46,957 nucleotides of DNA from Methylocystis sp. (GTDB lineage Bacteria > Pseudomonadota > Alphaproteobacteria > Rhizobiales > Beijerinckiaceae), in the NCBI GenBank assembly GCA_022843525.1, contig JALHNR010000002.1, positions 1 through 46,957 of the forward strand. Direction: 5' to 3'. Shown here piece by piece: positions 1 to 46,957 of this stretch (positions are counted from its first letter, which is position 1; each line of letters starts with the position of its first letter). The notes beneath the pieces are model-generated. The model searched no databases. It saw nothing but the letters and a program-made list of their open reading frames with translations, and was not told the DNA's origin. A program made the position numbers and the translations under genes.

Positions 1-2180
1 TCGATCTGGCGGTCGTTCAAGCCGAAGCGGCGATAGATGGCGGCGATCTGCGGCTCGAAGGCGCGTTCATTCGGCAGGAACAAGCGCGTCGGGCAGCTCT
101 CGACGATCGCCGGCGCAATCGGACTCGTTTCGATATCGGCGAGCGACTGTGTGGCGAAGACGACGGAAGCGTTCTTCTTGCGTAGGGTTTTCAGCCATTC
201 GCGCAACTGGCTGGCAAAGCCCTTGTCGTCGAGGGCGAGCCAGCCTTCGTCGATGATGATGAGGCTTGGCGACCCGTCGAGTTGGCCTTCGATGCGATGA
301 AAGAGATAGGCGAGAACGGCGGGCGCCGCCGATGAGCCGATCAGGCCTTCGGTCTCAAAAGTCTGGATGTCGGCGGCGCCGAGAACTTCTGCCTCTGCAT
401 CGAGCAACCTCCCATGCGGTCCGCCAAGGCAGAAAGGTTTTAGCGCGCGTTTGAGGGCGTTCGACTGCAGAAGTACTGAGAGGCCTGTCAGCGTGCGCTC
501 GGCAACCGGCGCTGACGCGAGGGAGCCGAGCGCCGTCCAGAGATGTTCTTTGACCTCCGGCGCGACGCTTACATTTTCGCGGGCGAGGATCGCCGCGATC
601 CATTCGGCAGCCCAGGCGCGCTCCGCGACCTCGTCAATGCGCGCCAGCGGCTGCAGGGAGACGGGATCGATGTCGTCGTCGTTGAGCGATCCGCCAAGAT
701 CGTTCCAATCGCCGCCCATGGCGAGCGTCGCCGCCCGCGCCGATCCCCCGAAATCGAAGATGAAAATCTGGGAATTTTCGTATCGGCGAAACTGCAGCGC
801 CATCAGCGCCAGGAGCACGCTCTTGCCGGCGCCGGTCGGACCGACGATCAGCGTATGCCCGACATCGCCGACATGGAGCGAGAACCGAAACGGCGTCGAC
901 CCTTCCGTCCGCGCGAAGAACAGCGGCGGCGCATGAAGATGCGTGTCCTGCAGCGGACCCGCCCAGACCGCAGAGAGCGGAATCATATGGGCAAGATTCA
1001 GCGTCGAGATCGGCGGCTGGCGGACATTGGCGTAGACATTTCCGGGAAGCGAGCCAAGCCAAGCTTCGATTGCGTTGACCGTCTCCGCCATACAGGTGAA
1101 GTCGCGGCCCTGGATCACCTTCTCGGCGAGACGAAGCTTTTCGTTCGCGAGTCGTGGATCGTCATCCCAGACGGTCAGCGTCGCCGTCACATAGGCTTCG
1201 CCGATGAGATCGGAGCCGAGATCCTGCAGGGCTGCGTCGGCATCTAACGCCTTGTTATGGGCGTCGGTGTCGAGCAGCACCGAGGCTTCATTGGTCATCA
1301 CCTCCTTCAGGATCGCGAAGATCGACTTTCGCTTGGCGAACCATTGCCGCCGGATGCGGGTCAGGACTTTCGTGGCGTCGCTCTTGTCGAGGGTGAGCGC
1401 CCGCGTCGACCAGCGATAGGGAAAGGCCAGCCGATTGAGTTCGTCGAGAACGCCCGGATAGGTCGTTGAGGGAAAGCCCATGATGGTGAGGGTGCGCAGA
1501 TGTGCGCTCCCAAGCCGCGGCTCGAGGCCGCCGGTCAGTGGCTCGTCGACGAGGATTGCGTCGAGATGCATCGGCGTCTCGGGAACGCGCACATTGTGGT
1601 GCCTGGTCGAGACGCAGGAATGGAGATAGGTCAGAGTTTCGGCGTCGGAGAGCCATTTGGCCTCCGGCGCGAAGCCTTCGATCAATTGCAGCAGGCGATC
1701 GGTCCGATCGATAAAGCCCGCGAGCATCGCGCGCGGGGAGTCGCCTGCGGCGCGCCCTTCATAGAGCCAGCGCTCGGCGCTCGATGCGTCGTCTTCGGGC
1801 GGCAGATAGACGAGGGTGAGAAAATAGCCGCTCTCAAAATGCGCGCCTTCTTCCTCAAACTGCGCCCGACGTTCTTCGTCAACCAGCGCCGAAACGGGAT
1901 CCGGAAAGAAATTCGCTGAATAATCCTGCGCCGGATTGCGCTGCGCCTCGAGGAAGATTGCCCAGCCAGAGCCGAGGCGCCGCAGCGCATTGTTGAGCCG
2001 CGCCGTGACGCCGACAAGTTCCGCTGGCGTTGCGCTCTCCAAATCCGGACCGCGAAATCGCGCCGTGCGTTGAAACGAGCCGTCCTTGTTCAGGACGACG
2101 CCGGGCGCGGCCAACGCCGCCCATGGCAGGAAATCGGCGAGGCTTTGCGGCTTCTTGCGATATTCGGCAAGGTTCAGCAT
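1..2180 (-). CDS. trbE: Conjugal transfer ATPase TrbE (VirB4 family), 3' end cut off by window
   Basis: This is the VirB4-type ATPase that powers assembly of the mating-pair channel at the inner membrane. The frame opens at ATG 2180, preceded by AGGAG at good spacing, and stays open to the window edge: 726 codons, so about the last tenth of a normal TrbE is missing. Walker A GPTGAGKS is at residues 447-454 and Walker B (LIIIDEGW, Asp-Glu at 644-645) follows. The N-terminal CagE/TrbE/VirB region holds the MLNLAEYRKKP start typical of Rhizobiales TrbE. It is the fourth gene of trbB-C-D-E, 12 bp after trbD. The protein shows no frameshift in the part present. Confidence 0.93.
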   Translation of the reverse strand, partial: MLNLAEYRKKPQSLADFLPWAALAAPGVVLNKDGSFQRTARFRGPDLESATPAELVGVTARLNNALRRLGSGWAIFLEAQRNPAQDYSANFFPDPVSALVDEERRAQFEEEGAHFESGYFLTLVYLPPEDDASSAERWLYEGRAAGDSPRAMLAGFIDRTDRLLQLIEGFAPEAKWLSDAETLTYLHSCVSTRHHNVRVPETPMHLDAILVDEPLTGGLEPRLGSAHLRTLTIMGFPSTTYPGVLDELNRLAFPYRWSTRALTLDKSDATKVLTRIRRQWFAKRKSIFAILKEVMTNEASVLLDTDAHNKALDADAALQDLGSDLIGEAYVTATLTVWDDDPRLANEKLRLAEKVIQGRDFTCMAETVNAIEAWLGSLPGNVYANVRQPPISTLNLAHMIPLSAVWAGPLQDTHLHAPPLFFARTEGSTPFRFSLHVGDVGHTLIVGPTGAGKSVLLALMALQFRRYENSQIFIFDFGGSARAATLAMGGDWNDLGGSLNDDDIDPVSLQPLARIDEVAERAWAAEWIAAILARENVSVAPEVKEHLWTALGSLASAPVAERTLTGLSVLLQSNALKRALKPFCLGGPHGRLLDAEAEVLGAADIQTFETEGLIGSSAAPAVLAYLFHRIEGQLDGSPSLIIIDEGWLALDDKGFASQLREWLKTLRKKNASVVFATQSLADIETSPIAPAIVESCPTRLFLPNERAFEPQIAAIYRRFGLNDRQI

Positions 2181-2192
2181 GAACGCCTCTCC

Positions 2193-2477
2193 TCAAGCGC
2201 CAAAATGCGTGGGGTAGCGTAGATGCCGGCGCGCGACCTCGACGAAATCGGGATCGCGCTTCGCCGCCCAGACGGCGGCAAATTGCGCCACGACCCAAAA
2301 GGCGAGTCCGGCGATCCAGAGACGCAGACCAAGGCCGAGCGCCGCCGCGAGTGTGCCGTTGAGTATGGCGATGGCGCGCGGCGCGCCGCCGAGCAGGATC
2401 GGTTCGGTCAAGGCGCGGTGGACGGGAATCCGAAATCCAGCGACCGGGCCGCCATTTTGAATGGACGCATTATCCAT
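2193..2477 (-). CDS. trbD: Conjugal transfer protein TrbD (VirB3-like)
   Basis: A 94-aa inner-membrane protein of the VirB3/TrbD family, which associates with the TrbE/VirB4 ATPase during mating-channel assembly. The sequence has the family features: an N-terminal GFRIPVHRALTEPILLGGAPR stretch followed by one long hydrophobic region (about residues 36-70), then a charged C-terminus. Its start touches the trbC stop at 2477, so translation is probably coupled. Position between trbC and trbE matches Ti-plasmid-type trb operons. Length is normal. Confidence 0.9.
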   Translation of the reverse strand: MDNASIQNGGPVAGFRIPVHRALTEPILLGGAPRAIAILNGTLAAALGLGLRLWIAGLAFWVVAQFAAVWAAKRDPDFVEVARRHLRYPTHFGA

Positions 2478-2800
2478 CAGATCAGCGCTCCGCCGCCGAA
2501 GGAGAAAAAGGACAGAAAGAAGCTCGATGCGGCGAAGGCGATGGAGAGACCAAAGACGATCTGCACCAGCCGCCGAAACCCGCCCGACGTGTCGCCGAAG
2601 GCGAGCGTCAGGCCCGTCGTGATGATGATGATCACCGCGACGATCTTGGCGACAGGTCCTTCGATCGACTGCAGGATCTGTTGGAGCGGCTGCTCCCAGG
2701 GCATGTTGGAGCCGGCGGCGACGGCGGGCGTCGAAAGGGCGGCGGCGCCAATGATGAGAACGACAGCGCCAAAGCGTTTGTGAACAGAAATCCTATTCAT
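2477..2800 (-). CDS. trbC: Pilin subunit TrbC (VirB2-like)
   Basis: The 107-aa precursor of the conjugative pilus subunit. A basic N-terminus ([11 protein letters not shown]) and a hydrophobic signal sequence end in an AxA-type cleavage site (TPAVAAG, about residues 24-30). Two transmembrane stretches follow (about 50-70 and 78-98), as in VirB2/TrbC pilins. The start overlaps the end of trbB by 8 bp, so the two are one translational unit. In IncP systems the TraF peptidase matures and cyclises TrbC; a TraF homologue is encoded at 15.6 kb. Whether this pilin is cyclised cannot be judged from sequence. Confidence 0.9.
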   Translation of the reverse strand: MNRISVHKRFGAVVLIIGAAALSTPAVAAGSNMPWEQPLQQILQSIEGPVAKIVAVIIIITTGLTLAFGDTSGGFRRLVQIVFGLSIAFAASSFFLSFFSFGGGALI

Positions 2801-3779
2801 GAGTCTCTCCGAGGTTGAGATGGGTGAGATCGGCGAGCGCGTAGTTACCGCTCTCGGTCAGCCCCTGAACGGCGGCGAGTTCGATGAGCCGGCGCTCTGA
2901 ACCGCGTCCAGCCAGCACAGCGATGATCTGGATCGTCTCGGCGATCATCGCGCGTGGCACGGTGACGACGGCTTCCTGGATGAGCTGTTCGAGACGGCGG
3001 AGCGCGCCGAGCGCGGAACCGGCGTGGATGGTGCAGACGCCGCCCGGATGTCCGGTTCCCCATGCCTTCAAGAGATCGAGGGCTTCGCTGCCGCGCACTT
3101 CGCCGATCGGAATGCGGTCGGGTCGCAGGCGCAGCGATGAGCGGACGAGCTCGGAGAGCGTCGCGACGCCTTCCTTGGTGCGCAGCGCCAGGAGGTTTGG
3201 CGCGGCGCATTGCAGTTCGCGCGTGTCTTCGATCAGGACAACGCGATCATTCGTTTTGGCGACTTCCGCAAGCAGCGCGTTGACGAGCGTCGTCTTGCCG
3301 GTCGACGTGCCGCCGGCGACGAGAATATTGTTTCGCTCGATGACGGCAGCGCGCAGGATCGCCGCCTGCTGCGGCCCCATGATCCCGGCGGCGACATAAT
3401 CATTAAGTGGGAAGACTGCGACCGCCGGCTTGCGGATGGCGAAGGCCGGCGCCGCGACGACAGGCGGCAGCAATCCTTCGAAGCGCTCGCCTGTTTCCGG
3501 CAGCTCCGCGGACACGCGCGGCGCGCCGGAATGAACCTCGGCCCCGACATGGTGCGCAACGAGCCGAATGATGCGTTCGCCGTCTTCCGGCGAGAGGCGC
3601 GCGCCCGCCTCTTCCAATCCGCTCGTCAGCCGATCGAGCCAGAGTCTCCCGTCGGGATTGAGCATGATTTCGACGACGCTGTCGTCGTCGAGCCATCGGG
3701 CGATCTGCGGCCCCAAGGCCGTGCGCAGCATGCGCGCACCGCGCGAAATCGCTTCTGGATTGTGAGAGTGAGCTGCCAC
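2793..3779 (-). CDS. trbB: Conjugal transfer ATPase TrbB (VirB11 family)
   Basis: A 328-aa hexameric secretion ATPase of the VirB11/TrbB type, acting on the cytoplasmic face of the type IV secretion channel. Walker A GGTSTGKT is at residues 156-163, the Asp box LIEDTREL near 182-189, and the Walker B and His-box regions ([15 protein letters not shown]) follow. The start is GTG at 3779 with an upstream GGGG stretch; the next in-frame Met is at residue 17. It heads the trb operon seen here and overlaps trbC by 8 bp. A 413-bp non-coding stretch separates it from the CopG-type gene. Confidence 0.95.
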
Positions 3780-4192
3780 ATTCGCCCCTGGTTTTGTTCG
3801 AATCGCCCATGGGCGGCTCGCAACCGGGGTCGATTAAGAAAGGCCGAGGTTGAACGAATGCAACAAGTCAGTCGGTGGCGTAGGGGAGTGGCGTGCAAAG
3901 ACAGGGGAAAGCGAAAGCGAGCGCGAAAGGTGGATCGACCAACATGGTCGAATATAGCGAAAGAATTACGCGGTGCGAGCAATAGGCGAGCCGCTTTGCG
4001 CCATCGCCGCACACATTGATGCGGTCGTCGGTCGCTTCTTCGAGCTGCGCTGATCGGGAAAACCGTGGTTGGCGAACGGTGCCGCGACTCCATCTCGTGG
4101 ATGCGACCGGGGAATGGTTCGTCTGTTTGAAATTTCAGGTTCCGTCCAAATGAAATTGAAAGGGTCGCCTCAAGGACACGTGCTTTTTTCGA
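3780..4192. other. Intergenic region upstream of trbB
   Basis: No convincing gene is visible in these 413 bp. It must hold the trbB promoter, and any terminator of the traG-side transcript. I looked for a Ti-type tra box (an 18-bp ACGTGCAG-type palindrome) and did not find one. A T-rich run (GCTTTTTTCG, about 4182-4191) sits at the 3' end of the CopG-type gene on the other strand. Confidence 0.5.
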
Positions 4193-4630
4193 TTATGACT
4201 CGGCGGCGTCCGATCCGGCAGGCGGCGTGACTTCCTCAGAGACCTCTCGTGAGAGGCGCTGGCCTTTCGCGAGTCGTCTCCCCAACGCCCCGATAAAACT
4301 TTCATAGCGTTCGCGGCCCTTGGCCTGGGCGGCGGCCTGCGCATTGTCGGGGAGAGGCGGCGTCGCGGTGAGCCAGGCGCGGATATAGAGCGCGAGCGCC
4401 TCGACCGAGAATTCGAGGTCGCGCTCCATACGATCGACCGAGCGGGCAAGCCGATCCATGCGGCGTGTCACTGCCGCTTCCCAGCGATCTGAATCGTCGG
4501 CTGTCAGAAATGATATGATGGCAGCTTCGGCGATCGCCGATTTCGCGGTGCGCTCCTTGTCGGCAAGTTTTTCGAGCCGCACCATCATGTCGGCGTCGAG
4601 ATAGACGGAGAGGCGTTGCTTTACCGGCAT
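4193..4630 (-). CDS. CopG-type ribbon-helix-helix protein
   Basis: A 145-aa protein with an N-terminal ribbon-helix-helix DNA-binding domain (about residues 4-45: KQRLSVYLDADMMVRLEKLA). This is followed by a helical, charged region that may dimerise or contact partners (VTRRMDRLARSVDRMERD). Such genes sit between traG and trbB in many Rhizobiales ICEs and Ti-like plasmids, and are usually annotated as CopG family transcriptional regulators. It begins 7 bp after the traG stop, so the two are likely co-transcribed. Its target is unknown; regulation of the trb promoter in the following gap is a reasonable inference. Confidence 0.8.
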   Translation of the reverse strand: MPVKQRLSVYLDADMMVRLEKLADKERTAKSAIAEAAIISFLTADDSDRWEAAVTRRMDRLARSVDRMERDLEFSVEALALYIRAWLTATPPLPDNAQAAAQAKGRERYESFIGALGRRLAKGQRLSREVSEEVTPPAGSDAAES

Positions 4631-4637
4631 CGGCGCC

Positions 4638-6662
4638 TCACAGGGCTATTCCATCGTCGGGATCCATCGAAGCTTGTCGCGCGACCGACCGGATACGGGT
4701 GCGGAGCGTGCGGGCGCGGATTGCTTCCTCGTCGTCGGGTTCGTCGGGCTGCGCATCGTCCAGCGACTGAGTGGAAGGCGCCGACTCGGGGGCGATGGCC
4801 TCGTGCTCCGGAATCTCGGGTTCGCGACGAATTCCGCCATTAGCGGGATCCTTGTCGCCCGACTTTTTGGCGACGGCGGCCTTCGCATTTACGGCCTCCT
4901 TCGCGGGCAATGTTAGATCACTCCAATCGTCCTTGCTGTCGCGCAGCAATTCGACGCCAGGCAATGCACTCCGTTCGGCCCGATCAAGATCGGGCGGTGG
5001 CAGGATACGCGCTGTCAATCGTCGGTCCTCGAAATAGCGCGCCTTCTTCGCTCGAATCGGCGCGAGCCCGGAAACAAGCACTAATTCATCTGAAGGCGGA
5101 AGCTGCATCACCTCGCCTGGCGTGAGCAGCGGTCGCGCTGTCTCTTGGCGAGACACCATGAGATGGCCAAGCCACGGCGATAGTCGATGACCGGCATAGT
5201 TGCGCGCGTCGCGGATTTCCGTCGCGGTTCCCAGCGCGTCCGAGACACGCTTGGCGGTGCGTTCGTCATTTGTGGCGAATGAAACGCGCACATGACAATT
5301 GTCGAGGATGGCGTTGTTTGGACCGTAGGCTTTCTCGATCTGATTGAGCGACTGAGCGATAAGAAAGCTCTTCAACCCATAGCCGGCCATGAAGGCGAGC
5401 GCCGACTCGAAAAAGTCCAGCCGCCCGAGCGCAGGGAATTCGTCGAGCATCAAGAGGACGCGGTGGCGCCGTGTTTTTGCATCCAGTTCCTCCGTCAGGC
5501 GGCGACCAATCTGGTTGAGCACCAAACGCACCAGCGGCTTGGTGCGGGAGATGTCGGAGGGCGGCACGACGAGATAGAGCGTCGCCGGCCTCTTCGCCGA
5601 CACAAGATCGTCGATCCGCCAGTCGCAGCGGCGCGTCACCTGCGCCACGACGGGATCGCGGTAGAGGCCGAGGAAGGACATGGCGGTGGAGAGCACGCCA
5701 GAGCGCTCATTTTCGGATTTGTTCAAGAGTTCGCGCGCGGTCGACGCCACGATGGGATGGGGCCCGGCGTCGCCAAGATGCGCGGTCGTCATCATGGCGC
5801 GCAGCGTCGTCTCGATCGGCCGCTTGGGGTCCGACAGGAAATTGGCGACGCCGGCGAGCGTCTTTTCGGCTTCCGCATAGAGGACATGCAGAATCGCGCC
5901 GACAAGCAGCGAGTGGCTGGTTTTCTCCCAGTGATTTCGTCTTTCCAGCGCTCCTTCTGGGTCGACAAGGATGTCGGCGACGTTTTGAACATCGCGCACC
6001 TCGTCTGCCCCACGTCGCACCTCCAGCAACGGATTGTAGGGGCATGAATTCTCATTGGTCGGATCGAACAGCAGGACGCGCCCGAAGCGCGCGCGCCAGC
6101 CGGCCGTCAAATTCCAGTTCTCGCCCTTGATGTCGTGAACGATCGCCGATCCCGGCCACGTGAGCAGGGTCGGGACGACAAGGCCGACGCCCTTGCCGGA
6201 TCGGGTTGGCGCGAAGCACAAGACGTGTTCCGGTCCGTCATGACGCAAATAGTCGTCATCGAAGCGCCCAAGCACGACGCCATCTGGGCTGAACAAGTTC
6301 GCGGCGCGCATCTCCTCCGGCTTCGCCCAACGCGCCGAACCATAGGTGACGACATTCTTGGCTTCGCGCGCTCGATGTACCGACATGCCGATGGCGACGG
6401 CGATCGAGGCGAACCCACCTGACGCGGCGATGACGGCGCCTTCAACAAAAATGGTCGGCGCGTAGGCGTCAAAATGATACCACCACCAGAAGAATGCAGG
6501 CGGCGGATACATCGGCCACGAAGCGAGACGGAACCACGCCGGGCCCAATTCTGGTTGAAATGCCAGCCGCCACGCCGTCCATTGTGTCGCGCCCCATGTG
6601 GTTACGAGCACGATCGTGAAGACAACGAGGATCTGGCCCCAAAGGATGCGGGTGGCGGACAT
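4638..6662 (-). CDS. traG: Type IV coupling protein TraG (VirD4 family)
   Basis: The 674-aa coupling ATPase that brings the relaxase-DNA complex to the type IV secretion channel. Two N-terminal transmembrane segments (about residues 8-28 and 70-95) anchor it. Walker A is in APTRSGKGVG (151-160) and Walker B in LMLDEFPALG (about 397-406). The C-terminal tail (after about 590) is acidic and low-complexity, typical of TraG proteins that recognise relaxosomes. Relaxase and traG are usually close together in this ICE family; here they are split by a 6-kb defence cassette (6.9-12.8 kb). Confidence 0.95.
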   Translation of the reverse strand: MSATRILWGQILVVFTIVLVTTWGATQWTAWRLAFQPELGPAWFRLASWPMYPPPAFFWWWYHFDAYAPTIFVEGAVIAASGGFASIAVAIGMSVHRAREAKNVVTYGSARWAKPEEMRAANLFSPDGVVLGRFDDDYLRHDGPEHVLCFAPTRSGKGVGLVVPTLLTWPGSAIVHDIKGENWNLTAGWRARFGRVLLFDPTNENSCPYNPLLEVRRGADEVRDVQNVADILVDPEGALERRNHWEKTSHSLLVGAILHVLYAEAEKTLAGVANFLSDPKRPIETTLRAMMTTAHLGDAGPHPIVASTARELLNKSENERSGVLSTAMSFLGLYRDPVVAQVTRRCDWRIDDLVSAKRPATLYLVVPPSDISRTKPLVRLVLNQIGRRLTEELDAKTRRHRVLLMLDEFPALGRLDFFESALAFMAGYGLKSFLIAQSLNQIEKAYGPNNAILDNCHVRVSFATNDERTAKRVSDALGTATEIRDARNYAGHRLSPWLGHLMVSRQETARPLLTPGEVMQLPPSDELVLVSGLAPIRAKKARYFEDRRLTARILPPPDLDRAERSALPGVELLRDSKDDWSDLTLPAKEAVNAKAAVAKKSGDKDPANGGIRREPEIPEHEAIAPESAPSTQSLDDAQPDEPDDEEAIRARTLRTRIRSVARQASMDPDDGIAL

Positions 6663-6907
6663 GAGCGCCAGCTATGAGGCTTGCTGCAAAGCCCGCAAGG
6701 GGCATGCGCCACCCGTCGAAATATATCGCGCCGTGGCGTAGAAAAATCAGACACGTCCGCGTTGTGGGCTCGACGCATTTCGTTCCAGGTCGGCGTCAAA
6801 TTGTGCGCGACCCGCCGTAACACTCGATTATCTCTCCGTTGGTAAGTATTGTGCGAATTGTCCGCTGGTCGCGGGCAGAATCGACTTCACTGCGCTGATA
6901 GGCCGTA

Positions 6908-7504
6908 TTGATGCCCATTCCAACATTCACGATCGACGGTGTTCTGCCGCCCTATGTCGGACCAGACGGTCCTGGCGGCGCTGCCGAAGACATGTCGCCG
7001 TACTCAGTCTCTGCGCTTGAGGTTGTGGCTTCTTTAGGATTGACTGAGCAGCGGCGGGCGATCCTTGGCGGATGGCTCAGTCATCGCGCCGCCTTGCGCG
7101 GCATTGGTTTCGATCGAGGATTTCAATGGCTCGACGGGAGTTTCGTTGAGAACAAAGATCCGCAAGATCTCGATGTGGTGACGTTCCTCCACCGGCCGAT
7201 AGGTATAAATGACCGGAACGAGTTGGCGGGGCTGATGAGAGCCAACCTGAATCTTTTTGCTCGGCATCACGTCAGAGCGACATTTCATCTCGACTTTTTC
7301 GCGGCCGATCTAGATGGGACAAGTGAGACCCTCGTGAATGTAACGCGTTACTGGCTCGGACTGTTCTCGCATCGTCGCGGCGACGATCTCTGGAAGGGGA
7401 TGCTCCAGGTCAGACTTGAGGACACCTCAGATGATATGGCCGCGCTTGCTGCGCTGGGCTCTAGCCCGGTCCTGACAGGCGTCGCTGGAGGAACCAACCC
7501 ATGA
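6908..7504 (+). CDS. DUF6932-type nucleotidyltransferase-like protein
   Basis: A 198-aa protein with the minimal polymerase-beta-type nucleotidyltransferase signature. WLDGSFVE places Gly-Ser at residues 77-78, and the acidic pair DLD is at 87-89. The arrangement matches proteins annotated as DUF6932. It overlaps the following gene by 4 bp (ATGA), so the pair is translationally coupled. By analogy with MNT-type systems it could modify a partner or RNA, but no activity is established for this family that I know of. Codon choice and ATT/AAT use are less GC-biased than the backbone, which suggests separate acquisition. Confidence 0.65.
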   Translation: MMPIPTFTIDGVLPPYVGPDGPGGAAEDMSPYSVSALEVVASLGLTEQRRAILGGWLSHRAALRGIGFDRGFQWLDGSFVENKDPQDLDVVTFLHRPIGINDRNELAGLMRANLNLFARHHVRATFHLDFFAADLDGTSETLVNVTRYWLGLFSHRRGDDLWKGMLQVRLEDTSDDMAALAALGSSPVLTGVAGGTNP

Positions 7505-8439
7505 GCACCCTGCGTAAGCTCGAGCGCGACTTCGTCCACGCGGATATGGCCGCCTTATCAGGTCTACTAGCGCAACTGGGCGATGAGGACGTGATGGCTC
7601 GCCTAGGGCTCGAAGCGCGCCTTGAGGAACTTCAGCAGACGATTGCCCAACTGGACCCAACCAAGGATGAGCTGACAGCTTCGGCCGCGCTGTTCTTCGG
7701 TGGTCGTCCTGTCATCGGCGCGCGCGGGATAGAAAGCGAATTCGCGGGTGCAGCGGTCACCAAGTTTCAAGACATTGTCGCGAAGGTTCTTGCTCACGAG
7801 ACCGGCGGCCTTGGTCAACGTGGGATCGTTCCCAACAAGGGCGCGTCGACCCTGCACATCACGAACATCGTGCGTGGCTCGTTCGGCTTCCTGATGGAGG
7901 AGGTTCGACCGCAGCAGCAAATGATGGAAACTCCACTCAAGGCCGCCGTCGACGAAGCCACCAAACTTCTCGACGCTTTTGGCGAGTCCGATGAAGAGCA
8001 GTTCCGCTCGGCTGTCGAGACCATCGATCAAAGAGTGCTGGGAACGGCACGCGAGTTCTTTGACCTCATGCGTCAGAGCGGCGCAACGCTTCGCCTCGTC
8101 GCGGGCGAAACAGATCGAAGCTTCGGAGCCGAAGCGGTCGCCCGCGCCGCCGAACGCGCCACGTCGACGACGGTCGAGGATACGGATGAGACCTTACAAG
8201 GTCAGCTCGCAGGCGTGCTCCCCGACGCGCATCAGTTCGAATTCCGAGCCGGCCCTGATCGCGGAACGATACGCGGCAAAGTTGATCGGGCTCTAACAAC
8301 TGATCAACTCACGCAATTCAATCGGGACTGGGTAAATGTGGATGCGGACGCGCGAGTGCATGTAAAACGGATTTTTCGTAGCGGCGCCGTCGTCCGAGAG
8401 AACTATACGTTACTGATGTTGGCGAGACGTGGCGACTGA
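7501..8439 (+). CDS. Unknown protein, partner of the DUF6932-type gene
   Basis: I do not recognise a named domain. The 312-aa product has a helical N-terminus (residues 1-60). A conserved-looking core follows (about 60-150) with GARGIESEF and a GSFGFLMEE segment, then a helical middle and a beta-rich C-terminus (about 245-312) with DRGTIRGKV and HVKRIFRSG. No signal peptide or membrane segment is seen. The 4-bp overlap with the nucleotidyltransferase-like gene argues that they act together, as a toxin-antitoxin or two-gene defence module. Homologues are common as hypotheticals in varied bacteria, but no function can be assigned here. Confidence 0.6.
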   Translation: MSTLRKLERDFVHADMAALSGLLAQLGDEDVMARLGLEARLEELQQTIAQLDPTKDELTASAALFFGGRPVIGARGIESEFAGAAVTKFQDIVAKVLAHETGGLGQRGIVPNKGASTLHITNIVRGSFGFLMEEVRPQQQMMETPLKAAVDEATKLLDAFGESDEEQFRSAVETIDQRVLGTAREFFDLMRQSGATLRLVAGETDRSFGAEAVARAAERATSTTVEDTDETLQGQLAGVLPDAHQFEFRAGPDRGTIRGKVDRALTTDQLTQFNRDWVNVDADARVHVKRIFRSGAVVRENYTLLMLARRGD

Positions 8440-8458
8440 GACGGCTCGCTAGCAGCGT

Positions 8459-8788
8459 TCAGTCGCACCATTCGACACGTCCATTCTTCAACCAAAAATG
8501 AGAGTGGCAGCCTTTTTGAAGCCACACCGACGGTGAGAGGCTCGGCCGGCCCTTATTGTCAACGCTGAAATCCCAGCGCGGGGCCGCTTCAAGGATTACT
8601 AGAAGCTCAATGGTTTGACCACATCCGCAGGGACAACGCATCCCGACGCACCAATCTTCGTTGCCGTCGCGTGCAAGCACCAGATCGCGTCGTGGCAACT
8701 GGGGCAAGCTGTCGCCTTCCACGACTCGCAGATGTCGAGGCGGCGCAATGCGCGCCCAAATATTTCGCCACCAAATTGCAATGCTCAT
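8459..8788 (-). CDS. DUF6527 family zinc-binding protein
   Basis: A 109-aa protein with a Cys-rich knuckle WCVGMRCPCGCGQ (Cys 47, 52, 54, 56) and a C-terminal GCHSHFW...EWC motif (Cys94, His95, His97, Cys108). Together these could form one or two zinc sites. The GRPSLSPSVW and PRWDF stretches match the DUF6527 pattern. Its start overlaps the JAB-E1 stop by 4 bp, making it the third gene of the Ubl operon. DUF6527 genes are recurrent neighbours of predicted prokaryotic ubiquitin-like systems. A treble-clef or RING-like accessory role is suggested by the Cys/His pattern but is inference. Confidence 0.75.
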   Translation of the reverse strand: MSIAIWWRNIWARIAPPRHLRVVEGDSLPQLPRRDLVLARDGNEDWCVGMRCPCGCGQTIELLVILEAAPRWDFSVDNKGRPSLSPSVWLQKGCHSHFWLKNGRVEWCD

Positions 8789-10188
8789 CGTGAAGCTCCA
8801 ACTCGTGCCGGCCTGAGAACAGGTAATCCAAGGAGTGGTTCAAGCGCGCCGCGTCCCAGGATCGGATTCGCCGACGGAACGAAGGCCTCCTCTGCTACAC
8901 ACTCCTCCTCGCATGCCGCGAGGCTGAATTCGGTGCGGGCATAAAGATGATTCGACTCTAGTCGAAATGGGTAGGCGCGGGCGATGAACTCATTCACACA
9001 GGCTGCGGCCGCACGCATGTTCAATGTGATGACTGCCGGCGCTTCTTCGATCAGCCCTTTGATATACCCAGCTTCGCGCTCCTGTTGATGCGCTTCCGGC
9101 GCCGCCCGCTGGAGATACGCTGCTCGGAGGCTCTCTGGCGTATAAACTCCTCGATCTTGAAGCGAGGATCGCCCCGGCTGCACATAGTCGATGCGACCGC
9201 ATACGTCGGCGATGGCGGCGCGCGCGCTTCCTTTACGGGTGGGAATTACAACGCCGACATCGAGAAGCGGAATGAGAAACGCCGCAGCAAGAAGGTCCGC
9301 AATCTGTCGCGCTTCGAGCGTGTCGACGCAGCAGAAAAGCACGTCGCTTTGGCTTGCCGCGAGCACCGCCTCGCGCGTAAGAACCGAGGCCGGAACAGCC
9401 TCGGCAACTCCGTCGCCCCTGTAGCCTGCGACCGCGTCCGCAAACATCTCCACCTTTAGCCGGCGAGCATCAGCATCGCTGAGCTTGGAATTCAAGATGC
9501 GATTGAGATTGCGATGTTCGATGCGATCGAAGTCGATCAATTTGATGTGTCCGAAACCGAGACGACAGAGTTGCTCGGCAACAACTGAGCCCGTGCCCGA
9601 TACACCGATTATCGCTGCGGACAAGCGACCGAGTTCGTCAACCATCCCGCTGGTGAATGCGACCGGCCGGCGTGATGAACGGGTCAATCTGGCATCGGCC
9701 TCCCACCAGTAGCTTAAATCGTGATTGGCGACCGTCACGAGATCCACTGGTTTCGCAATGAGATCAGCCTCGTAAATGCGGGCCATGATCGCCCCACTCG
9801 GAATCATGATCGCCGAGCCGTGCAGATCGCCAAATGCGTTGAACACGCAGGGCAACACGTGCTGATCGCTTTCGTCATCCAATTCCGAAAAGGCGAATAG
9901 CCCGCCCGGGTGTGAATGGATCAGAACCAATGCGAGGCGCTCTGACTCGCCATGATCTATCGCTTCTTCCATATACGCGCCCGGCCAGGTGATCGCGTCT
10001 CCTTCCCTGCGCTGGCTGGCTTCATGCGGAATGAGAACGACATCCCGCACGAGCAAGCGCAGCCTCGGTCCCGGCGTTCTTGCGCACAGCAGGATCGCAG
10101 CTGCTTCGAGCCCATCTCCGGGGAAGAGATGGGCCTGGATGCGTTCGTGCAGGACGCCGCTGATGGCTAGCGTCGTCTCCGGGATCAC
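8785..10188 (-). CDS. JAB deubiquitinase-E1 (ThiF) fusion protein
   Basis: A 467-aa fusion of a JAB/MPN isopeptidase and an E1-like adenylating enzyme. The JAB half (about 1-165) keeps the JAMM set: Glu28, HSHPGG with His91 and His93, Ser101 and Asp104. The ThiF/MoeB half (about 185-410) has the nucleotide loop GVSGTGS (195-201), LIDFD (218-221) and NLNR (227-230). Its Cys residues include ones in FCCVDT, DVCGR and CEEEC; I cannot name the catalytic one. The start is GTG, overlapping the Ubl-E2 stop by 4 bp. The combination implies both activation of a ubiquitin-like protein and its processing or removal. Confidence 0.9.
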   Translation of the reverse strand: MIPETTLAISGVLHERIQAHLFPGDGLEAAAILLCARTPGPRLRLLVRDVVLIPHEASQRREGDAITWPGAYMEEAIDHGESERLALVLIHSHPGGLFAFSELDDESDQHVLPCVFNAFGDLHGSAIMIPSGAIMARIYEADLIAKPVDLVTVANHDLSYWWEADARLTRSSRRPVAFTSGMVDELGRLSAAIIGVSGTGSVVAEQLCRLGFGHIKLIDFDRIEHRNLNRILNSKLSDADARRLKVEMFADAVAGYRGDGVAEAVPASVLTREAVLAASQSDVLFCCVDTLEARQIADLLAAAFLIPLLDVGVVIPTRKGSARAAIADVCGRIDYVQPGRSSLQDRGVYTPESLRAAYLQRAAPEAHQQEREAGYIKGLIEEAPAVITLNMRAAAACVNEFIARAYPFRLESNHLYARTEFSLAACEEECVAEEAFVPSANPILGRGALEPLLGLPVLRPARVGASR

Positions 10189-11300
10189 TCGCCAACCTCT
10201 TTTGCCAGGGCTGATTCGACGAGCGCGAGATGCGTCACGACATTGTCAGTTGAGGGGTTCCACGGCGATTCTGGGCCGCGATGACGCGACCAGCCGTTGA
10301 ACGGCACGCCGACAATTGTCGCCGAGACATGGGTGCACTCGATAACACGACCCGACGCGAGCGTTAGCGGCGGATAGGTATAGAACATATCGATCTGCGC
10401 CCCGGGATAAGTAGGCGGGATCTCTAGCGCAAGCTGCGTCCACGTCGTCGTGAAGCCGACGGGAACAGGGAATTGGTGAATGAGGAGCCATCGGCGGCCT
10501 GCATCCATCACTGTCTCCCAGCGGGGGCCGAGGTCGTCGAGATGTGTTTCGTCAATCTCAAGGAGCGCAAAGTCACGGCGTGGCGCCGAAGGCGCTTCGC
10601 CATTGTTGACTTCCTTGGGCGTCAGCCGAAGCTTCTCGATGCCCCGGGTGCGCAAGTCGATTGTATCCGTCAGACCAACCGCGCGCTTGGGTTCGCCCTC
10701 GATCTTCAGAAAGATGTGCCAGCCCTGATTGGGGTCAAAGCCGGCCCGCGTGAGTGCGTCCCCGACCACAATCGTTGGTGTTGCCACGTCGAGGATCACG
10801 CCCTGGACATTCAGCTTCCAAGCGAGCTTGCGGCTGACAAAGGACTCAATTCCCGGCGCGTCGAGGTCCACCAGATCGTGATTGCCGATCAAGCGGTCGG
10901 GTTCGTCGGAGCGTTCTAGATAAATCGCTTTCTCGTCGGGCCTCACCCGTCCAAGCTTCCGAAGCAGTCCGCCCGACACGATTCGACATGGCCAATCGAA
11001 GCGCTCGCCGTCGATCGTCAGACGATAGCTGCGATCGCTCTCGACGATCACAAAGCGCCCCTCGCTATTGCGTAGGTCTACCGCTTCGCTGGGTCGGACG
11101 TCCTCCAGCTCACCTTCGTGAAGGATGTGAAGAACTGTCGCCTGCTGCGCTGGCTTAAAGCCCGCAGCTGCGGAGAGCTGAAAGCCCGTGGGCGTAAGGT
11201 CCTCGATCCATACTGCGCGGAACGCCAGCGTTTCGTCCGCCACTTCGATCTTGTGACGGGCCTCGCCGCGATCAAGCGCGGCCTCCGGGACATTTTCCAT
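10185..11300 (-). CDS. Multi-ubiquitin-like/E2 fusion protein
   Basis: A 371-aa polypeptide. Three beta-grasp repeats (about 15-88, 91-158, 160-228) match the multi-ubiquitin pattern. A Prok-E2_E-type domain follows (about 238-371) with IDMFYTYPPL, WSRHRG and a terminal helix. It has only two Cys: Cys105 in repeat 2 and Cys322 in the E2 part (VIECTH), the latter being the only E2 active-site candidate. There is no C-terminal Gly-Gly. I chose ATG 11300 because AGGAG lies 7 nt upstream; an upstream TTG at 11369 lies in the operator. It is first in a coupled operon with the JAB-E1 and DUF6527 genes. Ubl and conjugating enzyme are thus made as one chain. Confidence 0.85.
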   Translation of the reverse strand: MENVPEAALDRGEARHKIEVADETLAFRAVWIEDLTPTGFQLSAAAGFKPAQQATVLHILHEGELEDVRPSEAVDLRNSEGRFVIVESDRSYRLTIDGERFDWPCRIVSGGLLRKLGRVRPDEKAIYLERSDEPDRLIGNHDLVDLDAPGIESFVSRKLAWKLNVQGVILDVATPTIVVGDALTRAGFDPNQGWHIFLKIEGEPKRAVGLTDTIDLRTRGIEKLRLTPKEVNNGEAPSAPRRDFALLEIDETHLDDLGPRWETVMDAGRRWLLIHQFPVPVGFTTTWTQLALEIPPTYPGAQIDMFYTYPPLTLASGRVIECTHVSATIVGVPFNGWSRHRGPESPWNPSTDNVVTHLALVESALAKEVGE

Positions 11301-11354
11301 GGTCATCTCCTGCGTCGCCGGCACCGCGCCAGCGCTCGCTAATCTTACGGCGCG

Positions 11355-11401
11355 CGCTAAGTTCGTCAAGCATTAATTTAGCGCGCTTGACAAACTTAGC
11401 G
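11355..11401. promoter_or_regulatory. Divergent operator-promoter of the Ubl operon and XRE-ImmA pair
   Basis: Two 16-bp arms face each other: CGCTAAGTTCGTCAAG at 11355-11370 and CTTGACAAACTTAGCG at 11386-11401. They are inverted repeats with one mismatch around a 15-bp spacer. Each arm contains a TTGAC(A/G) that would serve as the -35 box of a promoter firing away from the centre. A repressor bound to both arms would therefore silence both directions. The adjacent XRE protein is the obvious candidate. -10 boxes are weak in both directions. Confidence 0.65.
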
Positions 11402-11463
11402 ATGGTGCATTACGCTCTTTGCTGCCGGACTCCATGTCTGGGAACCACAAAAAGGGAGCATCG

Positions 11464-11844
11464 ATGCCAGATGACGAAGCAATTGAAACTCCACAGGCAA
11501 TAAACCTTGGCCAATTTATAAGAAAGGCTCGGCAAGACGCTCAATTGTCGCTTCGTGATGTAGAAGAAGCGACAGGAAAGGAAGTGTCAAATGCGTATCT
11601 CAGTCAACTTGAGACTGGAAAAATCACAAAACCGTCGCCGCATATTCTCTATGCGCTATCGACCGCTCTTGGTGTTGCTTATGAATCGCTGATGGAGCGT
11701 GCGGGGTACATCGTTCCCGTCGCCAATCGTGCAGAAGGAATAAAACACGGCCGAGCCGCAACCTTCTCTATCGATAACCTCACTGCCGGCGAAGAAAATG
11801 AGCTGCTCGATTACCTCAACTACATTCGCTCCAAACGCAGGTGA
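11464..11844 (+). CDS. XRE-family regulator of the Ubl island
   Basis: A 126-aa protein with a Cro/CI-type helix-turn-helix (about residues 12-66; LSLRDVEEATG, AYLSQLETGK) and a short C-terminal tail (SIDNLTAGEENELLDYLNYI) that probably dimerises. The ATG at 11464 is preceded by AAGGGAG at a good distance. The gene lies 3 bp upstream of an ImmA/IrrE-type metallopeptidase, and opposite the Ubl-E2 operon across a large inverted repeat. The expected logic is repression by the XRE protein and relief by its peptidase partner, as in CapH-CapP and phage ImmR-ImmA pairs. This is inference from arrangement. Confidence 0.85.
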   Translation: MPDDEAIETPQAINLGQFIRKARQDAQLSLRDVEEATGKEVSNAYLSQLETGKITKPSPHILYALSTALGVAYESLMERAGYIVPVANRAEGIKHGRAATFSIDNLTAGEENELLDYLNYIRSKRR

Positions 11845-11847
11845 TCG

Positions 11848-12774
11848 ATGCGACGGCCAGACGATTCGAGTTTGACGCCTGGCCAGTTGGCCCGGGTCCG
11901 CAAAGAGGCCGAGCGTGCGCTGCGCGAAGCGGGCGCGCTCGGTGTCTTCCCAACTCCGATCGACAAAATCATGGCGGTCGCCCGTGTTCGGGAAGTCAAG
12001 GAAGACGTCCTCAATCCTGGCTTTATTGCGAAGCTTCGAGCGAAGGCAGGCCTGACTGGCCAAGCTGTCAAACGAGCTCTCAGCAAGGTCTTGGGTCTCT
12101 TTCACGCCTCTGAGGGTTTGGTCTTTTTGAGTCAATCCTTAATGGCGGTAAAGAAGCGGTTTGTGGGCTTGCATGAAGCCGGTCACGGGTTTTTGCCCTG
12201 GCAAAGACCTATGTATGCGGTTGTCGAGGATTGCGAGAAAGCGCTTGATGCCGCGACTGCCGAACTTTTCGATCGCGAGGCCAATGTTTTTGCCTCGGAA
12301 GTGCTGTTCCAACTCGATACCTTCTGCGACATGGCCGAGGGCGAGGCCTTTGAGATTTGGACGCCCGTCAATTTAGCCAAGCGCTTTCATGCGTCAAACT
12401 ATGCCGCGATTCGCCAATACGTCTCGAAAAGCCATCGCGCCTGCGCCGTGGTTGTCCTGAATATGCCTGAGCTCATCGAGGGGGATGGATTTCGCGCCAC
12501 GCTCCGACGTCCAATCCAGTCAAATAGATTCACAGAGTTATTTGGCCAGTATGGGTGGAAAGATGCCTACACACCCGACGACGATCTAGGTGCATTTATC
12601 CCGCTCGGACCCCGAAGGTCGTCGGGTAAACGCTCCATCGCACTAACTGATCGCAATGGTGACCGACATGAATGCGTCGCCGAATCTTTCTCTACCGGAC
12701 ATCAGGTTTTCATCCTTATCCATGCGGTAAAAACGTTGACCGTCACCAGAATCATTTTGCCCGCCGCAGAGTGA
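11848..12774 (+). CDS. ImmA/IrrE-family metallopeptidase of the Ubl island
   Basis: A 308-aa protein with the zinc peptidase motif HEAGH (His109, Glu110, His113) and a downstream acidic ligand in DREANVFASE (Glu144). This is the ImmA/IrrE (COG2856) pattern. The extended C-terminal region (about 190-308) may be a sensor domain; it includes AVVVLNMPEL and a beta-rich tail. It follows the XRE gene by 3 bp and is likely in one transcript. Proteins of this family cleave or displace XRE repressors after DNA damage or phage signals, so this is probably the activation switch of the Ubl operon. Direct involvement in ubiquitin-like chemistry is not indicated. Confidence 0.85.
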   Translation: MRRPDDSSLTPGQLARVRKEAERALREAGALGVFPTPIDKIMAVARVREVKEDVLNPGFIAKLRAKAGLTGQAVKRALSKVLGLFHASEGLVFLSQSLMAVKKRFVGLHEAGHGFLPWQRPMYAVVEDCEKALDAATAELFDREANVFASEVLFQLDTFCDMAEGEAFEIWTPVNLAKRFHASNYAAIRQYVSKSHRACAVVVLNMPELIEGDGFRATLRRPIQSNRFTELFGQYGWKDAYTPDDDLGAFIPLGPRRSSGKRSIALTDRNGDRHECVAESFSTGHQVFILIHAVKTLTVTRIILPAAE

Positions 12775-12799
12775 GCAGAAAAGCATTTGGAGGCTAACG

Positions 12800-14539
12800 T
12801 TACATTGCGATCCCACGCTTGCGCCCAAAACCCCAATCCACGCTGCCGCCCGGCGACATGACGCCCGATACCTGCTTGCCGATTTCCTTCTCCAATGATG
12901 GCGACCAGGGCACGAGCTGGAAGCCGAGGCCGTCGTCGATCATGGCGAAGCGGCCGGAGGCGAGTGTGAGGCGATTGCGGTAGACGCCGGCGACGGTTTC
13001 TCCCTCCGTGACAGCGTGGCGCGGGAGGTCGGTCTGGGCGGCGATGCGCTCCCCAACTGTATCGAGTTCCCGGCTTCGCAACGTTTCGAGCAAGTCGCGG
13101 GCGAAGACGACGCGCTGGCCTTGTCGGCGCGCGAGTCCCTCCGAGACAAGATGCTCGGTGCGTGCCTCCAGCGCGTCCCGCACATCGCGACCAAAGCCGT
13201 TCTCGGAGAGTGGCGTGGGCTCCTTGGCGACCAGGCGCCGATCGAGCCACGTCGCGCCGGGGGCGCGAACTTGATCAGCGAGCGCGAGATCGGAGCGCAC
13301 CGCGACGACGAGAAGCGATGATCCACTGTCGCGCGATGGGAGGCGCCGCGTTTCGACGATGGCGCCTGGAGCGGCGTCGCTGGTCGCGTCGAGATCTTTG
13401 AGCCGGACATGGTGGGTGCGGCCGTCCACGCCGTCGATGATCGCGAAGGCGGAACCCTTCAGCTCGTCGTCGAGGCCGCGCGAGAGAAGGCGGCCGATGA
13501 TCGTGTCGCCGCGTGCCTCGGAGGCGAGCACAAATTCAGCCGCGGAGCGATCGAGGCCACGTTCACTCAACCCGCGATGGATGCGCGTTATGATGTCGCC
13601 GCGCTCGCCAAGCGCGCGCAGCGTCGGTTCCGTGTTCTCGGTCATGATCCATTGTCCCGGGCCGGCCGGCACCGCGAGGCCGAGTCTCTCCAGCTTGCGG
13701 GCGCGGGCGACAAGCGCGGTGCGCTCGGCATCCTGAGTCCGGTCGCCAACGGGCCGAAGATCAATCATCCCATCATGGGGGGCGGCCTCGCGCGCGAGGG
13801 CTTGATCGAGCGGCGTCCAGCGATCGGCGTCGACCTGTCTTTCCAGCGCGCGGCGGATTTCCTGCTCGCTACGAGGACCAAGCTCCAGCGTGACGAGTTG
13901 CTCGGCGCGGGCGCGGAAGCCCCGGCTGATGTAGTCGCGATTGATCACCAGATCGCCGCCGTCGTCGGCTCGTCCGCGAACCAGGATATGGATGTGTGGA
14001 TGCTCTGTGTTCCAATGATCGACCGCCAGCCAATCGACTGTCGTGCCGAGATCGCGCGACATGTCTACCATGAGATCACGCGTGAAGGCGCGGAGATCGG
14101 AGAGCTCGGCGGCGTCATCCGGCGAGACGATGAAGCGGAAGTGGTGGCGGTCACCCTCGCAGCGCTCAGCGAAAATGCGCGCATCCACTTCTTCGCCGGC
14201 CGCATCGAACATTCTGCCCGGGGCTCCGTCGCGAGTGACGCCGTCGCGGCGAAGATAGGACAGGTGAGCCGAGAGCGGCGCCGATTTCTGGCTGCGCCGA
14301 ACGACGCGCGCCTTGATCACCACGCCACGAGTTCCGGAACTCAGACCGCGCAGCGCACGGAGGCTCGCGGCGCGGCCGCGCCCGAACGCGGCACGCCTAC
14401 TTCCACGCGCGCCAACGCGATGCAAACCGCCGGCCTTCTGCGTCGCCGCGAGAACACGCGCAACGAAGCTCTTCCCCTTTACCGGCGCCTTCGATCGGAT
14501 GCGGCCAGGACGAATGTTGATTTCGTCTTCACCAGACAT
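12800..14539 (-). CDS. Relaxase (VirD2-like, DUF3363 family)
   Basis: A 579-aa relaxase that would nick oriT and pilot the strand through TraG. The basic N-terminus leads into the nuclease domain (about 75-190), with LSYLRRDG (candidate catalytic Tyr95) and the metal-binding HPHIH (His180, His182, His184). The C-terminal half corresponds to DUF3363. Length and order match relaxases of Rhizobiales ICEs such as RlxS of ICEMlSymR7A. A candidate oriT lies just upstream of the start. The Ubl cassette begins on its downstream side, so traG is displaced by about 6 kb. Confidence 0.92.
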   Translation of the reverse strand: MSGEDEINIRPGRIRSKAPVKGKSFVARVLAATQKAGGLHRVGARGSRRAAFGRGRAASLRALRGLSSGTRGVVIKARVVRRSQKSAPLSAHLSYLRRDGVTRDGAPGRMFDAAGEEVDARIFAERCEGDRHHFRFIVSPDDAAELSDLRAFTRDLMVDMSRDLGTTVDWLAVDHWNTEHPHIHILVRGRADDGGDLVINRDYISRGFRARAEQLVTLELGPRSEQEIRRALERQVDADRWTPLDQALAREAAPHDGMIDLRPVGDRTQDAERTALVARARKLERLGLAVPAGPGQWIMTENTEPTLRALGERGDIITRIHRGLSERGLDRSAAEFVLASEARGDTIIGRLLSRGLDDELKGSAFAIIDGVDGRTHHVRLKDLDATSDAAPGAIVETRRLPSRDSGSSLLVVAVRSDLALADQVRAPGATWLDRRLVAKEPTPLSENGFGRDVRDALEARTEHLVSEGLARRQGQRVVFARDLLETLRSRELDTVGERIAAQTDLPRHAVTEGETVAGVYRNRLTLASGRFAMIDDGLGFQLVPWSPSLEKEIGKQVSGVMSPGGSVDWGFGRKRGIAM

Positions 14540-14596
14540 GGCAGCAGTCCGACGAGGTGAAATTTGATGAGTCTATGCAACGGCTTGTCGAAACCG

Positions 14597-14694
14597 ACAG
14601 GCTGCGCCTCGAATACGCAGCCTGTGCGAACATGTTGACGAGCAACACCAAAACGACCGCCCGAGAAAGCCGCAGGCTGTCTCTTTTATCCTGC
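14597..14694 (+). other. Candidate origin of transfer (oriT)
   Basis: The non-coding gap between relaxase and lytic transglycosylase holds a perfect 10-bp inverted repeat (ACAGGCTGCG at 14597-14606, CGCAGCCTGT at 14616-14625) with a 9-nt loop. A third CAGGCTG copy lies at 14673-14679. TATCCTGC at 14687-14694 then matches the IncP/VirD2-class nick consensus (YATCCTG^Y). The predicted nick is between 14693 and 14694 on the + strand. Repeat, nick motif and adjacent P-type relaxase occur in the expected order. Confidence 0.7.
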
Positions 14695-14782
14695 CATCCT
14701 TCGCTCGCTATCGCTCCCTCGGCGGTTCCCTCGCGCAAAGGCGCGAGAGACTTCGCTATCTTGCGATAGAATGACCCAGCGG

Positions 14783-15625
14783 TCATCGGGCTGATTCCGA
14801 GAATGGGCGAGCGACAAAAAGGTTGGCCGTGCGCGGAGAAACGGTGCCCAACGGCGCAGCAGCGTCCGAGTGCGAATCGCGTGCAAGAAACTCGCCGTTT
14901 CGCTGCGCCTGAAAAAGTGGATGAGGAGCGGCCTTTTGGCTCCTCGAAGTGCTGTTGACGCCGCCGTCCGCGGTCGCTTCTCGCGCGAATTTCAGCGTCG
15001 TCAAAGTGACGAACACCGGCGAGCGGAGCGCGTCGAACGGCGCCGGAATTCGTGCGGCCGGATTGTCGGCGAAGCCCAACTCGGGCGCCAGTCGCGCGAC
15101 ATAGTCCGTAGTCTCTACCGGCAAGGGCCGGCCACGTCGGAGAAGCTCTTCATAGCGCCGCGGACCGGCGTTATAGGCGGCGAGAAATCCCGTCTCGCCA
15201 TAGTGTTCGATCAGCTCGGCGAGATAGGCCGCACCGGCCAAAATATTGTCGCGCGGATCGAAGGGATCGGGACCAAGACCGAGTTTGGTCTGTAGCTCAG
15301 CGTATGTCTTCGGCATGACCTGCATCAGGCCGATCGCGCCTTTTTCCGAGACGGATTTGTCGTCGCCATCGCTTTCGGCGCGCATGACGGCACGTATCCA
15401 ATTGGCCGGGACGTGGAATCGTCGAGACGCTTCCTGGATGGCGTTTGCGACGACATTTGTCGACGATCGAGCGCTCGACGCCGCGCGAACGCCGACCGGT
15501 TGGGATTGGGCCGGCGAAGCGGCCATAGCGCAAAGGAGTGCGCCAATCGCTGCTGCGCGACTTGCGGACTTACGACAAGCGTGATGCGCGTCGCGCGACA
15601 AAAAGGCGATCGGGCGAGCCATCAT
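14783..15625 (-). CDS. Lytic transglycosylase (SLT family, VirB1-like)
   Basis: A 280-aa exported muramidase that opens peptidoglycan for the conjugation channel. A basic and then Ala-rich hydrophobic N-terminus (about 18-42, ending near AQSQ) looks like a signal peptide. The SLT domain (about 60-190) has the catalytic Glu84 (RAESDG), GLMQVMP (99-105) and AYNAGP (150-155). I prefer ATG 15625, which overlaps the traF stop as TGATG with GAGG upstream; a TTG one codon earlier is also possible. It sits between traF and the relaxase, as in related ICEs. Confidence 0.93.
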   Translation of the reverse strand: MMARPIAFLSRDAHHACRKSASRAAAIGALLCAMAASPAQSQPVGVRAASSARSSTNVVANAIQEASRRFHVPANWIRAVMRAESDGDDKSVSEKGAIGLMQVMPKTYAELQTKLGLGPDPFDPRDNILAGAAYLAELIEHYGETGFLAAYNAGPRRYEELLRRGRPLPVETTDYVARLAPELGFADNPAARIPAPFDALRSPVFVTLTTLKFAREATADGGVNSTSRSQKAAPHPLFQAQRNGEFLARDSHSDAAAPLGTVSPRTANLFVARPFSESAR

Positions 15626-16161
15626 CAATCGTCCTCCCTCGTCCAGAGAGGCGCGGCGCGTCCGATGATCGCTTGGATCGGGAACGCGCCTAAATAGCGT
15701 CCGTCAAGGGACGCTGGTTCATCCCAGTTGAGGAGAAAAACCTCGCCGAAAGGGAGAGTGAAACATCCTTTCCAGACGGGCAGCGGACGGCCGGCGTGAT
15801 CCTGTTCGCGCGCCTGCGCCATGATGATTCCATCGACGCTGACCGCGAGGCCGTCGCGGCATATTTTCTGACCGGGAAGGCCGGCGATGCGTTTGATCAG
15901 CGGCGCGCCCTTGGAGAGGTAGCGACGCTCGTCGAGCCAATTCGCGAGCGGTTCCGGCGGCCGCGCGACGACAAGATCAGTCACCGTCAGATCGGCGATC
16001 GGCTGCACGGCATAGAGCCCAATCGGCACGCTGGCCGAGGCGTTCCAGACGAAGAGCGGCTCGCGGTGTACGAAGGAGGTCGACGCGAGCGCGCCGCAGA
16101 AAAGGAGCATGAGGTGGAAGATTTTCACGGTTAGACTTCGATCTTTGAGCGCAGCAGCCAT
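15625..16161 (-). CDS. traF: Conjugal transfer peptidase TraF (signal peptidase S26 family)
   Basis: A 178-aa membrane-anchored serine peptidase of the TraF/LepB family, expected to process the TrbC pilin. One hydrophobic segment (about residues 13-30) precedes the catalytic Ser44 (SVPIG) and Lys90 (LIKRIAGLPG). The C-terminal LLNWDEPASLDGRYLG block is the conserved box-E-like region. With ATG 16161 the gene overlaps DUF2840 by 31 bp; a GTG at 16128, 2 nt after the DUF2840 stop, is an alternative start that trims 11 residues. It is the second gene in DUF2840-traF-transglycosylase. Confidence 0.9.
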   Translation of the reverse strand: MAAALKDRSLTVKIFHLMLLFCGALASTSFVHREPLFVWNASASVPIGLYAVQPIADLTVTDLVVARPPEPLANWLDERRYLSKGAPLIKRIAGLPGQKICRDGLAVSVDGIIMAQAREQDHAGRPLPVWKGCFTLPFGEVFLLNWDEPASLDGRYLGAFPIQAIIGRAAPLWTREDD

Positions 16162-16595
16162 GCGCGATGGCGCTCGCGCGAATAGGGGCGATGCGACAAT
16201 CCGGCAGCCAATCGGTTGTGAACGTGACGCCAGTGATCGGGACAGATTTCCTGCGGCGCGAAGCCGAGCGCCTCGACGGCGTCGATCGCTCTCAAGACCC
16301 GTTGAACCTTGTCCCAGCCGACGGCGCGCAGCAAAATTTGTGCGCCCGGTCTGACACCGGGGACCGTCGAACAGACCTCGCCGGCGTTGCAGGCGAGTAG
16401 AATGTCGACGCGCGAAACAAGGGTCCCGTGGCCGTTCGAGGCCCAGCGCATGAACGCGAAAATTGCGCCCGCTTCGAAAGTCGCGATGCGCCGCCGTCGA
16501 TCGAGCGTGCGCTCGGCGATCGGCTTGCCGAAGCGAATCCATCGTTCGATTTTGCCCTTCAAGTAGAAGAGTTGGACTTCGGTCGGCGCGCTCAT
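16131..16595 (-). CDS. DUF2840 domain protein
   Basis: A 154-aa protein that fits DUF2840, a family found almost only next to traF in proteobacterial ICEs. Visible features are RWIRFGKPIAERTLDRRRR near the N-terminus, a central FAFMRWASNGHGT segment, and a C-terminal CPDHWRHVHNRLAAG stretch. No membrane segment is evident. Its function is unknown. Its ATG overlaps the stop of a small upstream ORF (ATGA), and its own end overlaps or abuts traF, so it is likely translated as part of one operon. Confidence 0.85.
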   Translation of the reverse strand: MSAPTEVQLFYLKGKIERWIRFGKPIAERTLDRRRRIATFEAGAIFAFMRWASNGHGTLVSRVDILLACNAGEVCSTVPGVRPGAQILLRAVGWDKVQRVLRAIDAVEALGFAPQEICPDHWRHVHNRLAAGLSHRPYSRERHRAWLLRSKIEV

Positions 16596-16723
16596 GACGC
16601 GTCACCGTTGTGGCGGATTTTGATTTGTCGGGAGCCGCGCTTGCTCGCGAAGAATGGCGCCGTTGCAACGATATCCATCGCCGAAGAGCGAAGGGAAACT
16701 TCCTCTTTCCGGCTTCGCTTCAT
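16592..16723 (-). CDS. Possible small basic protein upstream of DUF2840
   Basis: A 43-codon ORF (MKRSRKEEVSLRSS...IRHNGDAS) whose stop overlaps the DUF2840 start by 4 bp. That is the main argument that it is translated. No good ribosome-binding site precedes ATG 16723, and an extended reading frame continues upstream into the iteron region without a clear start. In many related elements a ParA gene lies between repA and DUF2840; none is present here. This ORF might be a remnant of the genes that once occupied the space. Confidence 0.35.
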   Translation of the reverse strand: MKRSRKEEVSLRSSAMDIVATAPFFASKRGSRQIKIRHNGDAS

Positions 16724-16843
16724 GAGGCAGGAACGTTTGGCCTTCGCCTTATCGACAGCCAAAACAAAAAAGTTAGATTCACTGTTAGAATAAGTTAGGC
16801 GCGCCGTTTCGCGCTCGAATGGAGAGAGTTGTGTGCGATTCTG

Positions 16844-16906
16844 GTTCCCGATAGCACGCGCCAAGGGTTCCTGATGGCACGTGGCGCGAGTTCCTGATAG
16901 CACGCG
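16844..16906. repeat. Three 17-bp iterons (candidate oriV)
   Basis: Three near-identical 17-mers of the form GTTCCYGATRGCACGYG start at 16844, 16867 and 16890, an exact 23-bp period that keeps them on one face of the helix. They lie just past the 3' end of repA. Next to them, within the last repA codons, are TTATCCACA (16919-16927) and TTATTCACA (16931-16939), which look like DnaA boxes. Iterons, DnaA boxes and an adjacent initiator gene are the standard parts of an iteron-controlled replication origin. Confidence 0.7.
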
Positions 16907-16911
16907 CGTTT

Positions 16912-17835
16912 TCACCGCTTATCCACAGGGTTATTCACAGGCTTGCGGCGAATGGATTTTGGACTGCGCGACTTCATGGTGGGCGCAAGGCGCATATCTG
17001 TCTGCGCGCCGCACTCCGCCGGCTTGAACACCAGACACTCGCGTCCGCGCGAATTGCGCTCGATCATCAACGCATAGCCGGGCAGCGGCTGGCGTCGAAC
17101 GATGTCGCGCAGTTCGAATGCAAAGCGCTTGAACGGCGACAGGCTCGCGGATTTGAGGTGAAGATGATCGAGTTCGAACGACCAGCCGCCCTTCTGACGC
17201 CCGCCGTGCTTGCGCACGATGCGATAGAGCCATCGCTCGAGGCCGCCGGTCAGCGCGAAATACGCCCGGTCGATCGACAACACGAGGTTCTTGTCGAGCA
17301 CCGCGCGATAGAACCAATCGGTCAGAACGAGTTCGACGCCGAGAGGACGGCCGTTCGCATCGGCTCGCTCCTTCCACTCGTTGATCCAGGAAAAGCGGCG
17401 CGTCCAACGTTCCGTCGGCTGGCGGATCGATGTTACGATGGTGGTGGACTGCAGGCGATCGAGCGCGGCTCGAAATCGATCGTAATCCCGGGCCGATGTT
17501 CCGCGTTCGATGAAGGTGAGGATTTCGCGCGGGGTCGCCAGCATCAGACGAGAGGTGTCACGGCCCCCGTTGCGCGCCGCGATGATCTGCGAGGCGGCCC
17601 AGATCAATATGTCGGCGTCCCAGATCGTCGCCATGCCATATTCGGGCGTCGCGTCGACGCGAATGCTCAGCTCTCCCATGCGGAAGTCGATCGGGGTGAC
17701 GCGTGGTGATTTGGCGAGGCTGAAGAACGGATAGGCCATGAGGTCCTGCACGTCGCGCGGCGCGATATCGGCCGGGACGCAGCGAAACGGGCTGAGCTTA
17801 ACGAGTTCGCCGCTGGGGCGCCGTGTCGTGGACAT
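16912..17835 (-). CDS. Replication initiator protein A (RepA-like)
   Basis: A 307-aa protein of the replication initiator protein A family found on alphaproteobacterial plasmids and ICEs. Recognisable blocks are MAYPFFSLAKSPR and MGELSIRVDATPEYGMATIWD in the N-terminal half, then RFSWINEW, WFYRAVLDKNLVLSIDRAYF and LERWLYRIVRKHGG. Together these suggest winged-helix DNA-binding domains. I chose ATG 17835, which follows the AlpA-type gene by 13 bp; the frame is open further upstream but overlaps that gene. The iterons lie immediately downstream. An initiator on an ICE suggests autonomous replication after excision. Confidence 0.85.
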   Translation of the reverse strand: MSTTRRPSGELVKLSPFRCVPADIAPRDVQDLMAYPFFSLAKSPRVTPIDFRMGELSIRVDATPEYGMATIWDADILIWAASQIIAARNGGRDTSRLMLATPREILTFIERGTSARDYDRFRAALDRLQSTTIVTSIRQPTERWTRRFSWINEWKERADANGRPLGVELVLTDWFYRAVLDKNLVLSIDRAYFALTGGLERWLYRIVRKHGGRQKGGWSFELDHLHLKSASLSPFKRFAFELRDIVRRQPLPGYALMIERNSRGRECLVFKPAECGAQTDMRLAPTMKSRSPKSIRRKPVNNPVDKR

Positions 17836-17848
17836 GATCGATGTCCGT

Positions 17849-18133
17849 TCAACGGCGATCGGGAAGCGTGGCGGCGGCGCCGTTCGGCGCTTGGCGTCTC
17901 GCCGGCAGCACCGTTCCGACCCCCGGATCGGAGGTCGATGCTTTGGCGCCCCGCGCCGCCCAGGCCTGCAAATCCTCAAGTCGATAGACGACGCGGCCGC
18001 CAAGTTTCGAGTAGAGCGGCCCCGTGCCGTAGGTGCGGTGTTTTTCCAGAGTTCGGCCGGAGAGCCCCAGGAAACGCGCGGCTTCGGGCGTACGCAGAAA
18101 GCGTGGCGGCAGATCGGTCATGGCGGCGGACAT
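17849..18133 (-). CDS. AlpA/MerR-type helix-turn-helix protein, RdfS-like excisionase candidate
   Basis: A 94-aa protein with an AlpA-type winged helix (about residues 8-62: RTPEAARFLGLSGRTLEKHR, VVYRLEDLQAWAA) and a disordered tail. Small proteins of this type act as recombination directionality factors, and RdfS of ICEMlSymR7A is one. Here it stands between the FseA-like activator gene and repA, so it is probably the gene that FseA-type activation turns on. Repeated GGCGAA elements lie in its 158-bp upstream region. It may equally be a regulator of repA. A second Met at residue 5 is an alternative start. Confidence 0.75.
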   Translation of the reverse strand: MSAAMTDLPPRFLRTPEAARFLGLSGRTLEKHRTYGTGPLYSKLGGRVVYRLEDLQAWAARGAKASTSDPGVGTVLPARRQAPNGAAATLPDRR

Positions 18134-18194
18134 CGGCGAGCCTTGGCGAGTCGAGGCGCGCCGCCGAACATCGGCGGCTGTCGTCGATCACTTT

Positions 18195-18248
18195 GGCGAA
18201 GAAATTCCGGCAGGGGGGATGGCGAAGATTGGGGAGGCGAATTTCGCC
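18195..18248. promoter_or_regulatory. Repeated GGCGAA elements upstream of the excisionase gene
   Basis: The 158-bp space between the FseA-like gene and the AlpA/RdfS-like gene contains GGCGAA at 18195-18200, 18221-18226 and 18236-18241. The last is part of a perfect palindrome with a central T, GGCGAATTTCGCC (18236-18248). In ICEMlSymR7A the FseA protein activates the excisionase promoter. This palindrome is the best candidate binding site seen here. Confidence 0.4.
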
Positions 18249-18291
18249 ACCCCTTGAATGCGCGAAGCGGCGCCGTAGTCGAATTTGATGG

Positions 18292-19033
18292 TTATCTGCG
18301 CAGAAACTTGCGATAGCCGCCGCGCATCAGCGCCACGCCATTGCTCACGAGTCGAATTGTCGCGTCGCGAACGGAGGACGATTTCCACGGCTCGGCGTCG
18401 ACTCGCACCGATCCGAACAGGGATTCGGCGATGACGCGGTAGGACGCACCGCTCAAACGGCCGTCGAGCGCTCGAAGCGTGTTGACGAGGCGGACGGCGC
18501 GTAACGGTGTGGCCGGCTTCGCGTGGCCCCTCGTGAAGCGCCAGAAATGCATCGCCGCCTCAGCGCGATGTGGCGTCATCCTGTCGTGCGGAATGACGGC
18601 GGCGAGCGGTTCTCCTTCGCGCGGCGGGTTGGGAAGCCACAGCTGATATTGGTTGCGGCCTGTTCCGACGATGAGGTGTTCCCCGTCATCCACGCGCAGC
18701 CGCGTATGCAGGTCTGGCCAATCTGACGGCGAGAACCTCAACTCGCCGGCGCTTGTTGGACTTGGCACAAGAATGACGACGCTCGCGCGCGCTTCGGGAA
18801 GCCAGAAAATATCGGTTTCATTCGCGTCGAGCGTGGGGTCTACGGCGAAATCGCAACCCCCAGCGCCGCTGCGCGCCGGCGACGCCGGCGTCCATAGCGG
18901 CTCGAAATCGAGAGTTGGCAAAATCGGCGTGATATTCTTTGTCGCGCCGCAAACATTCCCAAGCGATGGAGGGCCAGTTCAAGTTGTCCAAATAGTCGTA
19001 TGCGCCCGGAGAGCGCCAATCCGCATCGATCAT
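18292..19033 (-). CDS. FseA-like activator, DUF6499-DUF2285 joined by a +1 frameshift
   Basis: Frame A starts at ATG 19033 (MIDADWRSPGAYDYLDNL, DUF6499) and stops at 18818. Frame B, to 18292, encodes a DUF2285 helix-turn-helix protein but has no ATG start; its first possible codon is a TTG at 18921. The frames join smoothly if one base of the G5 run (18857-18861) is skipped after Trp58, giving WGCDFAVDPTLD and a 246-aa protein. ICEMlSymR7A FseA is made by exactly such a +1 programmed shift between two ORFs of these families, and it activates excision. A real frameshift mutation or a sequencing error in the G run is the alternative. Confidence 0.8.
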
Positions 19034-19279
19034 GGATTTTCTCGCGAAAGAGTGGCCGAGCTTCAGTATCGAGAAAATCTTGTCGATAACCCGCGGCGCT
19101 CGATTTTTTGGCAGGCATAACGTCATGCCGGGATCAGGCGTCCGATTGCCGCACATTTGACGCAGAGAGAAATTTCGAAGATTGCCATCGGCCACGCCGC
19201 GGCGCTGAATGTGGGGACAAGCAGCGGTGCGTGCCTTGAAGCGCTCCTGGCCCCAAAGGAGCGCTTCGTCTGAAAATTG

Positions 19280-19582
19280 TCAGGCTGGACCTGCCAGTAA
19301 ATCCTTATATCCCTCGTTCGCCAGCCATCGCGCGCGAGCAAGATGCGTCTCATAAGCGTGTTTGGCTCGGACGGGTTCGCGAAGCGGGTCGATGCCGAGC
19401 AGAATGCTTGAAACTTCCTCCCATGCCGCCCCTTCCTTGGCTGCGTCGAGCATCCTCAAGTAAACCTTGAAATGAGCCCGGTCGTAGTCGGTGACATGCT
19501 CGTCGGAAGGAGCGGCGTCGGCGATCGGATGGGAATTTTCAGGGTCCACGGATTTAGCATTCCTCAAACGACTTGCCGGCAC
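19280..19582 (-). CDS. QseM-like small DUF2285-type protein
   Basis: A 100-aa protein whose core (about residues 34-95: DYDRAHFKVYLRMLDAA, EEVSSILLGID, HLARARWLANEGYKDLL) has the layout of DUF2285-type helix-turn-helix domains. In ICEMlSymR7A, QseM is a short DUF2285 variant that blocks FseA and TraR, and is divergent from its repressor QseC. Here the gene is divergent from an XRE regulator 241 bp away and sits upstream of the FseA-like gene, so the same role is likely. No ATG precedes the core; the start is GTG 19582 or GTG 19549. Confidence 0.65.
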   Translation of the reverse strand: MPASRLRNAKSVDPENSHPIADAAPSDEHVTDYDRAHFKVYLRMLDAAKEGAAWEEVSSILLGIDPLREPVRAKHAYETHLARARWLANEGYKDLLAGPA

Positions 19583-19776
19583 ATTGACATTCTATGCAGA
19601 AAGTTTGCCGTAAGTTAACAATTGCGACCTGAATGCGTCGATGCACTGCCGACATCAGCGTGTCCGGCTGTGCTCGGCCGGCGCCCAGCCATGTTCTTGA
19701 CGCCGAGGGAAAAATGAATCGAAGCGAATCGCCGCCGAGAACATAAGATTTCCGTCCTGCCGCCGATAGTTTGTAG

Positions 19777-19800
19777 AGAATACTCCGTGGTAGAATACTC
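19777..19800. promoter_or_regulatory. Tandem AGAATACTC boxes between QseM- and QseC-like genes
   Basis: Two copies of AGAATACTC (19777-19785 and 19792-19800) spaced 15 bp apart lie 24-47 bp upstream of the XRE start. Each sits in a near-palindromic setting (GAG...CTC in the first copy). Placement in the divergent intergenic region makes them candidate operators for the XRE protein. In ICEMlSymR7A, QseC operators control both directions from the equivalent position. Confidence 0.4.
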
Positions 19801-19823
19801 GACAAGTCGTTCCTCTCGCGTTC

Positions 19824-20180
19824 ATGGACATTCGGGAGGTTTTGGCGCGCAACCTGAGGAAATGTCGGCAGGCGCAACACCTGTCACAAGAGGAACTCGC
19901 CCATCGGGCGGAAATTGATCGCACCTATATCAGCTCGATTGAACGACGCGTTTATGCAGCCAGCATCGACGTCGTCGATCGACTGGCTCGGGAGCTCGGT
20001 CTCGAAGCAGCCGATCTGCTTCGCAAGCCCGCTCGAACCGCAAGAGTCACTGGCGCAACCTCAGCCGCAAAAAGCGAGGGGGTCTTAGGCGTCGGCGACA
20101 AGAAGCGTTCGGTCAAGTCGAGCAAACGTAGCGCGGAGACACCGTCGAAGTCCCGAAAGCAGAAAATGCGTGGGGTGTGA
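19824..20180 (+). CDS. QseC-like XRE regulator
   Basis: A 118-aa protein: a helix-turn-helix of the Cro/CI type (about residues 8-62; LSQEELAHRAEIDRTYISSIE, LARELGLEAADLL) followed by a basic Lys/Ser/Arg-rich tail (about 85-118) likely to add non-specific DNA affinity. It is divergent from the QseM-like gene with candidate operators in between. No strong ribosome-binding site precedes ATG 19824, and a leaderless or weakly translated message is possible. A role as repressor of the QseM-like gene is inferred from the arrangement. Confidence 0.75.
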   Translation: MDIREVLARNLRKCRQAQHLSQEELAHRAEIDRTYISSIERRVYAASIDVVDRLARELGLEAADLLRKPARTARVTGATSAAKSEGVLGVGDKKRSVKSSKRSAETPSKSRKQKMRGV

Positions 20181-20285
20181 ACGGCGAGCGCGCAGAACAT
20201 GTTTTTTTTGGAAATTTCTCTGACCTCGCAAAATCATGCGAGCTGGAGCGCGTGAAAAGCGCGGCCAGGCAGCACGCAAACGAAG

Positions 20286-20314
20286 GCCCCGCCCGATGTC
20301 TCGGACGGGGCTTT
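20286..20314. terminator. Bidirectional hairpin terminator
   Basis: GCCCCGCCCGA and TCGGACGGGGC form an 11-bp stem with one mismatch and a TGTC loop, followed by TTT on the + strand. It lies between the convergent QseC-like and DUF736 genes and could end both transcripts. The T-tract is short. Confidence 0.6.
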
Positions 20315-20327
20315 GGCGGCGGTTCGT

Positions 20328-20651
20328 TCAGTCGCCGTTGGCCTTGCGCCCGCGCGACCAGATGAGGGTGTAACCTTCGCCGTCTTCGTCGTCGAAGAGG
20401 TTGGCGTAGATCGGAGCATTGAAGCTCGGATCGTCGAGTTTAACCGAGAGATAATCGCGGCCTTCGGTCGAACGTTTCGACCACGCGGCGCCCACCTCCA
20501 CTCGACCGATATACACGCGGTGGCTCGGCGCGTTGTCGTTGGTCCGGTTGGCTTCGGGGACGATGCGGACGCCTCTGGCTTGGACGCTGAGCGTCACGAT
20601 CTCGCCCTGGAACTCGTTGCCGGACTTTTTGAATGAGCCGATGTTCGCCAT
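20328..20651 (-). CDS. DUF736 family protein
   Basis: A 107-aa protein, MANIGSFKKSGNEFQGEI at the N-terminus, then ARGVRIVPEANRTNDNAPSH, VGAAWSKRSTEGRDYLSVKL, LFDDEDGEGYTLIWSR. This is the DUF736 pattern, a small beta-rich protein found on nearly every alphaproteobacterial ICE and many plasmids. Its function is unknown; an ssDNA or DNA-protein interaction role is often suspected. ATG 20651 follows a strong GAGGAG site. The upstream leader resembles the leader of the DUF2493 gene at 26.9 kb. Confidence 0.88.
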   Translation of the reverse strand: MANIGSFKKSGNEFQGEIVTLSVQARGVRIVPEANRTNDNAPSHRVYIGRVEVGAAWSKRSTEGRDYLSVKLDDPSFNAPIYANLFDDEDGEGYTLIWSRGRKANGD

Positions 20652-21209
20652 GGTGGTTCTCCTCAAGATTTGCTGTCTTCGAGCCCGCGCCCTTCGCGGC
20701 CTCGATGGCGATCAACAGGACGAAGGCGATCGGCGACGCACCCGCCCGCGGGCCGAAGCAGAGCAGAGGACGGCGGAAGAGCGAGTTTCTTGTACCGCGA
20801 GGAATGACGCCGAAGGCGGCAGGGGAAGAAAGTCGCGTCTCCGCCGTTGCGTCTCAGGCGATCGAGGCGCAGCCGTCCTTCGGCCAGATTGAGCCAAAAG
20901 AGAGGCTGCAATGGTCGCATTGGTTCGGACAGCATCGTCAACAAGGAGAAGTGGCGCTGGCGCAAACATCTGCGCAAGAAGTGTGTCGCTCGAGGCGAAG
21001 GAAAAGAAGCAATCGGAAGCAAATGGTGGGGCGGCGAATCGCCGGGTTCCTGACGGACAACGACTCGAACGCCTGTCACGGCGCTCTTCGTGAGTCTCCG
21101 AAGAGGTCCGACCGGTAAAAAACGTCGCCGATCGTCGCAAATCTTCGGCGGCGCATTCGCGGATGAGATTTCGCCGGGATCTGCGTTCAGGAGAAGAGTT
21201 GCGGCGAGC
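20652..21209. other. Long leader upstream of DUF736, no clear gene
   Basis: These 558 bp have ORFs in several frames but none with domain features or a good start. The 26-bp segment 20686-20711 matches 26950-26975 (upstream of DUF2493) at 22 of 26 positions, and similarity continues patchily into the GGCCGAA and GAGGA-GGCGGA segments. The DUF736 promoter must lie here. Confidence 0.5.
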
Positions 21210-21686
21210 TTACCGATTCCTGATCGCCGGCATGCGGGGGACATGATCCAGGCTTGCCGCGAGCCGCTGTTCGAAGTTGGCAGTGGCGTAGAGGCTGATG
21301 CGTGCCCAAGCCGTTGCGCCAACAACGATCGCGCCGATGACGGCAAAGGTCAGTTGCCAAACGTGCGATGACGTTCCCAAGCGGCCGAGGCCAAGAGTTG
21401 CGTGATAGCCCGCGACGACAGCCGGCGCGGCGAAAAGCGTCGCGATTGCCGCACGGATCAGCGGCGAGCGCGCCGTCGCGAACGCAATTTGACCAACAAA
21501 GAGGGTGACGACGCCACAGACCAGGGCGACCATAATCGCCCCCGCCGGACCCGCGCCGCCGTGAAATGCGGCAAGACCAATCGTGACGGCGACGAAGACC
21601 GGCAGCGCATGGGTTGCAAGCGCGAACAGCAGCCAACAGAAAAATCCGAGGCCGACAACGTTGAACACGATGCCGAAGATAAGCAT
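21210..21686 (-). CDS. Small integral membrane protein of unknown function
   Basis: A 158-aa protein with about four hydrophobic segments (about residues 1-20, 22-40, 45-65, 75-95 and a fifth near 110-130). It ends in a hydrophilic tail (NFEQRLAASLDHVPRMPAIRNR). I chose ATG 21686 because GGAGA lies 7-11 nt upstream; the frame is open further but the extension has no family-like features. Proteins of this length and pattern occur as hypotheticals near DUF736 in related elements. No function can be assigned. Confidence 0.6.
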   Translation of the reverse strand: MLIFGIVFNVVGLGFFCWLLFALATHALPVFVAVTIGLAAFHGGAGPAGAIMVALVCGVVTLFVGQIAFATARSPLIRAAIATLFAAPAVVAGYHATLGLGRLGTSSHVWQLTFAVIGAIVVGATAWARISLYATANFEQRLAASLDHVPRMPAIRNR

Positions 21687-21858
21687 GGCGGGTCTCCGTG
21701 ACAAAAGTCGAACGGTCGCGCCTCCCACCACCGCCAGGGCGCGACAAACAAAATACCCGATTGTGGTGGCGAGTGGAATCCCAGCGACCTGGTAGCACCG
21801 CAAATCGTGCGCAGTGCATTGGATAAGGAACAAGGCGCAAGCCTTGAGATGCTTCGTA

Positions 21859-22164
21859 TCAGCGGCTGCGGACTGTGACGCCTGAAACATTTCTCAAGGC
21901 GTCGCCGAGCGTCGTGGCTTGCTGATCGTCGATGACCTGTCGTGGAATGACTGTCACGCTCCCAGGAATTTCCATGATCGGATATTTCTTGCCGTCGACG
22001 CCGACCACATACGGGACGTAATGGCCGTTGTCGGCGGCTTGAGCCGGCGGCGGCGATGTATGCGTCCTCCTCGCCTTGACGCCTCGAATGAGAGGATCAG
22101 CGAACGCGCCGTTCGCCGCCATCAGTAGCGCGGCAGCTGTGAAGACGATCTTCAAGCTGGACAT
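21859..22164 (-). pseudogene. Truncated TonB-dependent receptor (signal peptide and plug start only)
   Basis: A 101-codon ORF with a signal peptide (KIVFTAAALLMAANGAFAD). The segment EIPGSVTVIPRQVIDDQQAT then LGDALRNVSGVTV is the start of the plug domain of siderophore-type TonB receptors. It then ends in RSR and a stop, while a working receptor needs about 600 more residues. The sequence downstream does not resume the receptor in any frame I checked. It is most likely the 5' remnant of a receptor gene left by a rearrangement. A small secreted product is possible but would not be a receptor. Confidence 0.7.
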
Positions 22165-22244
22165 TTTAGGTCGATGCGTCGGTTTGAGCGAGCAAGTCGC
22201 TGGCTAGCAGGGCGGCGTTTCACGCGCCGCCGCCGCGCGTGCTG

Positions 22245-22302
22245 TTGACATCGGGGACCGCGATCGGTGTATTCTACGCCCCATGGGGAAGCGATCTCCC
22301 CA
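22245..22302 (+). promoter_or_regulatory. Promoter and leader hairpin of the chromate operon
   Basis: TTGACA at 22245-22250 and TATTCT at 22270-22275 (19-bp spacing; TGTATT at 17 bp is an alternative) form a recognisable sigma-70 promoter facing chrB. Just downstream is TGGGGA (22284-22289) paired with TCCCCA (22297-22302) around a 7-nt loop, in the presumed 5' leader. The palindrome may be an operator or an RNA hairpin. Confidence 0.55.
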
Positions 22303-22356
22303 CGAGGCGACATGCCCAAGAATCGCGTCCGGGGATTTTTCCACCAAGGGCGCATC

Positions 22357-23184
22357 ATGTCGTCGATCAACACGATCTCTCCTGAAAAGCTCGCGCGTCT
22401 CATCGGCGTCGCCCACTGCCCCACGCTGATCGACGTTCGCGTCGACGACGAATGGAGAGCAGATCCGCGCTTCATTCCCGGCGCCGTTCGGTGCGCGGCG
22501 GATTCCGTCGGGCAATGGGGCGGCGCGTTCGCCGAGCGCGCTGTGGTCGTCATTGATCAGGATGGCGGCGCTCTCGGGGCTGGCGTCGCGGCATGGCTGA
22601 GATGCGCCCGCGCCTCGTCCGCCGATCTCCTGACCGGCGGCCATTTCGCATGGGCGCAGGCGAAGCGGCCGCTTGTCCCGGGGGCGAAACTGCCGCCCCG
22701 CGACGCGCGGGGACGAACGGTCTGGGTCACGCGTTCGCGTCCGAAGGTCGATCGCATCGCCTGTCCCTGGCTCATTCGACGCTTCGTCGATCCAAACGCC
22801 GTGTTTCTGTTCGTCTCGGCGGCGGACGTTCAAGGCGTGGCGGAACGCTTTTCCGCCACGCCCTTCGATATCGACGGCGCATTCTGGAGCCATCGCGGCG
22901 AGCGCTGCACCTTCGATACGATGCTCGACGAGTGGGACCTTGAAATTGAACCCCTGCGAAAGCTCGCCGTGATCGTTCGCGGCGCCGACACGGCGCGGCT
23001 CGATCTCGCGCCGGAAGCGGCGGGCCTGCTGGCCGCGTCGCTCGGCCTCTCTCGCATGTATACCGACGATCTCGAACAGCTCGAAGGCGGAATGCGCCTC
23101 TACGACGCCTTTTATCGTTGGCAACGCGACGCCACGGACGAGCCGCACAGCTGGCCCGCGACCAAGGCGGGGAAAGCGCCATGA
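22357..23184 (+). CDS. chrB: Chromate resistance protein ChrB (rhodanese-like plus ChrB domain)
   Basis: A 275-aa protein. The N-terminal part (about 5-105) is rhodanese-like (PTLIDVRVDDEW), but the position of a catalytic Cys is not clear. The C-terminal ChrB domain (about 115-270) contains VWVTRSRPKVDRIACPWLIRR and PFDIDGAFWSH, typical of ChrB. ChrB proteins sense chromate and control chrA, or support resistance. I chose ATG 22357 to match the family start; ATG 22312, with GAGG upstream, would add 15 residues. Its stop overlaps chrA by 4 bp. Confidence 0.88.
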   Translation: MSSINTISPEKLARLIGVAHCPTLIDVRVDDEWRADPRFIPGAVRCAADSVGQWGGAFAERAVVVIDQDGGALGAGVAAWLRCARASSADLLTGGHFAWAQAKRPLVPGAKLPPRDARGRTVWVTRSRPKVDRIACPWLIRRFVDPNAVFLFVSAADVQGVAERFSATPFDIDGAFWSHRGERCTFDTMLDEWDLEIEPLRKLAVIVRGADTARLDLAPEAAGLLAASLGLSRMYTDDLEQLEGGMRLYDAFYRWQRDATDEPHSWPATKAGKAP

Positions 23185-25181
23185 ACGCGCCGGTGAAAGT
23201 CCAAGACGCGGATCATGGCGTCTCTCCGCGCGAAGCCTTCGGTGTCTGGGCGCGGATCGCCTTGCTGAGTTTCGGCGGCCCCGCCGGACAAATCGCGCTG
23301 ATGCACAAGGTTCTGGTCGAGGAAAGGCGCTGGCTGTCGGAAAGCCGATTTCTGCACGCGCTCAACTATTGCATGTTGCTGCCCGGCCCCGAGGCGCAAC
23401 AGCTTGCGACCTATGTCGGCTGGCTAATGCATGGAACGTTCGGCGGCGTCATGGCCGGTGGGCTGTTTGTGCTGCCGGGAGCGGCGGCGATCATGACGCT
23501 CTCTGTCGTCTATGCGCTGTTTGGCAAGGTGGGGTTTGTCGTCGCGGCGTTTTTCGGTCTCAAGGCCGCCGTGCTGGCGATTGTCGTCCAGGCGGTGACC
23601 CGGATCGGAAAGCGGGCGCTGAAGAACCGCCTGCTGCAAGGGCTGGCGGCCGCCGCCTTCGTCGCGATCTTCTTTTTCGACGCGCCCTTTCCGCTCATCA
23701 TTCTCGCGGCGGGATTCATCGGCTATTTCGGTGGGCGGGCGCATTTGACGCAATTTTCCAGCGGCGACCGCGGAGCGGCGAAGGATACGGACGGCGACAG
23801 CCTGCTCGGCGATACGCTCCCCCGCCATGCGAGGCCATCAACCCCGTATCCATTGAAAATCGCGAGCGTTTGGCTGTTGCTATGGCTCGTCCCCGTCGCG
23901 GCCCTCTTGCTGGCGTTCGGTCCCGACAATGTCTTTAGCCAGATCGCCGTCTTTTTCAGCAAGATGGCCATGGTGACCTTCGGCGGCGCCTATGCGGTGC
24001 TCGCCTATGTCGCGCAGCAAGCGGTGGACAATTTCCACTGGCTGCGTTCCGGCGAGATGCTCGATGGCCTCGGCATGGCCGAAACCACGCCCGGCCCCTT
24101 GGTGATGGTGCTGCAATTCGTAGGGTTTCTTGCCGCCTATCGGCAACCTGGCGTCCTGCCGCCGCTCCTCGCCGGCGCGCTCGGCGGCCTGCTGACGACA
24201 TGGGTGACATTCGCGCCCTGCTTTTTATGGATTTTTCTCGGCGCGCCCTATGTCGAAAAGCTGCGCGGCGACAAGGCGCTCGCCGGAGCGCTGACGACGA
24301 TCACGGCGGCCGTCGTCGGCGTCATTCTCAATCTCGCGCTCTGGTTTTCGATCCACGCGCTGTTTCGCGAGGTCGCTCTGGTTCAAGGCCTCGGCTTCTC
24401 CTTCGAAGTTCCCACGCCTTCGAGCGTCGATCCTCTGGCGCTTTTGCTGGCGATCGGCGCGGCGCTCGCGCTGTTTCGTTTCGATCTTGGCGTCCCACGC
24501 ACATTGGACCTCTGCATGGCGGCAGGCGTGCTGTTGTTCCTGATCGGCGCATCTCCGGCGGCGGCGCAGACGCTGACGGTCGTGAAAGAAAGCACGGCGT
24601 CGCAAGTCGCCGTCGATGATTCGCTCGCGCCGAAAATCCTGCTGTCCTTCGCCGCGCTTTGGCACACTTTCGCCTTCGCCGGCGGCGGCGTTCACGTGGT
24701 CGACGCCTATCGGTCCTTGTTCTTCGGCGGCTACGAATCTCGTTGGGCGCGGATCATCCGGTCGGCCGACTGGCAATTGTGGGCGTCTGGCTTCGCGATC
24801 ATCGGACTTGGAATCGCGCTTTCCGGCCTCAATTATCTCACAAGCCCCAAACTGTGGGCCAAAGGGACGCTGATTTGCGTCTGGCTCGCTGCGACGCAAA
24901 CCATGCGTCGTTTCGCCTTGCCGAAATTCCAGCGAGGCGAAAGAGGACCGATATTGCTCGCATCCTCAATCAGCGCCGCCTGTTGGAGTTACGGCGCCTG
25001 GCTCCGCGTGGCGAAGCCCTTGGCCAATGGCGTCGCGCCCTTTTGGGCGCTGCTCGCGGGATTCGTCGTGACGATCGTCGGTTTCATCTTTCTGACGCTC
25101 CTCTTCGAGAAGCGTCGCGACGACTTCGACCGCAAGGCGAGAGAAGGCGCGCGCTCCGTAAAGGCAGGCGCGCGGAATTGA
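23181..25181 (+). CDS. chrA: Chromate transporter ChrA with extra C-terminal membrane region
   Basis: A 666-aa inner-membrane chromate efflux protein. The two CHR half-domains are clear: SFGGPAGQIALMHKVLV, LPGPEAQQLATYVGW (about 25-95) and the second repeat VTFGGAYAVLAYVAQQAV, TTPGPLVMVLQFVGF (about 265-325). A usual long ChrA ends near residue 440-460. Here about 200 further residues follow, with a loop (about 465-490) and about five more membrane segments, ending in a basic tail. The start overlaps chrB (ATGA). The extra part is not a second ChrA; its function is unknown. Confidence 0.9.
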   Translation: MNAPVKVQDADHGVSPREAFGVWARIALLSFGGPAGQIALMHKVLVEERRWLSESRFLHALNYCMLLPGPEAQQLATYVGWLMHGTFGGVMAGGLFVLPGAAAIMTLSVVYALFGKVGFVVAAFFGLKAAVLAIVVQAVTRIGKRALKNRLLQGLAAAAFVAIFFFDAPFPLIILAAGFIGYFGGRAHLTQFSSGDRGAAKDTDGDSLLGDTLPRHARPSTPYPLKIASVWLLLWLVPVAALLLAFGPDNVFSQIAVFFSKMAMVTFGGAYAVLAYVAQQAVDNFHWLRSGEMLDGLGMAETTPGPLVMVLQFVGFLAAYRQPGVLPPLLAGALGGLLTTWVTFAPCFLWIFLGAPYVEKLRGDKALAGALTTITAAVVGVILNLALWFSIHALFREVALVQGLGFSFEVPTPSSVDPLALLLAIGAALALFRFDLGVPRTLDLCMAAGVLLFLIGASPAAAQTLTVVKESTASQVAVDDSLAPKILLSFAALWHTFAFAGGGVHVVDAYRSLFFGGYESRWARIIRSADWQLWASGFAIIGLGIALSGLNYLTSPKLWAKGTLICVWLAATQTMRRFALPKFQRGERGPILLASSISAACWSYGAWLRVAKPLANGVAPFWALLAGFVVTIVGFIFLTLLFEKRRDDFDRKAREGARSVKAGARN

Positions 25182-25204
25182 TCGACAACTCAAGGAGGCT
25201 GAAC

Positions 25205-25912
25205 ATGACGCAAGACATCGACCGCAGACATTTCATCGGCGCCGCCGCAACGGCTGGCGCGGCGCTCGCGGCAAACACGGCGCGGGCGGAAGACAAGTCC
25301 GCGCCGACGCGCAAGAGCGTGGTTCACGTCGCCGCGCCGATGCCTTTCGATCCTCAGAAGATCAAAGGTCTGTCCGAGAAAATTCTCGTCTCGCATTACG
25401 AGAATAACTACGTCGGCGCCGTCAAGCGATTGAACGCCATCGCCGAACAGTTGGCGGGGCTCGATTTCGACAAGGCGCCGGGCTTCCAGATCAACGGCCT
25501 CAAGCGCGAGGAGCTGATCGCAACCAATTCCATGATCCTGCACGAGGTCTATTTTGCCGGGCTTGGCGAGGCGAACAAGCCGGGCGCGGCGCTCAACGAC
25601 GCCATCGAACGCGACTTTGGCTCGTTCGACCGCTGGCGCTCCGAATTCGTCGGCATGGGCAAGGCGCTCGGCGGCGGTTCCGGCTGGGTCGTTCTCGCCT
25701 ATGACAAGCATGGCAAGCGGCTCGTTAATTCCTGGGCGAACGATCACACGCAAATCATCGCCGGCGGCGATCCGGTGCTCGTCCTCGACATGTTCGAACA
25801 CGCCTATCAGATGGATTTCGGCGCAAAGGCCGCGGATTACGTTAAGTCCGTCATGGCGGCGATCAACTGGTCCAGCGCCGACCGTCTATATGAGCGCTAC
25901 AGTAAGGCATGA
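25205..25912 (+). CDS. Fe/Mn superoxide dismutase of the chromate operon (ChrC-like)
   Basis: A 235-aa protein with an N-terminal DRRHFIGAAATAGAALAA stretch that looks like a twin-arginine (Tat) signal, followed by a Fe/Mn-SOD fold. Metal-ligand motifs are SHYENNY, LHEVYFAGLG and DMFEHAYQMDFG. The family is the SOD type found in chrBAC operons, where chrC encodes a superoxide dismutase that handles oxidants from chromate reduction. It follows chrA by 23 bp with a strong AAGGAGG site. Tat export would place the enzyme in the periplasm, which is unusual and is inferred only from the RR motif. Confidence 0.88.
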   Translation: MTQDIDRRHFIGAAATAGAALAANTARAEDKSAPTRKSVVHVAAPMPFDPQKIKGLSEKILVSHYENNYVGAVKRLNAIAEQLAGLDFDKAPGFQINGLKREELIATNSMILHEVYFAGLGEANKPGAALNDAIERDFGSFDRWRSEFVGMGKALGGGSGWVVLAYDKHGKRLVNSWANDHTQIIAGGDPVLVLDMFEHAYQMDFGAKAADYVKSVMAAINWSSADRLYERYSKA

Positions 25913-25985
25913 CGTGGAAATTCGAATAGAATAAGCGTTCACGTCACGCATCACATCTCTCCACCAGCGATGCAATTGGCGGCGC

Positions 25986-26924
25986 TTATGCGCCGCCCTC
26001 GTCGAATTTCCACACGGGAATGCCGAGCTTCCGCGCCTTGTCGGCGAGGTTGGCGGAGATGCCGGAGCCCGGGAAGACGATCACGCCGATCGGCAAGGTT
26101 TCGAGCATTTGGTCGTTGCGCTTGAACGGCGCCGCCTTGGCGTGACGCGCCCAGTCCGGTTTGAAGGCGATCTGAGCGATCTTGCGATTGTCGGCCCAGC
26201 AGGCGGCGATGCGCTCGGCGCCTCGGGGGCTGCCGCCATGCAGCAGCACCATGTCGGGGTGCTTGGCCAGCGCTTTGTCGAGCCGATCCCAGATCGCGCG
26301 ATGATCGCTGAAATCGAGCCCACCGGTGAAGGCTACCTTGGGTCCGATAGCGAGCAAAACATCGTTTTCGGACTTTCGTTTGGCGGCGAGAAAATCCCGG
26401 CTGTCGATCATCGCCGCGGTCAGCGCGCGATGGTTGACCTTTGACCCCGAGCGCGGACGCCAGGTTGAGCCGGCGTGGCGCTCGAATTGGTCGGCGGCGT
26501 GATCGCGGAACAGCTCCATGCTGTCACGCCGCTCGATGAGCGTCTGTCCTTCGGCGATGAGGCGCTCCAGTTCCACCGAGCGGATTTCGGAGCCGTCCTG
26601 TTCCTTCTGACCGCGCCGCTGCGACTGCTCATTGTCGTCGAGTTCGCGCTCGATGCGGGCAATAGCGCGGTGAAAAAGATTGACGGTCGACCAGAGCAAC
26701 TCTTCAAGATCGGGTTCGAGGCGGGTGTCGCCCAAGGTGGCGACGAGGGCGTCGAAAATATCGGAGACAGCGCCCGCGATCGTTTGGGCTTGTGGCAGCG
26801 GTCTCGGGTCGGGTTCGTCCTGGAAGGGACGATGGCCGTATAGCTGGAGTTCGGCGAGAACACGATCGGTCGGGGATGAACAACGCGGCGGCTCGAAGCT
26901 TGGGTTGTCGCGTTCGGTCGTCAT
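25986..26924 (-). CDS. DUF2493 (SLOG-related) protein
   Basis: A 312-aa protein. The helical N-terminal two thirds (to about 190) contain VNLFHRAIARIERELDDNEQ. The C-terminal domain (about 195-310) has VAFTGGLDFSDHRAIWDRLD, VLLHGGSPRGAERIA and VIVFPGSGISANLADKARK. This is the DUF2493/YspA-type Rossmann-like fold related to SLOG and DprA-type nucleotide-binding domains. Such genes are standard in alphaproteobacterial ICE backbones. The ligand and role are unknown. Its leader resembles that of DUF736. Confidence 0.85.
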   Translation of the reverse strand: MTTERDNPSFEPPRCSSPTDRVLAELQLYGHRPFQDEPDPRPLPQAQTIAGAVSDIFDALVATLGDTRLEPDLEELLWSTVNLFHRAIARIERELDDNEQSQRRGQKEQDGSEIRSVELERLIAEGQTLIERRDSMELFRDHAADQFERHAGSTWRPRSGSKVNHRALTAAMIDSRDFLAAKRKSENDVLLAIGPKVAFTGGLDFSDHRAIWDRLDKALAKHPDMVLLHGGSPRGAERIAACWADNRKIAQIAFKPDWARHAKAAPFKRNDQMLETLPIGVIVFPGSGISANLADKARKLGIPVWKFDEGGA

Positions 26925-27255
26925 TTGCGCTTTCCTTCGTCGGATCGACCGCGACCCTCGCGGCCTTCATGGCGACGAAAGGCGGCGGGCGGGCCGGGCT
27001 TGCACCCGAAGCGCCGCGAAGGGCCGAAACGAAGTGGAGGATGGCGGAGGGCTGGCTATTTTGTTCGCGCTGTAAAGCGCCCGTAGGGCGCGACGGAAAA
27101 TAGTCGGCCCGCAGCCATTGCGGGCCGGACCGCTTGCCGCAAGGTCGCCCTCTATGAAGGCCTGAGCCGCGGTCCTCTCCGAAGCTTTTGGAAAGCGCGC
27201 CGAGCCGACGCGACAAGTCCGACATGAGTTCGCGCGCTACCTTCCCCGTATCGGC
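26925..27255. other. Leader of the DUF2493 gene with hairpins, no gene
   Basis: No supported ORF. The segment 26950-26975 is a diverged copy of 20686-20711 (22/26 identical). GCGCCC-GTA-GGGCGC (27077-27091) and GGCCCGC paired with GCGGGCC (27106-27126) are perfect hairpins. The second lies downstream of the Toprim gene on its strand, with a following GACTATTTT, and could act as its terminator. Confidence 0.45.
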
Positions 27256-28296
27256 TCACGCCGGAAATCTCATGAAGCGGGCGACGTCTTCCGGCGCAAT
27301 CTGACCCCTGATCGCCGTTCGCAGATCGACGACGCCGAGGCGGCTAAGATCGTCGTTGAAGTCGTCAAAAACCGGCGACAGGATAATCGCCTCGATCCCG
27401 GCGGCGGTTGCACGCTCGACCAGGATCGCCGACGCATTGTCGCCCGCCGCATCGTTGTCGCGAAGAATGTAGAGACGATGCAGCGATGCAGGAAACAGGA
27501 TGGCGGCGAGATGCGCGGACGACAGCGCCGCCATCATCGGCATGGCGGGCATGACGCAGCGAAGCGACAGCACGGTTTCGGTGCCTTCGCCAGCCGCCAT
27601 GACGTAACGCGCCACGCCGAATCTGACTCCGTGGCCAAGGAGACTGCCCATCGCCCGCCTTGGCGTCTCGATCGGCGCCTTGTTGTGGCCTGACGGGTCG
27701 AGCCAGGTGCGATGCGCTCCGGTGAGCTTTCCGTCGAGATCGGTGACGGCTGCGATCATTGCGGGCCAAGTCTCAACGGGCGAGCCATTGTCTGACCGGT
27801 AGTAGCAGCGCGGATGGAAGCGCAGATTTGCGGTTTCGTGAAACGCCGTAATTCCACGATCGCGCAAATACGTCTCGATGATTGTGCCCTCGATTGAGCG
27901 CGACATAGCAAACAAGCGTCGCGCCGATTCAGGCGAACCGATGGGCCTGACTGCCCGAGTTCGGGGTCGATCCGACTCGGCCGTGGTTTGCGGCAGTGTG
28001 AGAAAGCGCCGCGCCTCAATGACCACATCCCGGAAGTCGTCGAGGCGACACGCCTCGCGGATAATGTCGAGCAGATCGCCATGTTCGCCCAAGGCGGCGT
28101 CAACCCAATTTCCGGCGGCGCCCTTGCCCCTTTCAGGTCCGCTCAAGCGAACGAACAGGCTGCGGCCGGGCGTGTTGCGCACGTCGCCGACCAGCCAATA
28201 ATTGCCGTGGCGGCGGCCGTTGGAGAGATAATGACGGCACACCGCCTCGGCCTCGCGCGCGAGACGGTGCGCCAGTTCTGATGCTGGGCTGGACAA
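27256..28296 (-). CDS. Toprim-domain primase-like protein
   Basis: A 346-aa protein. The N-terminal part has a CHYLSNGRRHGNYWLVGDV segment resembling DUF7146/primase zinc-finger-like regions. The Toprim fold (about 215-310) has the catalytic Glu in AAGEGTETVLSL and the acidic pair in LYILRDNDAAGD. I chose TTG 28296, preceded by GGAGG at 8 nt, because no ATG fits; the frame is open to 28425 but that extension overlaps parB. Proteins of this type accompany parB and DUF932 on alphaproteobacterial ICEs and may prime the transferred strand. The role is inferred. Confidence 0.85.
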   Translation of the reverse strand: MSSPASELAHRLAREAEAVCRHYLSNGRRHGNYWLVGDVRNTPGRSLFVRLSGPERGKGAAGNWVDAALGEHGDLLDIIREACRLDDFRDVVIEARRFLTLPQTTAESDRPRTRAVRPIGSPESARRLFAMSRSIEGTIIETYLRDRGITAFHETANLRFHPRCYYRSDNGSPVETWPAMIAAVTDLDGKLTGAHRTWLDPSGHNKAPIETPRRAMGSLLGHGVRFGVARYVMAAGEGTETVLSLRCVMPAMPMMAALSSAHLAAILFPASLHRLYILRDNDAAGDNASAILVERATAAGIEAIILSPVFDDFNDDLSRLGVVDLRTAIRGQIAPEDVARFMRFPA

Positions 28297-28366
28297 ATGT
28301 ACGGCCTCCAAAGCGAAAGGGACCCACCGTTGCTGGCGAGTCCCTCGGGGGCGGCCTCGGGGAGGT

Positions 28367-30499
28367 CTATTCGGCGGCCACGTCCTGGGGTTCGTCCGCC
28401 GACGCATCGCCAGCATCGCTTTCATCGACGAATTCGTCGATAGCCGTTTCGTGCTCTATCGCCGCCGTTTCTTCGACCGCCGTATCGACATTGGCGGTCA
28501 CTGCGGTCGACGGCTCCGATTGATGCGCCGCGCGATCAGGCGCGCGCAGCGGTTCGGGCAGCCATCCGGAACCGGCGAGCATCTGTTCGGCCTCCCGCGC
28601 CAGGTCTCCTTTCTTCAACTGCTCGATGCGCTTCGCCTGTTCGGCGCCCTTGGCCTCGCGCACGGCTTCAATGATTCGCGCCTTGGTCACGCGCCCGAAG
28701 AAATTATCGACGGTCGGCGTCCAGCCGGTCGCGGCGATGTCGAGCGACAGGACATGTGCGAGACGGTCGGCGTGAGCGATGGCCCTTGGCCGGCCGCTCC
28801 ATGCTTCATGAACGGCGTTGACGGTAAGCGAGATGCAATGGGCGAAGAGGCGTTGCTGCGTGCCAGCGTCGAAGGTCGTCAAAGCGTCCCACAGATCGCC
28901 GGGATCGGCGGGAAGCTGCTGTGACCAGTCGTGATGACGGGCGTCGACCTTCGTTGCGAGCGGCGTATCGCCAAGTCCCGGGGCTTGAGCGCCGAAGGCA
29001 ACCGATTTCGGTTCAATCTCCAGACAGGAATCGGAGCCGTAATGGTAGAACAGTTTCAGGCAGAGAACATGCAGCGCCGCGCGAAAGGCGACGCCGGGAT
29101 CATTGCCCACCGCTTCACGCAGCGCCAGCGTGCGATAGGCGGTAAGTTCGGTGAGCAATTTATCGGGCAGAGGCCGCAGACCTTCGTCCTCGTCTTCCGC
29201 CGGCTCGGATTGAACCGCGCCGCCGTTCGGCGCGACAGCCTTGGAAGCGACTAATGCTGATGAGGGCGAGGCGCTGGTCTCGTTCTCATTCTCCTGATCG
29301 GGAGCTTCCGATTCGGTGAACGACGCTTCGTCCTCGGAGCGGCCATAGCCGCGCTCGACGCGCAGCCGGCCCGAACCGTCGATGCTGACGAACGCGCCCG
29401 CCCGGGCGATCTCGACGGGATCGTAGCTGACCGGCCGCTCCTCGATCGCGGCGATCGCGGTCTCGATCTCGCCGAGGCGCTGATCTACTTCCTCGGGAAT
29501 CTCGTCCGCATCGGCGTGGGCTTCTTCAAGCTGCTCGGCCTCGGCGCGCAAAGCGTCGAGCGTCGCGGTTTCTTCGTCCGTCAAAGGTTGGCGCTCTCCC
29601 GAGATGTGCCGCAGGCCGTAGGTATGGCCATAAGGAAAATCGGTCGCGACCTCGACCCATTTCCAGCCCTCGGCGCGGATGGTTTGCGCGTCGCGTTCGA
29701 GTTTTTCCGCGACCAGCCGGTCCAGCAGGCGGGCGTCTTGCAGCCAGCCGCCATCGTCGTTCTGGAACAAATCGCGCATGACGGCGCCGCCGGCGGTGAT
29801 GTAATCTTCGCCGGCATATTGCGCCCGCTTGTCGCTGGCGCGCACGGCGCCCTCGGTCAGAAGCCGGCGGATTTGGTAGGCTTCCTTGTTGTAGGAGCGC
29901 TGGATCGCCTCCCACACCTGCTCCTGGCGTTCGTGGTCCGGGCTGACCGTGAAGCCCATCAATTGGTCGAGCGTCATGCCGTCTTCGGCGTAAATGTCGA
30001 GCAGTTTCGGCGAGACGGACGCCAGCCGCAGTCGCTGCTTGACGACGGCGACGCTAACGAAAAACGCCGCCGCGATCTCTTCTTCGCTCCGTCCTTTTTC
30101 GCGCAGCGCCAGAAAGGCCCGGAACTGGTCGAGCGGATGCAGCGGCGCGCGCTGGACATTCTCGGCGAGACTGTCCTCCTCCGGCGTTCCCTCGGTGCGC
30201 ACGACGCAGGGGATCGGCGCATTGCGAGCCAGGCGCTTCTGCTTCACGAGCAGTTCGAGCGCGCGGTAGCGGCGGCCGCCGGCGGGGATTTCGAACATGC
30301 CGGTCTCGGCGCCGTTCTCATCGAGCACCGGCCGCACGGTGATGCTCTGCAACAACGTGCGGCGGGCGATGTCTTCCGCAAGTTCCTCGATCGAAACGCC
30401 GGCCTTGATGCGCCGCACATTGGATTGCGACAGCACCAGCTTGTTGAAGGGGATATCGCGCGAGGCGCTCAACTGGATTTTCTGAACCGTCTTGGCCAT
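28367..30499 (-). CDS. ParB/Spo0J-type partition protein, large form
   Basis: A 710-aa protein with an N-terminal ParB nuclease-like CTPase domain (about 18-110: AGGRRYRALELLV, EEDSLAENVQRAPLHPLDQ). A helix-turn-helix region follows (about 120-200: SEEEIAAAFFVSVAVVKQRLR). The long C-terminal extension is acidic and rich in Glu and Ala, with a conserved region around 520-640. It is over twice the length of a chromosomal ParB, as usual for ICE/plasmid ParB-like proteins. ATG 30499 follows GGAG. No ParA partner is found in the window. The leader repeats that of DUF932. Confidence 0.88.
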   Translation of the reverse strand: MAKTVQKIQLSASRDIPFNKLVLSQSNVRRIKAGVSIEELAEDIARRTLLQSITVRPVLDENGAETGMFEIPAGGRRYRALELLVKQKRLARNAPIPCVVRTEGTPEEDSLAENVQRAPLHPLDQFRAFLALREKGRSEEEIAAAFFVSVAVVKQRLRLASVSPKLLDIYAEDGMTLDQLMGFTVSPDHERQEQVWEAIQRSYNKEAYQIRRLLTEGAVRASDKRAQYAGEDYITAGGAVMRDLFQNDDGGWLQDARLLDRLVAEKLERDAQTIRAEGWKWVEVATDFPYGHTYGLRHISGERQPLTDEETATLDALRAEAEQLEEAHADADEIPEEVDQRLGEIETAIAAIEERPVSYDPVEIARAGAFVSIDGSGRLRVERGYGRSEDEASFTESEAPDQENENETSASPSSALVASKAVAPNGGAVQSEPAEDEDEGLRPLPDKLLTELTAYRTLALREAVGNDPGVAFRAALHVLCLKLFYHYGSDSCLEIEPKSVAFGAQAPGLGDTPLATKVDARHHDWSQQLPADPGDLWDALTTFDAGTQQRLFAHCISLTVNAVHEAWSGRPRAIAHADRLAHVLSLDIAATGWTPTVDNFFGRVTKARIIEAVREAKGAEQAKRIEQLKKGDLAREAEQMLAGSGWLPEPLRAPDRAAHQSEPSTAVTANVDTAVEETAAIEHETAIDEFVDESDAGDASADEPQDVAAE

Positions 30500-30506
30500 G
30501 GAAGTT

Positions 30507-30557
30507 ACTCCACGACGAGCGGCCGAAAGCCTTTCTCTCGACCTGAAACCCGTCACG
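30507..30557 (-). repeat. Leader repeat copy 1 (upstream of parB)
   Basis: A 51-bp stretch 8 nt upstream of the parB start. It begins ACTCCACGACG and ends CCCGTCACG on the + strand, with a CTCTCG core. It is similar to 31887-31935, at the same distance from the DUF932 start. The shared spacing implies a common promoter or translation-control element. Confidence 0.55.
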
Positions 30558-30661
30558 AAGCGCAGCGCCGCCCTCTTACTCTGAGGGCGATGCCGAAAAA
30601 ATAAGAGGAGGAAGGCACAGCGCCAGAGAACCGTGGTCTCGGCGTCATTGCGTCACGATGA

Positions 30662-31879
30662 TCAGGCGGCGCGCTCCAACAACGCTTTGGCTTTGCCCTC
30701 GATCTCGAGGCGCGCATCCTGATGCGGCTTGGCGCGGGCGATCGCGGTGATGCCCTGCACGAAGTCGAAGATGCTCTCCGGCGGGTGGCCTTCTTCATTC
30801 AGAACCGTCGCGATCACTTTGGCCGTTTCGGCTTTGCTGAACCCGCGCTTACGCAGAAACGCCTCCCGTTCCTCGTCCTTGCGGGCGACGATGCGTTCGC
30901 GCGCCGCTCTGACGCCTGCGATGAAAGGCGCTGGCGAGGAACGCGCGAAGTTCGTCAGCGCTGGCGTCGCCTCATGGGCGAAGCGCTGCGCCGCGAATTT
31001 GCTGTGCCGGATGCTGATCTCTTCAAAACCTTCGACGCCCCAAAGGCTCCGGTTCATGCACACTGCACGAAGATAGAAGGAGGCGATGCCGAGCGTTTTC
31101 GAGCCGACCTCGCTGTTCCAGCAATAAAAGCCGCGAAAGAACACATCTGGATCGCCGTTCGGCAGACGGCCGGCCTCGATCGGATGCGTATCGTCGACGA
31201 GAAACAGAAAGACGTCGCGATCGCTGGCGTAAAGCGTCGTCGTCTCCTTGGAGACGTCGACAAAGGGATTGTGGGTCATGGTCGCCCAGTCGAGGACGCC
31301 AGGAACTTTCCAGCGCGTATCGCCCGTTCCGTTTCCCGCGATCTTCATCACGGCGGCGACGAGTTCATGGTCCCAGATACGACCATAATCGGGACCGGTG
31401 ACGGCGCGCAGCTCCGCCCTGTCGTCCTCGGCTTCGAGCGTTTTGATCAACTCGGCGCGATGCGACAGCAGGCCATGCTGGAGGTTGACGGCGGCGAGAG
31501 GGGCTGGCAGGTCGCGCAAGTAACTCGCCGGCGCGCCGACGAGGCTACAGAGCTGACCGAAGCTCCAGTGCGTCGGCGCGACCGGAACGTCCGAACCCGG
31601 CAAGGCCAGCGTCAGGTGCTCGGCGTTGGCGCCGCGCGCCTCCACCTGGATCTCGGCGCTCTCCACCGTCCGCGTGCGGCTGCGCTCCGAGCGGCCGCGA
31701 ACGGCGACGAACAGTTCCGACAGGGACAAAAACCGCTCGTCATCGGGACGGGAAAACCATTCCGACGACACGCGGCCGATACGCTGACCGCGTGACAGAT
31801 CCACCTTGAAACCGCTCTCGTCGGCAAACCCGGCCGAACCTGCGCCCGCAGCCGCGGCGCTCGCAACATCGATGTTCAT
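30662..31879 (-). CDS. DUF932 domain protein
   Basis: A 405-aa protein. It includes HWSFGQLCSLVGAPASYLRDL, ELRAVTGPDYGRIWDHELV, FLFLVDDTHPIEAG, FYCWNSEVGSKTLGI and RHSKFAAQRF, the conserved blocks of DUF932. That family is related to phage/plasmid-like YfjQ proteins and common on conjugative elements, where it is among the early, leading-region genes. Function is unproven. ATG 31879 is preferred over the TTG two codons upstream. The C-terminus has a KAKALLERAA helix. Confidence 0.87.
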   Translation of the reverse strand: MNIDVASAAAAGAGSAGFADESGFKVDLSRGQRIGRVSSEWFSRPDDERFLSLSELFVAVRGRSERSRTRTVESAEIQVEARGANAEHLTLALPGSDVPVAPTHWSFGQLCSLVGAPASYLRDLPAPLAAVNLQHGLLSHRAELIKTLEAEDDRAELRAVTGPDYGRIWDHELVAAVMKIAGNGTGDTRWKVPGVLDWATMTHNPFVDVSKETTTLYASDRDVFLFLVDDTHPIEAGRLPNGDPDVFFRGFYCWNSEVGSKTLGIASFYLRAVCMNRSLWGVEGFEEISIRHSKFAAQRFAHEATPALTNFARSSPAPFIAGVRAARERIVARKDEEREAFLRKRGFSKAETAKVIATVLNEEGHPPESIFDFVQGITAIARAKPHQDARLEIEGKAKALLERAA

Positions 31880-31886
31880 AACCAAA

Positions 31887-31935
31887 ACTCCACGACGGGC
31901 AACGCGAGCCGCTCTCGCACCTGCATCCCGTCACG
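31887..31935 (-). repeat. Leader repeat copy 2 (upstream of DUF932)
   Basis: A 49-bp stretch 8 nt upstream of DUF932. It begins ACTCCACGACG and ends CCCGTCACG on the + strand, and is a diverged copy of 30507-30557. Sequence outside the repeat is not similar. Confidence 0.55.
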
Positions 31936-32037
31936 GAAAACCGGCCGAACTCTCACTCTATCGATGAAGAACAAACGCACGCGGATATCACGCCACTACC
32001 GTACGATCGAAGACACGAGAAGTTGTTTCTCGTTTAG

Positions 32038-32382
32038 TTTCCGCGGACGCGCCGTGAGCACCTTAACATTCGCAGCCGTCGCCTTGGCGGAAGCGACGCC
32101 TATTGGGAGCTTCCGAAATCGTGGTTCAACGACTTCGTCGATCGCGCACTGCTGCGATACGGTAGGGTCTATATCATCCGGCCCTATCGCGAGCAGGAAG
32201 TCTGCGTGAGGGAGTGCCAGGAAGCGCGGGGCCACGAATGCCAGTGTTCCTGCATGGGGGCCAATCATGGCATGGGCAATGATGGCAATTGGTTCGAGGT
32301 CTCTGACACCTTCTCGTCGTCTGCTGACGGCCCTGTAGGGACAAATACCCGATCAGAAGCTATGTCATCGGGCAACGGATGA
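32038..32382 (+). pseudogene. Decayed gene fragment with a Cys-rich C-terminus
   Basis: A 114-codon open frame with no ATG, GTG or TTG start before its conserved-looking part; a stop (TAG) lies at 32035-32037. The product reads YWELPKSWFNDFVDRAL, then YIIRPYREQEVC. A metal-binding-like run follows (Cys-x3-Cys, then HECQCSCMGANHG). The Cys-x3-Cys...Cys-x-Cys-x-Cys-x2-Asn-His pattern is typical of a recurrent family of small hypotheticals. It is probably the 3' part of a gene whose start was lost. Its last 23 bp overlap the convergent patatin gene. Confidence 0.5.
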
Positions 32383-33394
32383 ATTTTTCGACCGCGCCAT
32401 CGAGAAAGACCCGCTCGATGTGATGCCCGGCGCCTTCGACGAGACTGCGCGCCACCATAGGCAATTCACGCACCGAGCGCTGCACGTCGTCCATTGCGAT
32501 CGGCGTGTCGCTTTCCGGTACGTCGATACGGGCGACGTTGTTCTTGCCAACCAGCAAATAGGCTTGGCCGAGGGCATTGCGCGACTGCGCGCGTGCGGCC
32601 GCATTGAAGGAGCGCATGAACGCCCAGTCTTTGATACCGCCGTTGCGCGCCCGCTCATCGACAGTGAAGGTGGCTTCGCCCGTGCCCAGGCTCAGGATGC
32701 GCACATCCTCGCGCGCAAGGTCGAAGCAGGCGAGGCCATCGACCAGGGCGTTCATCACCGGATTGTTGGCCCAGACGCCGCCATCAATCATGACGTAACC
32801 GTCGTCCTCGACACCGGGGTAGTAGGACGGGGCCGCCGTTGTGTGGAGCGCTACATGCGCAAACTTCTTGTGCCGGTCTTTCTGATAGTCTGGGTGGTGC
32901 GGCGTCTTGTAGAGGAAGGGCTCACCGTGGCGCCCTTCGAAGCTCGGGATAACAAGCCGGGTGACGGCGTCGTCGAGCACTTTGTCGCCGAAGATTCGCA
33001 GCAGTTCTTCCTTGAGGGCAGCTTGGTCGTGCTTCGGCTTGAACACCCAGCGCAGCGTCCTCGGCACCTTGCTGAGCGCGGCCGCTGGCGGAAAGATGCG
33101 CTCGCCGCGCTCCAGGTAGATGTTCAAAGCCTGTCGGGCCGTCATTCCGTGGGCAAGGGCAAGCGCGATGATGCCGCCCGTTGAGGTGCCCGCGATCATG
33201 TCGAAGTGATTGGCGATGGATGCGCCACCCAGGAAGCGGCTTTCGAGTTCGGCCAGGAAGGCTGCAGGAAAGACGCCGCGAATGCCGCCGCCGTCAATCG
33301 ACAGGATGCGGAACGGGCGGCCTTGCGGCCATGGCTGCTTGAGGCGAGCATGTTGGATCGTGCCATCCGATCGGCGCGGCGGAATATAGTTCAT
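32360..33394 (-). CDS. CBASS effector, patatin-like phospholipase (CapV-like)
   Basis: A 344-aa patatin-family lipase. The oxyanion loop is GGGIRG (35-40), the nucleophile Ser71 is in GTSTG, and the catalytic Asp204 is in IDGGVWANNP. CapV-type effectors are switched on by a cyclic oligonucleotide and degrade membrane phospholipids, killing the infected cell. I chose ATG 33394, which overlaps the E2 stop by 4 bp; the frame opens earlier but overlaps E2. It is the last gene of the CD-NTase-E2-effector operon. Confidence 0.92.
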   Translation of the reverse strand: MNYIPPRRSDGTIQHARLKQPWPQGRPFRILSIDGGGIRGVFPAAFLAELESRFLGGASIANHFDMIAGTSTGGIIALALAHGMTARQALNIYLERGERIFPPAAALSKVPRTLRWVFKPKHDQAALKEELLRIFGDKVLDDAVTRLVIPSFEGRHGEPFLYKTPHHPDYQKDRHKKFAHVALHTTAAPSYYPGVEDDGYVMIDGGVWANNPVMNALVDGLACFDLAREDVRILSLGTGEATFTVDERARNGGIKDWAFMRSFNAAARAQSRNALGQAYLLVGKNNVARIDVPESDTPIAMDDVQRSVRELPMVARSLVEGAGHHIERVFLDGAVEKFIRCPMT

Positions 33395-33843
33395 GGCGTG
33401 GTCTCCGTTGCCTCGGCCGCTTCCAATCCGGCGTGCCGTCCGCCGCCGGTCCAGCGCCCGGTCATCAGCCAAAGTTCGTAGCAGGCGAGCCAGTCGAGCG
33501 CCCAAGGAACGGTCGTGCTGGCAATAGTCATCGCCGGTGACCATTCCCGCTCGCGCGGGTCGAACAGGCAAAGTGTCGGATCCTCGGCCGGCGGATAGAC
33601 ATGGGGCAGCTGGCCCTCGGCATTTCCGGGCCGGCGGATCAACTCGGGTGAGAGCACTCGCGCCTCAGGGAAGGATCCGAGCTCGTATCGGATCTCCAGC
33701 GAGTAGCTTGCATATTGCGGCCTCACGCTTCCCACCCACCGGGCGGACTGGGCGCGGCGGTCGACACCGCGCGCAGCGAACTGCGGCCAGGTCGTTTTCA
33801 CCGCGGCGACCTGCTCGTCGATGGAGAGGATCGGCGCGATCAT
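33391..33843 (-). CDS. CBASS E2-like conjugating enzyme (type II short)
   Basis: A 150-aa E2-fold protein with the CBASS E2 signature: HVYPPAEDPTLCLFDP with His81 and candidate catalytic Cys92, then EWSPAMTIASTTVPWALDWL and TGRWTGGGRH. In short type II CBASS an E2 without E1 or JAB stands between cyclase and effector and is thought to prime the cyclase. It overlaps the cyclase stop by 1 nt (TGATG) and the effector start by 4 nt. No E1 or JAB gene is next to it; the JAB-E1 at 8.8 kb belongs to a different operon. Confidence 0.9.
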   Translation of the reverse strand: MIAPILSIDEQVAAVKTTWPQFAARGVDRRAQSARWVGSVRPQYASYSLEIRYELGSFPEARVLSPELIRRPGNAEGQLPHVYPPAEDPTLCLFDPREREWSPAMTIASTTVPWALDWLACYELWLMTGRWTGGGRHAGLEAAEATETTP

Positions 33844-35090
33844 CAGATCTTGCGCCCGAAGAAGGTGTGAGGCCGCGCCGCCGAGACCGCCGGGTTGACG
33901 GTCGACGCCGCGACCGCAGCAGCGGTAGGCAACAGCACGCCGCCGCGTCGCGTGTAGAGCTGACGCGACTGCTGGATCCGGCCACCGACGTCGGTTGCGA
34001 TCTGGTCGGCGGCATGGGTCACGACGCGGTCGCCGAAGTTGCCGCGCAAGACGTCCATCATCGTGTTTGGGAACATCGCGCCCTTGCGCATCGAGTCGAG
34101 CGAACGGACGAACTCGCGCAGATGTTCGGCGAATTCATCCTGCTGAGGAATGGATTCCGGCCAGCGGTCGGTGAAGACATCGGTCTCACAGACCGGATTG
34201 GCGACGTGCAGGAGCCGCCCATAGAGCGAGGCCTGCTCGATATCGCGGATGATCCAGCTCGCGAGACGAACGAGCATGGCGCTGAGCGACATGTTCGGCT
34301 GCGCGGCGAGTCCGGCGTAGTAGGAGAGCATCACTGACGGTGAGATGCGGCCGCTGTAGTTGACGTAGCGGATGTTGCGGAAGCGCTTCAGGAGCTGGAG
34401 GGCGAGCGTCGCAGTGTTCTTGACGACGAAATCGCACTGATCCGGGACCTCGTCGACGTCCGCGTCGGCGCGCGCCGCAAGGCCGGCATGGTCGAGCCAC
34501 CGCCGGTGGAACTCCTTCGCCATGCGCAGTTCGAGCGGCGTCCTGCTCGCATACCATTGTGCGAACCCATAGGCGTTCATGTCGACGAAGCGGTCGTCGG
34601 CTGACCGGTGCGGACCCTTGGCGTGAGTGATCAGGCTTTCGCGATCGAGCGTGCCGTGGGCGCGCAGCGACGGCGTGACGTCGAGATGCATCTTGTCGGC
34701 GTAGAACAGGGTGACGCAGCGCGTCTGCCGCAACACCCGCTGCACGGGATAATCACTGAGCGCGGATTCGAGCTCGGCCAGGATTTCGAGGGGCGTCATG
34801 CCACGGAAGCGGCCGCCGAGCTGCGAGACGATGTCGAGATCGTATTCGTCGTCGGTGCCGCGCGTCGAGATCGTGGCGTCGATCGCCATGGAGCCCTGCG
34901 GATAGAAGTGCTCGATCTGGTCGAAGAAGGCGGTCGTGACCTCGAGATGATGTCGCACCGCCTCGTAGCGCGACTTCGCCTTGTCATGCAGCGAGGGCGG
35001 CAGCTGAACGCTCAGCGCTATCTCGGCGAGGATACGGTCGAGGGGGTCATCGAAGGGATTGAGGCCGGTCGGCGCAAGCTGGATGTTCAC
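33843..35090 (-). CDS. CBASS CD-NTase (cyclic oligonucleotide synthase)
   Basis: A 415-aa cGAS/DncV-like nucleotidyltransferase. The active site is PQGSMAIDATI (Gly66-Ser67), EYDLDIV (Asp84, Asp86) and HLDVTPS (Asp137). A helical OAS-like C-terminal domain follows. The C-terminal tail ends in HTFFGRKI, the kind of exposed end that E2 enzymes act on in type II CBASS. I chose GTG 35090, with GGAG 6 nt upstream; GTG 35135 would add 15 residues. The nucleotide product cannot be told from sequence. Confidence 0.9.
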   Translation of the reverse strand: MNIQLAPTGLNPFDDPLDRILAEIALSVQLPPSLHDKAKSRYEAVRHHLEVTTAFFDQIEHFYPQGSMAIDATISTRGTDDEYDLDIVSQLGGRFRGMTPLEILAELESALSDYPVQRVLRQTRCVTLFYADKMHLDVTPSLRAHGTLDRESLITHAKGPHRSADDRFVDMNAYGFAQWYASRTPLELRMAKEFHRRWLDHAGLAARADADVDEVPDQCDFVVKNTATLALQLLKRFRNIRYVNYSGRISPSVMLSYYAGLAAQPNMSLSAMLVRLASWIIRDIEQASLYGRLLHVANPVCETDVFTDRWPESIPQQDEFAEHLREFVRSLDSMRKGAMFPNTMMDVLRGNFGDRVVTHAADQIATDVGGRIQQSRQLYTRRGGVLLPTAAAVAASTVNPAVSAARPHTFFGRKI

Positions 35091-35175
35091 ATCGATCTCC
35101 ACGGCGGGCTGGGCTGCATCTGTGCATCTCGCCACCGCCCGCGCGGTGTTCTGGATGACATGAATGTGTATACGT

Positions 35176-35242
35176 CTACTCCGAACAAGATGGGGAGCTT
35201 GAATGCGCCTGTCAAGGGTCTTAGAATATAGCTACTCCGAAC
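35176..35242. promoter_or_regulatory. Divergent control region of CBASS and XRE-ImmA
   Basis: Two direct repeats of CTACTCCGAAC (35176-35186, 35232-35242) flank a promoter facing the XRE gene: TTGAAT 35199-35204, 17-bp gap, TAGAAT 35222-35227. The repeats are candidate operators. One repeat lies on the CBASS side and could block that operon's promoter. Confidence 0.5.
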
Positions 35243-35276
35243 GCGGGCTCGCGCGTATCGAGTGGAAGGAATGGCT

Positions 35277-35597
35277 ATGAAATTTGGTGAGCGGATCAAG
35301 GACTTACGGACGAAGAAAGGTCTGACGCTCGATCAGCTTGCGCGGGATACTGGCTCGTCGAAGAGCTACATCTGGGAGCTAGAGAACAAGAATCCGCCCA
35401 GGCCGTCTGCCGAGAAGCTGTCCGCGATTGCGAGCGCCTTGGGGGTGACCGTCGACTACCTAATCGGGGCTGACATGCAGACACTCAGCGAGGCTGAGGA
35501 TACCGCATTCTTCCGGCAATATAGCGGTCTGCCGGAGGAGACCCGCCGGCAGATTCGCGAGATGGCCCGTATCCTGGACACGAAAACGCGCACATGA
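35277..35597 (+). CDS. XRE regulator beside CBASS (CapH-like)
   Basis: A 106-aa Cro/CI-type repressor (helix-turn-helix about 5-60; LTLDQLARDTGSSKSYIWELE). A C-terminal helix follows (about 75-106; FFRQYSGLPEETRRQIREMARIL). I chose ATG 35277 because AGGA lies 8 nt upstream; GTG 35262 and ATG 35271 are alternatives. It overlaps an ImmA/IrrE peptidase gene by 4 bp and is divergent from CBASS. The CapH-CapP pair, in which a peptidase cleaves the repressor after DNA damage to induce CBASS, is the closest described arrangement. Confidence 0.85.
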   Translation: MKFGERIKDLRTKKGLTLDQLARDTGSSKSYIWELENKNPPRPSAEKLSAIASALGVTVDYLIGADMQTLSEAEDTAFFRQYSGLPEETRRQIREMARILDTKTRT

Positions 35598-36517
35598 GCG
35601 AACCAAGCCGCCTCCGCCCGCTGAAGGAGGCGGCACGCATCACGCAGATGCTGGATATCGTGCTCGGAGCGGATCGCTTCGATCGCGCGCCGGTCGACGT
35701 GATTGGACTTGCCTTGGATTACTCCCGCCAGGTCGCGCCCGACAGCCCCATCCACGAGGTCGTCGAGCGCAACATCCCCGGCTGCATCGGCGCGTTGGTC
35801 TATGGGGAGGCGCGGCCGCGCCAATGGGCGATCATGTACCATGTCGGCCAGTCGGACGGACGCCGCTCGTTCACCGTCGGGCACGAGTTCGCCCACTACC
35901 TTCTGCACCTCCAGTTGATCGAGCAGTGCGGGGGGGTCGACGGCGGCATTTACTGTGACGAAAACGCGGTGGATCGTCGCGGTGGGTCCGGTATCGAGCA
36001 GGAAGCCGACGAGTTCACCGCGGCTCTGCTGATGCCGCTTCATGATTTTCGCCGACAGCAGCCGGCCAAGGCACGGGTAGATTTTGACACGCTCAGCCGC
36101 CTCGCGAAGCGCTATGGCGTGTCGTTGACTGCAGCCATCCTGCGCTGGCTCGAATACACCGAAACACGGGCGATGATGGTGGTCTCGAATGAGGGTTTTG
36201 CCCATTGGGCGAAGCCGAGTGCTCCTGCGCTAAAGTCGGGACGATTCATTAGGACGAAGCACACAGTCTACGAGCTGCCCTCGCAGGCTTTCGCTGCAAG
36301 GCGCGATTACTCCGATGGTGCGCTGACCGGCATCACGCAACAAGCTGGCGTCTGGTTTCCCGAGCCGGTGCATGAGATGTGCTTTCGCTCTGACCGATAT
36401 GACCAGGAGATCACCGTGCTGCAGCTCGAAGCAGATGGGCCGCGCTTCCAGGCGGAAGAAGAAGAGACGGACGTGTACGATCGGTTCATCAATAGCGGGC
36501 AGCTGCCGAGTCGATAG
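35594..36517 (+). CDS. ImmA/IrrE-family peptidase beside CBASS (CapP-like)
   Basis: A 307-aa zinc peptidase with HEFAH (His97, Glu98, His101) and the downstream ligand region EQEADEFTAALLMP (about 132-146). The C-terminal half (about 170-307) contains a Cys (HEMCFRSDRY) and may sense the inducing signal. It overlaps the XRE gene by 4 bp, so both are made together. Expected to cut the XRE repressor and release CBASS expression. The catalytic His-Glu-His set is intact. Confidence 0.87.
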   Translation: MSEPSRLRPLKEAARITQMLDIVLGADRFDRAPVDVIGLALDYSRQVAPDSPIHEVVERNIPGCIGALVYGEARPRQWAIMYHVGQSDGRRSFTVGHEFAHYLLHLQLIEQCGGVDGGIYCDENAVDRRGGSGIEQEADEFTAALLMPLHDFRRQQPAKARVDFDTLSRLAKRYGVSLTAAILRWLEYTETRAMMVVSNEGFAHWAKPSAPALKSGRFIRTKHTVYELPSQAFAARRDYSDGALTGITQQAGVWFPEPVHEMCFRSDRYDQEITVLQLEADGPRFQAEEEETDVYDRFINSGQLPSR

Positions 36518-36772
36518 TGTGCCGGTGGTGCGCTATCGGGTCCGTGAAGGCCGAACGGTCCCGCCTGTGATGGCGAGTCAGTTCAGGGGCGGAGCCAGAT
36601 GAGCCGCAGGGCCGCTCTCGCCCTCGACCTCAACCAAGGTCGCGTAGCTCTCGAGCCCGAGCTCTCCGGGATTGCCCGTCCAACGTCCTAAAATTCACGC
36701 CGAACCGCTGGCAGAACAGTCATTTCCGGCAAATACCGCTTTTTTGCAGCGCAGCGAATATGGACATAAAGT

Positions 36773-36782
36773 CGAATATTCG
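36773..36782. promoter_or_regulatory. Palindrome CGAATATTCG upstream of the AbiEi-like gene
   Basis: A perfect 10-bp palindrome 30 bp upstream of the AbiEi-like start, next to TTATAT (36783-36788), which could be a -10 box. AbiEi antitoxins repress their own promoters, so this is a plausible operator. The rest of the 294-bp gap after the peptidase gene contains only two very short coupled ORFs (about 27 and 30 codons) of unclear meaning. Confidence 0.45.
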
Positions 36783-36811
36783 TTATATGCGTAAAATTCA
36801 CTGCTCAGAAA

Positions 36812-37900
36812 ATGACCATGGAAGACCACACAATCGATGCACTTGTAGAGGATTTCGCCGCAGCGGTGGCGGAGGCTACAGGCGCTTCTCCTGAGGTCGT
36901 TCACGAGTCCGAGCCTTCGCAAGGGCGCTATCGGCCTGACGTCGTGATGGATCTGGAGCACGAGGGCGGCTCGTTCCGCCTCGTTGTCGAGGTAAAGCGA
37001 TCGCTGTTCCCCCGCGATGCCCGCGAAGCGATCTGGCAGCTCAGGAATTATCTCGCTCATGGCGAATCGGCTGGCCGTTCGGCTGTGCCCGTGCTGATGG
37101 CGGAGACGATTTCCCCAGGCGCGCGCGAACTGCTCCGCGACGAGCGCGTAGGATATTTCGATTCCAGTGGAAGCCTCTTCATACCTGCCAAAGGGTTATA
37201 CGTTCTTGTCGATCGGCCGGCGTCGAGGAAGCAGGCTCGTTCGCTCAATAATCTGTTCGTCGGCCGCCGGGGCCAAGTCCTGCACGCTGTCTGGATTCTT
37301 GGGCATGATTGGTTCGGCGTTCACCAGATCGCGCAGCGTGCCGGGGTGTCGCCCGCGACGGCATCCGAGACGTTGATCGGCATCGAGCGTCGGGAATGGG
37401 TCGAATTACGAGGGACCGGACCCTCCAAAGAACGGCGCTTGATCAACCCACGCGCTCTGCTCGACGCTTGGTCGAGCTATCAAACGTCAGTCAAACCGAA
37501 AGCCCTCCGACACTTCTACGTTAGGTCGACCACACCGCCGGATCTCCAGCGGCGGATCGATCATGCATGCGAGACACACGGCGTCTCCTATGAGTTCGCC
37601 GACATCACGGCCGGCCAGATCCATACTCCCTATTTGTCGAGCGTTTCGCAGGTTTTCTGCCGAATTCCCGCCGGAGGGGGCATGCAGGCGATGCTGGCTT
37701 CGATCGACGCCCGGCCCGTGAGGGAGGGTTGGAATCTTGGCGTTCACGAGATCGCCTCCGACGGTGACCTGAGATTTCGTCAGAGGATCGGTGACCTGTG
37801 GGTCGCCGATGCTCTCCAGACGTATCTCGACCTTCTCCAGGCCGGCGGGCGCGCCAAAGAACTGGCGCAACATCTGCGGGCCGAGAAGCTGGAGGCGTGA
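36812..37900 (+). CDS. AbiEi-like antitoxin/regulator
   Basis: A 362-aa protein. The N-terminal part (about 25-130: RPDVVMDLEHEGGSFRLVVE then VKRSLFPRDARE) looks like a restriction-endonuclease-like fold. A winged-helix region (about 155-215: GVHQIAQRAGVSPATASETL) follows, then a C-terminal domain of the kind seen in AbiEi-family antitoxins. Together with the following nucleotidyltransferase it resembles type IV toxin-antitoxin AbiE systems, where AbiEi represses the operon and counters the toxin. The nuclease-like N-terminus is an unusual addition compared with classical AbiEi. ATG 36812 or 36818 may be used. Confidence 0.75.
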   Translation: MTMEDHTIDALVEDFAAAVAEATGASPEVVHESEPSQGRYRPDVVMDLEHEGGSFRLVVEVKRSLFPRDAREAIWQLRNYLAHGESAGRSAVPVLMAETISPGARELLRDERVGYFDSSGSLFIPAKGLYVLVDRPASRKQARSLNNLFVGRRGQVLHAVWILGHDWFGVHQIAQRAGVSPATASETLIGIERREWVELRGTGPSKERRLINPRALLDAWSSYQTSVKPKALRHFYVRSTTPPDLQRRIDHACETHGVSYEFADITAGQIHTPYLSSVSQVFCRIPAGGGMQAMLASIDARPVREGWNLGVHEIASDGDLRFRQRIGDLWVADALQTYLDLLQAGGRAKELAQHLRAEKLEA

Positions 37901-38808
37901 TGGCAAAGGCGCAGTTCCTTGTCGACTACAGCGAAGACGTGACGCGGGACTGCGAGCGTGTGCTCGTCACGCTGTTCAGCGGCCTCGGGCCATGGCGTGA
38001 CTCGGTATTCCTGGTTGGTGGATTGACTCCCCGCTACCTTGTTACGGCGCGCCCGCCGGAGGTTCCGGCACATGCCGGCACCGGAGATATCGACGTCGTC
38101 GTCGACCTTGCCGTCTTGGCCGACACCGAGGCTTATCGCTCGCTCGAAGAGAACCTTAAGCGCATGGGCTTCGAGCGCGCCGAGAACGACAGGGGCGTCA
38201 AGGTCAATTGGCGCTGGAAGACCAAGACGGAGCACGGTGTCACGGTCGTTCTCGAATTCCTGGCTGACGACCCCAAACTGAAAGGCGGCGCATTACAGGA
38301 GCTTCCGACCGATGGAAATATTTCGGCGGTCAACATTCCTCATGCATCGCTCGTCTTCGATCTGCACGATCGGATGGAGGTGACAGCAGATCTGCTGGGT
38401 CAAAAAGGCCGAGCCACCGAAACCATTCCTTACGCCAACATCGTGTCGTTCACCTGCCTGAAGGCCTTTGCGTTCGATCACCGTCGTGAAGGCAAGGACG
38501 CCCATGACCTCGCATATTGTCTCGAGCATGGAGAAGGCGGGTTGGAGGGCGCCATCGCGAAATTCAAGGATGCGATGGCCGACAAGCACAGTGACATCAT
38601 CGGTGCGGCACTCGCGATCCTGCTGAAACGCTTTTGCGATCCCGAGCCCGATGAAGGCTATCTCCGCGAGGGGCCCGTCGCGGCCGCCCGATTTGAGATC
38701 GAAGGGGATGATGGGGATCCTGAAATCCGCGAACGGCGGGCGCTTCGGCAGCGCGCCGTGAACGACGTGATCTCGCGGCTGCTCAGCGAGCTGAGTGTTG
38801 GGGGATAA
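37900..38808 (+). CDS. AbiEii-like nucleotidyltransferase toxin
   Basis: A 302-aa protein. Its nucleotidyltransferase motif is VGGLTPRYL (Gly40-Gly41) followed by GTGDIDVVVD (Asp63, Asp65), and a third acidic residue probably lies in VVLEFL. This matches AbiEii/AbiGii-type toxins, which modify tRNA or other targets with nucleotides. It starts inside the upstream stop codon (TGATG) with GGAGG before it, so the pair is tightly coupled. No truncation is seen. Confidence 0.75.
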   Translation: MAKAQFLVDYSEDVTRDCERVLVTLFSGLGPWRDSVFLVGGLTPRYLVTARPPEVPAHAGTGDIDVVVDLAVLADTEAYRSLEENLKRMGFERAENDRGVKVNWRWKTKTEHGVTVVLEFLADDPKLKGGALQELPTDGNISAVNIPHASLVFDLHDRMEVTADLLGQKGRATETIPYANIVSFTCLKAFAFDHRREGKDAHDLAYCLEHGEGGLEGAIAKFKDAMADKHSDIIGAALAILLKRFCDPEPDEGYLREGPVAAARFEIEGDDGDPEIRERRALRQRAVNDVISRLLSELSVGG

Positions 38809-39298
38809 ATGGAGCAACTACGCCCTTTGTCGAATTGAAGCTCATCGACGAATTGTTTGGCATGAGTTCGGGCTACTCGACATTCCAATCACAAATTTTC
38901 CGCGTGTGCCGGTTCTGCTTTTTTTATTGCTTTGGCGCATCCAATTCTACGACGGCTGATATCGAGTCCTTTCCTGGTGCGGTGAAGCTCATGACCTTTA
39001 AACAATCGCGTCCGAATTGCGCGCCATTGCCGCCGATTCGGCTACTCCAATCCCCAGGCACTTTTTCAAATGGGGGTTCGTTGCGATGGTCGTTTCGATA
39101 TGTCGCGGACGAAAGCCCTCATCGCAGGTTCGAATGTTCTGCAACGCTCCAAACCAATAGTTGGAAGCGACGGAAAAGACTCGGATATTGAATTTTGTCT
39201 CGTAGAAATTATTCGCGCTCTTGCGCGCGCCGCTGCGCGGGAGGATCATCGCGAAGCCCAAGAGGTTGAAGCGATGTCACTGCGGAGGCGGAGCGAAG
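38809..39298. other. Degraded region between AbiE-like pair and recombinase
   Basis: About 490 bp with no intact gene I can defend. At 38835 a frame begins KLIDELFGMSSGY, which looks like the conserved start of a larger defence-associated hypothetical, but it loses similarity at once; the segment appears frameshifted and truncated. An ORF from 39100 (MSRTKALIAG...EIIRALARAAAREDH) resembles small proteins that precede serine recombinases. It runs about 100 bp into the recombinase and is doubtful. Confidence 0.4.
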
Positions 39299-40921
39299 AT
39301 GAAACGCGTAGCAATCTACGCCCGTTTTTCGACGGAGCTGCAACACGAACGTTCTATCGAAGATCAGGTGGCGCTGTGCCGAAACTACGCCGAACGCAAT
39401 GAGCTGGAAATCGTCGGCGTCTACGACGATCGAGCGCGCTCTGGCGCATCGATGTACGGCCGCGATGGGTTGTTGCGGCTTCTCGACGCGGCGCGCGATG
39501 GCTCATTTGAGGTCATTCTGATCGAAGCGTTGGATCGCTTGTCCCGCGACCAGGAAGATCTCGCCGGCATATGGAAGCGGCTTAATTTCCTGGGCGTCGA
39601 ATTGCGGGCCGTGCATGATGGAACGGCGGATCAAATCCAGATTGGCGTGCGCGGTCTTCTCGGATCGCTCTTTCTGACCGACCTCGCTCACAAAGTTCGA
39701 CGTGGGATGCAGGGCGTCGTGCGAGAGGGGCGTCACGCCGGCGGTCGGGCATATGGCTATCGACCTGTGGCGGGCAAACCGGGCGAACTTGAGATTGTCG
39801 AAAACGAGGCCTCCGTCGTTCGCCGCGTCTTTCAAGACTACGTCGGCGGCAAGACGCCGCGGGAAATCGCCCACACGCTGAACAAGGAGGGTGTGCGACC
39901 GCCACGCGGGGCTAACTGGACCCCGTCGACCATCAACGGCAACAAGAAGCGCCATCACGGCATCATTCTCAACGAGCTCTACGCGGGAGTCGTCGTATGG
40001 AACCGGGTTCGGATGATCAAAGATCCTGACACCGGCCGTCGAGTTTCACGTCCAAATCCCCCAGAGGACTGGAAGCGGTCTGACACGCCCAATCTAGCGA
40101 TCATCGACAAGGCGCTGTTCGAGGCGGCGCAGCAGCGTAAAGCGGAGCGCACACACGATGCGCCCCAAAAGCAGCGTAAGGCGAAATTTCTGCTGTCCGG
40201 CTTGTTGAAATGTGGATGCTGTGGGGGCGGCCTTTCAATGAAAGATCGCGACCATGGGAGAGTTCGGGTCCATTGCTCCACAATGAAGGAAGCAGGAACC
40301 TGTTCCAATCGCAAAATTTTCTACCTCGATGAGATAGAAAAAGCCGTCTTGGCAGGCCTGCAGCAACACCTCAAGGCGCCGAAGCTCCTGAAAGAGTTTG
40401 TGAGAACATATCAGGAAGAGCGCGAGCGGTTAGCGGCGGAGAAGGTGAGGCGGCGCGGCAAGCTCGAAAGCAAGCTGGCCGAAATTCAGCGCTCTCTCGA
40501 CCGCATGTGGTCAGACTATGAAGCGGAACGTGTTCCGGTCGAAGTCCTGGGACCCAGGATGAAGGAGGCTCAGGCGCAAAAAGTGGCGTTGCTGGCGGAG
40601 CTGGAGGCGCAACCGGAGCCGGAAAAGATCGTCGGCCTGCACCCGGCCGCGCTTCGGCATTATGAGAGGCTGGTTGGACAGTTAAACGATGTTTTCGGCC
40701 GAGGGGTTACCCCCGACAACGCGGAGGCGGCGGAGAAAATCCGTGAACTGGTCGCGAAAGCAGTCGTCATACCCTCAGGCGACGGCTTTGCCATCCAGCT
40801 TCAGGGACGCCTTGCTCTGCTTATGGATGCTCCGAACGCTTACCCCAATATGCGGATTGCCGCGTCGGGGGGATCGATGGTAGCGGAGGAGGGACTCGAA
40901 CCCCCGACACAAGGATTATGA
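39299..40921 (+). CDS. Large serine recombinase, ICE integrase
   Basis: A 540-aa large serine recombinase. The resolvase domain (about 1-145) has the catalytic Ser11 in YARFSTELQ and Arg residues in ALDRLSRDQ. A recombinase domain (about 150-260), a zinc ribbon (GLLKCGCCGGGL, then CSTMKE and CSNRK, about 300-340) and a coiled coil (about 365-465) follow. ATG 39299 is behind GGAGGCGGAGCG. The last 14 codons (MVAEEGLEPPTQGL) are encoded by the antisense strand of tRNA-Met, showing the element is inserted at that gene. It should catalyse integration and, with a directionality factor, excision. Confidence 0.93.
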   Translation: MKRVAIYARFSTELQHERSIEDQVALCRNYAERNELEIVGVYDDRARSGASMYGRDGLLRLLDAARDGSFEVILIEALDRLSRDQEDLAGIWKRLNFLGVELRAVHDGTADQIQIGVRGLLGSLFLTDLAHKVRRGMQGVVREGRHAGGRAYGYRPVAGKPGELEIVENEASVVRRVFQDYVGGKTPREIAHTLNKEGVRPPRGANWTPSTINGNKKRHHGIILNELYAGVVVWNRVRMIKDPDTGRRVSRPNPPEDWKRSDTPNLAIIDKALFEAAQQRKAERTHDAPQKQRKAKFLLSGLLKCGCCGGGLSMKDRDHGRVRVHCSTMKEAGTCSNRKIFYLDEIEKAVLAGLQQHLKAPKLLKEFVRTYQEERERLAAEKVRRRGKLESKLAEIQRSLDRMWSDYEAERVPVEVLGPRMKEAQAQKVALLAELEAQPEPEKIVGLHPAALRHYERLVGQLNDVFGRGVTPDNAEAAEKIRELVAKAVVIPSGDGFAIQLQGRLALLMDAPNAYPNMRIAASGGSMVAEEGLEPPTQGL

Positions 40922-40954
40922 TTCCTCTGCTCTAGCCGACTGAGCTACTCCGCC
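40878..40954 (-). tRNA. tRNA-Met (CAU), ICE integration site
   Basis: A 77-nt cloverleaf read on the minus strand. The acceptor GGCGGAG pairs with CTCCGCT (one G-T), the anticodon stem is GAGGA/UCCUU with loop AUCAUAA, giving anticodon CAU, and the T-arm is GGGGGTTCGAGTCCCTC; CCA is encoded. It is elongator tRNA-Met rather than initiator, which lacks the first acceptor pair. The 3' half overlaps the recombinase 3' end (40878-40921), so the 3' part of the gene probably came with the element or is the attachment site. Confidence 0.93.
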
Positions 40955-40987
40955 CCGAGCCGCCTGAGCGGTCTGGAAGAATTTGCG

Positions 40988-41016
40988 ATATAGGTTGCCG
41001 TCCCGGCGCAAGTCAA
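40988..41016 (-). promoter_or_regulatory. Promoter of tRNA-Met
   Basis: On the minus strand TTGACT (-35, 41016-41011) and CTATAT (-10, 40993-40988) are separated by exactly 17 bp, ending 33 bp before the tRNA 5' end. It lies on the chromosomal side, so insertion of the ICE at the tRNA 3' end would not disturb transcription. Confidence 0.6.
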
Positions 41017-41198
41017 GGCGGCGCGGCGAAGCGGAAATGTAGCGCGGGTATTCCAATGTCGGCGGCGGGGCAAATCTGCGAGCGCATGAGCCTTTCCTTT
41101 GCGCGTCCGCCATGCGAGAAGCCGGCTGAGCCCCGCCGTTTCGCGGCCGACGCCGCAGGCCGCGCGTTCGCTTGGCTGAAGCTTTCCGGTTAGCGCCA

Positions 41199-42074
41199 AT
41201 GTCGGTCAGACATCCGATCATCTCCATCACCGGCTCGTCAGGCGCCGGCACCAGTTCGGTCAAGGCGACATTCGAACAGATTTTCCGCCGCGAGCGTATC
41301 GAAGTCGCCTATGTCGAAGGCGACAGCTTCCATCGCCATAATCGCGAGGAAATGAAAACGGCGATGTTCGAGGCCCAGGTCAAGGGCAACCATCATTTCA
41401 GCCATTTCGGCCCCGGCGCCAATCTGCTCGCGGAGCTCGAAACGCTGTTTCGCGAATATGGCGAGACCGGCTCCGGCCGCTATCGCCATTACGCTCATGA
41501 CGAGAACGAGGCGGCGGTCCTCGGCGTCGCGCCGGGAACCTTCACGGATTGGCACGAATTGCCGGCCAACACCGACGTGCTTTTTTACGAAGGGCTGCAC
41601 GGCGCCGTCGTCACTGACGAGGTCAATGTGGCGCGCTACGCCGATCTCAAGATCGGCGTGGTCCCGGTCATCAATCTCGAATGGACGCAGAAGCTGCACC
41701 GCGACCGGCATTCGCGCGGCTATACGACCGAGGCCGTCACCGAGACGATCCTGCGGCGCATGCATGATTACGTGCATTATATCTGTCCGCAGTTCTCCGA
41801 GACGGATATTAATTTCCAGCGCGCGGCGACGGTCGACACGTCGAATCCCTTTGTCGCCCGCTCGATTCCGACGCCCGATGAATCGATCGTGGTCATTCGC
41901 TTTCGCGATCCGCGGGGGGTGGACTTCCCCTATCTTGTGGCGATGATCGCGGGGAGCTGGATGTCGCGCGCCAATTCGATCGTCATCCCGGGCAATAAGC
42001 TCGATCTCGCGATGCAGCTGATCCTCACGCCGAGGATTCTCGAACTGGTCAGACGCAGGAAAGGCGTGACGTGA
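41199..42074 (+). CDS. Phosphoribulokinase (type I)
   Basis: A 291-aa Calvin-cycle kinase that makes ribulose-1,5-bisphosphate from ribulose-5-phosphate and ATP. The P-loop GSSGAGTSS (about 12-20), the DSFHR segment and FYEGLHGAV are as in bacterial type I enzymes, and length is normal. ATG 41199 is the first in-frame Met at the family start. The next gene, transketolase, begins on GTG within the stop codon region (4-bp overlap). The pair indicates CO2 fixation capacity; no RuBisCO gene is in the window. Confidence 0.95.
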
Positions 42075-44089
42075 ACGACACCATAATCACTGCGGCCCAG
42101 GAATCATCGGCGGCGGCAGCCCCGCACGATCTACGGCGCGACGCCAACGCCATTCGCGCCTTGGCGATGGATGCGGTCGAAAAGGCCAAATCCGGCCACC
42201 CCGGCATGCCGATGGGCATGGCCGACGTCGCGACCGTGCTGTTCCAGCGTTTCATGAAATTCGACGCCGCCCGGCCCGACTGGCCCGACCGCGACCGTTT
42301 CGTGCTCTCGGCCGGCCATGGGTCGATGCTGCTTTATGCGCTGCTCTATCTACTCGGCTATCCGGGCATGGGGCGTAAGGAGCTTGAGAATTTCCGCCAG
42401 CTCGGTTCGCCGACGGCCGGCCACCCCGAATATGGCCACGCCGCCGGAATCGAAACGACGACGGGTCCGCTGGGCCAGGGACTCGCGACGGCCGTCGGCA
42501 TGGCGGTCGCCGAACGTCTCGCCGCCTCGCGCTTCGGCGACGATCTCGTCGACCATTTCACTTATGTGCTCGCCGGCGACGGCTGCCTGATGGAGGGCGT
42601 CAGCCATGAGGCGATCGACCTCGCCGGACATTTGAAGCTATCGAAGCTCATCCTCTTCTGGGACGATAATTCGATTTCGATCGACGGACCGACAAGTCTT
42701 GCGACCTCGACGGACCAGATCGCGCGCTTCGCCGCCGCCGGCTGGCATGTCGCCCATATCGACGGCCACGACCCCGAGGCGGTCGCCCAGGCGATCGCCG
42801 CCGCGCAGGCCGATCCGCGGCCTTCGCTCATTGGCTGCCGCACGCTCATCGGCTATGGCGCGCCGACCAAACAGGGCAAGGAAAGCTGCCATGGATCGCC
42901 GCTCGGCGCCGCCGAGGTCGACGCGGCGCGCGAAGCGCTCGTCTGGCCGCATGCGCCTTTCGAACTGCCCGACGACGTTCTGGAGGCCTGGCGCGCGGCG
43001 GGACGTCGCGGCGCCAAGGCGCGCGAAGCTTGGGAGGCGCGCCGCGTCGCGTCGCCCAAAGGCGCCGCGTTCGACGCCTTCATGAAAGCCGACGTCGCCG
43101 CGCAGGTCGCCAAACCGCTCGCAGAGTTCCGCGCCACGCTTGCCGCCGAAAAGCCGAAAGTCGCAACGCGCAAATCCTCGGAAATGGCGCTTGGCGTCAT
43201 CAACGCCGCGACTGAAGCGACGATCGGCGGCTCGGCGGATCTCACCCATTCGAACTTCACCATCACCAAGGGCATGGGCGAGGTCGCGCCGGACGATTTT
43301 TCCGGCCGGTATATTCACTACGGCGTCCGTGAATTCGGCATGGCGGCGGCGATGAACGGCGTCGCGCTGCATGGCGGATTCGTTCCCTATGGCGGCACCT
43401 TCCTGGTTTTCTCCGACTACGCCCGCGCCGCGATCCGGCTTTCGGCGCTCATGGGCCTTCGCGTCATCTATGTGCTCACCCATGATTCGATCGGTCTTGG
43501 CGAAGATGGGCCGACGCATCAGCCGGTGGAGCATCTGGCGGCGCTACGCGCCATGCCGAATCTCAATGTCTTCCGGCCGGCCGACGCCATCGAGACCGCC
43601 GAATGCTGGGAGCTGGCGCTGGCCAGCCGCCATACGCCTTCTGTCCTAAGCCTGTCGCGGCAAAACCTGCCGACGCTCGAGCGGCCCGTCGGCGACAACC
43701 TTTCCGCCAAGGGCGCCTATGTGCTGCGCGAAGCGGCGAACAAGCGTGACGCGACGCTACTCGCGACCGGATCCGAGGTTGAAATCGCCCTCGCGGCGGC
43801 CGACATTCTAGGCGCGCAAGGAATAAAGGCCGCCGTCGTCTCCATGCCCTGCTGGGAGCTGTTCGAGGCGCAGTCCGAGGCCTATCGCGCCGAAGTGCTA
43901 GGCGGCGCGCCGAGGGTAGCGGTCGAAGCGGCGGTTCGGCTGGGTTGGGACCGATGGCTCGGCGAGCGCGGCGCCTTTATTGGCATGAGCGGCTTTGGCG
44001 CGAGCGGGCCGGCGGGCGAGCTCTACAAGCACTTTGGCGTTACCGCCGAGGCTGTGGCTGAAGCGGTCGGGACACTAGTTAAGGCGTAA
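42071..44089 (+). CDS. Transketolase
   Basis: A 672-aa thiamine-diphosphate enzyme of the Calvin/pentose phosphate pathway. Recognisable are GHPGMPMG (TPP-binding region), [29 protein letters not shown] with DDNSISIDG, and the C-terminal [16 protein letters not shown]. The start is GTG, overlapping prk by 4 bp (GTGA), so expression is coupled. Length is full. Calvin-cycle isoform status is inferred from the neighbours prk and fba. Confidence 0.95.
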
Positions 44090-44106
44090 GGAAAGCGGAG
44101 GCGACA

Positions 44107-45189
44107 ATGGCTCTCATCACCCTGCGGCAATTGCTCGATCACGCCGCCGAGCACGACTATGGCGTTCCGGCGTTCAACATCAACAATATGGAGCAGGGGC
44201 TCGCGGTGATGGAAGCGGCGGCGTCGGTCGACGCGCCGGTCATCATCCAGGCCTCGCGCGGCGCGCGCGCCTACGCCAATGACGTGATGCTCGCCAAGAT
44301 GATCGAGGCGCTCGCCGCGATCTGGCCGGACATTCCGCTCGTCATGCATCTCGACCACGGCAACGCCGAAGCGACCTGCGCCAGCGCCATCCGCTTCGGC
44401 TTCACCTCGGTGATGATGGACGGCTCGCTCAAGGCCGACGGCAAGACGCCCGCCGATTACGATTACAATGTGCGCGTCACCCGCAGCGTCGTCGACATGG
44501 CGCATTGGGTCGGCGCCTCGGTCGAGGGCGAGCTTGGCGTGCTGGGTTCGCTCGAAAGCGGCATGGGCGAAAAGGAAGACGGGCACGGGGCCGAGGGCAA
44601 GCTGTCGCATGACCAGCTCTTGACCGATCCGGCCCAGGCCGAGGATTTCGTCGCCCGCACCAAGGTCGATGCGCTCGCCATCGCGATGGGCACGTCGCAT
44701 GGCGCCTATAAATTCTCGCGCAAGCCCGACGGCGCGATTCTGGCGATGAAGGTCGTCGAGGAAATCCACCGCCGCCTGCCCGGCACGCATCTCGTCATGC
44801 ATGGATCGTCGTCAGTGCCGCAGGATCTGCAGGACGCCTTCAACGCCGCCGGCGGCGAGATGCCGCAAACCTGGGGCGTGCCGGTCGCCGAGATTCAGCA
44901 CGGCATCAAATTTGGCGTGCGCAAGATCAACATCGACACCGACAACCGCATCGCCATGACCGCGGCGATTCGCGGCGTGCTCGGCAAGAACAAGGGCGAG
45001 TTCGATCCGCGCAAATATTTAAAGCCCGCGATGGAGGCGATGCGCGCCGTGTGCAAGCAGCGCTACGAGGAATTCGGCACGGCGGGGCAGGCGTCGAAAA
45101 TCAAGCCGATCCCGCTCTCGGAAATGGCCAAGCGCTACGCCAGCGGCGCGCTCGATCCGCAATTCGCCAGCAAGAAGGCGGCGGAGTAG
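44107..45189 (+). CDS. Fructose-bisphosphate aldolase, class II (Calvin-cycle subtype)
   Basis: A 360-aa zinc aldolase that joins dihydroxyacetone phosphate to glyceraldehyde-3-phosphate, or acts on sedoheptulose bisphosphate. Zinc and catalytic motifs are [18 protein letters not shown] (with Glu), GTSHGAYKF and VMHGSSSVP. The sequence matches class II type B Calvin enzymes. A GGAGG site lies 5 nt before ATG 44107, 17 bp after transketolase. GAPDH and phosphoglycerate kinase genes, often in such clusters, are absent here. Confidence 0.95.
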
Positions 45190-45222
45190 GCTCGCATCCG
45201 CTCGGGGCGAGGGCCAAGCGCT

Positions 45223-45897
45223 TCAGCGGCGCTCCGCCGCCAGCAGCAGCGAGGCGGGCGTTTCCGCCGACGGCGCTTTGGGCTCGATGATTCGCTTCAA
45301 CGCCCACTTTGGGGCAAGCGCCTCAACCCAGGAAGCGAGCGTTCGAGCGTAGTAAGGCATGGGCGCCCAGCCGGCGTCGTCAAATCCGTCAAAGCGCTCG
45401 ACGCGCCATCCGTCCTCATAGGGCGTCAGCGCGATCGGATGAAGCGTTTGTATGAGCAGCCGGGCTTGGGATGTCGAGATCGTCGCGAGTGCGCTGAGCA
45501 GAGCCTCAGCTCTGTCGTCGAGCAACGAAAAATTGCAAATGATCGTATCGAAATCCTGTCCGGCCCTCGCAGGCTTTTGCGTCAACTCCGCGTAGCTCAG
45601 AACGAGGTAATTCGCCCCGCCTTCCTCACGGGCGCGCGAGACGAGTTCGCTCGAAGCGTCGACGCCGATGATCTCAACGCAATCTCGGCGCAATTCCCGG
45701 CAAAGCCATCCCTCGCCGCAACCGATGTCGAGCGCCTTTCCGAGCGGACCGGCTCGCGCCGCCGAGAGGATCGCCGCGTCGGTCGCATCGCGACGGCTGG
45801 CGATCATTTGACCGCGCACGGCCGCCGTCCAACGTTCGGCGTTGTCGCGCCAGCTGGCGATCTGCGACTGTCTCGGATCGGTCATTGGAGCGCCCAT
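45223..45897 (-). CDS. Class I SAM-dependent methyltransferase
   Basis: A 224-aa protein with the SAM motif [15 protein letters not shown] (about 54-68), the acidic loop GVDASSELV (about 78-86) and [13 protein letters not shown] (about 114-126). The substrate is unknown. It is convergent with the aldolase and divergent from rpe, so it is not part of the Calvin operon. A Met at residue 5 (45885) is an alternative start. It resembles small methyltransferases found near carbon-fixation genes in Rhizobiales, but no specific role can be named. Confidence 0.85.
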
Positions 45898-46018
45898 TAA
45901 GCCGCTGCTTCAGCTTTGCGATTCACTGTATCGCGCCAGAATATCGACACGGCGGTTTTTCGTCGCGCCGCGCCGCCCCATCATGGTAATGTTCGGCGAA
46001 CCCAATCAAGCAGCCGCC

Positions 46019-46699
46019 ATGTCCGACATTCTCATCGCCCCCTCCATTCTCTCGGCCGATTTCGCGCGGCTGGGCGAGGAGACGCGGGCGATGGCCGACG
46101 CCGGCGCCGATTGGATACATCTTGACGTGATGGACGGGCATTTCGTGCCCAATATCACCTTCGGGCCCGGCGTCGTCGCCGCGCTGCGGCCGGTGACGAG
46201 CCTCACGCTCGACGCGCATCTGATGATTTCGCCGGTCGACCCCTATATCGCCGCCTTCGCCGAAGCCGGCGCCGACGTCATCACCGTTCACGCCGAGAAC
46301 GGGCCGCATCTCCACCGCTCGCTGCAGTCGATCCGCGCGCTCGGCAAGAAGGCGGGCGTGTCGCTCAATCCGGCGACGCATGAAAGCGCGCTGCAATATG
46401 TGCTCGACGACATCGACCTTATCCTGGTGATGAGCGTCAATCCCGGTTTCGGCGGCCAGAGCTTCATTCCTTCGCAGCTCAATAAGATTCGCGCGATCCA
46501 CGAGATGATCGGCCAGCGCGCGATCCGCCTCGAGGTTGACGGCGGCGTGACGCCGCTGACGGCGCCGCAGATCGTCGATGCCGGCGCCGATGTTCTGGTC
46601 GCGGGCTCGGCCGCCTTTCGTGGCGGCCAGCTCTACTATGCCGACAATATTGCGGCCCTGCGGCGCGCCGCGGCGAGCGCCGGCGCCATCGCCGTTTGA
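46019..46699 (+). CDS. rpe: Ribulose-phosphate 3-epimerase
   Basis: A 226-aa TIM-barrel enzyme that interconverts ribulose-5-phosphate and xylulose-5-phosphate. The barrel motifs are [61 protein letters not shown] and [11 protein letters not shown], with the conserved His and Asp metal ligands. I chose ATG 46019 to match the family N-terminus; ATG 45983 is possible but adds nothing conserved. It completes the regenerative branch together with transketolase and aldolase. Confidence 0.95.
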
Positions 46700-46769
46700 G
46701 CGGCTTTTCGCTTCGCCGCCCGGCCAGTTGATTGTCGCGGCGGGGCGCGCTATCGCCTCACCTGCGCAT

Positions 46770-46844
46770 TGGGGCGTCGCCAAGTGGTAAGGCAGCGGAT
46801 TTTGATTCCGCCATACGGAGGTTCGAATCCTCCCGCCCCAGCCA
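46770..46844 (+). tRNA. tRNA-Gln (UUG)
   Basis: A 75-nt gene: acceptor TGGGGCG with CGCCCCA, D-arm GCCAAGTGGTAAGGC, anticodon stem GCGGA/TCCGC with loop TTTTGAT (anticodon UUG), T-arm GGAGGTTCGAATCCTCC, and CCA encoded. It lies about 70 bp after rpe. No sign of an integrated element follows it in the remaining 113 bp. Confidence 0.95.
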
Positions 46845-46957
46845 TGCATTCCCGGAAGTTCAGATCGGGCGCGGACTTTGGGAAAAGAGCCGGGATTCCG
46901 GGGCGTTTGTGCGAGGACTGGCGGCTCAAAGACTTTCCTGAGTCGGAAATTCCGGTC

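What the first reader, a model, noticed from the sequence alone, without database searches (positions are those of the whole stretch)
8459..11300. Ubiquitin-like operon with Ubl repeats and E2 in one polypeptide, plus JAB-E1 and DUF6527
Three genes with 4-bp overlaps encode a full predicted conjugation-deconjugation pathway. The first holds three beta-grasp repeats and an E2 domain in one 371-aa chain, the second fuses a JAMM isopeptidase to an E1. The Ubl has no C-terminal Gly-Gly, so it is unclear what is activated. Either the JAB releases internal units, or the chain acts without classical conjugation. Multi-ubiquitin (6E-type), Bil and Bub systems are known in outline. This architecture beside an XRE-protease switch on an ICE has not, to my knowledge, been tested.
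Basis: partly seen in the sequence, partly recalled or inferred. Interest (0 to 1): 0.85.

Follow-up and report, generated by a model that had tools for sequence, protein, structure and literature searches.

The report
Ubiquitin-like Bub operon with damage switch
A mobile element in an unnamed bacterium carries a complete, already described kind of bacterial ubiquitin-like protein-tagging operon (Bub), next to a DNA-damage-type repressor pair for which a conserved operator site is predicted here.

Summary
The genes are real and correctly read: a Bub (bacterial ubiquitination-like) operon of the fused BubAB type, bubAB 11300-10185, bubCD 10188-8785 and a DUF6527 gene 8788-8459, with 4-bp overlaps. 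Solved Citrobacter chains match nearly the whole of both large proteins: BubA E 3e-80, BubB 5e-31, BubCD 7e-150. Cys322 is a poor catalytic candidate (Cys in 5 of 31 rows, window included); E2 Ser338 and E1 Tyr375 are each invariant in 31 of 31. DUF6527 keeps Ser87 and His97 in every aligned copy. The XRE-protease pair is CapH-CapP, a pairing already published for Bub. I predict its operator: a half-site GCTAAGTNNNTCAAGC present upstream of bub in 9 of 9 loci with a close CapH, in a recognisable inverted pair in 6 of 9, and only there in the host genome. I found no published CapH site, but could read few papers. Targets and purpose are unknown; phage protection by Bub is not shown (PMC13373217). 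New member of a known kind; modest interest.

The parts
10599..11300 (-). bubA part of bubAB: three beta-grasp (Multi_ubiq) units, residues 1-234, ending VNNG234
   Evidence: Pfam PF14452 3 stretches; PDB 9d59 E 3e-80; model and Z 15.8 to 9d5a
10185..10598 (-). bubB part of bubAB: E2-like domain, residues 235-371; invariant W337 S338; C322 variable
   Evidence: Pfam PF14462 6e-33; PDB 9eav_D 5e-31; columns
10593..10604 (-). codons for N233 G234 | E235 A236: inferred processing junction
   Evidence: N233 and G234 invariant in the 15 rows of A1; PDB BubA ends and BubB begins here
8785..10188 (-). bubCD: JAMM peptidase (E28 H91 H93 S101 D104) fused to an E1 (G195-S201, R230, K245, D289, Y375)
   Evidence: Pfam; PDB 9ea4 E 7e-150; columns
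8459..8788 (-). DUF6527 protein (putative BubE): invariant Ser87 and His97, Cys cluster C52/C56/C94
   Evidence: Pfam PF20137 3e-23; alignments
11355..11371 (.). operator arm 1 (CGCTAAGTTCGTCAAGC); contains the -35 TTGACG of the bub promoter on the minus strand
11385..11401 (.). operator arm 2 (GCTTGACAAACTTAGCG)
11342..11369 (-). sigma-70-like promoter TTGACG-16-TAAGAT, inferred to drive bub
   Evidence: 1 found, 0.1 expected in shuffles
11419..11844 (+). capH-like XRE repressor (true start may be the in-frame ATG at 11464)
   Evidence: HTH_3 8e-11; PADLOC capH 2e-7
11848..12774 (+). capP-like M78/ImmA metallopeptidase, HEAGH at residue 109
   Evidence: Pfam PF06114 3e-6; PADLOC capP 1e-13
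6908..8439 (+). convergent two-gene unit (DUF6932 and a 312-aa protein) that accompanies the same bub cassette on a Bradyrhizobium plasmid; role unknown

Best explanation
It is a Bub operon of the fused BubAB type under CapH-CapP control. Inferred course: CapH sits on the half-sites at 11355-11401 and blocks the bub promoter. DNA damage activates CapP, which cuts CapH, and the operon is expressed. BubAB is made as one chain and cut after Gly234 by the JAMM part of BubCD or by the DUF6527 protein, giving a triple-Ubl BubA with a free C-terminal Gly and a separate E2, BubB. The E1 part of BubCD adenylates Gly234 and passes BubA through hydroxyl (oxyester) rather than cysteine intermediates, most likely E1 Tyr375 and E2 Ser338, to unknown targets. 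JAMM and DUF6527 can remove it. Shown here: gene content, homology, the conserved junction Gly, absence of an invariant catalytic Cys, the conserved half-site. Inferred from homologues: the reactions and the damage response. Unknown: the target and the benefit.
For: PDB matches over nearly the full chains; 53% identity of BubCD to a Citrobacter freundii plasmid copy. N233-G234 invariant in the 15 rows of A1, with the same split point in PDB chains; PDB 9eae numbers BubB 242-355, continuing BubA 1-229, so the Citrobacter gene is most likely a fusion too. JAMM and ThiF residues invariant in 31 of 31; the one invariant Cys of BubCD is C287, which lines up with the CTDN position of ThiF and MoeB; no invariant Cys in E2. 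PDB 9eav_A carries Tyr-to-Phe at the Tyr375 position. A DUF6527 hit in 40 of 40 bubCD loci examined, though only E 1e-4 in L049; the profile was built from 29 rows of such loci, and L097 was itself found through DUF6527. CapH-CapP. Operator. CapW or CapH+CapP beside 219 of 544 Bub operons in print.
Against: No assay was possible. The oxyester chemistry and the name BubE are recalled from the abstract of Ye et al. (10.1038/s41594-025-01696-1), which is not held. Tyr375 and Ser338 are candidates from conservation only; an invariant residue may be structural. Thr323 is invariant in the 15 rows of A1 and could be the E2 residue instead. E1 column 342 is Cys in 11 of 31 rows, all more distant from the window; it looks like a metal-site CxxC (recalled from MoeB) but was not tested. 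Which peptidase cuts the fusion is open: DUF6527 is also kept where BubA already ends in Gly. CapP matches only modestly (Pfam 3e-6, PADLOC 1e-13). The operator is a clear pair in 6 of 9 loci only.
Confidence: 0.86

Rival explanations
1. A Cys-dependent (thioester) ubiquitin-like system of the Bil type, with Cys322 as the E2 nucleophile.
For: The window E2 has a Cys in the stretch before the conserved WSRH motif; four other rows have Cys at the same column.
Against: 26 of 31 rows lack it; the four nearest relatives have Ser (three) and Arg. The window E1 has no Cys at or next to Tyr375, and the only invariant Cys of the BubCD alignment is C287. The closest solved chains are Bub, not Bil, for E1 and E2.
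Confidence: 0.05
2. BubAB stays uncut and works as a scaffold or filament: the Ubl triple chain polymerises (Citrobacter BubA is a filament in PDB 9d59) and presents the E2.
For: Homologous filament structures exist; the fusion is kept in the 15 rows of A1 and in six more rows.
Against: Conserved Gly at the junction, a low-confidence linker at 231-250 of the model, split BubA genes ending exactly at ...TEG, and PDB constructs ending at the same Gly.
Confidence: 0.07
3. The pathway serves general stress or element maintenance rather than anti-phage defence. This concerns the purpose only and is compatible with the mechanism above.
For: Bub has not been shown to protect against phage, and the authors name stress response as an alternative (PMC13373217).
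Against: It shares an element with a CBASS, and CapH+CapP is described as a regulator of immune operons such as CBASS (PMC13373217).
Confidence: 0.35

Closest known systems
Citrobacter Bub system (PDB 9d59, 9ea4, 9ea5, 9ea8, 9eae, 9eav; Ye et al. 2026, Gong et al. 2025, both seen as citations only)
   Same: BubAB split after ...VNNG, BubCD as JAMM-E1 fusion; 53% identity to a C. freundii plasmid BubCD, followed by a small third gene that matches DUF6527.
   Different: The two Citrobacter plasmid copies fetched lie behind a two-gene unit that looks like CapK/CapS (label inferred from PMC13373217); the window has CapH-CapP. Window E2 has Cys322 where the solved BubB has Ala.
Bradyrhizobium septentrionale plasmid pBs5S5b locus (L039)
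   Same: Same order CapP-CapH-BubAB-BubCD-DUF6527 plus the convergent 312-aa/DUF6932 pair.
   Different: On a conjugative plasmid; 62.5% (BubAB) and 64.5% (BubCD) identity.
Second Bub-type locus of the same assembly, contig C53 (L026)
   Same: Multi_ubiq, Prok-E2_E, JAB-ThiF, DUF6527.
   Different: Separate bubA (one Ubl, ends TTEG) and bubB genes; E1 has a CLLC motif; DUF6527 copy lacks the Cys cluster but keeps Ser and His.
Bil (BilABCD)
   Same: Multi-Ubl BilA (PDB 8u38) is a weaker match, E 5e-17. The Bil operon content (Ubl, E2, E1, JAB) is recalled.
   Different: E1 and E2 here match Bub structures and lack an invariant catalytic Cys; JAB is fused to E1.

Membership tests
Bub (bacterial ubiquitination-like) | Multi-Ubl BubA ending in Gly, here fused to BubB | tested here: met
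Bub (bacterial ubiquitination-like) | Prok-E2_E type E2 without an invariant Cys | tested here: met
   Pfam 6e-33; Cys in 5 of 31, Ser338 in 31 of 31
Bub (bacterial ubiquitination-like) | BubCD: JAMM fused to E1, residues intact | tested here: met
   E 7e-150 to 9ea4; E28 H91 H93 S101 D104 D289 31 of 31
Bub (bacterial ubiquitination-like) | Small protein with Ser-His pair (BubE, recalled) | tested here: inconclusive
   DUF6527 with invariant Ser87 and His97 (27 rows; the two rows left out keep them); that DUF6527 is the published BubE could not be checked; no PDB relative
Bub (bacterial ubiquitination-like) | Oxyester E1 and E2 intermediates; conjugation | not testable with these tools
   needs biochemistry
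CapH-CapP regulator pair | XRE repressor followed by M78/ImmA peptidase with HExxH, divergent from the controlled operon | tested here: met
   half-site
CapH-CapP regulator pair | ssDNA-triggered cleavage of CapH by CapP | not testable with these tools
   stated for the family in PMC13373217
Bil (BilABCD) | E2 with conserved catalytic Cys (recalled) | tested here: not met
   Cys322 column Cys in 5 of 31
Integrative and conjugative or mobilisable element | Recombinase, relaxase and coupling protein on one segment | tested here: met
   serine recombinase 39221, DUF3363 relaxase-like 12800, TraG-like 4638, T2SSE-family ATPase 2793
Integrative and conjugative or mobilisable element | Defined ends and attachment sites | not tested
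   not sought

The most novel reading that the evidence does not exclude
The 16-bp half-site GCTAAGTNNNTCAAGC, typically as an inverted pair 28-29 bp apart over the bub -35 element, is the CapH operator of a whole branch of CapH-CapP-controlled Bub operons. It makes bub the only target of this repressor in its genome, and it is shared by fused and split Bub operons whose repressors are close relatives.
Probability: 0.65. Interest if true: 0.4.

Novelty: new member of a known kind. Interest (0 to 1): 0.33.

Why it matters
It gives a likely answer to what is activated (Gly234), corrects the proposed catalytic residues before anyone mutates the wrong ones, ties DUF6527 to JAB/E1-like operons beyond those with Prok-E2_E, and supplies a concrete operator with which to test how a bacterial ubiquitin-like pathway is switched on. 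What Bub tags and why is a live open question, and a fused, CapH-controlled system is a usable test case.

Tried and rejected
Cys322 as nucleophile: rejected from conservation. DUF6527 as the dedicated protease of the BubAB fusion: not supported as its only role, since it is also present beside split BubA that already ends in Gly (L026, L032, L033, L050, L051). A profile alignment of the E1 region with E. coli ThiF and MoeB places the ATP-binding part well but is unreliable around Tyr375. By eye from that output, Tyr375 lies 9 residues before the invariant Pro384, while ThiF C184 and MoeB C187 lie 8 before a Pro; the catalytic role of those two Cys is recalled. AlphaFold2 of DUF6527 was poor (pLDDT 56) and was not searched. 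A viral-contig search for BubAB found no relative; one for DUF6527 found 7 loci, of which one (L097) holds bubAB, bubCD and DUF6527. None of seven literature searches listed the primary Bub papers, and three look-ups failed.

Rows dropped or not used. E2 table: 33 rows, two without letters at the columns (L021, and an L027 row that was the Ubl frame, included by my error). BubCD alignment (31 rows): L024, L029 and L037 left out (partial or divided frames), L008 as near-identical to L007, and loci fetched later not added. A1 (15 rows) holds the fused relatives nearest the window; fused but more distant L028, L030, L031, L036, L047 and L049 were left out of it and are. A2 leaves out L026 and L037. 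Before the operator count, overlapping short loci were dropped; the near-identical L007-L009 stayed in.
Full report
What is there. The minus strand of 11300-8459 holds three genes with 4-bp overlaps. The first codes for three Multi_ubiq units and a Prok-E2_E domain in one 371-aa chain, the second for a JAMM domain fused to a ThiF-type E1 (467 aa), the third for a 109-aa DUF6527 protein. The longer TTG-started frame is unlikely: the promoter-like site would start transcription downstream of that TTG, and AGGAG lies 6 bases before the ATG at 11300.

Identity. Sequence searches of the PDB give Citrobacter BubA (9d59, E 3e-80, residues 37-257 of the 394-aa frame), BubB (9eav, 5e-31, residues 256-394) and BubCD (9ea4, 7e-150, residues 7-458). 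An AlphaFold2 model built from the window and five relatives has mean pLDDT 71 and pTM 0.45. Aligned to PDB chains it gives 9d5a at Z 15.8 (212 residues, rmsd 7.7) and 9eae chain C (BubB) at Z 11.9 (102 residues, rmsd 2.8); the tool warns that most rows cover only residues 12-91. The system is therefore Bub. The primary papers (Ye et al. 2026, 10.1038/s41594-025-01696-1; Gong et al. 2025, 10.1016/j.str.2025.03.011) are not held; I saw them only in the reference list of PMC13373217. That Bub works through oxyesters and that Bub operons encode a Ser-His protease is recalled from an abstract.

What is activated. In the 15 fused relatives nearest the window N233 and G234 are invariant and the next residue is Glu or Asp. 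In six more distant fused rows the Gly stands at the same column without the Asn. In the PDB the BubA chains end ...DVNNG and a BubB chain begins EEPRATRRDF; 9eae numbers BubB 242-355, continuing BubA 1-229, so the solved Citrobacter protein is most likely a natural fusion too. Split BubA genes end ...DQTEG or ...TTEG, in three cases with two or three further residues. The model has a low-confidence linker at 231-250. The activated residue is thus most likely Gly234 after one cut. Who cuts is open. A DUF6527 hit accompanies bubCD in all 40 loci examined, but it is weak in L049 (E 1e-4), where the frame looks disrupted; the profile was built from 29 such rows, and L097 was itself fetched through DUF6527. 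DUF6527 also stands beside BubA genes that need no cut (L026, L032, L033, L050, L051), so it probably has another role, such as removing BubA from targets.

Catalytic residues. In 31 E2 rows with letters, the Cys322 column holds Cys in 5 (window included), the Thr323 column Thr in 20 (including all 15 rows of A1), and W337 and S338 are invariant. In 31 BubCD rows the JAMM residues E28, H91, H93, S101 and D104 and the E1 residues G195, G200, R230, K245 and D289 are invariant. The only invariant Cys is C287, which lines up with the CTDN position of ThiF and MoeB. Against a simple 'no Cys' reading, column 342 is Cys in 11 of 31 rows, all more distant from the window, in a CxxC that resembles the metal site of MoeB (recalled). 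Y375 is invariant, and PDB 9eav_A differs from 9ea5_A by Tyr-to-Phe there. I propose Tyr375 and Ser338 as the likeliest oxyester residues, with Thr323 as alternative; this is inference.

DUF6527. Ser87 and His97 are invariant in 27 rows, in a partly overlapping set of 12, and in the two rows left out of the first. The Cys cluster is not universal: L026 lacks it. In 397 genomes of the order, DUF6527 occurs in 45 and Prok-E2_E in 16. Of the 30 best DUF6527 matches that were given loci, 27 have a JAB/E1-like hit within about 1.5 kb; among loci from genomes without a Prok-E2_E match this is 14 of 17, with weaker hits (E 6e-8 to 2e-15). DUF6527 is thus tied to a wider set of JAB/E1-like operons. 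It has no PDB relative by sequence (one chance-level hit, none).

Control region. The divergent XRE gene and M78 peptidase match PADLOC capH (2e-7) and capP (1e-13). Between them and bubAB lies an inverted repeat, arms 11355-11371 and 11385-11401, 16 of 17 paired. One arm contains the -35 of the one promoter-like site found. The half-site GCTAAGTNNNTCAAGC with at most one mismatch occurs in the capH-bub intergenic region of 8 of 8 loci with a close CapH (phmmer E below 1e-30: window, L006, L032, L033, L039, L049, L050, L088) and nowhere else in 545,938 bases of 112 loci. Loci with only weak CapH-like hits (L036, L043) lack it. In eight loci fetched afterwards, the one with a close CapH (L106, E 9e-38) has the pair at 29-bp spacing; the seven others, including three with weak CapH-like hits, have none at that threshold. 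A pair 28-29 bp apart is recognisable in 6 of the 9 (window, L006, L039, L049, L106, and L088 with two mismatches in one arm); in L032, L033 and L050 the second arm is degenerate or absent. In the window's whole genome (4.19 Mb) the two arms are the only matches at one mismatch, against 8 for the reversed control pattern. In an alignment of the nine intergenic regions nearly all conserved positions lie in this block. The loci are related, so they are not independent, and L106 resembles L049; CapH binding is inferred. Two searches for CapH papers gave listings only, of which I opened passages of one paper (PMC13373217); Lau et al. 2022 was not read, so that the site is unpublished is not established.

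Known and unknown. PMC13373217 (passages read) states that 219 of 544 Bub operons stand beside CapW or CapH+CapP, that CapP is activated by ssDNA and cleaves CapH, and that Bub has not been shown to protect against phage. The arrangement beside an XRE-protease pair is thus already described. In 72,556 plasmid records, 168 hold a BubAB relative and 149 a BubCD relative; none of 50,697 phage records matches BubCD. The Bradyrhizobium plasmid locus L039 repeats the whole cassette, including the convergent DUF6932/312-aa pair.

Setting. The window carries a TraG-like coupling protein, a DUF3363 relaxase-like protein, RepA, a ParB-like protein and a serine recombinase, then phosphoribulokinase and transketolase genes that look chromosomal. 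It also carries a CBASS cyclase and phospholipase with their own XRE and CapP. A second, split Bub-type locus lies on contig C53; the assembly has 6.2% estimated contamination, so C53 may not be from the same organism.

Verdict. A real, complete and ordinary member of a recently described kind. The additions here are the likely junction and residues for this member, the wider link of DUF6527, and the predicted CapH operator.

Noticed in passing
window 32360-36517: A CBASS: CD-NTase 33843-35135 (PADLOC cyclase 7e-177), patatin-like phospholipase 32360-33571, and a second XRE (35262-35597) plus CapP (35594-36517, PADLOC capP 2e-70); no bub half-site at up to two mismatches there.
   Followed up: partly
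L026 3642-7695 (contig C53 of the same assembly): A second complete Bub-type locus with separate bubA and bubB, a DUF2188 gene and another XRE/M78 pair; its DUF6527 copy lost the Cys cluster but keeps Ser and His.
   Followed up: partly
window 6908-8439: A DUF6932 protein (PADLOC PDC-M63A, 2e-10) and a 312-aa protein, convergent to bub and found beside the same cassette in L039; possibly a linked defence unit.
   Followed up: partly
L052-L076, 14 loci from genomes without a Prok-E2_E match: DUF6527 beside more distant JAB/E1-like proteins: a wider group of operons that might use other E2-like partners.
   Followed up: no
L049 after 7084: The DUF6527 frame beside a fused bubAB looks disrupted (hit only 1e-4), which might mean that it is dispensable there, or a sequencing error.
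   Followed up: no
L097: A contig classed as viral (IMG/VR) carries bubAB, bubCD and DUF6527, although no phage record matched BubCD.
   Followed up: no
window 37798-38808: Weak AbiEii-like nucleotidyltransferase (Pfam 0.0015, below its cut-off) between the CBASS and the serine recombinase.
   Followed up: no
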